From Dyella sp. OK004 (GTDB lineage: Bacteria > Pseudomonadota > Gammaproteobacteria > Xanthomonadales > Rhodanobacteraceae): 64,000 bases of DNA. Where the stretch lies: contig NZ_FOZI01000001.1 of the NCBI RefSeq assembly GCF_900114495.1, positions 143,469 through 207,468 of the forward strand, read 5' to 3'. The stretch's first letter is position 1. The number at the start of each line of letters is the position of its first letter. Positions 1-64,000 of this stretch are shown here, piece after piece. The position numbers and the translations under genes are program-made. The notes below the pieces were generated by a model. It was not told where the DNA came from and ran no database searches. It was given only the letters and a program-made list of their open reading frames with translations.

Positions 1-110
1 CGAGCGACAACGCCACTGGATTCCGGCCTTCGCCGGAATGACGAAGTAGGGAGCGGTGTGCCGAGCACCCGCCCCTCACCCCAACCCTCTCCCCGAAGGG
101 GAGAGGGAGA
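1..110 (+). repeat. 3' part of modular intergenic repeat
   Basis: Begins inside the repeat at the window edge. It holds module ii (a TTCCGG-CCTTCG-CCGGAA hairpin flanked by CACTGGA and ATGACGAAGTAGG) and module iii (CTCTCCCC-GAA-GGGGAGAG hairpin). It is nearly identical to 17546-17655. It lies just downstream of the fleQ stop, so the last hairpin may help end transcription. Confidence 0.8.
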
Positions 111-116
111 AAAACG

Positions 117-1574
117 TCAGGGCACCTGCAACCCCGTCTGCAACCCATACTTCCGCAACTTCTCCACCAACGTCGTCCGCTGCATCCGCAGCAACTTCGC
201 CGCATGCGCCACCACACCACCGGTCGCGTCGAGCGCCTGACGGATCAACCCCACCTCGATATCCGAAAGGTGATCCTTAAGATCCAACCCACCCTCCGGC
301 AAGATCGCAGTAGCTTCGCTCGCCATCGCCGGCGCAACCACCGGCGAACGCCCTTCCATCAAGGCGAGCAGCGCCGCACCCGTCACTTCTTCGCCGGCAG
401 GAATGCCGCGATATTTTTCCGGCAGATCGCTGGCGCGCACTTCGCAGGAGGGATAGAGAATCGCCATGCGCTCGACCAAGTTGCACAGCTCGCGCACATT
501 GCCCGGCCACGTGTGGCTACGCAGTGCGTTCATCGCGCTGGCGCTGAAACGCACGCCGCTCAAGCCGCGGCGCAACAGGCGCTGGTTGAATTCGCCGATC
601 AGCTCGGGCATGTCTTCGAGGTGCTCGCGCAGCGGCGGCATCTCCAGCGGGAACACGCTGAGTCGGTAGTACAGGTCTTCGCGGAAGCCGCCATCGGCGA
701 TGGCCTGTTCCAGATTGCGATGCGTGGCAGCGATGATGCGCACGTCGCAGCGCTGGGTGCGGTTGCCGCCGACGCGCTCGAACACGCGCTCTTGCAGCAC
801 ACGCAGCAGCTTGACCTGCATCGGCAGGCTCATGTCGCCGATTTCGTCGAGGAACAGCGTGCCGCCTTCGGCCAGTTCGAAGCGGCCTTTGCGCGAGCTG
901 ATCGCGCCGGTGAAGGCGCCTTTCTCGTGGCCGAACAGTTCGCTTTCCAGCAACTCGGCGGGAATCGCGCCGCAGTTGATCGCGATAAACGGTTTGTCGC
1001 GACGCTGCGAATTTTCATGGATGGCGCGCGCCACCATTTCCTTGCCGGTGCCGGATTCGCCGAGCACCAGCACGTTGGAATCGAACGGCGCGACCTGACG
1101 GATCAGGGCATTCACCCGACCCAGCGCCGCGGAAGCGCCCACGAGGCGATGCAGCGCGGACGGTCCGGCAGCGCTCTTGCTGGCAGCCGCACGCGACGGC
1201 GCGGCGAAGCGGCGCAGCGCATCCATCAACGGCTCGTAGCGCAGCGGAAAACTGATTAACTCCACCGGGCGCGAACGCGAACCGGGCAGCGCGCCGGGCA
1301 ACTGCGCGGCGAGCGGCGAGTCAGCCGCGACCAGCAGCGGCAGATGCAAGGCTTGCTCGCCTAGCGTGTCGAGCTGACGCTGGAAATCGTCGAGGTCCAC
1401 CACGTCACCGATATAGACCGCGCACCAGTCACGCTTGCCGCTGTCGGCGGGCGCCACGTGCCCGTCCTGATGCGGCCGATAACCCAGAAACTGCAGTGCC
1501 GATTTGACGGTTTCCGCCCGGACGGCATCCGCTTCGATGACCAGTACGTCGATGTCTTGGACTTCGTTATGCAC
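117..1574 (-). CDS. fleQ: FleQ-type sigma-54-dependent flagellar master activator
   Basis: 485 aa, full length for the family. Residues 1-125 form a receiver-like FleQ domain. The AAA+ domain has Walker A GESGTGKE (172-179), the sigma-54-contacting GAFTGA loop (219-224) and Walker B LFLDEI (240-245). A Fis-type helix-turn-helix lies at the C-terminus (about 435-480). Such proteins activate RpoN-dependent flagellar class II genes and in pseudomonads respond to c-di-GMP. It is the last gene of the minus-strand flagellar run, after the PilZ-like gene. Two good -24/-12 promoters in the window (before flgB and before the chemoreceptor gene) are its likely targets. I do not see rpoN or a CheY-like vemR beside it, unlike the Xanthomonas order as I remember it. 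The start ATG at 1574 fits the domain boundary. Confidence 0.93.
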
Positions 1575-1826
1575 AACAACCCCCTGCTATGGCGTGTGCC
1601 CGGATTTCCCTACCGGGTCACTCTCGCGTATCGCGTCAACGCTTCGTCGCTGACGTCGTGTGGCGTAACGCAAGATCGAGGCCAATGAGGTGTCGACGAA
1701 ACGACAGTACCGGGGGGCAGGGTCGGTTTTCCGTCCCCTCGCGTCGACGAAAAGCGTGCATTCGACGTCGACAGGCTGCCGCAAGCTCTTGAGCGACGGG
1801 GGTTAAATGAACCAGAGCTGACGAGC

Positions 1827-1841
1827 GCCAGATCTGTGCCA
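1827..1841 (-). promoter_or_regulatory. Candidate sigma-54 promoter upstream of fleQ
   Basis: Read on the minus strand: TGGCAC-AGATC-TGGC, with GG and GC exactly 10 nt apart and a perfect -24 box. The -12 box deviates (TGGC rather than TTGC). It lies about 250 nt before the fleQ start in a 362-bp gap (1575-1936) in which I see no gene. A vegetative promoter is equally possible. Confidence 0.35.
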
Positions 1842-1936
1842 GTGCACAGGACAACTGTCGGCTGCGTCAAAAACCAAACGAACTGGCGTCCCGTTTTGTG
1901 AGGACGGTCACATTCGAAAAACGACGCCAATCACGC

Positions 1937-2494
1937 CTACGAAGTGTGCCCCTGACGGGTGACTGCCACTCTGCGTCGGTGTTGACGAAAAACCATACGT
2001 TCCAGCCCTTCGCGCAGGGCGTCGGCGATGGTTTCGAATAAAACGAACTGGCTGCCGTCATCAAAACGGCGCTGTACGCGCGCCGGCAATTCCAGCGGCA
2101 GGCTGGGGCAGGCGTCAAAACGGAGGCGCAGCAATAAAGCGTCACCGGCCACCGCCAGCGCGGGCGGCAGCACGGCGCCCATGGCGTTGAAACGCAGGGC
2201 GTGGCGCGGCCGTACCAGCGCGTCTGGTACCAGCACGTGGTTGATGATGTGGATCAGCGCGGTGAGCTTGGCGTCCATTCGCGCCACTTCCTGCATCAGC
2301 GGGCTGTCGTCGTCGGGGGGCTCGGCGCGGCGCTCTTCCAACACCGCCATCATGGTCAGCGCGGAGAGGTTGCGCTCGGCATAGCCGGTGGCGGTGCGCT
2401 CGTCCAGCGGCAGCACCAGCGGCTCGGCCTCGGCCAGCCAGTCGCCTTCGCAGGCCAGCAGTTGTTGGAATTCGTCCCAAACGTTGATGTTCAT
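1937..2494 (-). CDS. Atypical PilZ-like domain protein in flagellar cluster
   Basis: 185 aa from the ATG at 2494, which begins MNINVWDEF. An upstream in-frame extension runs into repeat DNA and was not used. The N-terminal half is acidic and helical. The C-terminal half has beta-strand-like runs and ends in a basic tail (RQHRRR). The segment RPRHALRFNAMGA resembles the PilZ strand with an N-x-x-x-G pattern, but I do not see the canonical RxxxR plus (D/N)xSxxG pair, so c-di-GMP binding cannot be assumed. A PilZ gene between the fliD-fliS-fliT set and fleQ is, to my recollection, a recurring arrangement in xanthomonads. The likely role is a c-di-GMP-related or structural adaptor acting on flagellar output or FleQ. 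The family call is moderate. Confidence 0.6.
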   Translation of the reverse strand: MNINVWDEFQQLLACEGDWLAEAEPLVLPLDERTATGYAERNLSALTMMAVLEERRAEPPDDDSPLMQEVARMDAKLTALIHIINHVLVPDALVRPRHALRFNAMGAVLPPALAVAGDALLLRLRFDACPSLPLELPARVQRRFDDGSQFVLFETIADALREGLERMVFRQHRRRVAVTRQGHTS

Positions 2495-2520
2495 ATGTGT
2501 TGCCGCCCCCGACCTCGCAT

Positions 2521-2632
2521 TTCTTGTGGGGCTTGACCCCACCCCAACCCTCCCCTGCTGCACGCAGAGGAGGGAGTAACCATTCTCCTCCCCCTGCTCG
2601 CAGGGGGAGGTTGGGAGGGGGTTGCTCTTGCG
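2521..2632. repeat. GC-rich stem-loop repeats (CCCTCCCC...GGGGAGGG type)
   Basis: Two adjacent hairpins: CCCTCCCCTGCTG-CACGCAGAGGAGGG and CTCCCCCTGCTCG-CAGGGGGAGG. Related copies sit at 17186-17310 and 22183-22222. They fill the gap between fliT and the PilZ-like gene and could attenuate transcription between them. Confidence 0.7.
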
Positions 2633-2638
2633 AACGAC

Positions 2639-2923
2639 TCAGTTATGCGAGTAAGCCGCGATCGCCTGTGACCGCCCCTTCGCCTGTTGCCACTCCAGCG
2701 CCACTTTATCGCGTGCGCGCGCTACTTCCTCGCACAACTCGCGATTGCAGTCGATCAGGGTGCGCAGCGTGGCTTCGTCGCGTTCGCCGGACTGGAAGGC
2801 TTGTGCCAGCAGATCCTCGCGTTGCTGCTCCAGCTGTGCGAAATCGTCCCAGTCCGCCCTAGCGGCCGTTTCCAGCATGGACTGGCTGAGCGAGACAGCG
2901 CGTTCGAGCGGCGTCGCGGTCAT
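2639..2923 (-). CDS. fliT: FliT-like flagellar chaperone
   Basis: 94 aa, small and strongly helical, rich in Glu, Gln, Ala and Leu, typical of FliT-type export chaperones of the filament cap protein FliD. Identification rests on size, helical composition and position: its start overlaps the fliS stop by 4 nt, directly downstream of fliD-fliS. The sequence itself is weakly conserved, as is usual for this family. It probably acts in the cytoplasm, binding the FliD C-terminus and delivering it to the export gate. Confidence 0.75.
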   Translation of the reverse strand: MTATPLERAVSLSQSMLETAARADWDDFAQLEQQREDLLAQAFQSGERDEATLRTLIDCNRELCEEVARARDKVALEWQQAKGRSQAIAAYSHN

Positions 2924-3336
2924 GTAGCGTCCTGCGCCGGCTGCGGCCGGCGCGCATCGAGCGGGATCATGGCCCAGCTGTTGCGCAGTTGCTGTAGCAG
3001 GCCGGTGACTTCGTCGAGCACACGGGGGTCGTTATGCAGGCTAGCGTGCAGCAGGCGGCGGCCCATGTAGTCGTAGAGTGCGTTGAGCTGGGGCACCAGC
3101 GGGGTCTCGACCTTGGGGTCGAGGCTGCCCTGGAGCTCGCCGATGATATCGATGCAGCGGGAGATCAGCTCGCCCTTGGCGGCCACTTCGCCGCGCACCA
3201 TGTGGCCGCGCGCCTTGACCAGGCGCTCGATGGCGCCGTCCATCAGCATGGTGATCAGGCCATGCGCATCGGCTGTTTCCACTGAACCGTGCGACCGCAC
3301 CTGCTGGTACGCGCCAGCGCCGTATCCGAATGCCAT
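2920..3336 (-). CDS. fliS: Flagellin export chaperone FliS
   Basis: 138 aa, standard length. The N-terminal AYQQV, the DAHGLITMLMDGAIERLVKA-type helix and the later YDYMGRRLLHA segment are FliS hallmarks. FliS binds the C-terminal D0 region of flagellin in the cytoplasm and prevents premature polymerisation before export. It sits 15 nt after fliD and overlaps fliT by 4 nt, so fliD-fliS-fliT are probably cotranscribed and coupled. Confidence 0.93.
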   Translation of the reverse strand: MAFGYGAGAYQQVRSHGSVETADAHGLITMLMDGAIERLVKARGHMVRGEVAAKGELISRCIDIIGELQGSLDPKVETPLVPQLNALYDYMGRRLLHASLHNDPRVLDEVTGLLQQLRNSWAMIPLDARRPQPAQDAT

Positions 3337-3351
3337 TGCGTATTCCCTCGC

Positions 3352-4749
3352 TTACTTCTTGCTGTTGTTCAGCGCGTCGAACTGCTGCGTCAGGTAACTG
3401 CTGGTGCTGTTGAGCTTGGTGAGCATGGTGTCCAGCGCGGTGAACTGTTTGGTGTAGCGCGTGGTGAGATCGCTCATGTCGCTGTTCAGCGCATCCTGCC
3501 GCACACCGAGGTCCTTCAACTGCTGGTTGAGGTTGTTGGTACGCGTGGAAAGAATGCCGGTGCTGCCGATCCAATCGTTGAGCGGGCTGGTGAGCTTGGT
3601 CGCCATGCCGCTGGTGCCGGCGAAAATCGCATTCAACTGACTGCCGCCGTCGCTGAGCGAGCTGGTGAGCTGGCCGCTGTCGAGCTTCAGCGTTCCGTCG
3701 ACCTGCAAAGTGATGCCGACCGAGCTCAGCATCGCGCCGTTACCGCCCGGCCCACTCATGATCGAGGACAGTGTGCCCTTGATGCTATTAAGGGTCGCAT
3801 CGCCAATCAGCGGACCGGTGCTGGCACCGCTGCTGTCGTACTTGGTCAGGGCCTGATAGGTGCTGACGAAATTGTTATAGGCCGTCACCAGGCCGGTCAC
3901 CGCCGCATTGGCGGTGGAGGTATCGCTGTTCACCGTCAGCGTGGCGCTGCCCTGCTTCCACAGATTCAGCGTGATGCCGTCAATAGCATTGTTGACCGAA
4001 TTGGTGGGACTGCTCGCAGCCATACCGTCGATGGTGAACTTGGCATCCTGCGCGGCGGTGGTCACCTTCAGGCCATTGGTGGTGGACGCAGGATCGTAGT
4101 TGAGCGCGGCCAGGCCACCATCGCCACCGCTGCTGGTGACTTTGAACGCGTTGGCAACACCGGTGGCGTTGCTGCTGAGTACCAGGTGCGCGCCATCGGT
4201 GCCGGTGACAATGGTCGCCGTAACACCTGGGTTGCTGCTGGATTTGTTGATCGCATCGCGGATACCCGCGAGCGAGGAATCAGTGCTGTCCAGATTCAGC
4301 TGCATCTGCTTGCTGCCCACCGAGATGGTGAGCGTGCCGGTGCCGACCGTGCTGGTGCTGCTGGCGAAAGCGCCGGAGGACAGCTTCTGCGCCGTCGCGA
4401 GCTGAGTGACATTGAGATTGTAGGTGCCGTTGACCGCCGCCGAGGTGGTGCTGACGCTGAATACGCTGGCATCGCTGGTTGCGGCCCGACGGGTAGCGAA
4501 TGCGGAGCCATCGCTCAGGCTGGAAAGCGCCGTCTGCAGCGCGGAGAGCGCCGAACTGACCTGGCCCAGCGCGGAAATCTGCGACTTGGCCGTGGTGGTC
4601 TGGGTATCGATCTGGGACTGCAGCGGTTTCTTCTTGGCCGCCACCAGCTGGCTGACCAGGCCGTTCACGTCCAATCCCGATCCGACGCCAGCCGCGGTGA
4701 GCGGGCCGCCTGTGGAAGATGTCGAGGAAGTGGTGATCGCCATGGTCAA
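3352..4749 (-). CDS. fliD: Flagellar filament cap protein FliD (HAP2)
   Basis: 465 aa. The N-terminal GVGSGLDVNGLVSQLVAA segment (about 20-37) is the FliD_N signature, and the C-terminal part has the FliD_C coiled-coil pattern ending in a helix with QFDALNN. The middle is Ser/Thr/Gly-rich and variable. FliD forms the cap at the growing filament tip and folds exported flagellin into place. It lies 54 nt downstream of fliC, separated by a strong stem-loop, so it may be transcribed by read-through or from a separate weak promoter. Confidence 0.95.
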   Translation of the reverse strand: MTMAITTSSTSSTGGPLTAAGVGSGLDVNGLVSQLVAAKKKPLQSQIDTQTTTAKSQISALGQVSSALSALQTALSSLSDGSAFATRRAATSDASVFSVSTTSAAVNGTYNLNVTQLATAQKLSSGAFASSTSTVGTGTLTISVGSKQMQLNLDSTDSSLAGIRDAINKSSSNPGVTATIVTGTDGAHLVLSSNATGVANAFKVTSSGGDGGLAALNYDPASTTNGLKVTTAAQDAKFTIDGMAASSPTNSVNNAIDGITLNLWKQGSATLTVNSDTSTANAAVTGLVTAYNNFVSTYQALTKYDSSGASTGPLIGDATLNSIKGTLSSIMSGPGGNGAMLSSVGITLQVDGTLKLDSGQLTSSLSDGGSQLNAIFAGTSGMATKLTSPLNDWIGSTGILSTRTNNLNQQLKDLGVRQDALNSDMSDLTTRYTKQFTALDTMLTKLNSTSSYLTQQFDALNNSKK

Positions 4750-4767
4750 AAGAATCCTTGGTAAAGG

Positions 4768-4794
4768 AACGGCCGCGCACTAGGCGCGGCCGTT
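4768..4794 (-). terminator. Stem-loop between fliC and fliD
   Basis: Perfect 11-bp arms AACGGCCGCGC and GCGCGGCCGTT around a short loop, just after the fliC stop on the minus strand. There is no U-tract, so it is better read as an attenuator or mRNA-stabilising hairpin that could set a high fliC to low fliD ratio than as a full intrinsic terminator. Confidence 0.5.
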
Positions 4795-4803
4795 CGCGGG
4801 GAG

Positions 4804-5940
4804 TTACTGCAGGAGCTTGAGCACGCTCTGCTGGCTGGAGTTGGCCTGGGCCAGTACCGACACGCCGGCCTGCTGCAGGATGTTCGCCTTGGACATGTTC
4901 GCGGTCTCCGCGGCGAAGTCGGCGTCCTGGATCTGGCTGCGCGACGAGTCGAGGTTCTGCGAAATGGTCTGCAGGTTGGAGATGGTGGACTGGAAGCGGT
5001 TCTGCACAGCACCCAGGTTCGAACGCAGGTCGCTCACCGCCTGCAGGGCGGAGTCGACGCGGCGGATAGCATCGTTGGCGCCAGCCACCGAGGTGACCGA
5101 AGCGTCCGACAGGTGCTTGGCGTCGAGAGCATGGGTGGCCTTGTCAGTCGCGGCGAAGCCGAGAGCCGTGGCACCAGAAGCGTCCACGTCGGCACCGAAG
5201 GCTTGGATGGAGATCTTGCCAGTGGCGTCGGCGGAGGCCTGCGCATCCACGCCCTGATCCTTGAAGCCGGCGTTCAACGCATTCGTCACGTCACTGGCGG
5301 TGTTGAACACCGTGCCGCTCTTCAGCGTGATGTCGGAGGTGCCGATCTTCACGGTCTGGTCGGCAGCGAGGGTCAGCGGGTAGGTCGGGGCTGCACCGCT
5401 GGCGGAGACCGCGGCGGTATCAACCTGGCCGACCTGGTTCGTCTTCATGCCGACGCTGAAGTTGACGCTGATGGTCTCGCCGACATTGGCGCCGACCTGA
5501 AAAGCCACCGAACCGGCGCTGCCATCCAGCACCTTGGTGCCGTTGAAGTTGGTCTGCTGGGCGATACGGGTCACTTCAGCCAGACGCTGCTGCACTTCCT
5601 TGTCCAGCGCACCGCGGTCGGTGGTGGAGTTGGAGCCGGTGGCCGACTGCACGGCCAGTTCGCGGATGCGCTGCAGGTTGTTGGTGACCTCGTCCAGCGC
5701 GGATTCGGTGGTCTGCGCCATCGAGATGCCGTCGTTGGCGTTGCGCACTGCCTGGTTCAGGCCGTTGATCTGGGTGGTGAAGCGGGTGGAGATAGCGAGG
5801 CCAGCCGCATCGTCCTTCGCGCTGTTGATGCGCATACCGGAGGACAGACGCGCAATAGCCGTAGCCAGACTGCCCTGCGTCTTCGACAGGTTGTTCTGTG
5901 CGTTCAGCGAGCTGATGTTGGTGGTGACGCTCATGACCAT
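4804..5940 (-). CDS. fliC: Flagellin
   Basis: 378 aa. The conserved N-terminal D0/D1 region (SSLNAQNNL, AIARLSSGMRINSAKDDAAGLAI-type helix) and C-terminal D1/D0 region (LGAVQNRFQS, ending SVLKLLQ) flank a short variable D2/D3 centre (about 180-275). Polymerises outside the cell as the filament. The start is taken at the first of two near ATGs (5940 and 5934) because GGAG lies 8 nt before it. A sigma-28 promoter is found about 90 nt upstream. It is the only flagellin gene in the window and lies between flgL and fliD. Confidence 0.95.
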   Translation of the reverse strand: MVMSVTTNISSLNAQNNLSKTQGSLATAIARLSSGMRINSAKDDAAGLAISTRFTTQINGLNQAVRNANDGISMAQTTESALDEVTNNLQRIRELAVQSATGSNSTTDRGALDKEVQQRLAEVTRIAQQTNFNGTKVLDGSAGSVAFQVGANVGETISVNFSVGMKTNQVGQVDTAAVSASGAAPTYPLTLAADQTVKIGTSDITLKSGTVFNTASDVTNALNAGFKDQGVDAQASADATGKISIQAFGADVDASGATALGFAATDKATHALDAKHLSDASVTSVAGANDAIRRVDSALQAVSDLRSNLGAVQNRFQSTISNLQTISQNLDSSRSQIQDADFAAETANMSKANILQQAGVSVLAQANSSQQSVLKLLQ

Positions 5941-6032
5941 GGGATTTACTCCGTTTCGGATCTCGAAGCCGACATTGGCCGGCGGTGGATGTCAGCGGGA
6001 ATTCCTGCTGGAACATCGCCGCCTCAGTGACT

Positions 6033-6059
6033 GTTTCGACCCTTCATGCGGAAACTTGA
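6033..6059 (-). promoter_or_regulatory. Sigma-28 (FliA) promoter of fliC
   Basis: Minus strand TCAAGTTT-N11-GTCGAAAC against the consensus TAAAGTTT-N11-GCCGATAA: 7 of 8 in the -35, 5 of 8 in the -10, exact 11-nt spacing. Predicted start near 6026 gives a leader of about 85 nt. Consistent with class III control of flagellin through FlgM/FliA. Confidence 0.72.
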
Positions 6060-6123
6060 ATGCCCTTGATTAAATGTTTTAGTGATGTCATGCGCATAAC
6101 GATCCAGTAAAGGCTTCCCCGTT

Positions 6124-6203
6124 CGTCATCCCGGCGAAAGCCGGGATCCAGTGCCTTTAACGCCTTAACAAGGCGCTGGATCCCGGCTTTCGCCGGGATG
6201 ACG
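6124..6203. repeat. Perfect 28-bp inverted repeat between flgL and fliC
   Basis: Arms begin CGTCATCCCGGCGAAAGC at 6124 and end GCTTTCGCCGGGATGACG at 6203, with an inner CGCCTT/AAGGCG hairpin. The arm resembles module ii of the larger intergenic repeat (GGATTCCGGCCTTCGCCGGAATGACG). It begins 12 nt after the flgL stop (downstream on the minus strand) and could insulate fliC from flg read-through. The rest of 5941-6214 holds only the fliC promoter and leader. Confidence 0.85.
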
Positions 6204-6214
6204 AGCGAAAGGCT

Positions 6215-7405
6215 TTACCGCAAGTAATCAAACAGCGTGGAACTCTGCACCTTCGTGTACGTCATCTGCGCAGCCTGCAACGCGGTGTTCTGCAAATTCA
6301 ATTTGCTGATGGCGTCGTAGTAATCCAGGTCCTGCACATCGGATAGCGAGCTCTGGTATTGCAACGAGAGATCACCGTTGAGCGACTGCTGCTGGTCCAG
6401 CGCATTCATGCGGCCGCCGATGGCGGCACGTGTCTGCGTGATGGTGCCCATCGCCTGGTCAAGGTTGGAGAACTGCTGGTTGAGCGTGTTCTGCATCGCC
6501 GTGCCACCGCCGGTGGTCTGCAGCGCACTGATGATGTTGCCCAGCGTGGTGAAGATGTCCTGCTGGCCGGACGGCGCCACGCTGAAACTATCGCCCGCCG
6601 CCGGCGTACCGGTGATACCGATCTGCACGCCGCGGAACGCGACGACCGAATTGCCGTCGCTGGCATAGCTGCCGGTGCTCACCACATTGTTGCCGGCGTC
6701 GCGCACTTCATACGCATTGGGCGCGGTGAACTTGATGCTGTAGGTACCGTTATCCCATTGCGTGCGATCAGTCACGCTGATGCTGCCGCTCACGCCGCTA
6801 CCGGTATTGCCCGCTGCGGCGGAGACCTGGAAGGTGCCGTTGCCGGTCGGGATGTTCATGAACACCGCGCTGCCCGGGTCACCCGTCGCCACCTGCATGC
6901 CGGGACCGGCCGCGACCATGCGCTGACCGTTGTCGCCCTGGTAGTTCACCGCCCCACCCTGCATGGAGAACGGCTGCGCACCGGTCTGGTTGCCGGCGAA
7001 CAGATAGTCGCCATTGCCGTCCTTGCCATTGGCCAGCCCCATCAACTGCTGGCGGATCTGGGTCAGCTCGGCGGCGATATCACCACGCGTCTGGTCGGTC
7101 TGCGAACCGGTAATGCCCTGCAGCACCAGCGTGCGCACGCGGTTCAGCGCATCGGTGGAGGTGGATAGCGCCTGATCCTCGATGCCAAGGCGCGCGTTCG
7201 CGCTGCTGATGTTGCGCTGATACTGCGCGACGTCGGCCGTCATGTGACTCAGCTCCAGCGCGCGAGCGGCACCCACCGGATCGTCCGAAGGCTGATTGAT
7301 GCGCTTGCCACTGTTGAGGCGATTCTGCAGATCGGCAAGGCTCGACTGCCCGTCCATCATGCTGTTGACTGACTGCTGGGCCATCCAGCTGGTAGAAACT
7401 CTCAT
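6215..7405 (-). CDS. flgL: Hook-filament junction protein FlgL (HAP3)
   Basis: 396 aa. The N-terminal VSTSWMAQQSV, LNSGKRINQPSDDPVGA segment and flagellin-like C-terminus (ALQAAQMTYTKVQSSTLFDYLR in pieces) are diagnostic. With FlgK it joins hook and filament. The central domain has a G-N-T-G-S-G-V...I-S-V-T-D stretch followed by GTPAAGDSF that recurs in the FlgK neighbour. The gene starts 11 nt after the flgK stop, so the two are clearly cotranscribed. Confidence 0.94.
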   Translation of the reverse strand: MRVSTSWMAQQSVNSMMDGQSSLADLQNRLNSGKRINQPSDDPVGAARALELSHMTADVAQYQRNISSANARLGIEDQALSTSTDALNRVRTLVLQGITGSQTDQTRGDIAAELTQIRQQLMGLANGKDGNGDYLFAGNQTGAQPFSMQGGAVNYQGDNGQRMVAAGPGMQVATGDPGSAVFMNIPTGNGTFQVSAAAGNTGSGVSGSISVTDRTQWDNGTYSIKFTAPNAYEVRDAGNNVVSTGSYASDGNSVVAFRGVQIGITGTPAAGDSFSVAPSGQQDIFTTLGNIISALQTTGGGTAMQNTLNQQFSNLDQAMGTITQTRAAIGGRMNALDQQQSLNGDLSLQYQSSLSDVQDLDYYDAISKLNLQNTALQAAQMTYTKVQSSTLFDYLR

Positions 7406-7416
7406 CGCTACGCTCC

Positions 7417-9294
7417 TCAGCCGTGCACCGCGCTGAGCAGCGCGCTGAAAATCTGGTTGGCGGTAGAAATCACCTGGGCCGAGGCCTGATAGGCCTGTTG
7501 ATAGCGCACTAGGCTGGCCGCCTCTTCGTCGATGTTCACGCCGGACACTCCCTGCTGGGTTTGCAGCGCCTGCTGATACACCGAGTTCTGCGTGGTTAGC
7601 GCGTCTTTCGCCAGCGAGCCCGCGCTGCCGACCTGGCTGGTGAGCTGGCCATAGGCGCGGCCGACGCTGGTGTTGCCGTTGTCGAGCACGCCGAGGTTCG
7701 CCACCTTGGCCAGGCCCAGTGCGTTGCCGTTGTCGCCGCGCGCGTTGCTGTTGGCCTTGACGGTGAAGCTGTCATTCGCCGCCGGCGTGCCGCTGAGGTT
7801 GAGGCTCCAGCCGTTGGCGCTGATCGGCTGGCCCGGCGTATAGGTCTGCGCCGCGCCGCCGTTGATGGTGTAGGTGGTCGGCGAGGTGAACACGATGTTG
7901 GTGCTGCCGAGCAGCCCCGCGTTGGCGGGATCGGTGACGCTGATGCCATTGACCACGCCGCTGCCGGTGTTGCCGGATGCCTTCGCGGCGACCAGCGGTG
8001 CGGCGGCGGCGATCTTGTTCGGATCGGTGATCGCGGTACTGAAGCCCGCGGCGGCCGCGCTGGTCGGCTGGATGCGGAAGCTGTCGCCCGCGCTGGCCGC
8101 ACCACCGACCACGAAACTCATGCCATCTGCCTTAAACGGATCGGCAGCAGTGCCGGTGCCGGTCATAGCGACGCTGTTGCCGGCGGTATCGCGCAGACTC
8201 CACGCGCTACCGTCGTACTTCATCACATAGTCCTTGGTGGTCAGCGCACCCACGTCGGTGATGCTGGCATTGACCGTACCGCCGCCCTGGTTGGCCGAGT
8301 TACCCAGCACCTGCGGCGCGCCCACGTTGAAGAAGGTGCCGCCCATGGCTCCGTTGAGGTCCATGCCCTGCGCATGCTGCGCATTGAAGGCGCTCGCCAT
8401 CGCCACCGCCGCGCGGCCGAGTTGGTTCTGCGCGGGATCGAGCACGTTGCTGCGGAAGTCGAGCAAGGCACCGAGCGTGCCGCCGCCGATCTGGCCGGTG
8501 AGCACCATGCCGCTGTCCTTGGCGACGACTTCCAGCTTGCTGGGGTCGTAAGCGTTCGGTGCCGTGCTCAGCGCATACGCGTTCGCGCCATTGACCAGTG
8601 CCTGGCCGTTGCCGACGAACACGCTGACGGTGTGATCGTTCTGCGGCACCACGGTGACGCCGACTTCGCTGGATATTTTCTTCACCAGCGCATCGCGCTG
8701 ATCGAGAAGATCGGACGGCTCGCCCTTGCCGCTGGCATAGGCGGTGCGGATCTGGTCGTTGAGCTTGGCGATCGACTGACTGTCGCTGTTGATCGAATCC
8801 ACCGTATCGCCGAGCTGCCGCTGCACCTGCGCACCGAGCTGATTGAACTGGCCCGACAACGACTGGAAGGTGCTGCTCAGCGCATTGGCGCGTGCCAGCA
8901 ACACACCGCGCGAAGAAGCGTCGGACGGCGTATTGGAGACATCGTTCAAGGCTCCGTAGAACGCATCCAAAGAGGTCTGCAGATTGGTGCTGCCGGAAAG
9001 CTGGTTATTCAACTGCCCGGTGAGGCTCTGATACGCCGCGGCGCGCCCCTGGTCCGAGGCAGCCGTCCACAAAGCCGTGTTGAGGTACTGGCTATAAGCA
9101 CGCTGCACCGCCGCCGTATTGACGCCGGTGCCGACATAGAAATTGCCCAGTCCCTGCGCCGGCCGCGCGTTGAACTGCACCAGCTGGCGGCTATAGCCGT
9201 CGGTGTTGACGTTGGCCACGTTGTGGCTGACGGTGCTGAGTCCGATCTGCGAGGCGAGCAGGCCGGAGACACCAGTGGAAAGCAGGTCAGCCAT
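7417..9294 (-). CDS. flgK: Hook-associated protein FlgK (HAP1)
   Basis: 625 aa, within the normal range for this gamma group. It begins with the axial-protein helix (LLSTGVSGLLASQIGLSTVSHN region, then NVNTDGYSRQ) and ends with GVNIDEEAASLVRYQQAYQASAQ, the FlgK C-terminal signature. The central part carries two repeated beta modules ending G(T/A)(P/A)(A/S)A(G/N)DSF. Secreted through the flagellar export gate and placed at the hook tip. 48 nt separate it from flgJ. Confidence 0.95.
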   Translation of the reverse strand: MADLLSTGVSGLLASQIGLSTVSHNVANVNTDGYSRQLVQFNARPAQGLGNFYVGTGVNTAAVQRAYSQYLNTALWTAASDQGRAAAYQSLTGQLNNQLSGSTNLQTSLDAFYGALNDVSNTPSDASSRGVLLARANALSSTFQSLSGQFNQLGAQVQRQLGDTVDSINSDSQSIAKLNDQIRTAYASGKGEPSDLLDQRDALVKKISSEVGVTVVPQNDHTVSVFVGNGQALVNGANAYALSTAPNAYDPSKLEVVAKDSGMVLTGQIGGGTLGALLDFRSNVLDPAQNQLGRAAVAMASAFNAQHAQGMDLNGAMGGTFFNVGAPQVLGNSANQGGGTVNASITDVGALTTKDYVMKYDGSAWSLRDTAGNSVAMTGTGTAADPFKADGMSFVVGGAASAGDSFRIQPTSAAAAGFSTAITDPNKIAAAAPLVAAKASGNTGSGVVNGISVTDPANAGLLGSTNIVFTSPTTYTINGGAAQTYTPGQPISANGWSLNLSGTPAANDSFTVKANSNARGDNGNALGLAKVANLGVLDNGNTSVGRAYGQLTSQVGSAGSLAKDALTTQNSVYQQALQTQQGVSGVNIDEEAASLVRYQQAYQASAQVISTANQIFSALLSAVHG

Positions 9295-9342
9295 GGCAAA
9301 CGATCCTTGAAGCGAAGGCGGTCATGTTCAGTGCGGGGCGCG

Positions 9343-10293
9343 TCATGGCAACTGTGACGGCAGTGCATCGACGGACTTGAGCGAGGCGAGTGCCTGCTTC
9401 ATTTCCGGACTGTTGGCGATCGATTCCAGTTTTTTGGCGTAGCCCGGATCGGTGGCGTAACCGCCGCGCGCAAGGGCATGCGCGAAACCGCGGATATCCT
9501 CGCCGCGCCCGAGCGCCGACGAGTAGCGCGGGTTATTGGCGATCACCTGGGCGTAGTCCTGGAAGGAGTCGCCGGGTGATTGGTAGGCACGAAATTGGTC
9601 GCGCTTGCGCACTGCCACACCATTCTCGTACTCGAGCGTCGGCACGCTGACCTTGTCGCCATCCCAGCTGCTGCCGGCCTTCATGCCGAACAGATTGTTG
9701 CTGGTGCTGCCGTCGCCGTGGCTAGGCAGATGCTTGCCCCAGCCGGTTTCCAGCGCGGCCTGAGCCAGCAGCGCACGCACGGATACGCCGAGCTTTTCCG
9801 CCGCCGCCTGCGCGTGTGGCGCCAGCGCCTGTACGAAACTCACCGCGTCGCCGCTGCCCGGCACAAACTGGCTGACCTTGCTCGCGGCACTGGCCGCACT
9901 GCGCGACAGCTGCTCCAGCGTGTCGCGCCAGGCCGACGGGCTGCTGGCATCGACACCGGCCGCCGCACTGCTGTCCTTCCCGCCCAATTGGCGCATCAGC
10001 ATCTGCGCAATGCCGATGCCATGCCCGCTGTTGGACAGGCTCAACGACAACTGATGATCGAACAGATCGCGATACGCATTGCCCTGCTCGCTATCGCCCA
10101 TGCCGTCGCCCGGACTCGCGTCGCGCATCGACTTCAGCATCATCTGCGTAAAGATCGACTCGAACTGGCGCGCCACCGCCGGCAGCGCCGCCTTGCCACC
10201 GTCGCCCTGCGCCTGCGCGCGCAACTGCTGGAACCCGGACAGCTCGGTCCAGGTACCCAGTGAGCCGGTGGCGGAGGTATCGCCGACAGCCAT
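9343..10293 (-). CDS. flgJ: Flagellar rod cap / peptidoglycan hydrolase FlgJ
   Basis: 316 aa with both expected domains: a rod-binding N-terminus (about 30-110; VARQFESIFTQMMLKSMRDA) and a C-terminal glucosaminidase domain (about 165-310) with ALLAQAALETGWGKHLP containing the catalytic-type Glu and the downstream NLFGMKAG motif. FlgJ caps the growing rod and digests periplasmic peptidoglycan so the rod can pass. Starts one base after the flgI stop, so translation is probably coupled. Confidence 0.95.
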   Translation of the reverse strand: MAVGDTSATGSLGTWTELSGFQQLRAQAQGDGGKAALPAVARQFESIFTQMMLKSMRDASPGDGMGDSEQGNAYRDLFDHQLSLSLSNSGHGIGIAQMLMRQLGGKDSSAAAGVDASSPSAWRDTLEQLSRSAASAASKVSQFVPGSGDAVSFVQALAPHAQAAAEKLGVSVRALLAQAALETGWGKHLPSHGDGSTSNNLFGMKAGSSWDGDKVSVPTLEYENGVAVRKRDQFRAYQSPGDSFQDYAQVIANNPRYSSALGRGEDIRGFAHALARGGYATDPGYAKKLESIANSPEMKQALASLKSVDALPSQLP

Positions 10294-10294
10294 G

Positions 10295-11413
10295 TCAGAT
10301 CACCACCAGTTCGGCATGTAACGCGCCGGCCTGTTTCAATGCCTGAAGAATCGAAATCAAATCGGTTGGCGACGCACCCACCTGATTCACCGCGCGCACG
10401 ATCGCATCCAGGCTCACGCCCGGACCGAACTTGAACATATGCGCGCCGTCCTCGCTGATCTGCACCGTACTGTTCGGCACCACCGCTGTCTGGCCGCCGC
10501 GACTGAACGGCGCCGGCTGGCTCACCTGCGGCTGCTCAGTAATCGTCACCTGGATCGAGCCGTGCGCCACCGCGGCCGCGCTGACCTTCACCTCCGACCC
10601 GATCACCACCGTGCCCGTGCGCGAATTCACTACCACGCGGGCCGGTGCATCGCCCGGCGTGACATCCAGACCCTGGATCGCACCCAGCCACGACACCCGC
10701 TGCGACGGATCCACCGGACCGCGCACCGCCACCGAACCGCCGTCCACTGCCTGCGCCGTGCCCACGCCATAAGCGCGGTTCACCGCATCGGCAACGCGCG
10801 CAGCCGTGGTGAAATCCGGCGTATTGAGGTTAAGCACCAGGTCGCCGCCGCGATCGAACGACGAAGGCACACTGCGTTCCACCGTCGCACCATTCGGCAC
10901 ACGTCCGCTGGCCGAGATATTCACCTGCACACTCGACCCGCTCTTGCCCTGCGCACTGATACCGCCCACCACCACACTACCCTGCGCCATCGCATAGACA
11001 TTGCCATCCGCACCCTTCAGCGGCGTCATCAACAACTGCCCGCCACGGATACTCTTGGCATTACCGATCGACGCCACCGTCACATCAATCGCCTGCCCCG
11101 GCTTGGCGAATGGCGGAAGGTCCGCCGTCACGGTTACCGCAGCGGCATTCTTCAACTGCGGCCGCGCATTCGCTGGCACCGTAATGCCGAACTGTTGGAG
11201 CATGTTCTCCAAACTTTGCGTAGTGAACGGTGCCTGCGTCGTCTGATCGCCACTGCCGTCGAGACCAACCACCAGGCCGTAGCCGATGAGCTGATTCGTG
11301 CGCACACCAGCGACCTGCGCGAGATCGCGGATTTTGTCGGCGTGGGCGGGCGTAGCGATAAGACCGGCAGCCGCAAAGAACACAGCTACGACAGATATAG
11401 CGTTGAGTCGCAT
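10295..11413 (-). CDS. flgI: Flagellar P-ring protein FlgI
   Basis: 372 aa from the ATG at 11413 (MRLNAI). The frame stays open upstream to 11827, but that extension is translated repeat DNA and was discarded. A Sec signal peptide covers about 1-24 (hydrophobic core, cut near AHA-DK). The mature start [17 protein letters not shown] and [15 protein letters not shown] are diagnostic. FlgI forms the periplasmic P-ring bushing around the rod. A 398-bp gap filled by a full repeat copy separates it from flgH, which may weaken transcription from the flgB promoter. Confidence 0.95.
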
Positions 11414-11485
11414 AGTGCGTACCCGATGCATAAATTTGTAAGAGGCAACCAGAACCGGACGATCAGCCTCAAAAGAAAACCATCC

Positions 11486-11782
11486 CGACGCCTGACACTG
11501 GAAACGACGCAGGCCCGAAGCACGCCGCCTGCTTTCAGGCCATTTCTCTTTGGTTACTTTCTCTCTAGGCCCCCTTGGGGGGTTGGGCCAGCAAAGAGAA
11601 AGTGACCCGAGCCGCGGCAGCGGTTCGGAAGCCCGCGGCGGGCGAGCCAGGGCACGCAGACGCGAAAATCGGAGCGCATCACTACTGGATCCCTGCCTAC
11701 GCAGGGATGACGAAGTAGGGGATGTTGAGCCGAGCGCCCGCTCCTCATCCCAGCACGCTCTCCCAAGAGAGGAGAGAGAAGT
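11486..11782 (+). repeat. Modular intergenic repeat, copy between flgI and flgH
   Basis: All modules are present in the order: GACGCCTGACACTGG edge, TTTCTCTTTGG...CAAAGAGAAAGTGAC hairpin, GC-rich linker, CTGGATCCCTGCC-TACGCAGGGATGACGAAGTAGG hairpin, and a final CTCTC...GAGAG hairpin. This copy has an extra CCCCCTTGGGGGG palindrome inserted in the first hairpin. It fills most of the 398-bp flgH-flgI gap; nothing else is seen there. Confidence 0.85.
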
Positions 11783-11811
11783 GCAACTCAAAGTTGCATA
11801 ACCCCCGCCCA

Positions 11812-12498
11812 TCAGTACGGCATCCACTTGGAACTAAAAAACCGCGACAACCACCCCTGCGTATTCGCATCCGCCAACGACCCCCGCCCCGTATACGCAA
11901 TCCGCGCATCCGCCACCCGCGTCGACGACACACTGTTGTCCTGCCCAATATCCTGCGGCCGCACGATGCCGGAGATACGCACCAGCTCCTGCCCCTGGTT
12001 GATAGTCAGCCACTTCTCGCCGCGCACCAGCAGATTGCCGTTGGAGAGACGGCGCGCGACGGTGACGGTGATCTGGCCGGTGAGCTGGTTGCTCTGGCTG
12101 CTGTTGCCGCTGCCGTCGAAGCTGCGATCGCCGTTAGTACCGATGGTGACGGGCTTGCCGTTGAGGGTGACGGACTGGCCGAGCAAGGTCGGTGCGCCGA
12201 TGTCGGTCTTGTCTTTCTTGCTGGTGCTGGTGGTGGCCTTCTTGCTGGCCTGGGTGCTTTCCACCAGCGCGATGGTGAGGATGTCGCCTACGCGATGCGC
12301 GCGTGGGTCGTTGAACAGCTCCATGCCCTGCGCTTCGTGATAGATCGCGCCGTCGGCCGGTGGTGCGGATTCCGGCTCCTGCGGCGGTGTGGCGGCGAAG
12401 GCGCCGTCGTCGCGCTGCGGCACCATTGCGGCGCAGCCGGCCAGGTTCGCCAGGACCAGCAGGGCGCATGACAAGCGCAAGCGGAGGGACATCGACAT
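11812..12498 (-). CDS. flgH: Flagellar L-ring lipoprotein FlgH
   Basis: 228 aa from the ATG at 12498. A TTG at 12510 overlapping the flgG stop (TTGA) is an alternative start. A lipoprotein signal peptide ends in the lipobox LAGC. The mature protein has the FlgH features [16 protein letters not shown], ...[12 protein letters not shown], and [22 protein letters not shown]. It forms the L-ring in the outer membrane together with the P-ring. Cotranscribed with flgG. Confidence 0.94.
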
Positions 12499-12506
12499 GG
12501 CGGTGC

Positions 12507-13292
12507 TCAAGTCTTGTTGGTGAGGAACTGCAGCATCGAATCCGCAGCGGAGATCGCCTTGGAATTCATCTCGTAGGTACGCTGCGTTTCGATCATGTCC
12601 ACCATCTGCTCGACCACGTTGACGTTCGAGCTTTCCAGCGAACCCTGCGCTACGGTGCCGAGGCCGTTGAGGCCGGGCTGACCGATCTGCGGCGCACCGC
12701 TGGAGGCGGTTTCCAGATACAGGTTGTCGCCGTTCGGCTGCAGGCCGGCGGGGTTGATGAAGTCGGCCAGCTGCACGGTGCCGATCTGCTGCGGCGCGGC
12801 CTGACCCGGCAGCGTCGCGCTGACCGTGCCGTCAGTGCCGATGGTGACGCTCTGCGCGTTCTGCGGAATCACGATGGCTGGGTCAAGCGCATAGCCCGCC
12901 GCCGTCACCATCTGGCCGTTCTGATCGAGATGCAGCGAACCGTCGCGCGTATAGGCGATGGTGCCATCGGGCATGGTCACTTGCAGGAAGCCACGGCCCT
13001 GCAGGGCGAGATCGAGCGAGTTGCCGGTCTGCTGGATATTGCCCTGAGTGAACAGCTTCTCGCTGCCGACCACACGCACACCGGTGCCGAGCATCAAGCC
13101 CGAGGGCGCCTGCGTCTGTTCGGTGGTTTGGCCGCCGGGCTGGCGCACGTTCTGGTAGATCAGATCCTGGAACGATGCACGCGAACTCTTGAAGCCGGTG
13201 GTGTTGGCGTTGGCGAGATTGTTGGAGACCACGTCCATACGCGTCTGCTGCGCATCGAGACCGGTCTTGGCAACCCACAGGGATGAAAACAT
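12507..13292 (-). CDS. flgG: Distal rod protein FlgG
   Basis: 261 aa, typical length. N-terminal [20 protein letters not shown]-type axial motif, [15 protein letters not shown], and C-terminal [20 protein letters not shown] are class hallmarks. Builds the distal rod that spans periplasm and rings. Ends in a TGA that overlaps the possible TTG start of flgH; 53 nt separate it from flgF. Confidence 0.96.
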
Positions 13293-13345
13293 GCGTGTTC
13301 TCCACTAGGCCATGCGCTTGGCGCAGGCCGCAATGATTGGATGGA

Positions 13346-14086
13346 TCAGCCCACTTGCAGCAGGCGCGAAGCCGACTGCGCGTTGTCGTCGGCGGTGCGG
13401 ATCGAACGCACCTGCAACTCGTACTGGCGCGATAGCTGGATCATCTGCACCAGGGTCTGCGACGGATTCACGTTGCTCGATTCCAGTGCGCCGGACTTGA
13501 TCGTGACCGCGGCATCCGCCTGCGCAACGCCGCCGCCATCGAGATGCATCAGGCCGTCGTTGCCGAGCTGCAGCTGATCCGACGCCGGATTTACCAGCTT
13601 GAGTTTGCCGACCACCGACAAGGTGGCCGGCCCCTGCCCCATCGGCACCACCGACACGGTGCCGTCGGCGCCAATATTGATTTGCGAACTCTGCGGAATG
13701 GTGAGCTGACCGCCGTCGCCCATCACCGGATTGCCGCGCGCGTCGGTGAGCAGGCCGTCGGCGGTGAGCTGCAGCTGGCCGGCGCGTGTGTAGCCCTCGC
13801 TGCCATCCGCCGACTGCACCGCCAGCCAGCCATTGCCCTGCACCGCCACGTCGAGCGGACGCCCGGTGTCGACCTGTGCACCGCTGCGCAGATCCCAGCC
13901 GGTGCCCTGGGCGACGCCATTGATGCGCGACGCCAGGCCTGCGCCCTGCACCTGCAGCGGCTGGAACGCCGACATCTGCGCCTTGAAGCCGACGGTGTCG
14001 GCGTTGGCGAGGTTGTGCGCCACTTCGGTTTGCGCACGCATCATCTGCGTGGCACCGGTCATGGCTACATAGATCGAGCGGTCCAT
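13346..14086 (-). CDS. flgF: Proximal rod protein FlgF
   Basis: 246 aa. MDRSIYVAMTGATQMM start, NTVGFKAQ-like segment (here DTVGFKAQMSAF) and the C-terminal ESSNVNPSQTLVQMIQLSRQYE identify FlgF. One of the proximal rod subunits exported by the flagellar type III apparatus. Located between flgE and flgG as in most gammaproteobacteria, in one transcription unit. Confidence 0.95.
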   Translation of the reverse strand: MDRSIYVAMTGATQMMRAQTEVAHNLANADTVGFKAQMSAFQPLQVQGAGLASRINGVAQGTGWDLRSGAQVDTGRPLDVAVQGNGWLAVQSADGSEGYTRAGQLQLTADGLLTDARGNPVMGDGGQLTIPQSSQINIGADGTVSVVPMGQGPATLSVVGKLKLVNPASDQLQLGNDGLMHLDGGGVAQADAAVTIKSGALESSNVNPSQTLVQMIQLSRQYELQVRSIRTADDNAQSASRLLQVG

Positions 14087-14108
14087 GGGCTACCTCAGTA
14101 CGGAAGCG

Positions 14109-15329
14109 TCAATTACGAATATTGATGATGGTCTGGGTGAGCTTGTCGTCGGTGGAGATCACCTGCGCGTTCGCCTGGTAGTTGCGTTGCGCCTTGATCA
14201 TGTTCACCAGCTGCGCGGTGAGGTCGGAGGTGTTGGAGGCCTCCAGCGCACCGGACTGCACATTGCCGAAGGTGCCGTTGCCGCCGGTGCCCATCACCGC
14301 CGTGCCGGAGTCGTACGACGCGGCCCAGTTGGTGTTGTCGAGCTGGCGCATGCCCTGCTGATTGGCGAAGTTGGCGAGCGCGAGCTGGCCCAGCGCCTGC
14401 GACTGGCCGTTGGAATACTTGGCCTGCACGACGCCGTCGCTGGAGACGTCGATGCTGGACAGCGTGCCGGTGGGGTAACCGTCCTGGTTGATCGAGGTCA
14501 CCGCGTAGTTGTTGCCGAACTGCGTGGCCTTGGTCACGTCCAGGTTGATCTGCAACGGGTTGGAGCCGGGGTTGGCGGTGATCGCCGGAAAGGTCAGCTT
14601 GCCGCCGGCCGGTGTCGCCAACGCGCCGCTGCTGTTGAAGCTCAACTGCTGCACGGCGCCGGTGTCGTTGCCGTCGATATAAAGATGCGCGTCCCAGGTA
14701 TTGGCTGCCGCGTTACGCACGAAGTACACCGTGCCGCTGTGCGTCGCGCCGAGCGAGTCGTACGCGGTGAACGGCGTGGACTGGTTGAAGCTGGTGGCGT
14801 CAGTGGGACTGAATGCGTTGGCCGGCGGCGTGGCGTTGGACGGCAGGTTCAGCGCGAGCTGCACGTTGTTGGTGGCCTTGGCCGCGTTCTGCGAGGTGAT
14901 CAGGCGCAGGTCGGCCAGCGTGCTGTTGTCGAAACCGCCCGAGGCGTTCGGCGGAAACACCTGCAGGTTCTGCCCGGCGCTGTTCACCACATAGCCGTTG
15001 GCGTCCTGGCGGAATGCACCGGCGCGGGTGTACGACAAACCCTTGCCATCCTTCAGCGTGAAAAAGCCGTCGCCGCTGATGGCGAAGTCGAGGCTGTTGT
15101 TGGTGTTCTCGATATTGCCGGCGGTGAACTGCTGCGCCACGTTGGTGAGGCGCACGCCGCTACCTATCTGGGTGGCGCTGAGGTTCTTGCCGGCCACGCT
15201 GTACAGCTCCGCGAACTCGGCGCGCGAACCCTTGAAGCCGGTGGTGGAAGTATTGGCGATGTTGTTGGCGGTGACTTCGAGATCCGAAGAAGCCGCCTTG
15301 AGGCCGCTCAATGCGATGTTGAATGCCAT
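14109..15329 (-). CDS. flgE: Flagellar hook protein FlgE
   Basis: 406 aa, normal for the family. MAFNIALSGLKAASSDLEVTANN in pieces, NTSTTGFKGSRAEF, and a C-terminus with TAQLVNMIKAQRNYQANAQ are diagnostic. The centre is a Ser/Thr/Asn-rich surface domain. Polymerises into the hook under the FlgD cap. Starts 26 nt after the flgD stop. No separate promoter is visible in that short gap. Confidence 0.96.
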   Translation of the reverse strand: MAFNIALSGLKAASSDLEVTANNIANTSTTGFKGSRAEFAELYSVAGKNLSATQIGSGVRLTNVAQQFTAGNIENTNNSLDFAISGDGFFTLKDGKGLSYTRAGAFRQDANGYVVNSAGQNLQVFPPNASGGFDNSTLADLRLITSQNAAKATNNVQLALNLPSNATPPANAFSPTDATSFNQSTPFTAYDSLGATHSGTVYFVRNAAANTWDAHLYIDGNDTGAVQQLSFNSSGALATPAGGKLTFPAITANPGSNPLQINLDVTKATQFGNNYAVTSINQDGYPTGTLSSIDVSSDGVVQAKYSNGQSQALGQLALANFANQQGMRQLDNTNWAASYDSGTAVMGTGGNGTFGNVQSGALEASNTSDLTAQLVNMIKAQRNYQANAQVISTDDKLTQTIINIRN

Positions 15330-15355
15330 GGTGTTCCCCTGTCTCTACGAGACGC

Positions 15356-16009
15356 TTAGTTGACGCGCGCGACCTGTGCGAGCAGGACGCCACCAAAACC
15401 GTTCACTTGCAGATAGGCGCCTTGATCGGTGCCCGCCATGCCCACGCTGCCGACCTTGCCGGTGACATAGGTCTGCACCGCGGTGGTGCCTACCTGCGCC
15501 TTCAGGCCATACGTACCCAGCGGCAACGGCTGGCCGTCGTCGCCCAGACCGTCCCAATGGAAATCCGCCAGGCCCACGTCCGGCGTGCCAAGACCGATGG
15601 TGCGCACCACCTTGCCGGCGCTGTCGACGATCTGCACCGATGCGGTCTGACCCGCGTCGGCCACATTGATCGCACCATCCAGCCCGGCGCTGTTTTCCAG
15701 CTTGGCCGCGCTCGATGGCACCGTGACCTCGCGCCCCACCAGGTTGCTCGCCTGCAACAGCTGATTGCCCTGCATCGCCGTGCTCAGACTGTTGAACGAG
15801 GTCTGCAGCGCCTGCGTCGCCGAGACCTGACTGATCTGCGCGAGCTGGCTGACCATCTGCGATGAGTCCATCGGCTGGGTCGGATCCTGATTGCGCATCT
15901 GCTGGATCAGCAGGCTGAGAAAATCCGCCTGACTCAATGAATTGCTCTTGCTCTTCTGCGTCGCCTGCGACGCAGCGGAGCCGGTGTTGTTGATCGATAT
16001 GTCGGCCAT
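15356..16009 (-). CDS. flgD: Hook assembly scaffold FlgD
   Basis: 217 aa. N-terminal LSQADFLSLLIQQMRNQDPTQPMDSSQMVSQLAQIS in pieces is the FlgD signature. The C-terminal part has Ig-like FLIG/tudor-type strands (FHWDGLGDDGQPLPLGTYG). Caps the hook during assembly and is later replaced by FlgK. Nine nt from the flgC stop. Confidence 0.95.
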   Translation of the reverse strand: MADISINNTGSAASQATQKSKSNSLSQADFLSLLIQQMRNQDPTQPMDSSQMVSQLAQISQVSATQALQTSFNSLSTAMQGNQLLQASNLVGREVTVPSSAAKLENSAGLDGAINVADAGQTASVQIVDSAGKVVRTIGLGTPDVGLADFHWDGLGDDGQPLPLGTYGLKAQVGTTAVQTYVTGKVGSVGMAGTDQGAYLQVNGFGGVLLAQVARVN

Positions 16010-16018
16010 GGCGATTCC

Positions 16019-16438
16019 TTACTTGCCCAGATCCAGCGTCTTCTGCATCAGCTGGCGCGTGCTGTTCATTACTTCGACGTTGTTCTGATACGAACGCGAA
16101 GCAGAAATCATGTTGACCAGCTCATCCACCGGATTGACGTTGCTGGCGTACACATAGCCATCGCCGTCGGCGAGCGGATTGCCCGGTTCGTAGCGACTGT
16201 CCACCGCCGCCTGGCTCTCGGTGACACCGAGTACCTGCACGCCCTGGGTGCCTTCCTCGCCCTTCGCCGCGAGACCGCGCTGCACCGAGGCGAACAACGG
16301 CTCCTTCGCGCGATACGCCGCATCCGCCGAACCGGCCACGCTGTCCGCGTTGGCGAGATTGCTGGCGACCGTGTTGAGCCGCAGCGACTGCGCCGCCATG
16401 CCCGACCCGGCCACATCGAAAATCTTGAACAACGACAT
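16019..16438 (-). CDS. flgC: Proximal rod protein FlgC
   Basis: 139 aa from the ATG at 16438, which shares one base with the flgB stop (TGATG). A longer upstream frame through flgB is not real. MSLFKIFDVAGSGMAAQSLRL, ASNLANADS and the C-terminal VNPVDELVNMISASRSYQNNVEV identify FlgC. Forms part of the proximal rod above the MS ring. Confidence 0.96.
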   Translation of the reverse strand: MSLFKIFDVAGSGMAAQSLRLNTVASNLANADSVAGSADAAYRAKEPLFASVQRGLAAKGEEGTQGVQVLGVTESQAAVDSRYEPGNPLADGDGYVYASNVNPVDELVNMISASRSYQNNVEVMNSTRQLMQKTLDLGK

Positions 16439-16839
16439 CAGCCCTGCCCTCCGGTGATCGCCGTACGCAACATGCGGATCTGCGCGGTAATGAAAGAAAG
16501 GCTGGCCTGGTAGTGCACGCTGTTCGCGGCAAAGCTCGACTGCTCCACCTGCGTATCCACCGTGTTGCCATCCATCGTCGGCTGCAGCGGCACCCGATAC
16601 GCCAACTGGTCCGCTGCCTGCGTCGACGCATCGACATGCCCCGGTGCCGTCGCCGTCATCGCCAACTTCTCGCTTGCACCGCTTGCATCCGCCAGCGCCT
16701 TGCGGAAATCCACATCGCGCGCGAGATACCCCGGCGTATCCGCATTCGCCAGATTGCTGGCCAACACCTCCGCCCGCTTCTGCCAAAGGCCAAGCGCCTG
16801 CGTGTGCATACCAAACAAGTTGTCGTTGATCTGACTCAT
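16438..16839 (-). CDS. flgB: Proximal rod protein FlgB
   Basis: 133 aa from the ATG at 16839 (MSQINDNLFGMHTQAL). RAEVLASNLANADTPGYLARDVDF is the conserved rod motif. First gene of the long flg operon running to flgL; a strong -24/-12 promoter lies 38 nt upstream. The one-base overlap with flgC indicates translational coupling. Confidence 0.96.
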   Translation of the reverse strand: MSQINDNLFGMHTQALGLWQKRAEVLASNLANADTPGYLARDVDFRKALADASGASEKLAMTATAPGHVDASTQAADQLAYRVPLQPTMDGNTVDTQVEQSSFAANSVHYQASLSFITAQIRMLRTAITGGQG

Positions 16840-16876
16840 CGCAAACTCCACACGGCAAGGGCCGCAGGTGCGATGT

Positions 16877-16892
16877 GGCAAATTGCATGCCA
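16877..16892 (-). promoter_or_regulatory. Sigma-54 promoter of the flgB operon
   Basis: Minus strand TGGCATG-CAAT-TTGCC: GG and GC are exactly 10 nt apart and it matches the consensus TGGCACR-N4-TTGCW at all but two positions. Predicted start near 16866, about 27 nt before flgB. FleQ, encoded in the same cluster, is the expected activator. Confidence 0.75.
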
Positions 16893-17014
16893 GTGGGGTG
16901 CGAAGCGTTGTAGTGACTGGGTTTGCGGGGTTCGCTGAAGCGTCGGCGGAGCGCGTTGTCACTACAGGAGACGGAATTCCGACGCGCGGAAATCAGATCT
17001 GCGTCAATCGTTGG

Positions 17015-17178
17015 GCTGTCGCGACCTGGCCGCTTATGCAGCGGGCATTTCGGACGCCTGCCGGCGCCCGAGTCACTTTCTCTTTGCCGACCCAAAGAGA
17101 AAGTAACCAAAGAGAAATGGTCTAAAGAGCGCGGCGTGCTTTGTAGCTACGCATCTTCCAGTGTCAGACGTCGGGGTT
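17015..17178 (-). repeat. Modular intergenic repeat, inverted copy upstream of flgB
   Basis: Reverse-strand copy of the left half of the element: GACGTCTGACACTGG edge, CCATTTCTCTTTGG, then the TTACTTTCTCTTTGG...CAAAGAGAAAGTGAC hairpin and the GC-rich linker ending near GGCCAGGTCGCGAC. It faces the direct copy at 17377-17655. The 16893-17014 stretch beside it shows nothing else recognisable. Confidence 0.8.
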
Positions 17179-17185
17179 TGCTCTT

Positions 17186-17310
17186 GCCCCCTCCCCTGCT
17201 CGCAGGGGAGGGTTGGGGAGGGGTGAGTACTTGAGAAAGCGTATCGGGAGAGGTTTTCACAAGGGCTTACCCCCTCCCGGCCTCCCCCTGCGAGCAGGGG
17301 GAGGAGAAAA
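17186..17310. repeat. GC-rich stem-loop pair in flgB-chemoreceptor gap
   Basis: CCCTCCCCTGCTCGCAGGGGAGGG at its core (17189-17213 region), followed after about 60 nt by CCTCCCCCTGCGAGCAGGGGGAGG (near 17279-17303). Same family as 2521-2632 and 22183-22222. Confidence 0.75.
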
Positions 17311-17376
17311 GCACGCGTGGCTCTAACTCGACGCTAATCAGATCCAGAGGAGAGAGCGCAAGAAGAGAAGTCCTCC

Positions 17377-17655
17377 AGACGTCTGACACTGGAAAAGGCG
17401 TAGCTACAGAGCACACCGCCTGCTCTTCAGGCCATTTCTCTTTGGTTACTTTCTCTTTGGGCCAGCAAAGAGAAAGTGACCCGGCTCGCGGCAGCGAGGC
17501 GGAATGCCCGCTGCATAAGCGGCCAGGTCGCGATAACGCGACAACCGAGCGACAACGCCACTGGATTCCGGCCTTCGCCGGAATGACGAAGTAGGGAGCG
17601 GTGTGCCGAGCACCCGCCCCTCACCCCAACCCTCTCCCCGGAGGGGAGAGGGAGC
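17377..17655 (+). repeat. Modular intergenic repeat, complete direct copy
   Basis: Complete element with all three hairpins: ACTTTCTCTTTG-GGCCAG-CAAAGAGAAAGT, TTCCGG-CCTTCG-CCGGAA and CTCTCCCC-GGA-GGGGAGAG. Its last 110 bp are almost identical to 1-110. It ends about 35 bp before the sigma-54 promoter of the chemoreceptor gene. Confidence 0.87.
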
Positions 17656-17689
17656 TAAAGCACTCCGCTAAGGAGAGGAAAAAAATAGC

Positions 17690-17705
17690 TGGCATGCGCC
17701 TTGCT
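17690..17705 (+). promoter_or_regulatory. Sigma-54 promoter of chemoreceptor-flgA operon
   Basis: TGGCATG-CGCC-TTGCT matches the -24/-12 consensus at all but one position, with GG and GC 10 nt apart. The predicted start near 17716 gives a 57-nt leader to the ATG at 17773. Divergent partner of the flgB promoter and likewise a probable FleQ target. Confidence 0.78.
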
Positions 17706-17772
17706 TCCTCAAGTTTCGCAGCATCCCGACGATCACCCCCGGGACCCAAACAAAAAAAGGACCGCCACCCCC

Positions 17773-19083
17773 ATGCCCCTGATCCAAAGCAAACACCTCG
17801 CCGCGCTGGCGCAAGCCGCCGCCGACGGCGATGCCGATCAGGTCGCGCGTCTTTCGCGGGAACATCCACGCCTGGCTCAGGCACTTGCCCCGCTATTTGC
17901 CAAGCTGGCGCCGCGCGAACCGGCAGCCATCGCGCTGCAGGCAGTGGAGCAGCAGAGCCTGATGATGGGCACTGCGCAAACGCTGTTGCGCGCGCAAGAG
18001 GCATTGAACAAGGCCACCATCGAGGCCCGCGATAGCGTCGGTCGCTTGACGGAGCATGGCGCCGGGATCTCGACGGCCCTGCAGCAGGCCTCGGGCGAGG
18101 TGACGCAGGCGTGCGAACACACGCGGCGTGGCGCGGACACGGTGAATGAGCTCGACGGCCAGCTGCGCCTGCTGCGCAGCGCGCTGTCGGCGATGAACCG
18201 CAACCAGAGCAAGCTGGCGGAACAGGTGGCGCAGATCCGCAAGCTCACCTCGACCGTGCAGGACATCGCGCACCAGACCAACCTGGTGGCCTTGAACGCG
18301 GCGATTGAAGCGGCGCGTGCTGGCGAGGCGGGGCGCGGCTTCTCCATCGTCGCGGACGAAGTGAAGCAGCTGGCCGAAAAGACCACCCAAGCCACTGACG
18401 AGATCGAGGCTGTGACCAGCTCGATCGGCGATTTCTCGCAGCAGCTCGACGGCGATGTGCGCCAAGGCGTGCAGCGTCTGGAGCGCGCGCAGAACCGTAT
18501 CGATCACACCGTGGCCACGCTGGGCCAGGGCGACGAGGCGCTGCGTGGCATCGCCGCGCGCGTGAAGGCGGTGCAGCAGGGTTGTGATGCGCAGAGTGCG
18601 CGCATTACCGCGGCGCAGGCCATGCTCGGCGCTTTGCAGCGGCGCAGTGGCGAGGCGATACGCCAGTCCGAATCGCTGGACCGTGCGGCGGTGCTGTCGC
18701 ATCGGCTGTGCCTGGGCTGGCTCGATCATGCCGATACACCTTCCACCGCCAGCCTGAGCTTGAGCTTGCGCGAATCCATCCAGGGCCTGCGCCAGGCGAT
18801 GGAGCTGGCGCTGCATGAACCGGCCGCGCTCGACCGCCGCTGGTTCGATACCAGCGCGTTTCATCACGCGCTCGCTCATCTCGGCGAACAACATGCCGCG
18901 CATCCCGCGGTAGCGACCTTGTTGGAGGCCGGCAAGCGATTGGGCGATCACACCGACACCTTTGTGCGACTGCTTAGCGAAGGTCAGCTGGAACAGGCCG
19001 CGCAGCTGCCCGACCGGGTGGAGCGCGAGCGCGAGGCGATCCATCACCAGCTCGGTCAGTTGCTGGCACAGGCCGAGGCGTGA
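17773..19083 (+). CDS. Soluble methyl-accepting chemotaxis-like protein
   Basis: 436 aa from the ATG at 17773 (AAAGGA just upstream). No signal peptide or transmembrane helix. Residues 1-60 are helical. The signalling hairpin includes the highly conserved tip [19 protein letters not shown] (about 167-185) and [18 protein letters not shown], so it should bind CheW/CheA. The C-terminal 130 residues are helical with several His (HHALAHL, HAAH) and may be a degenerate CZB-like sensor, but the usual C-x-x-G-x-W motif is absent. Its stop overlaps the GTG start of flgA, so a cytoplasmic receptor and the P-ring chaperone share an operon behind a sigma-54 promoter. Substrate unknown. Confidence 0.85.
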
Positions 19084-19769
19084 GGCGAGGCTGGCTGATC
19101 CGGCTGTGGATGCTGCCGCTGTTCGCGGCCGCTACCGCGCATGCCGAATCCACCGACCTGCTCCGCCACACCGCGGAGAGCTGGCTGCGCCAGCATTTCG
19201 AGCAGGCCGGCAATCGCGTAGTGGTGCAGGCCGACGCTTTGAGCGAACGCGTGCAGCCGCCGGCCTGCCCGCAACCCTGGCAGGTCAGCCTGCCCGATAA
19301 CGCACGCCCCGCGCCGCGATTAAGTGTGGAACTGCGCTGCCCATCGACCGGCTCGCGCATGCAGATACCGGTGCGCCTGCAGTTATTTCGCAACGTGCTG
19401 GTCACGACCCGCCCATTGCAGCGCGGCGATGGCGTGACCGCCACGGACGTGCATGCGGAGGAGCGCGACATCACGCGACTCGGTTATGGGTATATCGATC
19501 AGCTTGACCAGGTATCTGGCCGCCTGCTGTCGCGCCCGCTGGGCGCCGGCAGTGTGCTGACCCCCGGCGCACTGGGCGGCCGGCAGGCCGTGCGCGCCGG
19601 CGACCGGGTTCAGCTGATCGCGCGGCTGGACGGCATCGAGGTGCGCGCCAGCGGCGTGGCCCTGGGCGGCGGCGATACCGGCGCCCGCCTGCGCGTGCGC
19701 AACGACAGCTCCGGCCGCACCATCGACGCCACAGTGCGCGACGCGGGGGTGGTGGAGGCGCTGCCCTGA
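19080..19769 (+). CDS. flgA: P-ring assembly chaperone FlgA
   Basis: 229 aa with a GTG start overlapping the preceding stop (GTGA). Sec signal peptide 1-22 ending AHA-E. The SAF-type C-terminal region shows [28 protein letters not shown] and [25 protein letters not shown] in pieces, all typical of FlgA. Periplasmic chaperone for FlgI. Separated by 88 nt from flgM, which has its own sigma-28 promoter. Confidence 0.93.
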
Positions 19770-19791
19770 CGGATGCCTCATCATCTTCTTC

Positions 19792-19818
19792 TAAAGTTTC
19801 GCCACCCGTCGCCGATAA
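19792..19818 (+). promoter_or_regulatory. Sigma-28 (FliA) promoter of flgMN
   Basis: TAAAGTTT-N11-GCCGATAA, a perfect match to the FliA consensus. Start predicted near 19825, about 33 nt before the flgM ATG. Gives the usual FliA-driven feedback expression of its own anti-sigma factor, in addition to sigma-54 read-through from flgA. Confidence 0.93.
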
Positions 19819-19857
19819 GCTGGCTGAGGGGCCAAAAACCCACTGGGACATCCACTT

Positions 19858-20169
19858 ATGAACACCACCATCACCTCGAACGGATTGCCGGTACTGCCGC
19901 AGCCCAAGGGCAATCAGGGCACGGCGGCACAGCCGGCCACGGGCACTACCGAAGCTGCTCCGGCAGCCGCGGCGGATGACAGCATCAAGCTCACCGATTC
20001 TGCGCGCGCCCTGCACGAAGCAGCCAAGACTGGCGCGGATTCCGGCATCGACACCAAGCGCGTCGAGCAGGTGCGCCAGGCGCTGGCCAACGGCAGCTAC
20101 AAGATCGACGCCGGCCGTATCGCCGATGGCCTGCTCTCGCTCGAAGGCCAGATCAGCGGCAAGCCATGA
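19858..20169 (+). CDS. flgM: Anti-sigma-28 factor FlgM
   Basis: 103 aa. The C-terminal half (IKLTDSARALHEAA, IDTKRVEQVRQALANGSYKID, AGRIADGLLSLEGQI in pieces) is the FlgM domain that holds FliA; the Ala/Pro/Thr-rich N-terminus is disordered as expected. Exported through the finished hook, which releases FliA. Overlaps flgN by 4 nt (ATGA). Confidence 0.94.
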   Translation: MNTTITSNGLPVLPQPKGNQGTAAQPATGTTEAAPAAAADDSIKLTDSARALHEAAKTGADSGIDTKRVEQVRQALANGSYKIDAGRIADGLLSLEGQISGKP

Positions 20170-20609
20170 ACTACGGCCTGCACGCCGAGATGGAAAGCGC
20201 CCTGACCGCCGTGATCGGCGACATGCGCGAAGCCGTCACCCAGCTCGCTGCCGCGCTTGCCGCGGAACGCAGCGCGCTGGAGCAGGCGGACGCGGAGGCG
20301 CTGCATCTTGCCGGCACGGCCAAACAGGCGCAGATGGAACGGCTGGAACAACTCGATGGCGAGCGCGTGCAACTGCTGCGCGCCATCGCCGCCCCGGCGC
20401 CCGCGCAAGGCGCGGCCTGGAGCGAAGTGGTCGCGGCGCTGGCCGATTGCCAGCGCGCGAATCAATACAACGGACAGGTCGTCGGGCAGCGCCTGCGTCA
20501 GGTGCGCCAGGCCTTGTCCGTGCTGACCGGCGGCAGCGAGTCGACCCTATACGGCCCGGCCGGCACGCTGCATACCGATCATCGCCAGCAATCGCTGGCA
20601 GAAGCTTAA
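20166..20609 (+). CDS. flgN: Flagellar chaperone FlgN
   Basis: 147 aa, helical, with the FlgN pattern LAAALAAERSALEQADAEAL near the N-terminus and a conserved NQYNGQVVGQRLRQVRQAL stretch near the C-terminus (about 99-117). Chaperone for FlgK and FlgL. Coupled to flgM by an ATGA overlap. A REPIN begins 11 nt after its stop and may stabilise or end the transcript. Confidence 0.9.
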   Translation: MNYGLHAEMESALTAVIGDMREAVTQLAAALAAERSALEQADAEALHLAGTAKQAQMERLEQLDGERVQLLRAIAAPAPAQGAAWSEVVAALADCQRANQYNGQVVGQRLRQVRQALSVLTGGSESTLYGPAGTLHTDHRQQSLAEA

Positions 20610-20619
20610 AGACATCACT

Positions 20620-20730
20620 GTAGGAGCCCACCCTGTGGGCGAAACGGCCCGCAAGGGCCGCGCTCTAAAAGGCCACGGGTCAAAAACGGCCCTGCTATGC
20701 AGGGCTTTCGCCCACAGGGTGGGCTCCTAC
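20620..20730. repeat. REPIN: inverted pair of GTAG-type REP elements
   Basis: Perfect 22-nt arms: GTAGGAGCCCACCCTGTGGG plus CG at 20620 and its exact complement ending GGGTGGGCTCCTAC at 20730. Each arm is itself a small hairpin (GCCCACCCTGTGGGC). The same arm recurs at 26511. Typical of REP elements mobilised by RAYT (TnpA-REP) transposases; no RAYT gene is in the window. Confidence 0.9.
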
Positions 20731-20829
20731 AGGCAAGCCATGCAGCAACACCGGCCCTGTCGCTCTGCGGCGTCAGGTGATCTATTCGAGCGGCACCTCG
20801 TACGCCCTCCCTGGCCCGATGAAGTATCC

Positions 20830-22095
20830 ATGACCGATACCGCTGTTGAAGCCGCCCGTGCCGCCGCCAATGCCGCGGCCTCCGTCGTCAGCGCACCGCT
20901 GCCTCTGCTACGCGTGCCGATGCTGGACCGCGACCGCCAGCTGATGGCCTACGAGTTGCTGTTGCAGCACGGTGAGGAAGAAGAGTCCGCGCTTGCCCAC
21001 CGCATGCTGTCGATCATCATCGACGGCTCGGTGACGCAATGGGCGCGCGGCAACCGCGTGTTTCTGAGCCTGCCGCGCGATCTGGTGCTGGAACAGGCCG
21101 ACCAGGTGTTGCGTCATCCGCGCATCGGCCTGGTGGTGCAACCCGACGCGATCCACGACGACTTGCTGATGGAACGCCTGCGCCAGATCTCCGCGCGCGG
21201 CTGCGCCCTGCTGCTCGATCTTGACGATGTCGGCACGCTGGAAAGCAACGAAGTGCTGCGCGTGCTGGACCTGGTGCGCTATGTGCGCCTGGATGCCAGC
21301 CGGCTCAAACCCGATGCACTGCGCGAGCGTTGCGAGACCCTGCACGCGCGCGGCCTGCATGTGATCGCCGGCCACGTCAACGATCACGAAACCTGCGGCC
21401 ACTGCATGTCTCTGCCGTTTGCCGCGGTGCAAGGCGCCTATCTGCTGCGCCCCGAGAAAGTCGACGTCCCCGTACTCACCGCCAACCGCATCAGCGTGCT
21501 GCGCCTGCTGCGCGCGCTGGAAGAAGACGGCACCGGCCCGGTGGAACTCGGTCAGATCATCCGCAACGACGTGATCCTCAGCTACAAATTGCTCGGCTGC
21601 GTAAACTCGGCCTACTTTGCCTTGCCGCGCCAACTAAAGTCGGTGGAACAGGCCGCGATCTTTTTCGGCCTCACCCGCATGCGCAACTGGATCAGCACCA
21701 TGGCCCTCAGCGGCATGGACGACCGCCCGCCCGAACTTTTGCGCGCTGCCCTGATCCGCGCCCACATGTGCGAACAGCTCGCTCAGCAACTTCCACGCGA
21801 GCAACGCGAAATGGCCTTCACCACCGGCCTCTTCTCCCTGCTCGAAAGCCTGATGTGCGCACCGATGGAGCTACTGCTCCAACACCTCCCCCTCGCCCCC
21901 GAAATCCGCGGCGCCCTGCTCGAACAACAAGGCCCCTTCGCCCCCATGCTCGAACAAGTGCAGCGCTGGGAAGCCGGCGAACTGCGCGGCGGCGAGACAC
22001 AACCGCAACATATTCGACGCATGGCGACGGCGTATCTGGAAGCGATTCGCTGGGCTGACCATGTGCATTCGTTTGCGGAGCAGCGGCCGCATTGA
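20830..22095 (+). CDS. Degenerate EAL-like plus HDOD signalling protein
   Basis: 421 aa from the ATG at 20830; the longer frame upstream reads through the REPIN. Residues 26-225 resemble an EAL phosphodiesterase scaffold (LPMLDRDRQLMAYELLLQ-like start, here PMLDRDRQLMAYELLLQ at 30-46), but the E-A-L and metal-binding acidic positions are not preserved, so catalysis is unlikely. Residues 225-400 are an HDOD domain (LGQIIRNDVILSYKLLGCVNSAYF, FFGLTRMRNWIS in pieces). YuxH/CdgJ-type proteins of this architecture affect motility. It follows flgN, fitting a motility role, but has its own upstream region after the REPIN. Confidence 0.82.
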   Translation: MTDTAVEAARAAANAAASVVSAPLPLLRVPMLDRDRQLMAYELLLQHGEEEESALAHRMLSIIIDGSVTQWARGNRVFLSLPRDLVLEQADQVLRHPRIGLVVQPDAIHDDLLMERLRQISARGCALLLDLDDVGTLESNEVLRVLDLVRYVRLDASRLKPDALRERCETLHARGLHVIAGHVNDHETCGHCMSLPFAAVQGAYLLRPEKVDVPVLTANRISVLRLLRALEEDGTGPVELGQIIRNDVILSYKLLGCVNSAYFALPRQLKSVEQAAIFFGLTRMRNWISTMALSGMDDRPPELLRAALIRAHMCEQLAQQLPREQREMAFTTGLFSLLESLMCAPMELLLQHLPLAPEIRGALLEQQGPFAPMLEQVQRWEAGELRGGETQPQHIRRMATAYLEAIRWADHVHSFAEQRPH

Positions 22096-22182
22096 AGTCG
22101 GGATGGCAGTGCGACTGGCACGTACTGTCTTGGCTTTGCACGCATTCAATGCCGCTGTAGAAGCGCGATCCCGAGCACCCAC

Positions 22183-22222
22183 ACCCCTCCCCAACCCTCC
22201 CCTGCAAGCAGGGGAGGGAGCA
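22183..22222. repeat. GC-rich stem-loop repeat
   Basis: CCCAACCCTCCCCTGCAAGC followed by AGGGGAGGGAG; same family as 2521-2632. Downstream of the EAL/HDOD gene. Confidence 0.7.
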
Positions 22223-22274
22223 AGAGCACGGTGCAGCGGTAAGGATTGGACGATCAGGGCGAAGAGAACCATCC

Positions 22275-22551
22275 GGACGCCTGACACTGGAGAAGGCGCA
22301 GCTACGAAGCACACCGCCTGCTCTCAGGCCATTTCTCTTTGGTTACTTTCTCTTTGGGCCAGCAAAGAGAAAGTGACCCGAGCCGCGGCAGCGGTTCGGA
22401 AGCCCGCGGCAGGCGAACCAGGGCACGCAGTCGCGACAACCAGGCGATAACGCCACTGGATTCCGGCCTTCGCCGGAATGACGAAGTAGAGACGGTGTCA
22501 CAAGGGAAGAGCCGAACCTTCACCCCAGCCCTCTCCCGAAGGGAGAGAAAG
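22275..22551 (+). repeat. Modular intergenic repeat, complete copy
   Basis: All parts in order: GGACGCCTGACACTGG edge, ACTTTCTCTTTG/CAAAGAGAAAGT hairpin, GC-rich linker with GCCGCGGCAGCGGTTCGGAA, TTCCGG/CCGGAA hairpin and CTCTCCC-GAA-GGGAGAG hairpin. It fills the 459-bp gap between two convergent genes and may act as their terminator. Confidence 0.87.
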
Positions 22552-22554
22552 AAA

Positions 22555-23583
22555 TCAGTCAGCGCGCGCGTGCAACCGCCACACAACAAGCGCAAGTCCC
22601 AATACCGCGAACACAAACCAAAACGCAGCAACCTGCAAATCCTCCCCCACCCACATCCCCCCACCCACCGCACCGATAAGCAACAACCCGGCACCAAGCG
22701 CAATCAGCGCAACACGCCGCCCCGCCATACGATCCCGCAACAGCAACAACGCGCCCATCACCGCCAGCAACACCGCCAGTACGCGCCTTGGCGTCGCAAG
22801 CATCGGAGGCTCAGGCACATCCGGCAGCACATCGACCAGACGGCGATCACCCACCTGCACGTCATAACCCTTGCCATCCGCAGCGTCGCTCGCCGGCACC
22901 AGCTGCTGGCCATCCAGACGCGCGAACACCGTGACCTGCTGCACCGGCAATGCCTCCCAGCTCACGCGCAGATCGCCCAGACGCGGATGCTCGGGACTGG
23001 CGCTGGTGGTCAGGTAGTTGCCGTGCGGCGAGAAGCTGGCGGCAAGGTTGGATGGCAGCGTCTTGATCTGTGGCTCGATCAGCTCGCCACCGGGCAACGC
23101 ATGCATCAGCACGGGCGACAGCGCAAAACCGCCGACCTTGGCGAGACCGGCGTCGAACTGCTTGCCCTGGATCGGGAACGGACCGGGATTGGCGTGGCCG
23201 GCGGGGCGTGCGAAACGGCTGGCGTCGACCGGGCGATCCACCCAGTCCTGCTCGTAATGCACGTCGTCGCCAACACGCACTTCGCGCCACTGGAACATCT
23301 CCACATGGCGGATCAGCACCGGCGTTTTTACGCGCAGATTGAAGTCGGCATCGAAGGGTTCCTCAACCACATCGACGGGACTGCTCACGCGCAACATGTA
23401 ACCGTGCTGCCCGGCCTGCGGCGAACTGCCTGGATCGAGGTCCAGCACCTGGCCGCCATGCCTTTCCGCAGCGACGCGATGCTGGATGACGCCCTGCTCG
23501 GTCGTGGCGACCAAGCCGATGCCGGCCAGCAACAGCAACGAGCCGGCAACGCCGAAAGCGAGCTGACGCAGATTCATGTTCAT
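22555..23583 (-). CDS. TMEM43-family membrane protein
   Basis: 342 aa. One N-terminal hydrophobic segment (about 7-26), a large soluble middle and three hydrophobic segments near the C-terminus (about 262-335) give the topology of the TMEM43/LUMA family. [41 protein letters not shown] in pieces matches the conserved beginning of that family. Function in bacteria is unknown. Its ATG overlaps the stop of the MBL-fold hydrolase gene by 4 nt, so the two are translationally coupled. Confidence 0.78.
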
Positions 23584-24434
23584 GCGTGCACCAGTCCGGC
23601 GAGTTCACGCTGTTCGTCGGCGGTGCCATAGCGGCCGCGCTCGTCGCGGGTGACGCGGGCCATCGCGCAGTCGTGGTCGTGGGTGAAGAACAGGCGCACG
23701 TCGCGGGTCAGCTTGTCGTCGAGGAAGACGCGCTTCTCGTCGATCAGCTTTTCCGGCCAACGGTCGTAACCCATTGTGATCGGCAGATGCACCCAGAAGC
23801 GGCCGGGAATCAGGTCGGCGCAAAACACCACACCGCCGACTTCGGCCAGCATCAAGCCGGGCGTATGGCCGTCCGAATAGCTGAAGCGCACCGCGTCGCC
23901 AAGCGATTTCGAATGCTCGCCTTCGACCAGCTCCAGCCGCCCACTATCCAGCAGCAGCTGTTGCAACTCGGGAATGAAGGAAGCACGGTCGCGCGGGTGC
24001 GGATGTTCGGCACGACGCCAATGCTCGGCACCGACCACATAGGTGGCCTTGGGAAACAGCAGGCGCGGCGGCTGGCCTTCCTGCCATGCGGCAAGCAAAC
24101 CGCCGGCATGATCGAAGTGCAGATGCGATAGCACCACCACGTCGATGTCTTCATGCGAGACGCCGGCCGCGGCGAGCGAGTCGAGCAGTACGTGGCGGTC
24201 TTCCACCACGCCATAGCGTTCGCGCAGCGTGGGTTCGAAGAAGGCGCCGATGCCGGTTTCGAACAGCACATTACGGCCGTCCAGATCCTTCACCAATAGG
24301 CAGCGGCAGGCGAGCGGGATGCGGTTCTGCGCGTCCGGTGCGATCCAACGCGACCACAGCGCTTTCGGCGCATTGCCGAACATCGCGCCACCGTCGAGTT
24401 GCTGGGAGTTACCGGTGATCGACCACAGCTGCAT
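23580..24434 (-). CDS. MBL-fold metallo-hydrolase
   Basis: 284 aa from the ATG at 24434 (MQLWSITGN). The HxHxDH zinc motif is [10 protein letters not shown] (His104, His106, Asp108, His109), with further ligands in the later SDGHTPG and FTHDHD segments. Resembles the broad group that includes lactonase-like hydrolases, with no signal peptide. The substrate cannot be named from sequence. It sits between ggt (11-nt gap) and the TMEM43-like gene (4-nt overlap) in one probable operon. Confidence 0.85.
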
Positions 24435-24445
24435 GCCGGACCTCT

Positions 24446-26448
<2,003 letters not shown>

Positions 26449-26510
26449 TTACACGGTAGCGCCGGATGCTGCGGCGCACAAGAAGGCACGAGTATCGGGA
26501 AACATGGTTT

Positions 26511-26573
26511 GTAGGAGCCCACCCTGTGGGCGACCGCCATGCAACCATGGTCGCCCACAGGGTGGGTTCCTAC
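26511..26573. repeat. REPIN: second inverted GTAG REP pair
   Basis: Left arm identical to that at 20620; right arm differs by one base (GGTGGGTTCCTAC). The central loop ACCGCCATGCAACCATGGT is itself partly palindromic. Lies between the ferredoxin gene and the lipoprotein terminator. Confidence 0.9.
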
Positions 26574-26589
26574 ACGCAAGCCTTGAACG

Positions 26590-26624
26590 AAAAAGCCCGC
26601 GACGCTTGCGCGCCGCGGGCTTTC
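26590..26624 (-). terminator. Intrinsic terminator of the lipoprotein gene
   Basis: Minus strand AGCCCGCG...CGCGGGCT stem (26594-26601 with 26614-26621) followed by a run of U (AAAAA at 26590-26594 on plus). Lies 23 nt after the stop at 26647. The rest of 26440-26646 is the REPIN. Confidence 0.78.
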
Positions 26625-26646
26625 ATTACTTCGCTGTGCGTGTGGC

Positions 26647-27153
26647 TTACATCGCCACGAAGCGCACGTTCGCGCCGGTCGGCTGCAACGCGGTGGTGAC
26701 GCGCTCCTGGTCGGCCTTGTCGCCGATGAAGAGCACGATCACGTCCTTGAAGGAACCCGGCTTGGCGTCCTTGAAGGCGGCAATGACCAGGTCGCCGGTC
26801 TTGGCGGAATCCGGGCCGGCGAACACCAGCATGTTGCCCGGCAGCACGCCGCGGGCCACGGTGTCCTGCACGGTCTCGAGCTGGCGCTGGCGCTTGGCCT
26901 GGTCCTCTTCACCGTCGCCGGCGTTCACTAGGTACGGGTACGGACGGTCGGCCGTCATGCCCTGCATGTTCTTCTGCACGATCTGGCCGAGGAAGGCATT
27001 CCACGCCTTGCCGTCGTTCGGATCGGTGGGCTTGGAGAGCTGGGCGGTCTGCTCGGTAGTCTGCTTGGCGCTGTCGTCGCCGTTGTTGCCGCAGCCGGTA
27101 AGGGCCAGCGAGCCGGTGAGCGCAAGGGCGGCGATAAGTGCGTACTTGTACAT
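26647..27153 (-). CDS. Predicted lipoprotein of unknown function
   Basis: 168 aa from the ATG at 27153 (MYKYALIAALAL). Type II signal peptide with lipobox LTGC, then a low-complexity Asn/Gly/Asp/Ser linker and a soluble domain with VLPGNMLVFAGPDSAKTGDL and VIVLFIGDKADQERV. I do not recognise the fold. The alternating charged helices and the final hydrophobic strand suggest a small alpha/beta periplasmic domain. It has its own terminator and stands between coaD and the ferredoxin operon, so it is probably monocistronic. Confidence 0.75.
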   Translation of the reverse strand: MYKYALIAALALTGSLALTGCGNNGDDSAKQTTEQTAQLSKPTDPNDGKAWNAFLGQIVQKNMQGMTADRPYPYLVNAGDGEEDQAKRQRQLETVQDTVARGVLPGNMLVFAGPDSAKTGDLVIAAFKDAKPGSFKDVIVLFIGDKADQERVTTALQPTGANVRFVAM

Positions 27154-27309
27154 GGTGATCACCCTGAAGTGGTGGAGTCTGGACATGGATCCCCCGGAAG
27201 ACGGGACCCTCCAAGAGCCTGTCCGCAGGATGGCGGCGAGCATACACGAGCGCCCGGGTCCCCAACCACAGCTGCACACTGGCGGGGAAATGCATGGAGC
27301 CGGGTGCGC

Positions 27310-27831
<522 letters not shown>

Positions 27832-27850
27832 CTACGGAAGGGCCGCTAGC

Positions 27851-28432
27851 TTAGCGAAGCTCGTTGGCTCGGCGATAGAGCGCGTAACGCACCTCGCCCG
27901 CATGCCCTTCCCGATGCAGCAGCCAGCTTTCCGGCAAGGCCGGCACGGTGCCGCGCGGCGATTCCACATAGATCCAGGCGGCGGACGACAGCCAGCCGCC
28001 CTCTTCCAGCCGCCGCGCCAGCGCCGACCACAGGTTCAAGGCGAACGGCGGGTCAAGGAAGACGAGGCCATAGGGCTGGGCGGCGCCTTGCAGATAGACG
28101 CCCGCATCGGTCGTGCTTACCTGGCCGTTCGCTATCTTGAGCCGGACAAGGTTGTCGCGCAGCGCCTGGGCCGCACGCGCGTCGCGCTCTACGAATTGCA
28201 CCTTCGCCGCGCCACGCGACAGGGCCTCAATACCGAGCGCGCCGGTCCCGGCGCACAGATCCAGACAGTTCTCGCCAGCAATGACCGGCGCCAGCCAGTT
28301 GAACAGGGTTTCGCGCACCCGCTCCGCGGTGGGGCGCAGACCGGGCAGCTCGGGCACGTTGAGGCGGGAATTACGCAGGCTGCCGCCGATGATGCGGATG
28401 CGGCCGGAGCCAGCGCTCATGCGCGCCGCCAT
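27851..28432 (-). CDS. rsmD: 16S rRNA (guanine966-N2)-methyltransferase RsmD
   Basis: 193 aa (ATG at 28432; ATG at 28420 possible). IRIIGGSLRNSRL, LRPTAERVRETLFNWL, the SAM motif LDLCAGTGALGIEALSRGA and the catalytic DPPF (in VFLDPPFALN) identify RsmD. Methylates G966 of 16S rRNA in the assembled 30S subunit. Divergent from ftsY across 65 nt, as in many gammaproteobacteria. Confidence 0.95.
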   Translation of the reverse strand: MAARMSAGSGRIRIIGGSLRNSRLNVPELPGLRPTAERVRETLFNWLAPVIAGENCLDLCAGTGALGIEALSRGAAKVQFVERDARAAQALRDNLVRLKIANGQVSTTDAGVYLQGAAQPYGLVFLDPPFALNLWSALARRLEEGGWLSSAAWIYVESPRGTVPALPESWLLHREGHAGEVRYALYRRANELR

Positions 28433-28497
28433 GGCTCAGCGGCCAGTGCAGGTGGGGGTGTTAGCATGCGCGCTATTGTCTTTGAATCGCTGCCGCA

Positions 28498-29646
28498 ATG
28501 CTCAAGTTCTGGAAGAAGAAACCCGCCGACACGACTCCGGGTCAGCCCGCCGCCGCCCCGGCCAGCGCGGAAACCGCCCCGGCAGCGGCGCTTCCGCACG
28601 ACACCGATGCCACCTCGCTGGACAATGCCGTCGCGGTGCTGGGCGAAGCGTTGGCGGAAGCCTCGCCCCCGGCCGAAGCACCCGGTGAGGAGGTGCCTTT
28701 TCAAGTGCCAGGCGAAGAGGCCGCACCGGCCAAGCGCAGCTGGCGCGACCGGCTCGCCGGCAGCGCATTCGCGCGCGGACTTACTACGCTGTTCGTACGT
28801 CATCCCAAGCTCGATGACGAGCTGCTGGATGAGCTGGAAACCACGCTGATTACTGCAGACGTAGGTGTCGAAGCCAGCACCTCGCTGGTGGAAGACCTGC
28901 GCAAGCGTATGCACAAGCGTGAGTTCGCCGATGCCGCAGCGCTGCTCGCCGCGCTGCGGCAGGCACTCGTCACCTTGCTGGTGCCAGTGCAAAAGCCGCT
29001 GGACGTGAGCGGTCGCGCACCGTTCGTGGTGCTCACCGTCGGCATCAACGGCGTCGGCAAGACCACCACCATCGGCAAGCTTGCACGGCGTTATCGCGAC
29101 GATGGCCACAACGTGATGCTGGCCGCAGGCGACACCTTCCGCGCCGCCGCGGTGGAGCAGCTCAAAACCTGGGGTGCACGCAACAACGTTCCAGTGATTT
29201 CGCAGGGCCAGGATGCCGATGCCGCCAGCGTGATCTTCGATGCGCTGCAGGCAGCGCGTTCGCGCAATGCCGATGTGCTGATCGCCGATACCGCCGGCCG
29301 CCTGCACACGCAGGGCGGCCTGATGGATGAGCTCGGCAAGATCGCGCGCGTGATGAAGAAAATCGATGCCGACGCACCGCACGAAGTGCTAATGGTGATC
29401 GACGGCACCACCGGCCAGAACGCAGTGAGTCAGGTGCGCCAGTTCCGCCAGATCGTCGGCGTCTCTGGCCTGGTGGTGACCAAGCTCGACGGTACTGCCA
29501 AGGGCGGTGTGGTGTTCGCGCTGGCGCGCGAATTCGGCCTGCCGATCCGCTATGTGGGCCTGGGCGAAACTGCCACCGATCTGCGCGTGTTCGATGCCGA
29601 GGCTTATGTCGATGGCTTGCTGCCAGCCAATATCGGCCATGGCTGA
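28498..29646 (+). CDS. ftsY: Signal recognition particle receptor FtsY
   Basis: 382 aa. A short acidic Ala/Pro-rich A domain (about 1-80), then the N helical bundle and the GTPase G domain with GINGVGKTTTIGKLAR (G1), DTAGR (G3) and TKLDGTAKGG (G4). Cytosolic/membrane-peripheral receptor that docks SRP-ribosome complexes at SecYEG. The G1 loop GxNGxGKTTT is the FtsY form, distinguishing it from Ffh. Confidence 0.97.
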   Translation: MLKFWKKKPADTTPGQPAAAPASAETAPAAALPHDTDATSLDNAVAVLGEALAEASPPAEAPGEEVPFQVPGEEAAPAKRSWRDRLAGSAFARGLTTLFVRHPKLDDELLDELETTLITADVGVEASTSLVEDLRKRMHKREFADAAALLAALRQALVTLLVPVQKPLDVSGRAPFVVLTVGINGVGKTTTIGKLARRYRDDGHNVMLAAGDTFRAAAVEQLKTWGARNNVPVISQGQDADAASVIFDALQAARSRNADVLIADTAGRLHTQGGLMDELGKIARVMKKIDADAPHEVLMVIDGTTGQNAVSQVRQFRQIVGVSGLVVTKLDGTAKGGVVFALAREFGLPIRYVGLGETATDLRVFDAEAYVDGLLPANIGHG

Positions 29647-29677
29647 GCAGACCCTGCAGCGGCTGCGGAGCTAGACC

Positions 29678-30748
29678 ATGCCGCGCTGGCTACGCATCAG
29701 CCTGTGGAGTTTCGGCGGCGTCGCGCTGGTGGCGCTGGTCACGGTGGTGATCTCGCTTTATCTGTTGCTGCAACCCAGCCGCTTCACCGCGATGCTGCAA
29801 TCGCAGGCCGGCCAGGCGGGGCTGGACCTCAACCTTGCCAGCCCGGCCAGCCCCACCCTGTTCCCGCGCCCCGCGCTCGAACTGCAGGGACTTACCTTGA
29901 GTGCGAAGGGCGCGAGCATGCCGATACTGCTTGCCGCCCGTGGCCGCCTGCAATTGCCGTGGCGTGCGCTGCTGGGCAGTGAAACGGCGATCTCGCGGCT
30001 GGAGATCGATTCGCCCCGTGTCGACCTCGACGCGTTGCAAGCTTGGCTCGCCGGCTTGCCGCCGCGAGAGGAAAGCACGCCGCCGGAAATTCCGCGCATC
30101 GAAGCCGGCGTGCGCATCACACGCGGCAGCCTGGTGCGTGGCAACGAAATGCTATTGAGCGACGTGGCGGTGGACGCCGGCAGCCTAGTGCCGGGCCAAC
30201 CCTTTCCGCTGACTATTTCAGCCCGCAGCGCGGACGGTACGCCGCTGCAGTTGCGGCTTTCCGCGACGCCGCGCGTCAAGGGCGAGGCGTTACGGCTGGA
30301 AGGCATCGACCTGCATCTCGCCCAGGACAACACACTCACTCTGCAGTTGACTGGCGAGGCGCGCTGGCATGGTGCCGCCGATGCGTCGCTCAAGCTCAAT
30401 GGCAAGCTCGACCATGCCGATGCCGGTGTGTATGACACTTCGCTGGTGCTGACACCCGCGAACGAGATCGACCCCTTGCTGCTCGCAGTGAAACTGGACG
30501 GCCCCGACAACCATGCTGATCTGCGCCTGCCGCCGCTGGCATTGGCCGACTGGTGGTCACAGCTCAGCCATCCGCAGGGGCCACGACTCGGTGTGCCGCC
30601 GGGCACCGGCACTGCGGATATCGCGAAGCTCGAAACCGGCGGCATCGTGGTGGAAGGCCTGAGCATCAAGGCCGGCGTCGAACCGCCGCCCCCGCCTGCG
30701 CCGACCAAGAGCACCGGCAAGCCCGCGCCTGCGCGCAAGAAGCCATGA
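29678..30748 (+). CDS. AsmA-like inner-membrane-anchored protein
   Basis: 356 aa. An N-terminal transmembrane anchor (about 8-31) and a periplasmic domain rich in beta strands, including the AsmA-like LELQGLTLSAKG, PWRALLGSETAISRLEIDSPRVDLDAL in pieces. The C-terminus is a Pro/Lys-rich tail. AsmA-type proteins are linked to outer-membrane biogenesis and lipid transport. Shorter than typical AsmA (about 600 aa). Overlaps mutY by 4 nt. Confidence 0.7.
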   Translation: MPRWLRISLWSFGGVALVALVTVVISLYLLLQPSRFTAMLQSQAGQAGLDLNLASPASPTLFPRPALELQGLTLSAKGASMPILLAARGRLQLPWRALLGSETAISRLEIDSPRVDLDALQAWLAGLPPREESTPPEIPRIEAGVRITRGSLVRGNEMLLSDVAVDAGSLVPGQPFPLTISARSADGTPLQLRLSATPRVKGEALRLEGIDLHLAQDNTLTLQLTGEARWHGAADASLKLNGKLDHADAGVYDTSLVLTPANEIDPLLLAVKLDGPDNHADLRLPPLALADWWSQLSHPQGPRLGVPPGTGTADIAKLETGGIVVEGLSIKAGVEPPPPPAPTKSTGKPAPARKKP

Positions 30749-31806
30749 TCGTCGACAACAAGAACACCTTCGCCACCGACTTGCTGGCGTGGTTCGATCG
30801 CCATGGCCGTCATGATCTGCCGTGGCAGCACCCGCGCGACGCTTATCGCGTGTGGCTGTCGGAAGTGATGTTGCAGCAGACGCAGGTGACAACGGTGATT
30901 CCGTATTTCCTGCGCTTCGTGGGCGCGCTGCCGACGCTGCGCGATCTCGCGGCTGCCGATGAAGACACCGTACTCGCGCAGTGGTCGGGCCTGGGTTACT
31001 ACCGGCGCGCGCGCTTCCTGCATCGCGCCGCGCAGATTTGCGTGGAACAGCATCAAGGCGAACTGCCGCGCGACTTCGACGCGCTGACCGCCCTGCCCGG
31101 CATCGGCCGCTCCACCGCGGGCGCGATCCTGGCGCAAGCGCATGGGCTGCGTTTTCCCATCCTGGACGGCAACGTCAAGCGCGTGCTCACGCGCTATCAC
31201 GGCATCCATGGCCACCCCGGCCAGAGTGCGGTGGAGAAAGTGCTGTGGCAGCACGCTGATGCGCACACGCCGGGCGAACGCGTCGCCGACTACACCCAGG
31301 CCATCATGGATCTGGGTGCAACGCTTTGTGTGCGCTCGCGTCCATTGTGCGGCGGCTGCCCGCTGGTATCGGGCTGCGTGGCGCATCGCGATGGACTCAC
31401 CGCGCAGCTACCCAGCGCCAAACCGAGCAAAACCATTCCCACCCGCTCCACCGTGATGCTGGTGCTGCGCGATGCGAACAAGCGCGTGCTGCTTGAGCGG
31501 CGCGGACCGCAAGGCGTGTGGTCTGGCCTATGGAGCCTGCCCGAAGCTACCGATCACGACGACGCCTGGCGCGCGGCGCAGCAGCTCGCTCGCATCGACG
31601 ACGCGCAGGCGCTTACGCCGTTCACCCACGTTTTCAGCCACTACCGCCTGCAAGTCGAACCACTGTTGTTCGACGACGCGACAGCGCACCGTGCCATCGC
31701 CGATAATCCGTCGCTGCGCTGGTGCAACATCGGCGAGATTGCCGCCCTCGGCCTCCCTGCCCCCGTGCGCAGCCTGCTACAAAGTCTTCAAGGAACCATG
31801 CAATGA
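30745..31806 (+). CDS. mutY: A/G-specific adenine glycosylase MutY
   Basis: 353 aa from the ATG at 30745 (ATGA overlap). HhH-GPD motif [13 protein letters not shown] followed by [12 protein letters not shown] with catalytic Asp; [11 protein letters not shown] holds the catalytic Glu. The [4Fe-4S] loop is C-x6-C-x2-C-x5-C ([17 protein letters not shown]). The C-terminal Nudix-like domain recognises 8-oxoG. Removes adenine mispaired with 8-oxoG. Followed by yggX with a 4-nt overlap, a widely conserved pair. Confidence 0.97.
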
Positions 31807-32081
31807 GTCGCACTGTTCACTGCGCCAAGCTCGACATAGACGCCGAGGGCCTGGATTTCGCCCCCTGGCCCGGCCAGCTCGGCCAGCGTATCTACGCCGA
31901 AATCTCCAAACCCGCCTGGCAGCAATGGCTGGCCCACCAGACCATGCTGATCAACGAATATCGCCTCAATCCGCTCGACCCCAAGGCCCGCCAGTTCCTG
32001 AGCGGAGAGATGGAGAAATTCCTGTTTGGCGGCGAGGTGAAGCCGCCCGAGGGCTATGTCGCGCCGGGCAGCGAATCTTGA
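31803..32081 (+). CDS. yggX: Probable Fe(2+)-trafficking protein YggX
   Basis: 92 aa. [10 protein letters not shown] with conserved Cys7, [31 protein letters not shown] in pieces and the C-terminal [11 protein letters not shown] segment are diagnostic. Small cytoplasmic protein that protects Fe-S clusters from oxidants. Coupled to mutY (ATGA), linking oxidative DNA repair to iron protection. Confidence 0.95.
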
Positions 32082-32152
32082 CGCCCATCCCGACATCCGG
32101 TTTAATACGCGGCTCCACGCAGTATCGATGACCGTAGCGGTCGTCCACCCTT

Positions 32153-32228
32153 GGCCGGGTAGCTCAGTTGGTAGAGCAGGGGATTGAAAATCCCCGTGTC
32201 GGCGGTTCGATTCCGTCCCCGGCCACCA
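32153..32228 (+). tRNA. tRNA-Phe (anticodon GAA)
   Basis: 76 nt with CCA encoded. Acceptor GGCCGGG/CCCGGCC, D-arm with AGCTCAGTTGGTAGAGC, anticodon stem GGGGA-TTGAAAA-TCCCC giving GAA, and T-arm with GGTTCGATTCC. No integrase or flanking repeat of its 3' end was found downstream. Confidence 0.97.
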
Positions 32229-32531
32229 CCGAATTCGAACGGCTCGCAGCGATGCGGGCCGTTTTCGTTTTTGCCGTGGCTGCTCCGCCTGATAAGCGTC
32301 CGCGCCCTCAACGCGCCGAACCCTACCTGGAGCGCGCGATGCATAGACAACACCATGCCGTGAATCCAAAACAAGAACCCGACCACAAAAAACAAAGTGG
32401 CCGACATCGACTATCCGTAGCGGCGCCGTCATGTCGGCAAATACTGCACCCGATTCCGGCAGTGGATCACACCTGCTTTCTCAGGTATTTCACATCGTTG
32501 TCTCTATGTTGAAAAATGGGCTGGGGACATA

Positions 32532-34097
32532 ATGGGGATCGGCGCGGACATGGATCAAAAGCTGGGTTGGCTCGGCCGGCAGGTCGCAGTGGCAGTAGCG
32601 TATGGACTCGTGTATGAGCTGCTGCGAAGCATGAGCTTCGCGCATTTCGTGCCGGTCAGCGGCTTCAAGCTGAGCGTGCTGTTGCTAACACCGCGACGTT
32701 ATTGGCCCGCGCTGTTGATCAGTGAAATGTCGGTTCTCGCTTATACCCTCGAGAGCTGCATCGCGAGCTTCGGGTGGGCGTTCTATCTCTTCTCCATCGT
32801 TCCGCCGATCGCACTGCTTATGGTCATCGTGGCGGCATGCCGCGCCAGGCTGCCGGGACTTACGCTTCCGCACTTCAGACTCAGCAGCCTGCTCATCTGC
32901 ACACTTATTTCGAGCCTGGCGCTGCTGGCCGACAGCCTGATTTCAGCCTCACTGATTCTTGACCCGATCGGCGTAGGAAGAAAACCGCTGCCGGTTCTGG
33001 CGGCGGATTACCTGCTGGGTATCTATACCGGCATCCTGGCCGTCACGCCACTGGTCCTGACAGCGGCGCTTGAGTGGCACAAGCGCCGATCGCTTACAGC
33101 TATCTGGATAAACAACAAGGCGTTGCTCCAAGCCACCGCGTTCGCCCTGATCGCGATGAGCGTAGAAGTCTTTGCCTTCTCATACTCCGACAACGCCACG
33201 TTGCGCTTTGCTGGCCAGGCCATCTTGTTGGTGCCGGCGGCTTATTTCTTGATGCGCTGGGACTGGAAGGGTGCGGCGGCGGTGGGCGCACTGTCGAGCT
33301 TCGGCATCGTGGCCCTGATGCCGGCCAAGTTCGATCTTGCCACGTTGATGACGCAGACGATGATGGCATTGTCGCTGACCGCTTTCATCGTACTTGGTCA
33401 ACAGACCGCCAAGCTCAAACAGGCGGATAAGGCCAAAGACAACCACTTGAAGAAGGCCCGACTCGAGCAGCACCTCTCAGAGCTGAGACTTCAACGCAGC
33501 TCCTTTGAACTCTCGTTCGTCAATGTAGAGCTGGCGCGCGCCCACCGGCATCTGCTGATCCAGCTCGGCCATACGCATAACCGGGGCGAAGTGGAAACGC
33601 AGAAACACCACCTGACGAAAACCACACGGCGGTTGACTGAGCTTGCCAACTCGCTGGCGCCGCCGATGGGCTCTGGGCATCCGCATGCGTTTACTGAGGG
33701 GCCTGTATCGGAGTTGCTGGGCAAACTTGGCATCGACTACCAAGTCAATCTCCACGGACAGCTCAGCCTGCTGTCGAAAAGTACACTGGCCCTGCTCTAC
33801 CGCCTCTCATGCGAGGCGGTGGCGTACCTTCTGAAGGAGCATCCGACTGATCGCATTGTCCTATCGACACAGACTGTCATCGAAGACAACGTCATGACGA
33901 TCGCGCTTACGGTGCAAAGCGCCGGGCAAATCATTTCGTCTCCTGCCCGAAACAGGATCATGCAAGAGTTGGGTACTTACGATCTCGGATTGGAAGAGCT
34001 GCGCATCCGCGCACAGCTCTTCAATGGTGACGTGGCCATCGACGGCAAACAGGTCCACGTGAGCCTCCAACAGGAGTTCATTACTGAGCTCGACTGA
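32532..34097 (+). CDS. MASE1-type membrane sensor with degenerate kinase module
   Basis: 521 aa. Eight or so transmembrane helices (about 10-300) resemble the MASE1 sensory domain. A coiled-coil (about 300-370) follows, then a C-terminal region (about 400-515) whose LYRLSCEAVAYLLKEHPTDRIVLS segment aligns in shape with the N box of NarX/UhpB-type ATPase domains. The phospho-accepting His box and the Asn of the N box, and clear G boxes, are missing, so it is probably not an active kinase. The 303-bp gap from tRNA-Phe (32229-32531) holds no other feature I can see. Its 3' end overlaps the convergent downstream gene by 17 nt. No response regulator is adjacent. Confidence 0.7.
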   Translation: MGIGADMDQKLGWLGRQVAVAVAYGLVYELLRSMSFAHFVPVSGFKLSVLLLTPRRYWPALLISEMSVLAYTLESCIASFGWAFYLFSIVPPIALLMVIVAACRARLPGLTLPHFRLSSLLICTLISSLALLADSLISASLILDPIGVGRKPLPVLAADYLLGIYTGILAVTPLVLTAALEWHKRRSLTAIWINNKALLQATAFALIAMSVEVFAFSYSDNATLRFAGQAILLVPAAYFLMRWDWKGAAAVGALSSFGIVALMPAKFDLATLMTQTMMALSLTAFIVLGQQTAKLKQADKAKDNHLKKARLEQHLSELRLQRSSFELSFVNVELARAHRHLLIQLGHTHNRGEVETQKHHLTKTTRRLTELANSLAPPMGSGHPHAFTEGPVSELLGKLGIDYQVNLHGQLSLLSKSTLALLYRLSCEAVAYLLKEHPTDRIVLSTQTVIEDNVMTIALTVQSAGQIISSPARNRIMQELGTYDLGLEELRIRAQLFNGDVAIDGKQVHVSLQQEFITELD

Positions 34098-34587
34098 CTG
34101 GGCAGTCGTTGGGATCACATAACGCCGCTGCTGGCGCCGCCTGGATACGGGTAACCGGGCAGTCGTTGGGATCGCAGCCTGCTGCCGGCATAACGCTCCA
34201 TACATACTGACCCTTGCCATTCACAGCCACGGCAACCTGCGTAACACCATCGCTGTAAACCACTTCGGCATGACTCAACGGACCACTACGCATGGGCACA
34301 TCCGGCGTGGATACGCTGCCCGCATCGCTGCCCATCGGCAGTGCCAGATAAAGGCCATTCGCCGTAGCCACACCCATGCGGACCTGATTGCCGAGATCGT
34401 TGACCTGGACGTAGTTGATGCCGTCACGAATAAAGCGGTAGACGTGCCAGCGCGGACTTTGCGACACATCCTTCGTTGCTGGCCTTGCCGCACCCATACC
34501 CTGTTGCTCCAGAGCGGTGGCACCCGCAGTTCCGAACAGAGAACCGACGAGCAACAAAACGCCAAACAATGCATGACGCATTTTCAT
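34081..34587 (-). CDS. Secreted protein with tandem CDPNDCPV C-terminal motifs
   Basis: 168 aa from the ATG at 34587. A Sec signal peptide (about 1-22, cut near AGA-TA) precedes a globular part with WHVYRFIRDGINYVQVNDLGNQVRMGVATANG in pieces. The C-terminal 35 residues hold CDPNDCPVTR and CDPNDCPVSR separated by an Ala-rich linker. At DNA level a 17-nt block, GGGCAGTCGTTGGGATC on plus, repeats exactly at 34100 and 34157 (57 nt apart). I do not recognise the family. The paired Cys could form disulphides or bind metal. It converges with the sensor gene. Confidence 0.7.
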   Translation of the reverse strand: MKMRHALFGVLLLVGSLFGTAGATALEQQGMGAARPATKDVSQSPRWHVYRFIRDGINYVQVNDLGNQVRMGVATANGLYLALPMGSDAGSVSTPDVPMRSGPLSHAEVVYSDGVTQVAVAVNGKGQYVWSVMPAAGCDPNDCPVTRIQAAPAAALCDPNDCPVSRAQ

Positions 34588-34831
34588 ACCAATGACTCCC
34601 CCTTCCAAGGTTCGTGGTTCAGGCCGGGATGATGGCGTCGGGATCGTGACGCCATAGTGAGGAATCTTGGCATACCTCTCGCATGCATGCGCTAGCCGTT
34701 AAGTGATAGACAGCTGACTTCGCGCCTTTACCTGGCGCTGAATCTCGCCTCTCGCGCGCCCCCGTATTCACCGCAGGTTGGAGTTTTGCTGGCGAGACTC
34801 GCAGTTCCCCGCCAACCACGAGGAACTGTCC

Positions 34832-35248
34832 ATGAAGAAAAGTATCGCTTCATTGACCATCGCTCTCGCTCTGGGAGCCTCCACCGCCATGGCGCAGGAA
34901 GCGCTCACCGAGCGTCAGGTGCATACGCAGCTCGAGCAGCAGGGTTACACCAAGATCCACGATCTGAAATTCACTGACGGCATGTGGCGAGCACGCGCCA
35001 AGAGCGCGGATGGCGCGCGTGTCGCAGTAAAAATCGACGCCAAGACCGGACAGGCTTATCCTGACGAACAGGTCTCGCGCCTCAGTGAGCGCGATGTGCG
35101 CGCAGCCCTTTCGACCGGGGGCTACACCCACGTGCATGACGTGGCGTACAAGGATGGCATGTGGAGGGCGAAGGCCGAGAACCCAGCCGGCGCCGACGTG
35201 AAATTACAGATCGATCCCGAGACCGGCCGCGTGATCGGCACCAACTGA
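34832..35248 (+). CDS. Tandem PepSY-domain periplasmic protein
   Basis: 138 aa from the ATG at 34832 with GAGGAAC in front. Signal peptide 1-21 (cut at AMA-QE). Two PepSY-like repeats: LTERQVHTQLEQQGYTKIHD...IDAKTGQ and LSERDVRAALSTGGYTHVHD...IDPETGRVIG, each with the same DGMWRA(R/K)A core. PepSY proteins are proposed to bind or inhibit peptidases or peptides in the envelope. Convergent with lanM. The upstream gap 34588-34831 must hold the two divergent promoters; none is obvious. Confidence 0.83.
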   Translation: MKKSIASLTIALALGASTAMAQEALTERQVHTQLEQQGYTKIHDLKFTDGMWRARAKSADGARVAVKIDAKTGQAYPDEQVSRLSERDVRAALSTGGYTHVHDVAYKDGMWRAKAENPAGADVKLQIDPETGRVIGTN

Positions 35249-35257
35249 CAACGTGAA

Positions 35258-35282
35258 GCCCGGGGGCATTCCGCCTCCGGGC
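35258..35282. terminator. Hairpin between convergent PepSY gene and lanM
   Basis: GCCCGGGGGC-ATT-CCGCCTCCGGGC, an imperfect 9-10 bp GC stem in the 45-nt gap between the two stop codons. No U-tract on either strand, so a weak or factor-assisted bidirectional terminator. Confidence 0.45.
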
Positions 35283-35293
35283 ATGCATTCGCA

Positions 35294-38176
35294 TCACTCC
35301 TGCCGACCCAGTGTGAGGATCGAAGGCAGCGTGCTTTCGGGATGTGCGCGAAGCAGCTGATAGGCGATGCCGCCCACGCCCGGCATCAGGCCCGGAGAGA
35401 AGGTATCGCGAACCATGCCGCAGATCGGGCCGTGATCTTCGATACTGGTCAGCCAGTGTGCCAGCAGCACTTCGTGGGACAGTCCGGCAGGCGCCTCGCC
35501 CGCCGTTATCGCAGCATCCAGCAGCTCCCACGCTGAAGCGTCGCCGTGACAGGCCGAGTGATTCCAGCCCAGGCCCTGACGCCATGCCGCCGCTGCGGCG
35601 CGCTGAAGCTGGGTACGTGTTTGCGCATGTTCTAGTGAGGGATCGAGATCAAGGTGTGCGAGGCCGATGCCGACGGCGCCGTGGCACCAAGCCGCGGCGG
35701 TCCTGGCACCGGGCAGCATGCGCAGGTCAAGCCAGTTGCGTTCGCTGTGGTCGTACAGCGCTTCTTCAAAAGCGAAAGCTGCCGTAGCCATGTCGCTATA
35801 TCGCTGCTCACCCGTTGCACGCGCTAGCTGGATCAATGCCCAGGCGATGCCGGTGACGCCGTGAGCGAAGCCGCCGACGCCATCGGGCCACTGCTCTTGT
35901 GTCCAACAGGCTTTGTCGCCGTCGCGGACGGCCCGTGCGCACAAACCGTCGCCGAGATCGCGCGCCATCTGCAGATAACGCGCATCGCCGGTGCGGCGCG
36001 CCAGCATCAACAGCGGAGGAATGGCTCCCGCGGCACCGGAGAGCACGTCCACCATATCGCTAGCTTTTATCGCCTCCGGCATCGCTTCGGCGAGCGTGCA
36101 GGCATGCGCAATACCGCCGTCGCGATCCATGCCCCAGTGCGCCAGGGTCAGCCACATCCAGATCAACGAACCCAAGCCGGAATAACCACCGAGCGGCAAC
36201 GGCCGCACCTTGAGCGTGTCGTGGCGCTGGCGCTCTGCCTTCTCAGCGAGCAGTTCGAGCGAGAACAGGGTTGCGGTCAGCAGTTCGTCGAGTCCTTCCA
36301 CGACATCGGCGCGCCCTGCCCCGGCTTCGCGCAGATAAGCGCCGATCAACAAGGCGACCCCGGACGTGCCGGCGTACAGATCCTGCGTCAACGGCTGCAC
36401 CGACCATCCCGTGACAGGGTCGAACACCGGTGCGATCCACGCCACGCTGCCATCGTCACCGCGGATGGCGGTAGCTACCAGATCTAGCATGATTTTCGCG
36501 GCCTGCGCGCGACGACGCGCATCGACGTCGCCCAGTCGCGCCTGCGTCGGCCAAAGCGATTCGTCACCCGGCATCCAGCCCTGATTGATGTACGCGCTGA
36601 TCAGCGTCGCTTTGATCACGCTGCGCTCCAGCTGCGGATCGATGCTGCGCCAGTGATCCAGTGCGGCATCCACCAGATTCAACGGCGGCAGCCACTGCGT
36701 GTCGCGCGGACCGTCCAGCCGCCCCTGTCGTGCCGTGGTTGAGAAGAAGGGAATGTCGCCTTCGAGCAGATCGCTGATCTCGGCTTCGATCACTTCCGGA
36801 TCGCCCGGAGCCACCGCGACATTGGCCGCCATGCGCGTCATCAGTTCGCGCGCACGTGCGGTCGCATTGGCTTCGTTATGCAGCGAGACCGGATGCCACA
36901 GCATGCGCGCCAGCTCGGCATAAACCTCAGTCGCGCGCGGCACGACGCGGATACGGCAATCAGCGAAGCGCTCCAGGCGTCCACGCAGCGCACCGTTGTC
37001 GTCGAGGCGACGCAAGGTCGCCGTCATACTGTCGAACGCATCCAGTACATCGGGCCAGAATCGCGACAGCACCGGCTTCGCGCTGGGGTGGTTCTGCGCT
37101 ATCGGTGCAGCGATCTTGATCGTGCCCAGGCGCGCTTCGTCCGTGCCGGCGTGGATGATGCTTGGCTGCTCCAGCATCGGCTGTTGTCCGGGCAATGAAC
37201 CCACGGCTGACGTATCCACGCCACGCCAGCCTAGTCCAAGTCCGCGTCCCGGCAGCATGCCGATACTTAGCACGGTGCCCGCCACCAGATCGGCGGCACC
37301 GTCGGCCGCCTGGCCATAGCCGGATGGTTTGCGCGGCAGCTTCGGCGTGAACAGCGTTTCGCAGTCGATCACCACTGGGCTGCCACCGTGAGCGATCAGA
37401 TTTTCCGCATGCAGATCGCTACCGCCGAGCAAACTCATGATCGCCAGCCAATGGCCGATGCCACGATAGAAATCACACAGCTCGTTATCGTCGGCGGCAT
37501 AGCGATGGCCAACGAATTCGGCCCAGCCATATTCCGTGCGCGTCACTACCCGCGGCACGCGGATGGTCAAAGCTTCGTCGTGATCGCCGGCAAGCGTTTC
37601 GATGAAATGGGCGAGCTCACGATCCGTCGCCATCGAGCGCGGCTTGTAGACGACCCGCCCGCCTTCGCAATGCAACAGGGCAACGGTCTGGCCGCGGCGA
37701 TGACTATCGCCCGCACCGAAGCTCAGTTTCAACAGGCGGCCTGCTTCGCCACCGCATAACATGTTCAGGCTGTCGCGATCGTGCGCCCAATGCTGCGCGA
37801 AACGCAGCGCGGCGTGGCAGCGATTGCGCACGATACTGCTAACCCGCACCAGCAATCGTGGGTAATGCGCGGCGAGGCCGGTCCAGAAATCCGGATGCGA
37901 GGACAGCGCGATGAAATGCGTCCACCGCTGTGCCGCATTCTCACCATGCAACACTCCTTCGGTGCGCGCGGCATGCAGCTCTACCAGCAGTACGCGGGTG
38001 AGCTTGGCATGCAGGATGGCGAGCAGAACCTCGCGCGTGCCAGCCAGAATGACCTCGCGCTCGCTTGCATGCAGGCCGGCGATTTCCGCTAGCTGGGTTG
38101 CCAGTCCGTCCAGCTCGGACGAATACAGGCAACCCAGTGAAGCGTCGAAATAGCCGGCGTCCGTGACGGACGCCAC
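35294..38176 (-). CDS. lanM: Class II lanthipeptide synthetase LanM
   Basis: 960 aa, full length; GTG start at 38176, 3 nt after the lanA stop. The N-terminal dehydratase domain (about 90-560) keeps the kinase-like residues: Lys178 in VVYKPRS, Asp254, His256 and Asn259 in GGSDLHAENL, and Asp271 in VIDCETLF. It phosphorylates and eliminates Ser/Thr in the precursor. The C-terminal LanC-like cyclase (about 610-960) keeps the zinc ligands Cys831 (WCHGAVGIG), Cys876 and His877 (SACHGDAS), which activate Cys for lanthionine formation. GxxG toroid repeats (YAGTSGVAL, FAHGVTGIA, MPGVGGIAY) are present. Both halves look catalytically intact. No lanT, protease, immunity or regulator gene is attached. 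Confidence 0.95.
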   Translation of the reverse strand: MASVTDAGYFDASLGCLYSSELDGLATQLAEIAGLHASEREVILAGTREVLLAILHAKLTRVLLVELHAARTEGVLHGENAAQRWTHFIALSSHPDFWTGLAAHYPRLLVRVSSIVRNRCHAALRFAQHWAHDRDSLNMLCGGEAGRLLKLSFGAGDSHRRGQTVALLHCEGGRVVYKPRSMATDRELAHFIETLAGDHDEALTIRVPRVVTRTEYGWAEFVGHRYAADDNELCDFYRGIGHWLAIMSLLGGSDLHAENLIAHGGSPVVIDCETLFTPKLPRKPSGYGQAADGAADLVAGTVLSIGMLPGRGLGLGWRGVDTSAVGSLPGQQPMLEQPSIIHAGTDEARLGTIKIAAPIAQNHPSAKPVLSRFWPDVLDAFDSMTATLRRLDDNGALRGRLERFADCRIRVVPRATEVYAELARMLWHPVSLHNEANATARARELMTRMAANVAVAPGDPEVIEAEISDLLEGDIPFFSTTARQGRLDGPRDTQWLPPLNLVDAALDHWRSIDPQLERSVIKATLISAYINQGWMPGDESLWPTQARLGDVDARRRAQAAKIMLDLVATAIRGDDGSVAWIAPVFDPVTGWSVQPLTQDLYAGTSGVALLIGAYLREAGAGRADVVEGLDELLTATLFSLELLAEKAERQRHDTLKVRPLPLGGYSGLGSLIWMWLTLAHWGMDRDGGIAHACTLAEAMPEAIKASDMVDVLSGAAGAIPPLLMLARRTGDARYLQMARDLGDGLCARAVRDGDKACWTQEQWPDGVGGFAHGVTGIAWALIQLARATGEQRYSDMATAAFAFEEALYDHSERNWLDLRMLPGARTAAAWCHGAVGIGLAHLDLDPSLEHAQTRTQLQRAAAAAWRQGLGWNHSACHGDASAWELLDAAITAGEAPAGLSHEVLLAHWLTSIEDHGPICGMVRDTFSPGLMPGVGGIAYQLLRAHPESTLPSILTLGRQE

Positions 38177-38179
38177 GCG

Positions 38180-38362
38180 TCAGCAGCAGTAGCGGGTGTG
38201 TGAGCCCGTACAGGCCGTGCCGCATCCACCGAAGGTCGTCAGCGAACTCGCTTCGCTGATGATCTCGGCCTCAGCGAACTGACCACCCGTGAACAGCGGG
38301 CCAGCCGGGTTGTGCTCATCAGCCTCGTTGCGGAGCTGGGCAATGCGATCTGCGTTTTCCAT
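38180..38362 (-). CDS. lanA: Class II lanthipeptide precursor peptide LanA
   Basis: 60 aa. The leader is hydrophilic and acidic (residues 1-38) with RNE...NPAG (18-21), a motif seen in class II leaders, and an internal Gly-Gly at 26-27. The C-terminal core is rich in Ser/Thr and Cys: Ser39, Ser40, Thr42, Thr43, Thr49, Thr52, Ser54, Thr56 and Cys47, Cys51, Cys59, Cys60. A second Gly-Gly lies at 45-46 just before Cys47; the protein ends in two adjacent Cys. A strong ribosome-binding site (AGAGGTAA) lies 4 nt before the ATG. The adjoining lanM and near-zero spacing support the call. Not a nitrile-hydratase-like or Nif11-type leader. Cleavage site and rings cannot be read from sequence. Confidence 0.9.
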   Translation of the reverse strand: MENADRIAQLRNEADEHNPAGPLFTGGQFAEAEIISEASSLTTFGGCGTACTGSHTRYCC

Positions 38363-38383
38363 GGCTTACCTCTTTGACAGGTC

Positions 38384-38412
38384 TTAGGAAAAGAACCGTG
38401 CCGTGAGGTCAA
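38384..38412 (-). promoter_or_regulatory. Candidate promoter of lanA-lanM
   Basis: Minus strand TTGACC, 17-nt spacer, TCCTAA: a good -35 and a poor -10, about 20 nt before the ribosome-binding site. The 325-bp gap to the M28 peptidase gene must also hold that gene's promoter; I see nothing else in it. Confidence 0.35.
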
Positions 38413-38687
38413 GAGAAAGCGGAGGCGGCGCGCACAACCATGTGCGTTATGTCGAGCCGTCACATCCCGTAACCCCTGCCGACACGCCGTGGGAGGTCGA
38501 ACGCAGCCTCCCGGAGGGCATGGTAGGAACCGGCATGCATGCATTTTGTGATGCAGTTCCGCTGGCCTTCCGCTGCCATGCAGCAGTCCGGACCCCTGCT
38601 CCACCCGGCTTCCGATTCGCAAGAAAGTGGACCCGCGCACCACCAGCTATCTACTATCGGCGGCGAACTTCCCCACAGGTAACGCCA

Positions 38688-40340
38688 GTGAAACGACTCG
38701 CCCTTTCCGTGCTCGCCCTGTCCATCGCCTCCGCCGTGATGGCCATCGATGCCCCGACGTTCGACCCGCACCGCCTTTCCACCGACGTCAAGACGCTCTC
38801 CTCCGATGCCTTCGAGGGCCGCGGCCCGGCGACCGCCGGCGAGACCAAGACCATCGATTACCTGATCGCGCAGTACAAGGCGGCCGGGCTGCAGCCGGGC
38901 GGCGACCTGAAGAACGGCAAGCGCGCCTGGACCCAGGCGGTGCCGCTGCTGCGTGCGGAAATCACCGGTACGCCGTCGCTGTCGGTAAAACTGGACGGCA
39001 AGTCGCAGACGCTGACCCAGGGCGAACAGATCGCCGTGCGCGCCCCGATGGATGGCTCCAAGTCCGTGTCGATCGCCGATGCGCCGCTGGTGTTCGTTGG
39101 CTACGGCGTGAAGGCACCAGAGCGCAACTGGGACGACTTCAAGGGCGTGGACCTGCACGGCAAGATCGCCGTGGTACTGATCAACGACCCTGACTTCGAA
39201 ACCGGCGTGGGCGACTTCGGCGGCAAGGCCATGACCTACTACGGCCGCTGGACCTATAAGTATGAGGAGGCCGCGCGCCAGGGCGCCGCGGGCGTGCTGA
39301 TCGTGCACGAGACCGAGCCGGCCTCCTACGGCTGGAACACGGTGAAGAACTCCAACACCAATGCGATGTTCGACATCGTGCGCGACAAGCCGTCGTCGGT
39401 GCATCCGCAAGTCGAGGCGTGGATCCAGCGCGACTTCGCCGTCGATCTGTTCAAGCATGCCGGCCTGGATTTCGAGGCGCTGAAGAAGCAGGCGCAGACG
39501 CGCGAGTTCAAGCCGATCGTACTGAAAGGCGAAACCTTCTCAGCCAACTACAAGGTGGACAGCAAGGTGATCACCTCGCACAACGTGGTTGGTCGCATCG
39601 ACGGCAGCAAGCGGCCCGACGAGACCGTGATCTATAGCGCGCACTGGGATCACCTTGGCGTCGGCGCGCCGGACGCGAAGGGAGACCGCATCTACAACGG
39701 TGCCGTGGATAACGGCACCGGCACCGCCGCGCTGATCGAGCTGGCGCGCGCTTTCAAGAAGGCACCCAAGCCCGAACGCTCCATCGTGTTTCTCAACGTC
39801 ACGGCAGAGGAAAAGGGCCTGCTAGGCTCGGAGTACTACGCCGCGAACCCGCTGTACCCGCTTGGCAAGACCGTGGGCGTGATCAACCTTGATGCACTCG
39901 ACCCGCACGGTCCGGCGCGCAACTTCACCATCTCCGGCAGCGCCAAACTCGACCTGCTCGATGAGCTGATCGCCACCGCGAAGAAATGGGACCTGGTCTA
40001 TTCGCCCGATCCGAAGCCGGAAGCCGGCCACTTCTTCCGCTCTGACCACTTCTCCTTCGCCAAGCGCGGCGTGCCGGCCATCTCCTTCGGCTCAGGCAAC
40101 GACTGGGTGGATGGCGGCCTAGCCGCTGGCAAGAAAGCCGAAGACGAGTACACCGACAAGCATTACCACCAGCCGTCGGATGAGTGGGAGGCTGGCTGGT
40201 CGTTCACCGGCATGGCGCGCGACCTGCAAATCCTCTACACACTCGGCGGCGACCTCGCCAACTCGGATCGCTGGCCGGACTGGAGCAAGGACTCGGAGTT
40301 CCGTGCCGCTCGCGATGCGAGTGCATCCGAACGCAAATAA
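38688..40340 (+). CDS. Secreted M28-family metallopeptidase with PA domain
   Basis: 550 aa from the GTG at 38688 (KRLALSVLAL...), chosen because a Sec signal peptide (1-19) starts there; the in-frame upstream extension looks non-coding. A protease-associated insert (about 120-290; LVFVGYGVKAPERNWDDFKGVDLHGKI in pieces) precedes the dinuclear zinc peptidase domain with YSAHWDHLG, GAVDNGTGTAALIELAR, TAEEKGLLGSEYY and the late SDHFSFAKRGVPAISFGSG. Probably a periplasmic or secreted aminopeptidase. Divergent from lanA; there is no direct evidence that it trims the lanthipeptide, as such peptidases are common in this order. Confidence 0.9.
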   Translation: MKRLALSVLALSIASAVMAIDAPTFDPHRLSTDVKTLSSDAFEGRGPATAGETKTIDYLIAQYKAAGLQPGGDLKNGKRAWTQAVPLLRAEITGTPSLSVKLDGKSQTLTQGEQIAVRAPMDGSKSVSIADAPLVFVGYGVKAPERNWDDFKGVDLHGKIAVVLINDPDFETGVGDFGGKAMTYYGRWTYKYEEAARQGAAGVLIVHETEPASYGWNTVKNSNTNAMFDIVRDKPSSVHPQVEAWIQRDFAVDLFKHAGLDFEALKKQAQTREFKPIVLKGETFSANYKVDSKVITSHNVVGRIDGSKRPDETVIYSAHWDHLGVGAPDAKGDRIYNGAVDNGTGTAALIELARAFKKAPKPERSIVFLNVTAEEKGLLGSEYYAANPLYPLGKTVGVINLDALDPHGPARNFTISGSAKLDLLDELIATAKKWDLVYSPDPKPEAGHFFRSDHFSFAKRGVPAISFGSGNDWVDGGLAAGKKAEDEYTDKHYHQPSDEWEAGWSFTGMARDLQILYTLGGDLANSDRWPDWSKDSEFRAARDASASERK

Positions 40341-40367
40341 AGAGCGGGCTGCTCTGCCCCTTCGCAG

Positions 40368-40392
40368 ACCGGCCCGCCTCGCGCGGGCCGGT
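40368..40392 (+). terminator. Stem-loop after M28 peptidase gene
   Basis: ACCGGCCCGC-CTCGC-GCGGGCCGGT, 10-bp perfect arms 28 nt after the stop. The T-run is absent, so termination strength is uncertain. Confidence 0.5.
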
Positions 40393-40427
40393 TCGCATCC
40401 GGACATCGTCATCGAATGGAAGCCATC

Positions 40428-42584
40428 ATGAATGCAAGTCTTGCAAGGATCGCCACCGGTCTCATGGTCATCACGAGCCTCGGCCAAACCGCCCATGCGC
40501 AGAGCACCGCCGTCGAGGGCATGAGTTGGAAGATCGAATCCGCCGCCTTGTTTCCAAACGACCTTGGGCCGGCCGCCAAGGCAAAGGAGCCGATCCTGGT
40601 GTGGAGCACCAAGAATGGCGAGAAGGTCGCCACGGAGGTGCATCTACTCGTCGAAGCGCCGTACGACAAAATCCAGCCGGCCGTGCAAAAGGCGCTGGCT
40701 ACGTTTGGCGCATTCACTTCTGACACCGGAAACTACACGCCAGCCTACCAGTCCGACGGCTGGTCCGAGGTACTGCTGTCGCGCCGGCCCGATATTCGCA
40801 ATGCACTTGCAACTCGTTTTGAGGAGCCTCGTCTACAATTGGCGGTGAAGGAAGGCGCACTCACCGCTGACGAGATGGCGCGACGACTCGCCCAAGCAAG
40901 CGCCAGGGTCGAATCGTTACCGCAGGACAGCACCACCATTGATGCGATCCCTACCAAATATCCGAGTTACTACGCGCAACAGGAGCGCAGCTACGGACTG
41001 ACTGGTAAACGGAGCAGCAAGCTATCCATCCGCGTTTTTGATGTCTCGGCCGCCTTCGGACACCCGGCAACCAGCGTGCGCATCAGCCGCGTAGACAGCT
41101 ATCCCAACCCAAAGTACGGCCTGCTGAAGAGCTGGCGCGACTTCAATGTGCTGAGCACAGGCCCATCACCCACATTGAGCGATGGCGTGGTGCCCGCGCC
41201 TGTGTTCGAAGCTGTGCGCAGCGCTCTTGTCGCGGCGGCCGATGGGCATGCGGTGAGCATCGCGCCTACACCGACGGCCTGGGTGATACCGGCCGACCTG
41301 ACCGCGCAGGTACCGGCATTCGCACTGACCGCGCCAAGCAGCGACGCACCCGCATTGGAAGCGCAGACAATCCGCTGGGATACCCTCATCGGTACAGAGC
41401 GCGACCAGCGTTATCCACACGACCTGCTCACCCTGCCCGATGGCGATCTGATGCTGAGTGCCGAAATTTCGGACGACAGCGGCCGGCCACAAGGGGTGTG
41501 GCGGCTGCACGACGCCAACGGCGAGTGGAAAGTGGAGAGTGTTTGGCGCGGTGGCAAAGGCGCCCGCCAGCTTGCACTCAGTGCAGACGGGCGCACTGTG
41601 TGGTTCTCCGGCAGCACCGCGCAAGACGATCCAGCGCAGATGCACGCTTACGACGTGGCAACGCGCCGGCTCGCCAGTTTCACCCTGAATCTGCCCGACA
41701 CCGCCAGTGGCAGGGACTGGCACTGGGAGCTGGCCGACGATCAACTGCCCGCGATCTTCGATCATCAATCTGCATCACTGTTCGATCGCGACAAGGCGAA
41801 CGCCAACAAGCTTGGCGACGAACAACTGATCGTGCTGCGGCCGGCGACACCGCCACCTGCAGCCGGCGGTACCTGGCCGTTCAAGCTCTCGGTCTCGTCC
41901 GTCCGTCAGTCCATGATGAATGTGCGGATGAAGGGCAACACCTATATCTGGCCCGTACGCTGGCGCGGCGCCGAGACGTTCTGGACCGAAGACCAGCTCG
42001 GTATCGCCGAACTGGATGCTGCCAACGGCCGCGTGCTGCGTGCGCTGCCTGTACCACAGCGCGACGGCACGCCCGACCGCAACGACGCCAGTGGCGTAGC
42101 GCCATGGGTACCCACGCCGCTGGGTTCGCCAGAGGCCGGCTGGATCGCCAGTGGCTTCGTACTCATGCTGACCGACGACGGCAGCATGCCGCCCAAGCTC
42201 GACGGCGACGCGAACCGCAACGATCGTTTCGTCGGTATGCACGTGATCAACCTGAAGGACGGTCGTGTGCACCTGTCCGCCTTGCTTGGCCGTGCCGACA
42301 CCTTGCGAGCCGCCGCACGTTCTGCCAACGGGCGCCTGCTGGCCATTGGCTCCAACGGCATCAAGCCACGCGGCCCCAAGGTCGTGCTGTGGGATGTCGC
42401 CAAGGCGCAAACGCCTGTACAGCTCAGCACATCGGCGCGCGGCGAACCGCATGCGCTGGCTTTCTCATGGAACGGCTCCGACCTATGGGCGCTGGGTAGT
42501 CGCGAACTGTTGCACTGGCACCTGCCTGATGCGCTCAAGGATGCTGCCACGCGGGGAAGCTTTCCTGATCAGTCGCACGACTGA
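40428..42584 (+). CDS. Large exported protein of unknown function, beta-propeller-like
   Basis: 718 aa from the ATG at 40428 (GGAAG 6 nt before it; an ATG at 40416 is also in frame). Signal peptide 1-24 ending AHA-QS. The first 300 residues have no family I recognise. From about 320 onward there are repeated blade-like units (LLTLPDGDLMLSAEISDDSG, ARQLALSADGRTVWFSGS, ARSANGRLLAIGSNG, HALAFSWNGSDLWALGS) suggesting a periplasmic beta-propeller of WD40/YncE type. Only 87 nt after the M28 gene and same strand, but a stem-loop intervenes. Confidence 0.65.
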   Translation: MNASLARIATGLMVITSLGQTAHAQSTAVEGMSWKIESAALFPNDLGPAAKAKEPILVWSTKNGEKVATEVHLLVEAPYDKIQPAVQKALATFGAFTSDTGNYTPAYQSDGWSEVLLSRRPDIRNALATRFEEPRLQLAVKEGALTADEMARRLAQASARVESLPQDSTTIDAIPTKYPSYYAQQERSYGLTGKRSSKLSIRVFDVSAAFGHPATSVRISRVDSYPNPKYGLLKSWRDFNVLSTGPSPTLSDGVVPAPVFEAVRSALVAAADGHAVSIAPTPTAWVIPADLTAQVPAFALTAPSSDAPALEAQTIRWDTLIGTERDQRYPHDLLTLPDGDLMLSAEISDDSGRPQGVWRLHDANGEWKVESVWRGGKGARQLALSADGRTVWFSGSTAQDDPAQMHAYDVATRRLASFTLNLPDTASGRDWHWELADDQLPAIFDHQSASLFDRDKANANKLGDEQLIVLRPATPPPAAGGTWPFKLSVSSVRQSMMNVRMKGNTYIWPVRWRGAETFWTEDQLGIAELDAANGRVLRALPVPQRDGTPDRNDASGVAPWVPTPLGSPEAGWIASGFVLMLTDDGSMPPKLDGDANRNDRFVGMHVINLKDGRVHLSALLGRADTLRAAARSANGRLLAIGSNGIKPRGPKVVLWDVAKAQTPVQLSTSARGEPHALAFSWNGSDLWALGSRELLHWHLPDALKDAATRGSFPDQSHD

Positions 42585-42618
42585 CCTGAGACTCGGCTTG
42601 AGCTTCTAAACGGAAACG

Positions 42619-42674
42619 GTGCGCCGAGCACCCGCGCCTCACCCCAGCTCTCTCCCCTGAAGGGAGAGAGCTGG
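42619..42674. repeat. Module iii fragment of intergenic repeat
   Basis: GTGCGCCGAGCACCCGCGCC followed by CCAGCTCTCTCCC-CTGA-(A)GGGAGAGAGCTGG, a 13-bp stem. It lies between convergent genes and probably serves as a bidirectional terminator. Confidence 0.75.
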
Positions 42675-42682
42675 AACGTTAG

Positions 42683-43471
42683 TCAGAACGCGTGACCGAC
42701 CGTGAAATACCATGTCCCCGCGATCGGGTTCGATTCCCGCACACGCCCAAAGCTGTCGGCTACGCCGGTGCTGTAGTGGCGGTATACACCGGCGCCGTTC
42801 CAGCCGCGCGCATAGCTCAATTCGACGTCGAAACCGCTGATGTTGCGTGACAGCGCGACACGGGCATCCGTCCAGCTGTAGTCGCTGAAGTGATTCACCC
42901 GCTGCCACCCGTAATGCAGCAACAAGGTATAGCCATCGCTGAACTCAAAACGCCGGGTCAGGTCGAGATAGGTTGAACCGCGCGAATGCGAGCGCTCACC
43001 GACACCAAGCGTCTGACTGTTGAAGCCGAAGTAATCGCGCGTGGCCGTGATCGAATACGCCAGCGACCAGCCACGCCAATCCGCGCCAAGCACCACTTCG
43101 CCGTAGTTGTACGACGTGCCGGTGGCGCTGACTTTGGCGCCTGGATAGTTGTAGTAGTACAGGCCAGCGCGATAGTTGAGCTCACCATGGCTGCTGGCGT
43201 AACCGGTGTAGAGATCCCACTCTACGTGCCCGCCTTCGACGAAGTAAGGGCTGACGGTGGAAGCCCAGCTCCCGGCGAACCAGCCATCCGGCGAGGCGTA
43301 ATCCACACCGCCTTGCAGGGCCGGCTGGCCCCAGCTCTGACGGAATCCGCGCGAGACGTATTGCGACGCGGCAGTAACGCTGCCACTCCAGCGCTTTTCG
43401 GCGTCCTGCGCCTGCGCCAAGGGTGCGGCGCCGAGCAGCAGCGCCGCACCCATCAGAGCCCCCGCCCTCAT
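42683..43471 (-). CDS. TorF-family putative outer-membrane porin
   Basis: 262 aa from the ATG at 43471, overlapping the betT stop by 4 nt (ATGA). Signal peptide 1-21 (AQA-QD). The mature start SGSVTAASQYVSRGFRQSWGQPALQGGVDYA in pieces is the gammaproteobacterial TorF-type signature, followed by alternating aromatic beta strands and a C-terminal Phe (GHAF) typical of outer-membrane barrels. Translational coupling to a BCCT carrier suggests passage of choline or betaine through the outer membrane, which is an inference. Confidence 0.82.
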   Translation of the reverse strand: MRAGALMGAALLLGAAPLAQAQDAEKRWSGSVTAASQYVSRGFRQSWGQPALQGGVDYASPDGWFAGSWASTVSPYFVEGGHVEWDLYTGYASSHGELNYRAGLYYYNYPGAKVSATGTSYNYGEVVLGADWRGWSLAYSITATRDYFGFNSQTLGVGERSHSRGSTYLDLTRRFEFSDGYTLLLHYGWQRVNHFSDYSWTDARVALSRNISGFDVELSYARGWNGAGVYRHYSTGVADSFGRVRESNPIAGTWYFTVGHAF

Positions 43472-45006
43472 GGCTTGGGTTCGACCGGATGATCGAGCGC
43501 CAGCGCCTTGCGCAAGCTCTGCATATAAAGCAGCAACACGACCGAGAACGGCAGGCCGCACAGCACCACGGCGGTCTGCATCGCATTGAAGCTGCCGCCC
43601 AGCAGCAGGCCGATGCTCACCACCGTCGTTGCCACCGCCCAGAACACACGCAACCAGATCGGCGCATCTTCTTCACCGGTGCCGCCGCGCGTGGAGAGAT
43701 TGGCGATCATCAAGGTGCCCGAGTCCACCGGCGTCAGGAACAGCACGAAGCCGATCAAGATCGTGATGCCCGCAACGATGCGTGTCCCCGGCAAATATTC
43801 GAACAGCTTGAACAGCGCCATCGGCGGATCGGCCTGCGCCACCTGACCCAACTCCACGGCGCCATGGTTGAGCACCAGATCGATCGCGGTATTGCCGAAG
43901 ATGGACAGCCACGCCAGGGTGAAGCCCAGCGGGATCAGCAACACGCCGATCACCAGCTCGCGAATGGTGCGGCCGCGCGAGATGCGCGCGATGAACATGC
44001 CCACGAACGGCGCCCAGGCGATCCACCACGCCCAGTAGAACAGCGTCCAATCACCCAGCCACTTGCTTGCCGAGTCATACAGATAGAGGTTGAAACTCTG
44101 GCCTATAAACGACGTGAGATAGTCGCCAACGTTCTGCACCATGCCATCGAACAGGTGCAGGGTCGGGCCGCACACCAGCACGAACAACAGCAACAAACAG
44201 AGCAGGCGGATATTGAGGTTGGAGAGGATGGCGATGCCCTTCTCCACACCGGTGACTGCCGCAATGGTGGCCACAACCATCATCACGATCACCAGCCCCA
44301 CCAGCACCTGCGGCGTCGCCGGTGTGCCGAACAAATAGTGCAAGCCCGAGTTGAGCAGCAGCGCGCCGATGCCAAGGTTGGTCACCATCGACACCAGCGT
44401 GACCAGGATGCCGAAGCCGTCGACCAGATGCCCGATCCAGCCATGGATGCGCTCGCCGAACAGCGGATACAGCGCGGAGCGCAGCGCCAGCGGCAGACCG
44501 CGGCGATAGGAGAAGTAACCGAGTGCCGTGGCGATCAGCGCATACAGCGCCCAGCCGTGCAGGCCCCAGTGCAGGAAGGTGATGGCCATCGCTTCGCGCG
44601 CGGCATGCGCCGTTCCGCCAGCACCGACCGGGGGCGACAGGAAATGGTCGAGCGGCTCATAGGCGCCGTAGTAAAGCAGCGCAATGCCGATGCCAGAGGA
44701 AAACAGCATCGATGTCCACGAGGCATAGCCGAAAGCCGGACGTTCATCATCCCTGCCCAGCCGGATGCTGCCGTAGCGCGACGCTGCCAGCCACAGCACG
44801 AATACCATGCAGGCCACCATCACCAGCATGTAGTACCAGCCGAACATCCTTGAGACAGCGGCCTGCGCCGTTGCCAGCCAAGCCTGCGAAGCCTGGGGAT
44901 AAACCACAGTGAGCGTGCCCAGCAGCAGGATCGCCGCCGCCGAGCTGTAGAACACCACCGGGTTCAGACGCGCGCGTGCGTGCGTCGAATGGGTGCTTGG
45001 ATCCAT
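43468..45006 (-). CDS. betT: BCCT-family choline transporter
   Basis: 512 aa from the ATG at 45006 (GGAG 8 nt upstream). Twelve transmembrane segments. FSSGIGIALLYYGAYEPLDH and the Trp-rich WTLFYWAWWIAWAPFVGMFIARISRGRT (in pieces) are BCCT hallmarks. The C-terminal tail after the last helix is only about 20 residues, against about 200 in E. coli BetT, so it probably lacks osmotic activation and may supply choline for use as osmoprotectant precursor or nutrient. Divergent from betIBA across a BetI-like site. Confidence 0.9.
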   Translation of the reverse strand: MDPSTHSTHARARLNPVVFYSSAAAILLLGTLTVVYPQASQAWLATAQAAVSRMFGWYYMLVMVACMVFVLWLAASRYGSIRLGRDDERPAFGYASWTSMLFSSGIGIALLYYGAYEPLDHFLSPPVGAGGTAHAAREAMAITFLHWGLHGWALYALIATALGYFSYRRGLPLALRSALYPLFGERIHGWIGHLVDGFGILVTLVSMVTNLGIGALLLNSGLHYLFGTPATPQVLVGLVIVMMVVATIAAVTGVEKGIAILSNLNIRLLCLLLLFVLVCGPTLHLFDGMVQNVGDYLTSFIGQSFNLYLYDSASKWLGDWTLFYWAWWIAWAPFVGMFIARISRGRTIRELVIGVLLIPLGFTLAWLSIFGNTAIDLVLNHGAVELGQVAQADPPMALFKLFEYLPGTRIVAGITILIGFVLFLTPVDSGTLMIANLSTRGGTGEEDAPIWLRVFWAVATTVVSIGLLLGGSFNAMQTAVVLCGLPFSVVLLLYMQSLRKALALDHPVEPKP

Positions 45007-45207
45007 CGGTGCATCTCCGGATACCCAACGATCGGGCACCGGGGTGCTTCGCATCGGCTTGGGGTCGCCCTAATGATGTCGCCAGCCGAGGCCCGGCTGA
45101 CGGATTGAAGGCCTGCGACGACACCTGATCGCGATGCCGGACCTGCCCCGGAGCCACCTGCGCCAACCACCGCGCCGGCCCCATCCGGGCAAGCCTAGTC
45201 ATTTTTA

Positions 45208-45221
45208 ATTGAACGATCAAT
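45208..45221. promoter_or_regulatory. BetI-like operator
   Basis: ATTGA-ACGA-TCAAT, perfect 5-bp outer half-sites, followed by a further ATCAATCAATT. Resembles the ATTGAACGTTCAAT-type sites bound by BetI. Located in the betT-betI intergenic region, where it could repress both directions until choline is present. Confidence 0.6.
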
Positions 45222-45304
45222 CAATTTAACGTAGGCTCCCGGAGTTGACCCCGCCGCGTTCCCCGACACGGCGCCCGCTAACCCCCTGTCCCACGGTGGC
45301 CACT

Positions 45305-45895
45305 ATGCCCAAGCTCGGCATGCATCCCATCCGGCGCGAACAGCTGATCCGCGCCACTTTCGAGACGATCGACCGGATCGGACTCGCGGACACCACCATG
45401 GCCCAGGTGGCGCGTAGCGCTGGGCTGTCCACGGGCATCGTCAGCCATTACTTCGGCGACAAGGACGGCCTGCTCAACGCGGCCATGCGCCACATCCTGC
45501 GCCAGCTGCGCGACGCCGTAGCCCACTGCCGCGCCGAGGCCGGGGCGGATCCGCGCGAGCAGCTGCAGGCCATCGTCGACGGCAACTTCGACGACACCCA
45601 GGTCAGCGGCACCGCGATGCGGGTCTGGCTCACCTTCTGGGCCGCGAGCATGCATCAGCCCGCATTGCGCCGGCTGCAGCGCGCCAACGACCGCCGCCTC
45701 TATTCCAATCTGTGCCATCAGTTCCGCCGCGCGCTGCCCCTGCCGATGGCGCGCCAGGCGGCGCGCGGCCTCGCCGCGCTGATCGATGGCCTGTGGCTGC
45801 GCGGCAGCCTTACCGGAAACGAGTTCGACGTGAGCCAGGCCCGACGCCTCGCCTACGACTATCTCGATCACCTCCTGCCGACACGCGCGCACTAA
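45305..45895 (+). CDS. betI: TetR-family repressor BetI
   Basis: 196 aa from the ATG at 45305. [27 protein letters not shown] and the helix-turn-helix [27 protein letters not shown] in pieces are the BetI pattern; the C-terminal half carries [21 protein letters not shown]. Senses choline and represses the bet genes. First gene of betI-betB-betA; 31 nt before betB. Confidence 0.94.
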
Positions 45896-45926
45896 AGCGC
45901 CACGGCCGAACGAACGGAAGCCGAAC

Positions 45927-47399
45927 ATGAGCAAGTACGAACTGCAGAAGCTTTACATCCACGGTGCACTGGTCGATGCCACCAGCGGCGAGACGTTCGA
46001 TGTGGTGAACCCCGCCAATGGCGAAGTGCTCGCCAAAGTGCAGCGCGCCTCCAAGGCTGACGTGGAGCGCGCGGTGGAAAGCGCTGAAGAAGGCCAGCGC
46101 GTATGGGCTGCGATGACCGCCGTGCAGCGCTCGCGCATTCTGCGCCGCGCGGTGGACATCCTGCGCGAACGCAACGACGAACTGGCTCTGCTCGAAACCG
46201 AGAACACCGGCAAGGCGTACGCCGAAACCTCGACGGTGGATATCGTTACCGGCGCGGACGTGCTGGAGTACTACGCTGGCCTGGCCTGCGCTATCGAAGG
46301 CGAGCAGGTGCCGCTGCGTGAGTCGAGCTTCTTTTATACGCGCCGCGAGCCGCTGGGCGTGGTCGCCGGCATCGGCGCGTGGAACTATCCGGTACAGATC
46401 GCACTGTGGAAGTCCGCCCCGGCCCTGGCGGCGGGCAACGCGATGATCTTCAAGCCGAGTGAGGTCACCCCGCTGACCGCACTCAAGCTGGCGCAGATCT
46501 ATACCGAAGCCGGCGTACCGGCTGGCGTGTTCAACGTGTTGAACGGCGCCGGCCGTGAAGTCGGCCAGTGGCTCACCGAACATCCGCGCATCGAGAAGAT
46601 CTCCTTCACCGGCGGTGTCGAGACCGGCAAGAAGGTGATGGCCAGCGCCGCCTCCTCGTCGCTGAAGGAAGTGACCATGGAGCTCGGCGGCAAGTCGCCG
46701 CTGATCGTGTTCCCGGACGCCGATATCGCCCGCGCCGCCGACATCGCGGTGATGGCGAATTTCTTTAGCTCCGGCCAGGTCTGCACCAACGGCACCCGCG
46801 TGTTCGTGCACGAGTCGATCAAAGCGGCGTTCGAAGCTGCCGTGCTGGAGCGCGTGACGCGCATCCGTCTCGGCGAGCCGACCAACCCGTCCACCAATTT
46901 CGGTCCGCTCACCAGCTTCCCGCACATGGAGAAGGTGCTGTCGCTGATCGAAAGCGGCAAGCGCGAAGGCGCGCGCCTGCTCATCGGCGGCGCGCGCGTG
47001 CTGCAGGCGCCGTACGACAAGGGCGCTTATGTGCAGCCCACGGTGTTCTCCGATTGCCGCGACGACATGACCATCGTGCGCGAAGAAATCTTCGGACCGG
47101 TGATGAGCATCCTCGCGTGGCGCGACGAACAGGAAGTGATCGCGCGCGCCAACGACACCTATTTCGGCCTCGCCGCCGGCGTGATGACGCCTGATCTTTC
47201 GCAGGCGCATCGCGTGATCCATCAGCTGCAGGCCGGCATCTGCTGGATCAACACCTGGGGCGAGTCGCCGGCGGAAATGCCGGTGGGTGGTTACAAGCAA
47301 TCTGGCGTCGGCCGCGAGAACGGCATCAGCACGCTGGCCCATTACACACGAATCAAGTCGGTGCAGGTGGAACTGGGGCCGTTTGCCTCGGTGTTCTGA
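45927..47399 (+). CDS. betB: Betaine-aldehyde dehydrogenase
   Basis: 490 aa, standard length. NAD(P)-binding and active-site motifs: [30 protein letters not shown] in pieces, MELGGKSPL with catalytic Glu, and [16 protein letters not shown] with nucleophilic Cys. Oxidises betaine aldehyde to glycine betaine. [14 protein letters not shown] and the C-terminal [12 protein letters not shown] are typical of BetB. Followed at 60 nt by betA. Confidence 0.96.
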
Positions 47400-47459
47400 C
47401 CCGCGATCCGCCGGGCGGCCGCCGCGATGGCGCTGCCTGTATTCAAGCAAGGAGTTCCC

Positions 47460-49136
47460 ATGAGCGACATCAAGACCTACGACTACATCATCATCGGCGC
47501 CGGCTCGGCAGGTAACGTGCTGGCCACGCGCCTGACCGAGGATGCGAGCGTCACGGTATTGCTGCTCGAGGCAGGCGGTCCCGACTACCGTTTCGATTTC
47601 CGCACGCAGATGCCGGCCGCGCTGGCTTATCCGCTGCAGGGCCGCCGCTACAACTGGGCTTATCTGACTGATCCCGAGCCGCATATGAATAACCGTCGCA
47701 TGGAATGCGGCCGCGGCAAGGGTCTCGGCGGCTCCTCGCTGATCAACGGCATGTGCTACATCCGCGGCAACGCCATGGACTATGACCACTGGGCCAAGCG
47801 CCCGGGCCTGGAGGACTGGACCTATCTCGATTGCCTGCCCTACTTCCGCAAGGCCGAGACGCGCGACATCGGTCCCAACGATTACCACGGCGGCGATGGC
47901 CCGGTCAGCGTCACCACGCCGAAGAACGGCAATAACGTGCTGTTCCATGCGATGGTCGAAGCCGGCGTGCAAGCCGGCTACCCGCGCACCGACGACCTCA
48001 ACGGCTACCAGCAAGAAGGCTTCGGCCCGATGGACCGCACGGTGACGCCGCAGGGCCGCCGCGCCAGCACGGCGCGCGGCTATCTCGACCAGGCGCGCAC
48101 GCGGCCGAATCTCACCATCGTCACACACGCGCTAACCGATCGCATCCTGTTCACCGGCAAGCAGGCGACTGGCGTAGCGTGGATGCAGGGCGATCAGAAA
48201 CAAGAGGCGCACGTGCGCCGCGAAGTGCTGCTATGCGGTGGCGCGATCGCCTCGCCACAAATCCTGCAGCGCTCTGGCGTGGGCCCGGCCGATCTGCTGC
48301 GCGGCCTGGATATCCCGTTGGTGCATCACCTACCCGGCGTCGGCGCCAACCTGCAGGACCATCTCGAGATGTACATGCAGTGGGAGTGCAAGCAGCCAGT
48401 GTCGCTGGCGCCCGCGCTCGACTGGTACAACCAGCCGAAGATCGGCGCGGAATGGCTGTTCTTCGGTACCGGCATTGGTGCCAGCAACCAGTTCGAGGCC
48501 GGCGGCTTCATTCGCAGCGACGAAGCATTCGAATGGCCGAACCTGCAGTATCACTTCCTGCCGGTGGCCATCAATTACAACGGCTCCAATCCGATCAAGA
48601 CGCACAGCTTCCAGGCGCACGTCGGTTCGATGCGCTCGCCGAGCCGTGGCCGCATCCATGTGCGCTCGCGCGACCCGCGTGAAGATCCCAGCATCCTGTT
48701 CAACTACATGTCGCACGAGCAGGACTGGCGCGAGTTCCGCTCGGCGATCCGCATCACTCGCGAGATCATGCAGCAGAAGGCGATGGATCCCTATCGCGGC
48801 AAGGAGATCTCGCCCAGCGCCGACCTGAAGACGGATGCGCAGTTCGATGCTTTCGTGCGTACCCACGCCGAAACGGCCTACCACCCATCCTGCTCGAACC
48901 AGATGGGCAACGACGACATGTGCGTCGTCGACGGCCAGGGCCGCGTGCACGGTATGCAGGGCCTGCGTGTGGTGGACGCTTCGATCATGCCGCAGGTAAC
49001 TACGGGCAATCTCAATGCGCCGACGATCATGATCGCCGAGAAGATCGCCGATGCGATCCGTGGCCGCACACCGCTGCCGCGCGCCACTACTTCTTACTAC
49101 ATGGCAAACGGCGCACCACTGCGCCGCCCGGCATAA
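47460..49136 (+). CDS. betA: Choline dehydrogenase
   Basis: 558 aa from the ATG at 47460 with AAGGAG at the right distance. GMC oxidoreductase: FAD motif [39 protein letters not shown] in pieces, and the late [12 protein letters not shown] with catalytic His; the terminal segment [22 protein letters not shown] supplies the Asn partner. Oxidises choline to betaine aldehyde at the membrane. E. coli has HPCGTCKMG at the His loop; here it is HPSCSNQMG. Confidence 0.96.
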
Positions 49137-49147
49137 ACGCTCCCCCT

Positions 49148-49177
49148 AAGGTGCCCCGTTTCCGTGCGGGGCATCTT
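49148..49177 (+). terminator. Stem-loop terminator after betA
   Basis: AAGGTGCCCCG-TTTCCG-TGCGGGGCATCTT, 11 nt after the betA stop, with one GT mismatch and partial T-run. Probable end of betIBA. Confidence 0.55.
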
Positions 49178-49340
49178 CGGCACAAGGATGTGCCACCTTT
49201 TCTTTCGATCGCTTGATAGGCACGTTTAACGCTGCCCTTACGCCCGATCCACAGCCGCCACAAAGCCGTCTTCAACGAATCATGGTTCAGTCATTTGCCA
49301 CGTGCAGACTGTGCCGGCACCGTTCCCCGAAGACCGCATC

Positions 49341-49601
49341 ATGCTGGCCCAATACGTTTACTCAGCCAAGGCAGGCTTGTTCCGCATCGTTCGTCATGGG
49401 CGCCGCTGGCGCAGCATGCTGGAAATGCAGGAAATCGACCGGCACGACACCGCCGAATCTGCGCTGGAAGCGCTGCGCGGCAACTGGCCGCACGCGCGTC
49501 TGCCGGCGCGGCTCACTGACTGGCGTTACCTGCCGGAACTCGCACTGGCACATTCGCGCGTATCGAGCGAGCCGGTGATCCGCTGGCGGCTCGCCGGGTA
49601 A
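49341..49601 (+). CDS. Small hypothetical protein
   Basis: 86 aa from the ATG at 49341. Cytoplasmic, basic, with AKAGLFRIVRHGRRWRSMLEMQEIDRHDT suggesting a short beta-hairpin/helix domain, then DWRYLPELALAHSRVSSEPVIRWRLAG. Codon use matches neighbours and the frame ends just before the convergent antiporter gene (13-nt gap). I do not recognise it. An upstream ATG at 49302 would add 13 residues. Confidence 0.5.
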   Translation: MLAQYVYSAKAGLFRIVRHGRRWRSMLEMQEIDRHDTAESALEALRGNWPHARLPARLTDWRYLPELALAHSRVSSEPVIRWRLAG

Positions 49602-49614
49602 ATCGCGGCAAATC

Positions 49615-51297
49615 TTACGCGACAGCCGGGCGCAGACCGTCAATCATTGTGCGGGCCAGTTCGCGCTCGCTGAGCACCACCAGATCCGCGCCCTGCTTCA
49701 ATAGATGCTCACGGCATTCGTCCGAATCGGCGCGCGCAATGATCTGCAAGGCCGGATTCAACAGGCGCGCGGCACGCACGACTTCGCCGCTCTCGAAAGC
49801 TTGGGGCACCGTCACCAGCAAGGCTCGCGCCTGCGGCAGATTGGCAGCTTCCAGCACGTCGTCGCGGGAGGCGTTACCAACGATGGTTTCGATGCCACTC
49901 TGGCGCAGTGACTCGGTAAGGTCCTTTTCTTCCTCCAGCACCAGCAGGGCATCGCCGCGCGCATGCACGGCCTCACCCAGCAGTTGCCCCAGACGGCCAT
50001 AGCCGGCGACCACCACGTGATCGCGCAAAGTACTCAGCGGCAGAGCCACTACATCGCCGGCCGGCGCCATCTCAGGATGGGTTTCCACAACAACGGCCTC
50101 GCGTGCATCCATTCGCGCCTTCACGCGATCCATCAACTTGAACAGCAACGGGTTGATCAGGATCGAGACGATCGCCGCCGCCAGCAAGACATCCTGAGCT
50201 TCCTTCGACACCAGGTTCTGCGCGACGCCGACGCCGATCAGGATGAAAGAGAACTCGCCGATCTGCGACAGGCTGGTCGCGATGGTCAGCGCCGTACTCA
50301 GCGGCTTGCGGAAAGCCAGCACGATACCCAGCGCGGCCAGCGATTTGCCCACCACGATGATCAGCAGCGCCGCCAACACCACCAGCGGCTCGGTAAGCAC
50401 GATGTGGTAGTTGAATAACATGCCGATGGAAACAAAGAACAGCACCGCAAAGGCATCGCGCAACGGCAGGGTTTCTTCCGCAGCATCATGCGCCAGCTTG
50501 GACTCGCCCATCATCATGCCGGCGAAGAATGCGCCGAGTTCGAACGACACACCGAACAGGCCAGCCGCACCAAAAGCCACGCCCAGCGCGATCGCCAGCA
50601 CCGCCAGCCGGAACAATTCACGCGAACCGGTATGCGCTACTACTTTGAGCAGCCATGGGATCACGCGCTTGCCGACAATCAGCATCACCGCGACAAAGGC
50701 CACGACCTTGCCCACGGTGATACCGACCGTGGTCGCAATCTCGCCGAACGAAGGCGCCACTCCGCCATCGCTCGACAGCGAAGCACCCAATGCGGGCAGC
50801 AACACCAGCGCCAGCACCATCGCCAGGTCTTCGACGATCAGCCAGCCGACGGCGATGCGGCCACGCTCGGTTTCCATCAGGCGACGCTCTTCCAGCGCGC
50901 GCAGCAGCACCACCGTGCTCGCTACCGACAACGCTAGACCGAACACAAAACTCTGCGCCATCGGCCAGCCCAGCGCCCAGCCCAGCAGCATGCCGAGCAC
51001 GGTCGCTACCGCCATCTGGCCGATCGCACCGGGGATGGCGATGTTTTTGACCGACAGCAGATCCTTCAACGAGAAATGCAGGCCTACGCCGAACATCAGC
51101 AGCACCACACCCAGTTCCGCCAACTGATGGGCCAGCGGACCATCGGCGACAAAGCCCGGCGTGAAGGGACCCGCCACCACACCGGCAAGCATATAGCCAG
51201 CCAGCACCGGCAGCTTCAAACGGTGGGCAATGGCAGCGAACAGGAAGGCCAGCACGATGCCTCCGACAATCGTGGCGATAAGCGGGGCGTCATGCAT
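49615..51297 (-). CDS. ybaL: Kef/YbaL-type monovalent cation:proton antiporter
   Basis: 560 aa from the ATG at 51297 (MHDAPLIATIVGG). The CPA2 membrane domain has about 12 helices (1-390) with MLAGVVAGPFTPGF and LGVVLLMFGVGLHF. The C-terminal RCK/TrkA-N domain (about 415-540) has the Rossmann start HVVVAGYGRLGQLLGEAV and PNASRDDVLEAANLPQARALLV-like motifs. Exchanges K+ (or Na+) for H+ under nucleotide control. YbaL is the closest model; KefB-like ligand residues were not verified. Confidence 0.88.
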   Translation of the reverse strand: MHDAPLIATIVGGIVLAFLFAAIAHRLKLPVLAGYMLAGVVAGPFTPGFVADGPLAHQLAELGVVLLMFGVGLHFSLKDLLSVKNIAIPGAIGQMAVATVLGMLLGWALGWPMAQSFVFGLALSVASTVVLLRALEERRLMETERGRIAVGWLIVEDLAMVLALVLLPALGASLSSDGGVAPSFGEIATTVGITVGKVVAFVAVMLIVGKRVIPWLLKVVAHTGSRELFRLAVLAIALGVAFGAAGLFGVSFELGAFFAGMMMGESKLAHDAAEETLPLRDAFAVLFFVSIGMLFNYHIVLTEPLVVLAALLIIVVGKSLAALGIVLAFRKPLSTALTIATSLSQIGEFSFILIGVGVAQNLVSKEAQDVLLAAAIVSILINPLLFKLMDRVKARMDAREAVVVETHPEMAPAGDVVALPLSTLRDHVVVAGYGRLGQLLGEAVHARGDALLVLEEEKDLTESLRQSGIETIVGNASRDDVLEAANLPQARALLVTVPQAFESGEVVRAARLLNPALQIIARADSDECREHLLKQGADLVVLSERELARTMIDGLRPAVA

Positions 51298-51447
51298 GGC
51301 GGCGTTCCTTAGGCAACGGGGGGCGTGAAACCGTGCGCCGACAAAGGCGCGTGGCGCAGCGTGGCTACCGTCATCCGACGCTGGCAGGGCTTTGCACCAC
51401 ATCAGTTGTAAGGGCATTCGGCGGCCAGCACAAGCACCGCCGGACCG

Positions 51448-53262
51448 CTATTCCTGCGCGTTGATCACCGCGAGGAAATCGTGCCCATAGCGTTTCAGCT
51501 TGGCTTCGCCTACGCCACTGATCGAGGCCATCTCCTCTTCATTGGCAGGCAACGCGCGCAGCATCCCCAGCAAGGTGGCGTCATGGAAGATGACATACGC
51601 CGGCACACCATGCTGTTTGGCCAATTGCGCGCGCAAGGCGCGCAAGGCATCCCACATCGGCTGCTCGTAGGCTTCGATACCGAGACTGCTGCCGGTCACT
51701 ACCTGACTGTCGCGACGGCGGCGCGAGCGGCGCTCCGGACGCACATCTTCGCGCAGGCGTACCGATTGATTGCCGACGAGCACATCGCGACTGGCCTTGG
51801 TCAACCGCATAGTGCCGAAGCCTTCTGCATCCGCTTCGAGCAAACCTGCGGCTAGCAACTGGCGGAACACCGAGCGCCACTGCTTTTCATCCATGTCGGC
51901 GCCGATGCCAAACGTGCTGAGGCGATCATGGCCGAGTTCGCTCATGCGATTACCGTCAATCCCTCGCAAGACATCGATCACATGGCCCGAACCGAAACGC
52001 TGCCCGCTGCGATACACCGCCGACAGGGCTTTCTGCGCTGGCACCGTGGCATCCCAGGTCTTTGGTGGTTCCACGCAGTTGTCGCAAAGACCGCAAGGAC
52101 CCTGATAACTCTCGCCGAAGGCACCCAGCAACAACTCGCGCCGGCAGCGCGTGGCTTCAGCGTAGGCGAGCAGCGCTTCCAGCTTTTGCCGCTCCACGCG
52201 CTTGCGCTCATCCGCCGATTCCGACTGCGCAATCATCTGGCTCATCGTCACCACGTCGGAGAGGCCGTAGATCATCCACGCCTCGGCCGGCAAACCATCG
52301 CGGCCGCCACGACCGGTTTCCTGGTAATAACCTTCCATGCTGCGCGGCAGATCCAGATGCGCCACGAAGCGCACATCCGGCTTGTCGATACCCATACCGA
52401 ACGCCACCGTGGCCACCATCACCACGCCGTCCTCGCGCAGAAAACGTTGCTGATTCGCCGCACGCGTCGCCGCATCCAGTCCCGCGTGATAAGGCAACGC
52501 CCCGATACCGGCTTCTGCCAGCCAGGCCGCCGTGTCGTCCACCTTCTTGCGGCTGAGGCAATACACGATGCCGGCATCGCCGCGATGCGCCTCGAGAAAA
52601 TCCATCAACTGCCGCCGCGCGTTATGCCGTAGCCCAACGCGATAACGGATATTAGGGCGGTCGAAACTCGACACGAACTGCCGCGCATCCTGCAACGCCA
52701 GCCGCTCGACGATTTCCTCGCGCGTACGCTGATCCGCCGTCGCGGTAAGCGCGACGCGCGGCACCTGCGGAAAGCGCTGATGCAGCACTGCCAGCTCGCG
52801 ATACTCCGGGCGGAAATCGTGCCCCCATTGCGATACGCAATGCGCTTCGTCGATGGCGAACAACGCCACTTCCGTCTGCTCAAGCAGACTCAGAAACCGA
52901 CCAGTCAGCAGACGCTCCGGCGCGACATAGAGCAGGTTCAATTCACCCGCCAGCAACTGACTCTCAACCTTGCGCTGCGCCTCGGCGCCCAGGCTGGAGT
53001 TCAGATAGGCCGCCGCCACCCCCGCTTCGCGCAGCGCATCGACCTGATCCTGCATCAACGCAATCAGCGGCGATACCACAATGCCCGTACCCTGCCGCAG
53101 CAAGGCAGGAATCTGATAACACAGCGACTTGCCCCCACCCGTCGGCATCAACACCAACGCATCGCCCCCCTCCGCCACCCGCTCAACGATGGCCTGCTGC
53201 TGACCGCGGAAACTGGTGTAACCGAAGACGCTATTGAGAATGTCGAGAGGAGTCGAAGGCAT
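51448..53262 (-). CDS. recQ: ATP-dependent DNA helicase RecQ
   Basis: 604 aa from the ATG at 53262. Helicase motifs: [14 protein letters not shown] (motif 0), [16 protein letters not shown] (I), [18 protein letters not shown] (II plus aromatic loop), ALTATAD (III), [13 protein letters not shown] (VI). A zinc-binding RQC region with [17 protein letters not shown] and a C-terminal HRDC domain (about 520-600) complete the family layout. Unwinds DNA 3' to 5' in recombination repair. Confidence 0.97.
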
Positions 53263-53374
53263 CTGCGGAATGCTAGCAAATGCATCTGGCAAGAATGGCA
53301 GGCAAACAGCCATTCAAGCGGTACGACATGTCGCAGATGGTTGTCGGACAGGAGATTCCATAGGTGACGGCATT

Positions 53375-53425
53375 CCGAGCACCCATCCCTCACCCCAGCC
53401 CTCTCCCCGAAGGGGAGAGGGAGCA
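53375..53425 (+). repeat. Module iii fragment upstream of recQ
   Basis: CCGAGCACCCATCCCTCACC followed by CCTCTCCCC-GAA-GGGGAGAGG; same as the tail of copies at 1-110 and 17377-17655. Directly precedes a complete copy. Confidence 0.8.
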
Positions 53426-53472
53426 AATGCTCTTGCGACGATGGGGCAAGCTAGTTCGAAAAAGCTCCAACC

Positions 53473-53735
53473 CGACGCCTGACTCTGGAAAAGGCGCAGC
53501 TACAAAGCACACCGCCTGCTCTCAGGCCATTTCTCTTTGGTTACTTTCTCTTTGGGCCAGCAAAGAGAAAGTGACTCGGACCGCGGCAGCGGTTCGAAAG
53601 CCCGCGGCAGGCGAGCCAGGGCACGCAGACGCTAAAACCGGGCGACAAGGCACTGGACCCCGGCCTACGCCGGGGTGACAAAGTAGGAAGCCGTGAACCG
53701 AGCGCCCACCCCCTCACCCCGAAGGGGGAGCGGGA
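53473..53735 (+). repeat. Modular intergenic repeat, complete copy
   Basis: CGACGCCTGACTCTGG edge, ACTTTCTCTTTG/CAAAGAGAAAGT hairpin, GC-rich linker, CCCCGG-CCTACG-CCGGGG hairpin (compensatory changes against other copies) and CCCTCACCCC-GAA-GGGGGAGCGGG tail. With the fragment it fills 53263-53746; no gene there. Confidence 0.87.
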
Positions 53736-53746
53736 GAAAAGCGAGA

Positions 53747-54088
53747 TCAAAAACCAGGCATCCCCCACAACGCCCGATCCACATCCGCATCCAACCCAAA
53801 CCGCGAGAGCGGCACCCGCCCATTCTTCACCTCAACGCCCTCCGCCTTAAGCAACCGGCATTGCTCGCGAAACCCCCTACTCCCACGCGGCAAAGCCACC
53901 TCGCCACTGGCGCGCAACACACGAAACCAGGGCAAAGTCATACCCTCCGGCACCTCACCCAGCAAACGCCCCACCAGCCGTGCCCTCCCCGGCAAACCGG
54001 CACGGGCGGCAATCGCGCCGTAACTGGCGACCCGACCCGGCGGAATGGCGGCAATAGCGGCGTAAATGCGTTCTTGAGCGTCGTTCAT
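53747..54088 (-). CDS. Alkyltransferase-like (ATL) DNA repair protein
   Basis: 113 aa. The MGMT DNA-binding fold is clear (YAAIAAIPPGRVASYGAIAARAGLPGRARLVGRLL in pieces), but the active-site PCHR is PWFR, with Trp54 in place of the alkyl-accepting Cys. Such ATL proteins bind O6-alkylguanine and hand lesions to nucleotide excision repair rather than demethylating them. The C-terminal 30 residues (RFGLDADVDRALWGMPGF) follow the usual ATL tail. Divergent from the next gene. Confidence 0.9.
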   Translation of the reverse strand: MNDAQERIYAAIAAIPPGRVASYGAIAARAGLPGRARLVGRLLGEVPEGMTLPWFRVLRASGEVALPRGSRGFREQCRLLKAEGVEVKNGRVPLSRFGLDADVDRALWGMPGF

Positions 54089-54155
54089 GTCGCGGCATTA
54101 ACACACAATCGTGGCAGAGTAGTGGAGGGACTTGGCCCCAACGCGGACCCGCATC

Positions 54156-54560
54156 ATGCGTCATTTCGAAGCCGTGCGTTCTCACATCGGCAGCCTGCAC
54201 CAGCTACGCCACAACGACCCGTACCTGATCAGCTTCGACATGCAGCTGCCACACGGACGCCACCAGGGCATCTACCTGACGGAACTGGAAGACGAGTCAG
54301 GGAGCCGCTATCTGCGCATCTCCACGCCCATCGGTCCGCTGGCGGGTTCGGATGCCCGCCGCTGCCTGCGTTTCAATTGGGAGCAGCGCACCGGCTTTCT
54401 GGCCGTGGCCGACCTGGACGGTTCGCCCTACCTGCATCTGTGCGAGAACCGCCCCTACGAACTGCTCAGCATCTCGGAACTGAAGCGGTTGATCCACGAG
54501 CTGGGCACGCTGGGCGATCAGCTGGAGCGCGTCGTCGCCCACGGAGGCGACGACCTGTAG
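54156..54560 (+). CDS. Conserved-looking hypothetical protein
   Basis: 134 aa from the ATG at 54156; a TTG at 54132 with GGAGG too close upstream is an alternative. Alternating strands (YLISFDMQLPHGRHQGIYLTEL, RYLRISTPIGPLAG, GFLAVADLDGSPYLHL in pieces) followed by a C-terminal helix resemble the alpha/beta fold of YbjN or secretion-chaperone-like proteins, without a diagnostic motif. Convergent with the phosphate transporter gene, 12-nt gap. Confidence 0.6.
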   Translation: MRHFEAVRSHIGSLHQLRHNDPYLISFDMQLPHGRHQGIYLTELEDESGSRYLRISTPIGPLAGSDARRCLRFNWEQRTGFLAVADLDGSPYLHLCENRPYELLSISELKRLIHELGTLGDQLERVVAHGGDDL

Positions 54561-54572
54561 TTCTGGATATCG

Positions 54573-55691
54573 TTAGAACAACAACGTAGCGAAGCGCACC
54601 GCACCATAAGCCAGCAAGGCGGTGACCGGCAGGGTCAGAATCCACGCCCACACCATGCGCTCCACCACCGACCAACGGATGGCGTTCCAGCGCTTGGCCG
54701 CGCCCACACCCATGATCGAGGCGGACACGTTGTGCGTGGTGGATACCGGCACGCCAAACGCTGAGGCAGTGAGAATCACCGCGGCAGAACTGCCTTCGGC
54801 GGCGAAGCCATTGATGGGGTGCAACTTCACCATCTTGTGGCCCAGCGTCTTGATGATGCGCCAGCCGCCGCCGGCGGTACCGGCTGCCATGGTCAGCGCG
54901 CATACGACAGCTACCCACGCCGGCACATTGAAGCCCCCGTCATTGGAGCCCGCGATGCGCAGGAAGCTCAGCCAATGCGGCAGCTGATCGAACTGGCCTG
55001 CCGCGGTAGCTCCGGCCAGGGCCAGCGCAATGATGCCCATGCTTTTCTGCGCGTCGTTCATGCCGTGAGCCAGCCCCATCGCGCTTGCAGAGACAATCTG
55101 CGCCTTGCCGAAGAAGCTGTTGACGAACGGTGTGCGTCCGAAGCGGCGCAGGAACCCCTTGCGACTGGCCAGCCAGCTGAGCAGCGCGTACAGCGCACCC
55201 ATCAGCAGGAAACCCATGATGAAGCCGAGCAACGGTGACACCACCATCGGCACGATCACCTTGGGCACCACGCCCTTGCCCTGCCACCAATGCTCGCCGC
55301 CCTGCATCCAGATGATCGAATGAAAGTTATCGCCCGATGCAGCGATCGCCGCGCCGACCAGTGCGCCGACCAGCGCATGGCTGGAGCTCGAAGGCAACCC
55401 CAGCCACCAGGTGATCAGGTTCCACACCGTGGCGGCGCCCAGCGCGCAGATCAGCAGCTGCGGGCCGGCCGCCACTACGTTGGTGTCGAGCAGGCCAGCG
55501 GCAATCGTCTTAGCCACCGCGGTACCCCACAACGCGCCGATCAGGTTGGTCACCGCTGCCAGCAGCACCGCCTGGCCTGGCGTCAGCACCTTGGTCGCCA
55601 CCACCGTGGCGATGGAGTTGGCGGTGTCGTGGAAGCCGTTGATGTAGGTGAAGACGAGTGCGACCAGCACCACCGCGATAACCATGCTCAT
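54573..55691 (-). CDS. pit: PiT-family inorganic phosphate transporter
   Basis: 372 aa with about ten membrane helices. Two copies of the family signature are visible: YINGFHDTANSIATVVATKVLTPGQAV near the N-terminus and MGLAHGMNDAQKSMGIIAL in the middle (each in pieces). Low-affinity phosphate (or metal-phosphate) uptake driven by ions. Starts 10 nt after the DUF47 gene, its usual partner. Confidence 0.93.
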   Translation of the reverse strand: MSMVIAVVLVALVFTYINGFHDTANSIATVVATKVLTPGQAVLLAAVTNLIGALWGTAVAKTIAAGLLDTNVVAAGPQLLICALGAATVWNLITWWLGLPSSSSHALVGALVGAAIAASGDNFHSIIWMQGGEHWWQGKGVVPKVIVPMVVSPLLGFIMGFLLMGALYALLSWLASRKGFLRRFGRTPFVNSFFGKAQIVSASAMGLAHGMNDAQKSMGIIALALAGATAAGQFDQLPHWLSFLRIAGSNDGGFNVPAWVAVVCALTMAAGTAGGGWRIIKTLGHKMVKLHPINGFAAEGSSAAVILTASAFGVPVSTTHNVSASIMGVGAAKRWNAIRWSVVERMVWAWILTLPVTALLAYGAVRFATLLF

Positions 55692-55701
55692 CGCGGCGGC
55701 C

Positions 55702-56331
55702 TTAGGAGTTTTTCAGCACGATGGAATAGACGATGTTGCCGACGTCGCGGCACTTGTCTATGGCTTTCTCGATCAGCTCGAACAGGTCCTTGGCCAGCAT
55801 CGCGCGCATGGCGTCGTTGCCTTCGACATAGAGCGTGCGGTAGGGCGACAGCAGCATGCGGTCGCCTTCGGATTCCAGCGCCTGCAGACGGTCCTGCAAT
55901 TTCTTCACCGGGTCGATGCGCAGACCGCGGCGCAGCTCGCCGATCATCTCCGACACCACCGCGGTGGCGCGCTCGAGTATCAGCGCGCGCTGAGCGAAAT
56001 CCACATCGGTAACGCGAGAAGCCACGATCTCGTAACGCTCGGCGAATTTCTCGACGGTCTTGGGAATTTTGTACAGTGCCGAGTTCAGTGCCTCGATGTC
56101 TTCGCGGTCCAGCGCGGTAACAAAGGTGTTCACCAGCTCCTCGCTGATCTGCGCGGCGAGTGCCTTCTCGCGAGCGCGGGCCGCGGCGAAGGCCGCCATC
56201 ACCGGGGCATGGTCGGTATGGGTCACCAGCTCATGCAGCGCCCGCGTGCTTTCCTTGGCTGCCTCCGCACTTTGCTCGAGCAGGCCATAGAACTTGTCGC
56301 CTTTGCCGAAGATGGTTTGCAGTGAAAACAT
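55702..56331 (-). CDS. DUF47 / PhoU-like partner of phosphate transporter
   Basis: 209 aa, all-helical. FGKGDKFYGLLEQSAEAAKES start, RAREKALAAQISEEL and DLFELIEKAIDKCRDVGNIVYSIV close match the DUF47 (TIGR00153) family, structurally related to PhoU. Likely a cytoplasmic modulator of the pit transporter located just downstream in the same operon. Confidence 0.92.
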   Translation of the reverse strand: MFSLQTIFGKGDKFYGLLEQSAEAAKESTRALHELVTHTDHAPVMAAFAAARAREKALAAQISEELVNTFVTALDREDIEALNSALYKIPKTVEKFAERYEIVASRVTDVDFAQRALILERATAVVSEMIGELRRGLRIDPVKKLQDRLQALESEGDRMLLSPYRTLYVEGNDAMRAMLAKDLFELIEKAIDKCRDVGNIVYSIVLKNS

Positions 56332-56472
56332 GCGCAGGGTGCCTGAGAATGGACGAAATGACGGCTATGTTACAAGACTGCCCCGCCGCACCGCACCAAG
56401 CGCCCTTCCCGCCGGGAAGCCCCGCCCAGGCCTTACACTGGGTGCCTTTCCCCCACCGATCCCCTTGACAAG

Positions 56473-57792
56473 ATGTTGACTGAGATCGCGATTGTTCTTG
56501 TGCTCGCCCTACTCAACGGCTTCTTCGCGCTGTCGGAAATGGCGCTGGTGGCGTCGCGCAAGAGCCGCCTCAAGCAGATGGCCAAGACCAGCCGCCGCGC
56601 CCGTGTTGCGTTGCGCCACGCGGAGGCCCCCGAGCACTTCCTGTCCACCGTGCAGGTGGGCATGACCGTGGTCATCCTGATTACCGGCTCGCTGGCCGGC
56701 GACGCCCTGGGCGATCACATTGCCGAAGCCATCCATGGCGGCCGCGCGGCCTGGCTGGAGCCCTACGCCAAGGTGCTGGGCCTGGTGTTGGGCTTCGCGC
56801 TGATCTCCTTCGTGCAGATCGTGATTGGGGAGCTGGTGCCCAAGCGGCTGGCGCTGTCGGCGCCGGAACGCGTCTCTGGCTACGTCGCCATGCCGATGCT
56901 GGTGCTTTCGCGCATCACCGCCCCCTTTGTGTGGCTGCTCAATTTTTCCAGCAGCCTGCTGTTGCGCCTGCTGCGCGTCGGCAAGCGCAGCAGTGAAGCG
57001 GTGACTGAAGAGGAAATCCGCCTGCTGGTGGCCGAAAGTGCTGAGCAGGGCGTGCTGGACGCCGACGAGCACAACATGGTCAACCGCGTGCTGCGCCTGG
57101 GCGACCGTTCGGTGGACAGTGTGATGACCCCCCGCACGCGCATTGCCTGGCTGGATGTCACGGCGACCCATGAGGAAAACGACGACATCCTGCGCGCCAC
57201 GCCCTACTCCCGCTACCCGGTCTACCGCGGCGACGAGAGCGACGTGGTCGGCGTGGTCGAGGTAAAGAACCTGCTGCGCAATTACCGGGATGGCTCACCC
57301 GATCTGTTCGGGCGCATGGCCAAACCATTGTTCGTACCCGCCACGGCTCGCGCACTGGATCTGATGGAAGAGTTCCGCGATGCCGAATCCCAGCTGGCCC
57401 TGGTGGTGGACGAATACGGCGATATCGAAGGGCTGGTGACGATCAACGATCTGTTGGCCGCCGTAGTTGGCGCCACGCAACGTGGCCAGAACCGCGAAGA
57501 GACCTCCCCCATCGTGGCGCGCGAGGGCGGCGGCTGGCTGGTGGATGGCTCGATCTCCACCGACGACCTGCGCGAATTGCTGCATGTCGACCATTTGCCA
57601 GGCGAGCAGGAACACGAGTACCGCACCGCCGCCGGCATGGTGATGGCCGTGCTAGGCCATATTCCGCAGACTGGCGAGGTGTTCGCCTGGCAGGGCATCC
57701 GCTTCGAGGTGGTGGACCTCGATGGCGCGCGTATCGACAAGCTGTTGATTACGCCGGCGCGGTCGATCGAATTGGCCGACGACGAGCAATAA
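56473..57792 (+). CDS. CNNM/CorC-type membrane protein with CBS pair
   Basis: 439 aa. The N-terminal DUF21 transmembrane domain (about 1-190; LNGFFALSEMALVASRKSRL) is followed by two CBS domains (about 215-335; VMTPRTRIAWLDV and LVVDEYGDIEGLVTINDLL) and a CorC_HlyC domain (about 345-430) with GGGWLVDGSISTDDLRELL. Related to magnesium/cobalt efflux and hemolysin-like proteins; transport role inferred. Divergent from the pit operon. Confidence 0.9.
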   Translation: MLTEIAIVLVLALLNGFFALSEMALVASRKSRLKQMAKTSRRARVALRHAEAPEHFLSTVQVGMTVVILITGSLAGDALGDHIAEAIHGGRAAWLEPYAKVLGLVLGFALISFVQIVIGELVPKRLALSAPERVSGYVAMPMLVLSRITAPFVWLLNFSSSLLLRLLRVGKRSSEAVTEEEIRLLVAESAEQGVLDADEHNMVNRVLRLGDRSVDSVMTPRTRIAWLDVTATHEENDDILRATPYSRYPVYRGDESDVVGVVEVKNLLRNYRDGSPDLFGRMAKPLFVPATARALDLMEEFRDAESQLALVVDEYGDIEGLVTINDLLAAVVGATQRGQNREETSPIVAREGGGWLVDGSISTDDLRELLHVDHLPGEQEHEYRTAAGMVMAVLGHIPQTGEVFAWQGIRFEVVDLDGARIDKLLITPARSIELADDEQ

Positions 57793-58551
57793 CTATTCCT
57801 TACGCGCCAGCGATGCCATGCGCTGTGCATCCGCGAGGATGCCATGCAGCATGCGCAACTCCCGCTCATCCATCTGCGCGCGCTGAAACAGCTTGCGCAG
57901 GCGCAGCATGATGGTGGTCGGCGCGCGCCCCTTGTGGAAGTCGATATCGTCCAGCGTCTGCGCCAGGTGTTCGTAGAAGCGCTCCATCTGTGCCGCATCG
58001 GCTGGCGGTTCCACATCAACCCGCGCAGGCACCTCCGGTATCTCGCCGCCGAGCAAGGCCACACGTAACTCGTAAGCCATCACCTGGACCGCCTGCGACA
58101 GGTTCAGCGAACTGAAATCATCCACGCTGGGAATGCGCACCATGGCGTGGCAGCGCGCCAGTTCCTCGTTCTCCAGACCGGTGCGCTCGTTGCCGAACAC
58201 CAGGGCAACCTGCTCACCGCGGGCGGCCGCCGCCAAGGCACGGCTGGCTGCCTCGCGCGGGGATATCTCCGGCAGGTCCACCCCGCGGCGGCGCGCCGAC
58301 AGGCCCAGCGCCAGGCTGCTGCCGGCCAGACCGTCGATCAGCCCCTCATGCACGCCCGCCCCCTCCAACACATCGTCGGCGCCCGCCGCCAGAGCCGAGG
58401 CCTCGCGGTCGGGAAAGCGATGCGGGGCCACCAGCTCCATCCGCGCAAACCCCATGGTGCGCATGGCTCGCGCCGCGCTGCCGATGTTGCCTGGGTGCGA
58501 GGTGCGGACCAGGACGAAGCGGATCAATTGGGCCAGTTCGGGGATGGGCAT
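57793..58551 (-). CDS. trmJ: tRNA (cytidine/uridine-2'-O)-methyltransferase TrmJ
   Basis: 252 aa from the ATG at 58551 (MPIPELAQL); the long frame upstream of it overlaps the divergent suhB gene and is not used. SPOUT motifs: FVLVRTSHPGNIGSAARAMRTMGF, LVFGNERTGLENEEL and IPSVDDFSSLNLSQAVQVMAYEL in pieces. Methylates position 32 of tRNA. Divergent from suhB across 144 nt. Confidence 0.94.
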   Translation of the reverse strand: MPIPELAQLIRFVLVRTSHPGNIGSAARAMRTMGFARMELVAPHRFPDREASALAAGADDVLEGAGVHEGLIDGLAGSSLALGLSARRRGVDLPEISPREAASRALAAAARGEQVALVFGNERTGLENEELARCHAMVRIPSVDDFSSLNLSQAVQVMAYELRVALLGGEIPEVPARVDVEPPADAAQMERFYEHLAQTLDDIDFHKGRAPTTIMLRLRKLFQRAQMDERELRMLHGILADAQRMASLARKE

Positions 58552-58695
58552 GGGATCGCAAAGAAAGAGCGGGGGCGAAAGGATAACGGGGAACGGCAGC
58601 CGCATCGCGGCGCTCCCGTTCGCGATTCTCTGTTCCGCCTTCCCCACCCCTGCTAGAATCGCCGGCCGTATCCCGTTCTTTTGAAAGCCGAAGCC

Positions 58696-59499
58696 ATGCC
58701 AAGACCCGCCGTTAACGTCGCGGTGCGCGCCGCGCGCGCCGCTGGAAACGTGATCCTGCGCTATATGAACCGCATCGACGGACTCAACGTCGTCGAAAAA
58801 CAACGCATGGACTTCGCCTCCGAGGTCGACAAGCTGGCCGAGGCCGAGATCGTCAAGGAGCTCCGCCGCGCCTATCCGACCCACGCCATCCTCGCCGAGG
58901 AAAGTGGCGCCACCGGCAAGGGCCCGCTGCAATGGGTGATCGACCCGCTCGACGGCACCCACAATTACCTGCGCGGCATCCCGCATTTCTCCGTGTCCAT
59001 CGCCCTGCTCGACAAGGGTGAGCCGGTATACGCCGTGGTGTTCGATCCGCTGCGCGACGAGCTGTTCACTGCCAGCAAGGGCGACGGCGCCTACCTCAAC
59101 GACCGCCGTATCCGCGTCGGCAAGCGCGAAAACCTGGGTGGCGCGATGATCGCCACCGGTTTCCCGTACCGCCAGCGCGACCATCTGGAATCGCAGCTCA
59201 ACATGACCCGCGCGATGCTCGGCCAGGCCGAGGACATCCGCCGCTCCGGTTCGGCCGCGCTCGACCTCGCCTATGTGGCGGCCGCGCGCTATGACGGTTA
59301 TTTCGAGATCGGCCTGAAACCGTGGGACATGGCTGCTGGCGTGCTACTGGTGCGCGAGGCGGGTGGCCACTATTGCGACTTCGCCGGCCGCGAAGGCATC
59401 CCGGCCAGCGGCAACATCGTCGCCGGCAACCTGCATGTGACGCAGGCTATGGTGGACGCCATCGGTGCCCAGGCGACGCCCGCGCTACTGAAAGCCTGA
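58696..59499 (+). CDS. suhB: Inositol-1-monophosphatase family protein SuhB
   Basis: 267 aa from the ATG at 58696. Metal-binding motifs: ILAEESG, WVIDPLDGTHNYLRGIPHF and the later KPWDMAAGVLLVREAGG. Mg-dependent phosphatase that also serves as a transcription antitermination factor for rRNA operons in E. coli. The trmJ-suhB divergent pair is conserved in gammaproteobacteria. Followed by a strong terminator. Confidence 0.95.
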   Translation: MPRPAVNVAVRAARAAGNVILRYMNRIDGLNVVEKQRMDFASEVDKLAEAEIVKELRRAYPTHAILAEESGATGKGPLQWVIDPLDGTHNYLRGIPHFSVSIALLDKGEPVYAVVFDPLRDELFTASKGDGAYLNDRRIRVGKRENLGGAMIATGFPYRQRDHLESQLNMTRAMLGQAEDIRRSGSAALDLAYVAAARYDGYFEIGLKPWDMAAGVLLVREAGGHYCDFAGREGIPASGNIVAGNLHVTQAMVDAIGAQATPALLKA

Positions 59500-59516
59500 G
59501 CCACACATCGATGATG

Positions 59517-59550
59517 AAAAGAAGGCGCCCTCGGGCGCCTTCTTTTGTTT
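59517..59550. terminator. Bidirectional intrinsic terminator, suhB/hda
   Basis: AAAA-GAAGGCGCC-CTCG-GGCGCCTTC-TTTTGTTT: perfect 9-bp stem, T-run on plus and A-run making a U-run on minus. Serves both suhB (plus) and hda (minus). Confidence 0.92.
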
Positions 59551-59557
59551 CAGCCGT

Positions 59558-60268
59558 TCAACCCGGCGGCGTTTCGCCAGCTTCGCGCAGGAAGCCGCGC
59601 AGGAAGGGCACGGTGATGCGCCGCTGCGCCGCCAGCGACGCCTTGTCCAGTTTGTCGAGCAGATCGAGCAAGGCGCCAAGATCGCGCACATAGCGGGCAA
59701 ACAGCCAGTCGAGCACGGTATCGTCGAGTTCAATGCCACGCGCCGCGGCTTGTCCCTTGAGCACTTCACGCCGCTCGGCATCATCCAGCGGTTTCAACAC
59801 CGCTTGCTGGCAGGCGCTGAGGCGCGAGCGCAGGTCTGGCAAGCCGAGACCCAGTTGAGCAGGAACCGCTTCGGCCGCAAACAGCAGTGCACTGCCTTCG
59901 GCCCTGGCGCTGTTGTAGACGTCGAACAGCGCATGCTCGGCGTCGCGGTCACCGGCAATGGCGCCAAGATCGTCCAGGGCCAGCAACTCGCTGCCCGCCA
60001 CGCCACGGATCGCCGCGGCACGGTTGCCGATACTGGCCAGCGGCAGGTACTGCACAGCGCGGCCCGCATCGCTGGCAGCCTGGCAAGTCGCCATCAGCAG
60101 ATGGCTTTTGCCACTGCCAGCGGGTCCGCTGAGATAGAGCCATGGCGCCTGAGGCATCGTGGCCAACTCATGTAGCGCGGCAACCGCAACGGCATTCGCT
60201 CCGGCATGAAAATGTTCGAAGCGCTGGCGGCGCGGCCAGCGCAGGGCAAGCGGGAGCTGCGGAATCAT
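59558..60268 (-). CDS. hda: DnaA regulatory inactivator Hda
   Basis: 236 aa. The N-terminal QLPLAL (4-9) is the sliding-clamp-binding motif. The AAA+ core has LYLSGPAGSGKSHLL (Walker A), LLALDDLGAIAGD (Walker B) and a sensor region RLSACQQ..LKPLDD. No DNA-binding domain IV, which separates it from DnaA. Promotes hydrolysis of DnaA-ATP after replication starts. Overlaps perM by 4 nt. Confidence 0.94.
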   Translation of the reverse strand: MIPQLPLALRWPRRQRFEHFHAGANAVAVAALHELATMPQAPWLYLSGPAGSGKSHLLMATCQAASDAGRAVQYLPLASIGNRAAAIRGVAGSELLALDDLGAIAGDRDAEHALFDVYNSARAEGSALLFAAEAVPAQLGLGLPDLRSRLSACQQAVLKPLDDAERREVLKGQAAARGIELDDTVLDWLFARYVRDLGALLDLLDKLDKASLAAQRRITVPFLRGFLREAGETPPG

Positions 60269-61434
60269 GGCTGTGGTTTGTTGTGCTCAGCGGCCGAGGC
60301 GGACATCAGCGCCTCGGCTTCGGCCTCGGCCGCTGCGGCGCTATTCGCTTCAGCGACCACCGGATCCTCGCTGCCCTCTTCGGTATACAGCAGGCTGTGG
60401 CGATAGCGCTGGGTCAGGTAGCGCAGCACTACCAGGATGACCGAGGCCGCCGGCAATGCCAGCAGGATGCCAAGGAAACCGAACAGATAACCACCCGCCA
60501 GCACAGCGAAGATCACCGCCACTGGATGCAGGCCGATCTTCTCGCCGACCAGCCGCGGTACCAGCACATAGCCTTCCAGCAGCTGGCCGATGGTGAACAC
60601 GCCCACCACCATCAACAGATGGCTCCAGTCACCGTACTGCACCAGCACTGCGATGATGGCCGAGCCGAAGCCGACGATAAAACCGAGGTAGGGCACAAAG
60701 CTGAGCAGACCAGCCACCATGCCGATCAACGGCCCGACCGAAAGCCCGACGAGCGTCAGGCCAGCGCCGTAGAAAATGCCCAGCGCCAGCATCACCAGCA
60801 GCTGACCACGCACGAAGGCGCCAAGCACCAGATCCGATTCGTGTGCGAGATGGGCAATGGTCGGTTCGATCGAGCGCGGCAGCATGTCGTCGATCCAGGC
60901 CACCAGCCGGTCCCAGTCGCGTAACAGATAGAACGCCACCACTGGGATTAGGACCAGATTGGTCAGCCACGCCACGACGCCGAGACCGGAGCGGGTGAGC
61001 TTGCCCAGCACCGACGACGCAACGCTGCCAACGGAGCCGATATTGTCCTTGAGTTCGGTCATCAGGCGATCGGTATCGAAGAAGGCCGGATCCAGTCGCA
61101 GCTTGGCCTGCAACCAGGGCAACGCCGTGTTGCGCACCCAGTCCACGTAATGCGGCAGGCTCTGCACCAAGCTATCGACCTGGCGCGAAATCAGCGGGAT
61201 CAACAGCAACAGCGCGCCGACTGTTACCAGCACCAACAGGATGAACACCACGCTCACCGCCAAGGTGCGCCCCATGCCCAAGCGCTCCAGGCGATCGGCT
61301 AGCGGGTCGCCGAGGTAAGCCATCATCGCGGCGAAGGCGAACGGCATCAGCACCGGGGCCAATAGCCACAGCACATAGAGCAAGCCTGCGGTGATCGCCA
61401 GCATCTGCCAGCGGCGGGAACTGTCTTGGGTCAT
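60265..61434 (-). CDS. perM: AI-2E/PerM-family membrane transporter
   Basis: 389 aa from the ATG at 61434. About seven helices; the C-terminal PYLGFIVGFGSAI and LEGYVLVPRLVGEKIGLHPVAVIFAVLAGGYLFGFLG (in pieces) are the family signature. The tail is acidic and Ala/Glu-rich. Putative permease or Na+/H+ antiporter; AI-2 transport is not implied. The order purM, DUF2066, CDP-alcohol transferase, perM, hda is, as far as I recall, conserved in this order. Confidence 0.88.
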   Translation of the reverse strand: MTQDSSRRWQMLAITAGLLYVLWLLAPVLMPFAFAAMMAYLGDPLADRLERLGMGRTLAVSVVFILLVLVTVGALLLLIPLISRQVDSLVQSLPHYVDWVRNTALPWLQAKLRLDPAFFDTDRLMTELKDNIGSVGSVASSVLGKLTRSGLGVVAWLTNLVLIPVVAFYLLRDWDRLVAWIDDMLPRSIEPTIAHLAHESDLVLGAFVRGQLLVMLALGIFYGAGLTLVGLSVGPLIGMVAGLLSFVPYLGFIVGFGSAIIAVLVQYGDWSHLLMVVGVFTIGQLLEGYVLVPRLVGEKIGLHPVAVIFAVLAGGYLFGFLGILLALPAASVILVVLRYLTQRYRHSLLYTEEGSEDPVVAEANSAAAAEAEAEALMSASAAEHNKPQP

Positions 61435-61522
61435 CGTCTCGGCTCGTCGGGGCGGGGGCGAGTACTGCCTGGCCGGAGCGGGCGTAGGCATGCGCAAGTG
61501 TGACCCATGCGGGGGGCCGCTG

Positions 61523-62107
61523 TCAGCGCGCGCCGCCCTCGCCAGAGGGATGCTTGATGGCCCAAGCCCTTAGCGACCAGTGCAGCACGTAATGGATACC
61601 GCTGGCGACACAGAGCAGCGCGACAACGATTTCGAGCGGCGGCTGCGGCAACGCCGACCACGCGCTAGCGGCCACCAGTACATCGAGCAGATACACGATC
61701 TGCACCAGAGTGCAGGCCTTGGAAAGCAGGCTGGGCTCGGGGCGGATCGGTCCGATCAACAGCCGCCAAGCCAGCGCACCGGCCACGATCACCACATCGC
61801 GCCCGCACACCAGCAGGGCCAGCCACCACGGCGTCAAACCCACCCAGGCCAGCAGCAGAAAACAGGCGACCAGCAACAGCTTGTCAGCGAGCGCATCCAG
61901 GATGCCGCCGAGCCGGCTCTGCCACCCGTAACGCCGCGCGACAAAACCATCTAGGCCATCGGAAACACCCGCGATGGCGATCAGCCCCAGGGCCATGCGC
62001 GGCTGCTCAACCAGGATGGCCCAGGCCACCGGCAGCACCAGCGCCATGCGCAGCAGCGAGATAGCATTGGGCAGATGGCGCCAGGGAGAGAGCCGCGTGT
62101 CGGACAT
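61523..62107 (-). CDS. CDP-alcohol phosphatidyltransferase family protein
   Basis: 194 aa from the ATG at 62107 (a GTG at 62110 precedes it). The catalytic motif DG-x2-AR-x8-G-x3-D-x3-D is present as DGLDGFVARRYGWQSRLGGILDALADK in pieces; five or six helices. Transfers a phosphatidyl group to an alcohol, probably as PgsA or a related cardiolipin-type enzyme; the substrate cannot be fixed from sequence. Confidence 0.88.
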   Translation of the reverse strand: MSDTRLSPWRHLPNAISLLRMALVLPVAWAILVEQPRMALGLIAIAGVSDGLDGFVARRYGWQSRLGGILDALADKLLLVACFLLLAWVGLTPWWLALLVCGRDVVIVAGALAWRLLIGPIRPEPSLLSKACTLVQIVYLLDVLVAASAWSALPQPPLEIVVALLCVASGIHYVLHWSLRAWAIKHPSGEGGAR

Positions 62108-62134
62108 CACCGCAGGCTCCGTTGGATCACCTGC

Positions 62135-63118
62135 TCAGTGCACCCAGCGCAGGCTGGCATCGGCGCCAGTATGGGCGTCGGCCTGCAAGAGCCGGCCACC
62201 GGCCGCGAGATTGTTAGCCAGCGCGCTCAAGGGAAGGCCGGTCTTCATGGCGAGCATCATGCCGTCGCCCTGCGCGCTGAGCGTCACCACCTGGCGGACC
62301 ATCGGGTCCGCACGCAAGGTGGCGAGCAGATTGGCGTAATCCATGGCGGAATTGACGCCACTCACCCACAGCTTGCCGTCGATATTGCCCGAGCCGATCA
62401 CGTTGAGCTGCTTGCCGAGACGATCGGCCAAGGCATTGCCTGCGTCGGTGAACAACGCCGCGCTGCTGGTGCCGGTGCCGCTCCAGCGCTGCTGCGGACC
62501 ACCGGAAACCAGATTCCAGTCCGCGCTGTCACCATGCACCTGGCCCAGCAGCACCAGGCCGGTCTTGTACTGGCGCGCCAGATTGAAAATCTGCTCGGGA
62601 TCGGCCGATGCCACAGTGGGCGACTCAGCGGTCTTGCCCGGGTCGGCCAGTACGGCGTTGTAGCCGCGCGACACCATGGCCTGGGCCAGCGGTGCCAGCA
62701 CATCCTTGGTCAGCACACTGCCGTCCTCATCGCGCACCAGCAGCAATACCGGCGGTTTGCCCGTCGTGCCTGCTACGCCCATCTGGGCGATGGCGCGCTG
62801 GACCGCACCCTGGTCGAAAGTGACTTGCAGGCTCATGCCGGCACCAGCGGCGCCGCGCTGATACTGGTATTGCTGCACGATGCCCGGCGCGCCCTTAAGC
62901 ACATCGGTGTAGCCCGGCTTGCTGCGCAGGTCCTGGCCGCCGGCGGTACGCGCCAGCACCTGGCTCAGCGCCACGCCGAAAGCCTCATCACGCTGGGCTT
63001 CGCTGGTGTCATTCACCGGCACTGTCACGGTATAGGGCGAAACCTGGCCCTGCGCATGGACCGTGGGGAGCAGAAGGGCCAGCAGAAGACCGACGATCAG
63101 CAGGCGTGAGAGGCGCAT
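62135..63118 (-). CDS. DUF2066 periplasmic protein
   Basis: 327 aa. Signal peptide 1-22 (VHA-QG). [33 protein letters not shown] in pieces and QQYQYQ are typical of DUF2066; the C-terminal half has LDxxG-type repeats. Function unknown; it is regularly found divergent from purM in this group, as here (93-nt gap). Confidence 0.88.
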
Positions 63119-63211
63119 AAGCTCGGATGGCTCAAGGGAAAACGGTCTGAAGTCTGCCCAATCCGGCCCTCAGCGTCTATCATTACGCGTTTCTCCACGC
63201 CGGTTCCTGCC

Positions 63212-64000
63212 ATGTCCGACGCTCTTACCTACCGCGCCGCCGGTGTCGATATCGACGCGGGCAATGCCGTGGTCGAACGCATCAAGCCCCTGGTCAAGCG
63301 CACCTTCCGTCCGGAAGTGATGGGCGGTCTGGGCGGTTTCGGCGGCCTGTTCGATCTGGCCGGCCGCTATAAGGAACCGGTGCTGGTTTCGGGCACCGAC
63401 GGCGTGGGCACCAAGCTCAAGCTCGCGCAGCAGCTGGGGCGCCACGACACCATCGGCATCGACCTGGTCGGCATGTGCGTCAATGATGTGCTGGTGCAAG
63501 GCGCCGAGCCGCTGTTCTTCCTCGACTATTTCGCCACCGGCAAGCTCGACGTGGACACCACTGTCGCCGTGGTCGGTGGCATCGCCAAGGGCTGCGAACT
63601 GGCGGGCTGCGCGCTGATCGGCGGCGAGACGGCGGAAATGCCCGACATGTATCCGCCGGGCGAATATGACCTGGCCGGCTTCACCGTTGGCGCTGTCGAG
63701 AAATCGCAGCTGCTGAGTGGCGAGGCGATCAAGGCGGGTGACGTGATCCTCGGCGTGGCCTCCTCCGGCCCGCACTCCAACGGTTACTCGCTGATCCGCA
63801 AGATCGTGGATCGCGCCGGCCGTCCGCTGGACCTGGATCTGGGCGGCGTGACGCTGGCCGACGCGCTGATGGCGCCCACCACCATCTACGTGAAGTCGAT
63901 GCTGGAACTGTTGAAGTCGGCACCCGTGCACGGCATGGCCCACATCACTGGCGGCGGTCTGAAGGAAAACATCATCCGCGTTGTGCCAGATGGGCTGGGC
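63212..64000 (+). CDS. purM: Phosphoribosylformylglycinamidine cyclo-ligase (5' part)
   Basis: The first 263 residues are in the window; the gene continues past 64000. [18 protein letters not shown] start, [37 protein letters not shown] in pieces, [13 protein letters not shown] and [17 protein letters not shown] are PurM signatures. ATP-dependent fifth step of purine synthesis (FGAM to AIR). Confidence 0.96.

What the first reader, a model, noticed from the sequence alone, without database searches (positions are those of the whole stretch)
35294..38362. Minimal class II lanthipeptide locus (lanA-lanM) in a gammaproteobacterium
A 60-residue Ser/Thr/Cys-tailed peptide gene ends 3 nt before a full-length LanM. 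All dehydratase residues (Lys178, Asp254, His256, Asn259, Asp271) and cyclase zinc ligands (Cys831, Cys876, His877) are present, so the pair should make a lanthionine peptide. Lanthipeptides are described mostly from Firmicutes and Actinobacteria; proteobacterial examples are few and mostly unstudied. The product is not one I recognise.
Basis: partly seen in the sequence, partly recalled or inferred. Interest (0 to 1): 0.9.

Follow-up and report, generated by a model that had tools for sequence, protein, structure and literature searches.

The report
Rhodanocin-like lanthipeptide gene pair
A Dyella-like bacterium carries two neighbouring genes that very probably make a small ring-containing peptide of a family first described in 2022; it is a real but fairly ordinary new member, lacking the export gene that its nearest relatives have.

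Summary
A 60-residue precursor gene (38180-38362, minus) ends 3 nt before a complete LanM (35294-38176, minus). The precursor is Pfam DUF6229. That family is already known to be class II lanthipeptide precursors: PMC9576775 (2022) expressed one from Dyella sp. 333MFSha in E. coli, solved its rings by NMR and named the rhodanocins. A 2024 Lysobacter survey found 21 of 27 class II precursors to be DUF6229. Neither chemistry nor phylum is new.

What adds to that: (1) the core belongs to a sister group, CGTAC[T/S]GSx4CC with four Cys, whose rings I found no report of; it occurs in four phyla, a looser form in five. (2) Four congeners have the empty site: a 3.2-kb gain here, or loss elsewhere. (3) All three mates in its LanM clade carry a C39-less ABC exporter after lanM; the window has none and the genome's best match is 32% identical. 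(4) The genome holds a second DUF6229-LanM pair. Export and leader removal are unexplained.

The parts
38180..38362 (-). lanA: 60-aa precursor, DUF6229 (PF19740); leader with NPAGPLF motif, core CGTACTGSHTRYCC at the C-terminus
38180..38224 (-). core motif with stop codon: residues 47-60 CGTACTGSHTRYCC (Cys47, 51, 59, 60; possible donors Thr49, Thr52, Ser54, Thr56), shared across phyla
35294..38176 (-). lanM: 960-aa class II lanthipeptide synthetase, GTG start 3 nt after lanA stop
38369..38372 (-). GAGG Shine-Dalgarno-like site before lanA
   Evidence: read
35249..38422 (.). outer limits of the stretch absent from four congeners (empty site between the PepSY gene and the M28 peptidase gene)
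34844..35248 (+). downstream flank: PepSY_2 protein (PF13670), next to the M28 gene in 4 congeners
38688..40340 (+). upstream flank, divergent: M28 peptidase (PF04389; ORF listed from 38403, likely start GTG 38688); beside the PepSY gene, without lanA-lanM, in 4 congeners

Best explanation
A two-gene class II lanthipeptide cassette of the DUF6229 (rhodanocin) kind. LanM would bind the conserved leader (W/L-R...NPAGPLF..G.FAEA-D/E-I), phosphorylate and eliminate Ser/Thr in the C-terminal core with its DUF4135 dehydratase domain, and add the Cys thiols with its zinc LanC domain, giving a compact peptide with up to four thioether rings over CGTACTGSHTRYCC. By analogy with rhodanocin (rings T6-C11, C8-S14, T12-C23), the likely bridges are Thr42/43 to Cys51, Cys47 to Ser54, and Thr52 to Cys59 or Cys60; the fourth Cys would use Thr49 or Thr56. 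The cassette sits as a 3.2-kb insertion between two genes that are neighbours in congeners. It lacks the ABC exporter of its sister loci, so the product would leave by an unlinked exporter or stay inside. Shown: gene pair, families, catalytic residues, conservation, empty site, no close exporter. Inferred: modification, ring pattern, export, activity.
For: Families and residues. A DUF6229 precursor and its LanM co-expressed in E. coli gave 4 dehydrations and 3 rings (PMC9576775). lanA next to lanM in 75 of the 75 named loci that hold upstream sequence, and in 94 of 94 lanA hits in unnamed loci, duplicate loci included. Core pattern found in five phyla. Empty site in 4 of 4 other congeners that have the PepSY flank gene; a fifth had no PepSY hit. 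Starred LanM clade of four: window, Rhodanobacteraceae ZG21-1, Luteibacter anthropi, Dyella sp. S184; in the other three the exporter match starts 102-111 nt after the end of the lanM match.
Against: No product has been seen. No leader protease or exporter was recognised in the locus (the adjacent M28 peptidase belongs to the host background), and the genome's only C39 peptidase hit is a small protein elsewhere. The best genomic match to the sister exporter is at 32% identity. Rhodanocin itself was only weakly active (MIC 126 uM on Klebsiella after a non-native cut), so antibiotic activity is not a given. The bridge assignment rests on analogy with a core of different Cys spacing.
Confidence: 0.87

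Rival explanations
1. The pair is decaying: having lost its exporter, it makes a modified peptide that is never released, and it is on its way out.
For: The exporter present in all three clade mates has no hit in the window and no close homologue in the genome; patchy presence, 42 of 233 family genomes.
Against: Both frames are open, all catalytic residues tested and the four-Cys core are intact, the start/stop coupling is kept, and GC and third-position GC are host-like. 36 of 71 named loci with room downstream show neither of the two exporter types tested, although three of these (L061, L073, L089) hold a more distant ABC transporter in the stretch; so pairs without a close exporter persist.
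Confidence: 0.15
2. The product is not an antibiotic but a conserved signal or metal/host-interaction peptide, since the ring-forming core is kept over five phyla whereas antibiotic cores usually diversify.
For: 40 distinct window-type peptides from Pseudomonadota, Myxococcota, Actinomycetota, Acidobacteriota and Verrucomicrobiota; no immunity gene recognised among the neighbours scanned.
Against: The 40 were selected by a pattern that fixes the Cys columns, so only the freedom that the pattern left counts (G48, T49, S54 and the open columns A50, T56, R57, of which the last three do vary); 79 of the 119 distinct peptides have other cores, so the family as a whole does diversify; a relative had measurable though weak antibacterial activity.
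Confidence: 0.2
3. The precursor is a chance ORF and LanM works on another substrate elsewhere in the genome.
For: LanMs acting on distant substrates are known from recall (prochlorosins).
Against: DUF6229 hit at 3.6e-16; every testable named relative has the precursor beside lanM; the only other DUF6229 gene over the cut-off in the genome has its own LanM.
Confidence: 0.01

Closest known systems
Rhodanocin (LanII, Dyella sp. 333MFSha, listed among Luteibacter mycovicinus strains; PMC9576775, PMC11165876)
   Same: Same precursor family DUF6229, class II synthetase, same bacterial family; shared C..C-T-x-S element; its leader was not cut by the double-Gly protease LahT150 and was removed with AspN instead.
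   Different: Rhodanocin pattern T.C..CT.S...T....C has two residues between the first two Cys; the window core has four Cys, three residues between the first two, and ends in CC. LanMs next to the five rhodanocin-pattern loci of group g11 are 52-53% identical to this one; a sixth, an Acidobacteriales MAG (L067), is 60%. The 333MFSha peptide letters themselves were not seen; the pattern was rebuilt from the NMR residue numbers.
DUF6229 lanthipeptides of Lysobacter (PMC11451712)
   Same: Class II, mostly DUF6229; [quoted passage not shown]
   Different: Sequences are in a figure and supplement not read, so I cannot say whether the CGTAC[T/S]GS core is one of the six.
lanA-lanM-exporter loci of Dyella sp. 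S184, Rhodanobacteraceae ZG21-1 and Luteibacter anthropi (L056, L055, L066)
   Same: Nearest LanMs in the tree (59-67% identity) and the same core motif CGTACTGSxTRxCC.
   Different: They carry an MsbA-like ABC exporter without C39 domain right after lanM; absent here.

Membership tests
Class II lanthipeptide synthetase (LanM) | DUF4135 dehydratase plus LanC-like cyclase in one chain, above curated cut-off | tested here: met
   TIGR03897 592.4 vs 304; PF13575, PF05147
Class II lanthipeptide synthetase (LanM) | Dehydratase residues and zinc ligands present | tested here: met
   9 of 9 columns tested invariant in 22 LanMs, window included; role of residues from established knowledge of CylM (recall)
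Class II lanthipeptide synthetase (LanM) | Dehydration and thioether formation | not testable with these tools
   Needs co-expression and MS
DUF6229 precursor family (PF19740) | Profile score above gathering cut-off | tested here: met
   59.3 bits vs 25; 0 of 14 control genomes over the cut-off
DUF6229 precursor family (PF19740) | Adjacent lanM | tested here: met
Rhodanocin proper | Core pattern T.C..CT.S...T....C (from NMR residue numbers) | tested here: not met
   Window core GGCGTACTGSHTRYCC lacks it; 6 of 119 distinct peptides match, 5 of them from group g11, which holds Luteibacter
Rhodanocin proper | Ring pattern T6-C11, C8-S14, T12-C23 | not testable with these tools
   Needs NMR or MS/MS
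Lantibiotic cluster with LanT (C39 peptidase-ABC exporter) | LanT in the cluster or genome | tested here: not met
   One C39 hit in the genome, in a 229-aa ORF on another contig, too short for an ABC exporter
Lantibiotic | Antibacterial activity | not testable with these tools
   No assay

The most novel reading that the evidence does not exclude
The CGTAC[T/S]GSx4CC core is a separate ring system, found beside lanM in at least four phyla (a looser form in five) because it binds one conserved target, and it spreads as a compact lanA-lanM cassette that can do without its own exporter and leader protease by borrowing host ones.
Probability: 0.25. Interest if true: 0.55.

Novelty: new member of a known kind. 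Interest (0 to 1): 0.33.

Why it matters
It extends a little-studied family of Gram-negative lanthipeptides with a four-Cys core whose rings I found no report of (searches: open-access papers only). The precursor is small and the LanM complete, so the ring pattern, the missing export step and the biological role can be tested directly in E. coli. The core's spread over phyla asks what conserved target it meets.

Tried and rejected
Rejected: a chance ORF for lanA. A dedicated peptidase next door: the divergent M28 gene is a neighbour of the PepSY gene in four congeners without lanA-lanM between them, and its only other hit among the loci compared lies over 5 kb from lanM in L052, so its adjacency looks like host background. 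A foreign base composition: GC and GC3 of lanM and lanA are like most neighbours (the M28 GC3 there was computed in a wrong frame and is not used). Direct repeats at the insertion ends: none found. Conserved neighbours other than lanA: among 22 loci the widest family besides LanM was an ABC transporter family in 7 (identified). Structure prediction was not run; it would add little for a LanM.

Led nowhere: NCBIfam has no model that matches the precursor at E up to 1. I could not see the letters of the 333MFSha precursor or the Lysobacter families (supplements not available). PMC7268733 was searched for terms only and gave nothing on this group.

Limits: the 40 'window-type' peptides were picked by a pattern that fixes the Cys positions, so those columns are circular. 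119 counts distinct peptides from the loci held, not species, and the profile used was built from 20 of them. Two weak DUF6229 matches under the cut-off (L007, 16.7 bits; L031, 22.6 bits) were dropped before the counts; L079 is missing from the 119 because its frame was too long for the script. The tree is a quick one with long branches flagged; of 12 relatives listed in the script (Corallococcus, one Myxococcaceae MAG, Streptomyces) 10 were left out on purpose, and two rhodanocin-pattern loci (L164, L166) were not included. The exporter test looks for two types only; L059, L061, L073 and L089 hold a more distant ABC transporter (33-40% identity) in the stretch.

Full report
Observation. lanA (38180-38362, minus strand) encodes MENADRIAQLRNEADEHNPAGPLFTGGQFAEAEIISEASSLTTFGGCGTACTGSHTRYCC and its TGA lies 3 nt before the GTG of lanM (35294-38176, minus). 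LanM is complete: TIGR03897 592.4 bits over residues 38-944, DUF4135 and LANC_like domains, solved relatives LicM2 and CylM.

What the precursor is. NCBIfam gives nothing, but Pfam gives DUF6229 (PF19740) at 3.6e-16. Full-text search for DUF6229 returned two papers. PMC9576775 (Nat Commun 2022; I read passages and sections 9 and 15) expressed a refactored class II cluster from Dyella sp. 333MFSha, with a DUF6229 precursor, in E. coli: four dehydrations, three rings (Thr6-Cys11, Cys8-Ser14, Thr12-Cys23, Dhb18), MIC 126 uM on K. pneumoniae after AspN cutting. It calls this and a Pseudomonas product the first characterised gammaproteobacterial lanthipeptides, proposes the name rhodanocins and says DUF6229 covers at least two ring types. 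PMC11451712 (preprint 2024, passages) finds 21 of 27 unique Lysobacter class II precursors to be DUF6229, with the precursors falling into six families. PMC11165876 (passages) lists 333MFSha among Luteibacter mycovicinus strains. A search for 'rhodanocin' returned only the 2022 paper; other searches (and with Dyella, Xanthomonas and Lysobacter; listings only apart from the papers named) showed me no structure for the window-type core. This is a statement about an open-access library only.

Place in the family. One scan of named genomes gave 198 relatives of LanM, of which the best 80 were kept. An ORF matching my DUF6229 profile lies directly upstream in 74 of 80 by script and in a 75th on reading; the other five loci start inside or just before lanM. 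In unnamed loci 94 of 94 lanA hits (duplicates included) have lanM behind them. In the window's taxonomic family 42 of 233 genomes (40 of 192 of the more complete ones) and 13 of 26 genera have DUF6229: patchy. Among 119 distinct lanA peptides, 40 fit the window-type pattern C[GS][TSA].C[TS].[ST]....CC, 17 the strict CGTAC[TS]GS....CC, 26 a CS.C[TS].[ST]....CC type and 6 the rhodanocin pattern. The strict type occurs in Pseudomonadota, Myxococcota, Actinomycetota (one) and Verrucomicrobiota (one MAG); the looser window type adds Acidobacteriota (one MAG). In columns where the pattern left a choice, G48 is G in 40 of 40, T49 is T in 37 and S in 3, S54 is S in 40; the open columns A50, H55, T56, R57 and Y58 vary. 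So the window peptide is a sister of rhodanocin, not a rhodanocin by core pattern.

LanM tree (quick, 79 rows). The window groups with ZG21-1 and Luteibacter anthropi (96, starred) and then Dyella sp. S184 (99, starred). Four of five Myxococcota rows and all Acidobacteriota and Verrucomicrobiota rows lie on the same side of the tree as the window, among Pseudomonadota; Pseudomonadota need at least 5 changes on starred branches. This suggests transfer but is no proof of it.

Exporter. A gene for an ABC half-transporter with no C39 domain (closest NCBIfam model MsbA, far below its cut-off; PF00005) follows lanM within 800 nt in 28 of 71 named loci with at least 1.5 kb downstream (9 of 80 had less; L093 just misses the distance rule), and in 16 of the 28 a berberine-bridge-type FAD oxidoreductase lies in the locus too; 6 loci have another type, near the cyclic-peptide exporter model; 36 have none of these by this test, though L061, L073 and L089 among them hold a more distant ABC transporter. 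The three clade mates of the window all have the first type. The 64-kb window has no hit, and the best match in its genome is 32% identical against 57% and 71% for L. anthropi and ZG21-1 to the Dyella sp. S184 protein. The genome's single C39 hit is a 229-aa protein elsewhere (its likeness to FapD is my recall). Thus no recognised exporter or leader protease is encoded with the pair.

Empty site. In the four other congeners that have the downstream PepSY gene, the M28 gene follows it at 117-390 nt with no lanA-lanM between; the fifth had no PepSY hit. In the window the same genes are 3.44 kb apart. The added stretch lies within 35249-38422 and holds lanA and lanM; there are no end repeats and its composition is host-like. 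Gain here or loss in the others cannot be told apart with certainty.

Second pair. G000 also holds LanM2 and a DUF6229 precursor ending ATTVSCGGFGGCDCC on another contig (L003 6713-9595 and 9637-9840), its LanM 40% identical, in the other main branch of the tree.

Verdict. A real, probably functional class II lanthipeptide pair; a new member of a known kind.

Noticed in passing
L003:6713-9840: Second DUF6229-LanM pair in the same genome with a different core (SATTVSCGGFGGCDCC) and neither exporter type in its 16-kb stretch.
   Followed up: partly
L057:10772-12214 and 15 further named loci: A berberine-bridge-type FAD oxidoreductase (PF01565, PF08031) accompanies the exporter in 16 of 28 exporter-bearing loci; it may add an oxidative modification to the lanthipeptide. 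No hit in the window.
   Followed up: partly
L162-L166: Five genomes of the group that holds Luteibacter carry rhodanocin-pattern precursors; four of the five (L163-L166) have a second, longer DUF6229 precursor (ending RTRH..CGA) in the same stretch.
   Followed up: no
L058 and L106: LanM of 'Comamonas sp. KCTC 72670' nests with Myxococcus, and that of 'Rhodococcus rhodnii NRRL B-16535' is nearly identical to Kibdelosporangium; the records may be misnamed or mixed.
   Followed up: no
L135:5598-6287: Small C39 peptidase beside proteins that look (from recall) like a Fap functional-amyloid operon.
   Followed up: no
window 40416-42584: 722-aa protein downstream of the M28 gene without any Pfam match at E up to 0.001.
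   Followed up: no
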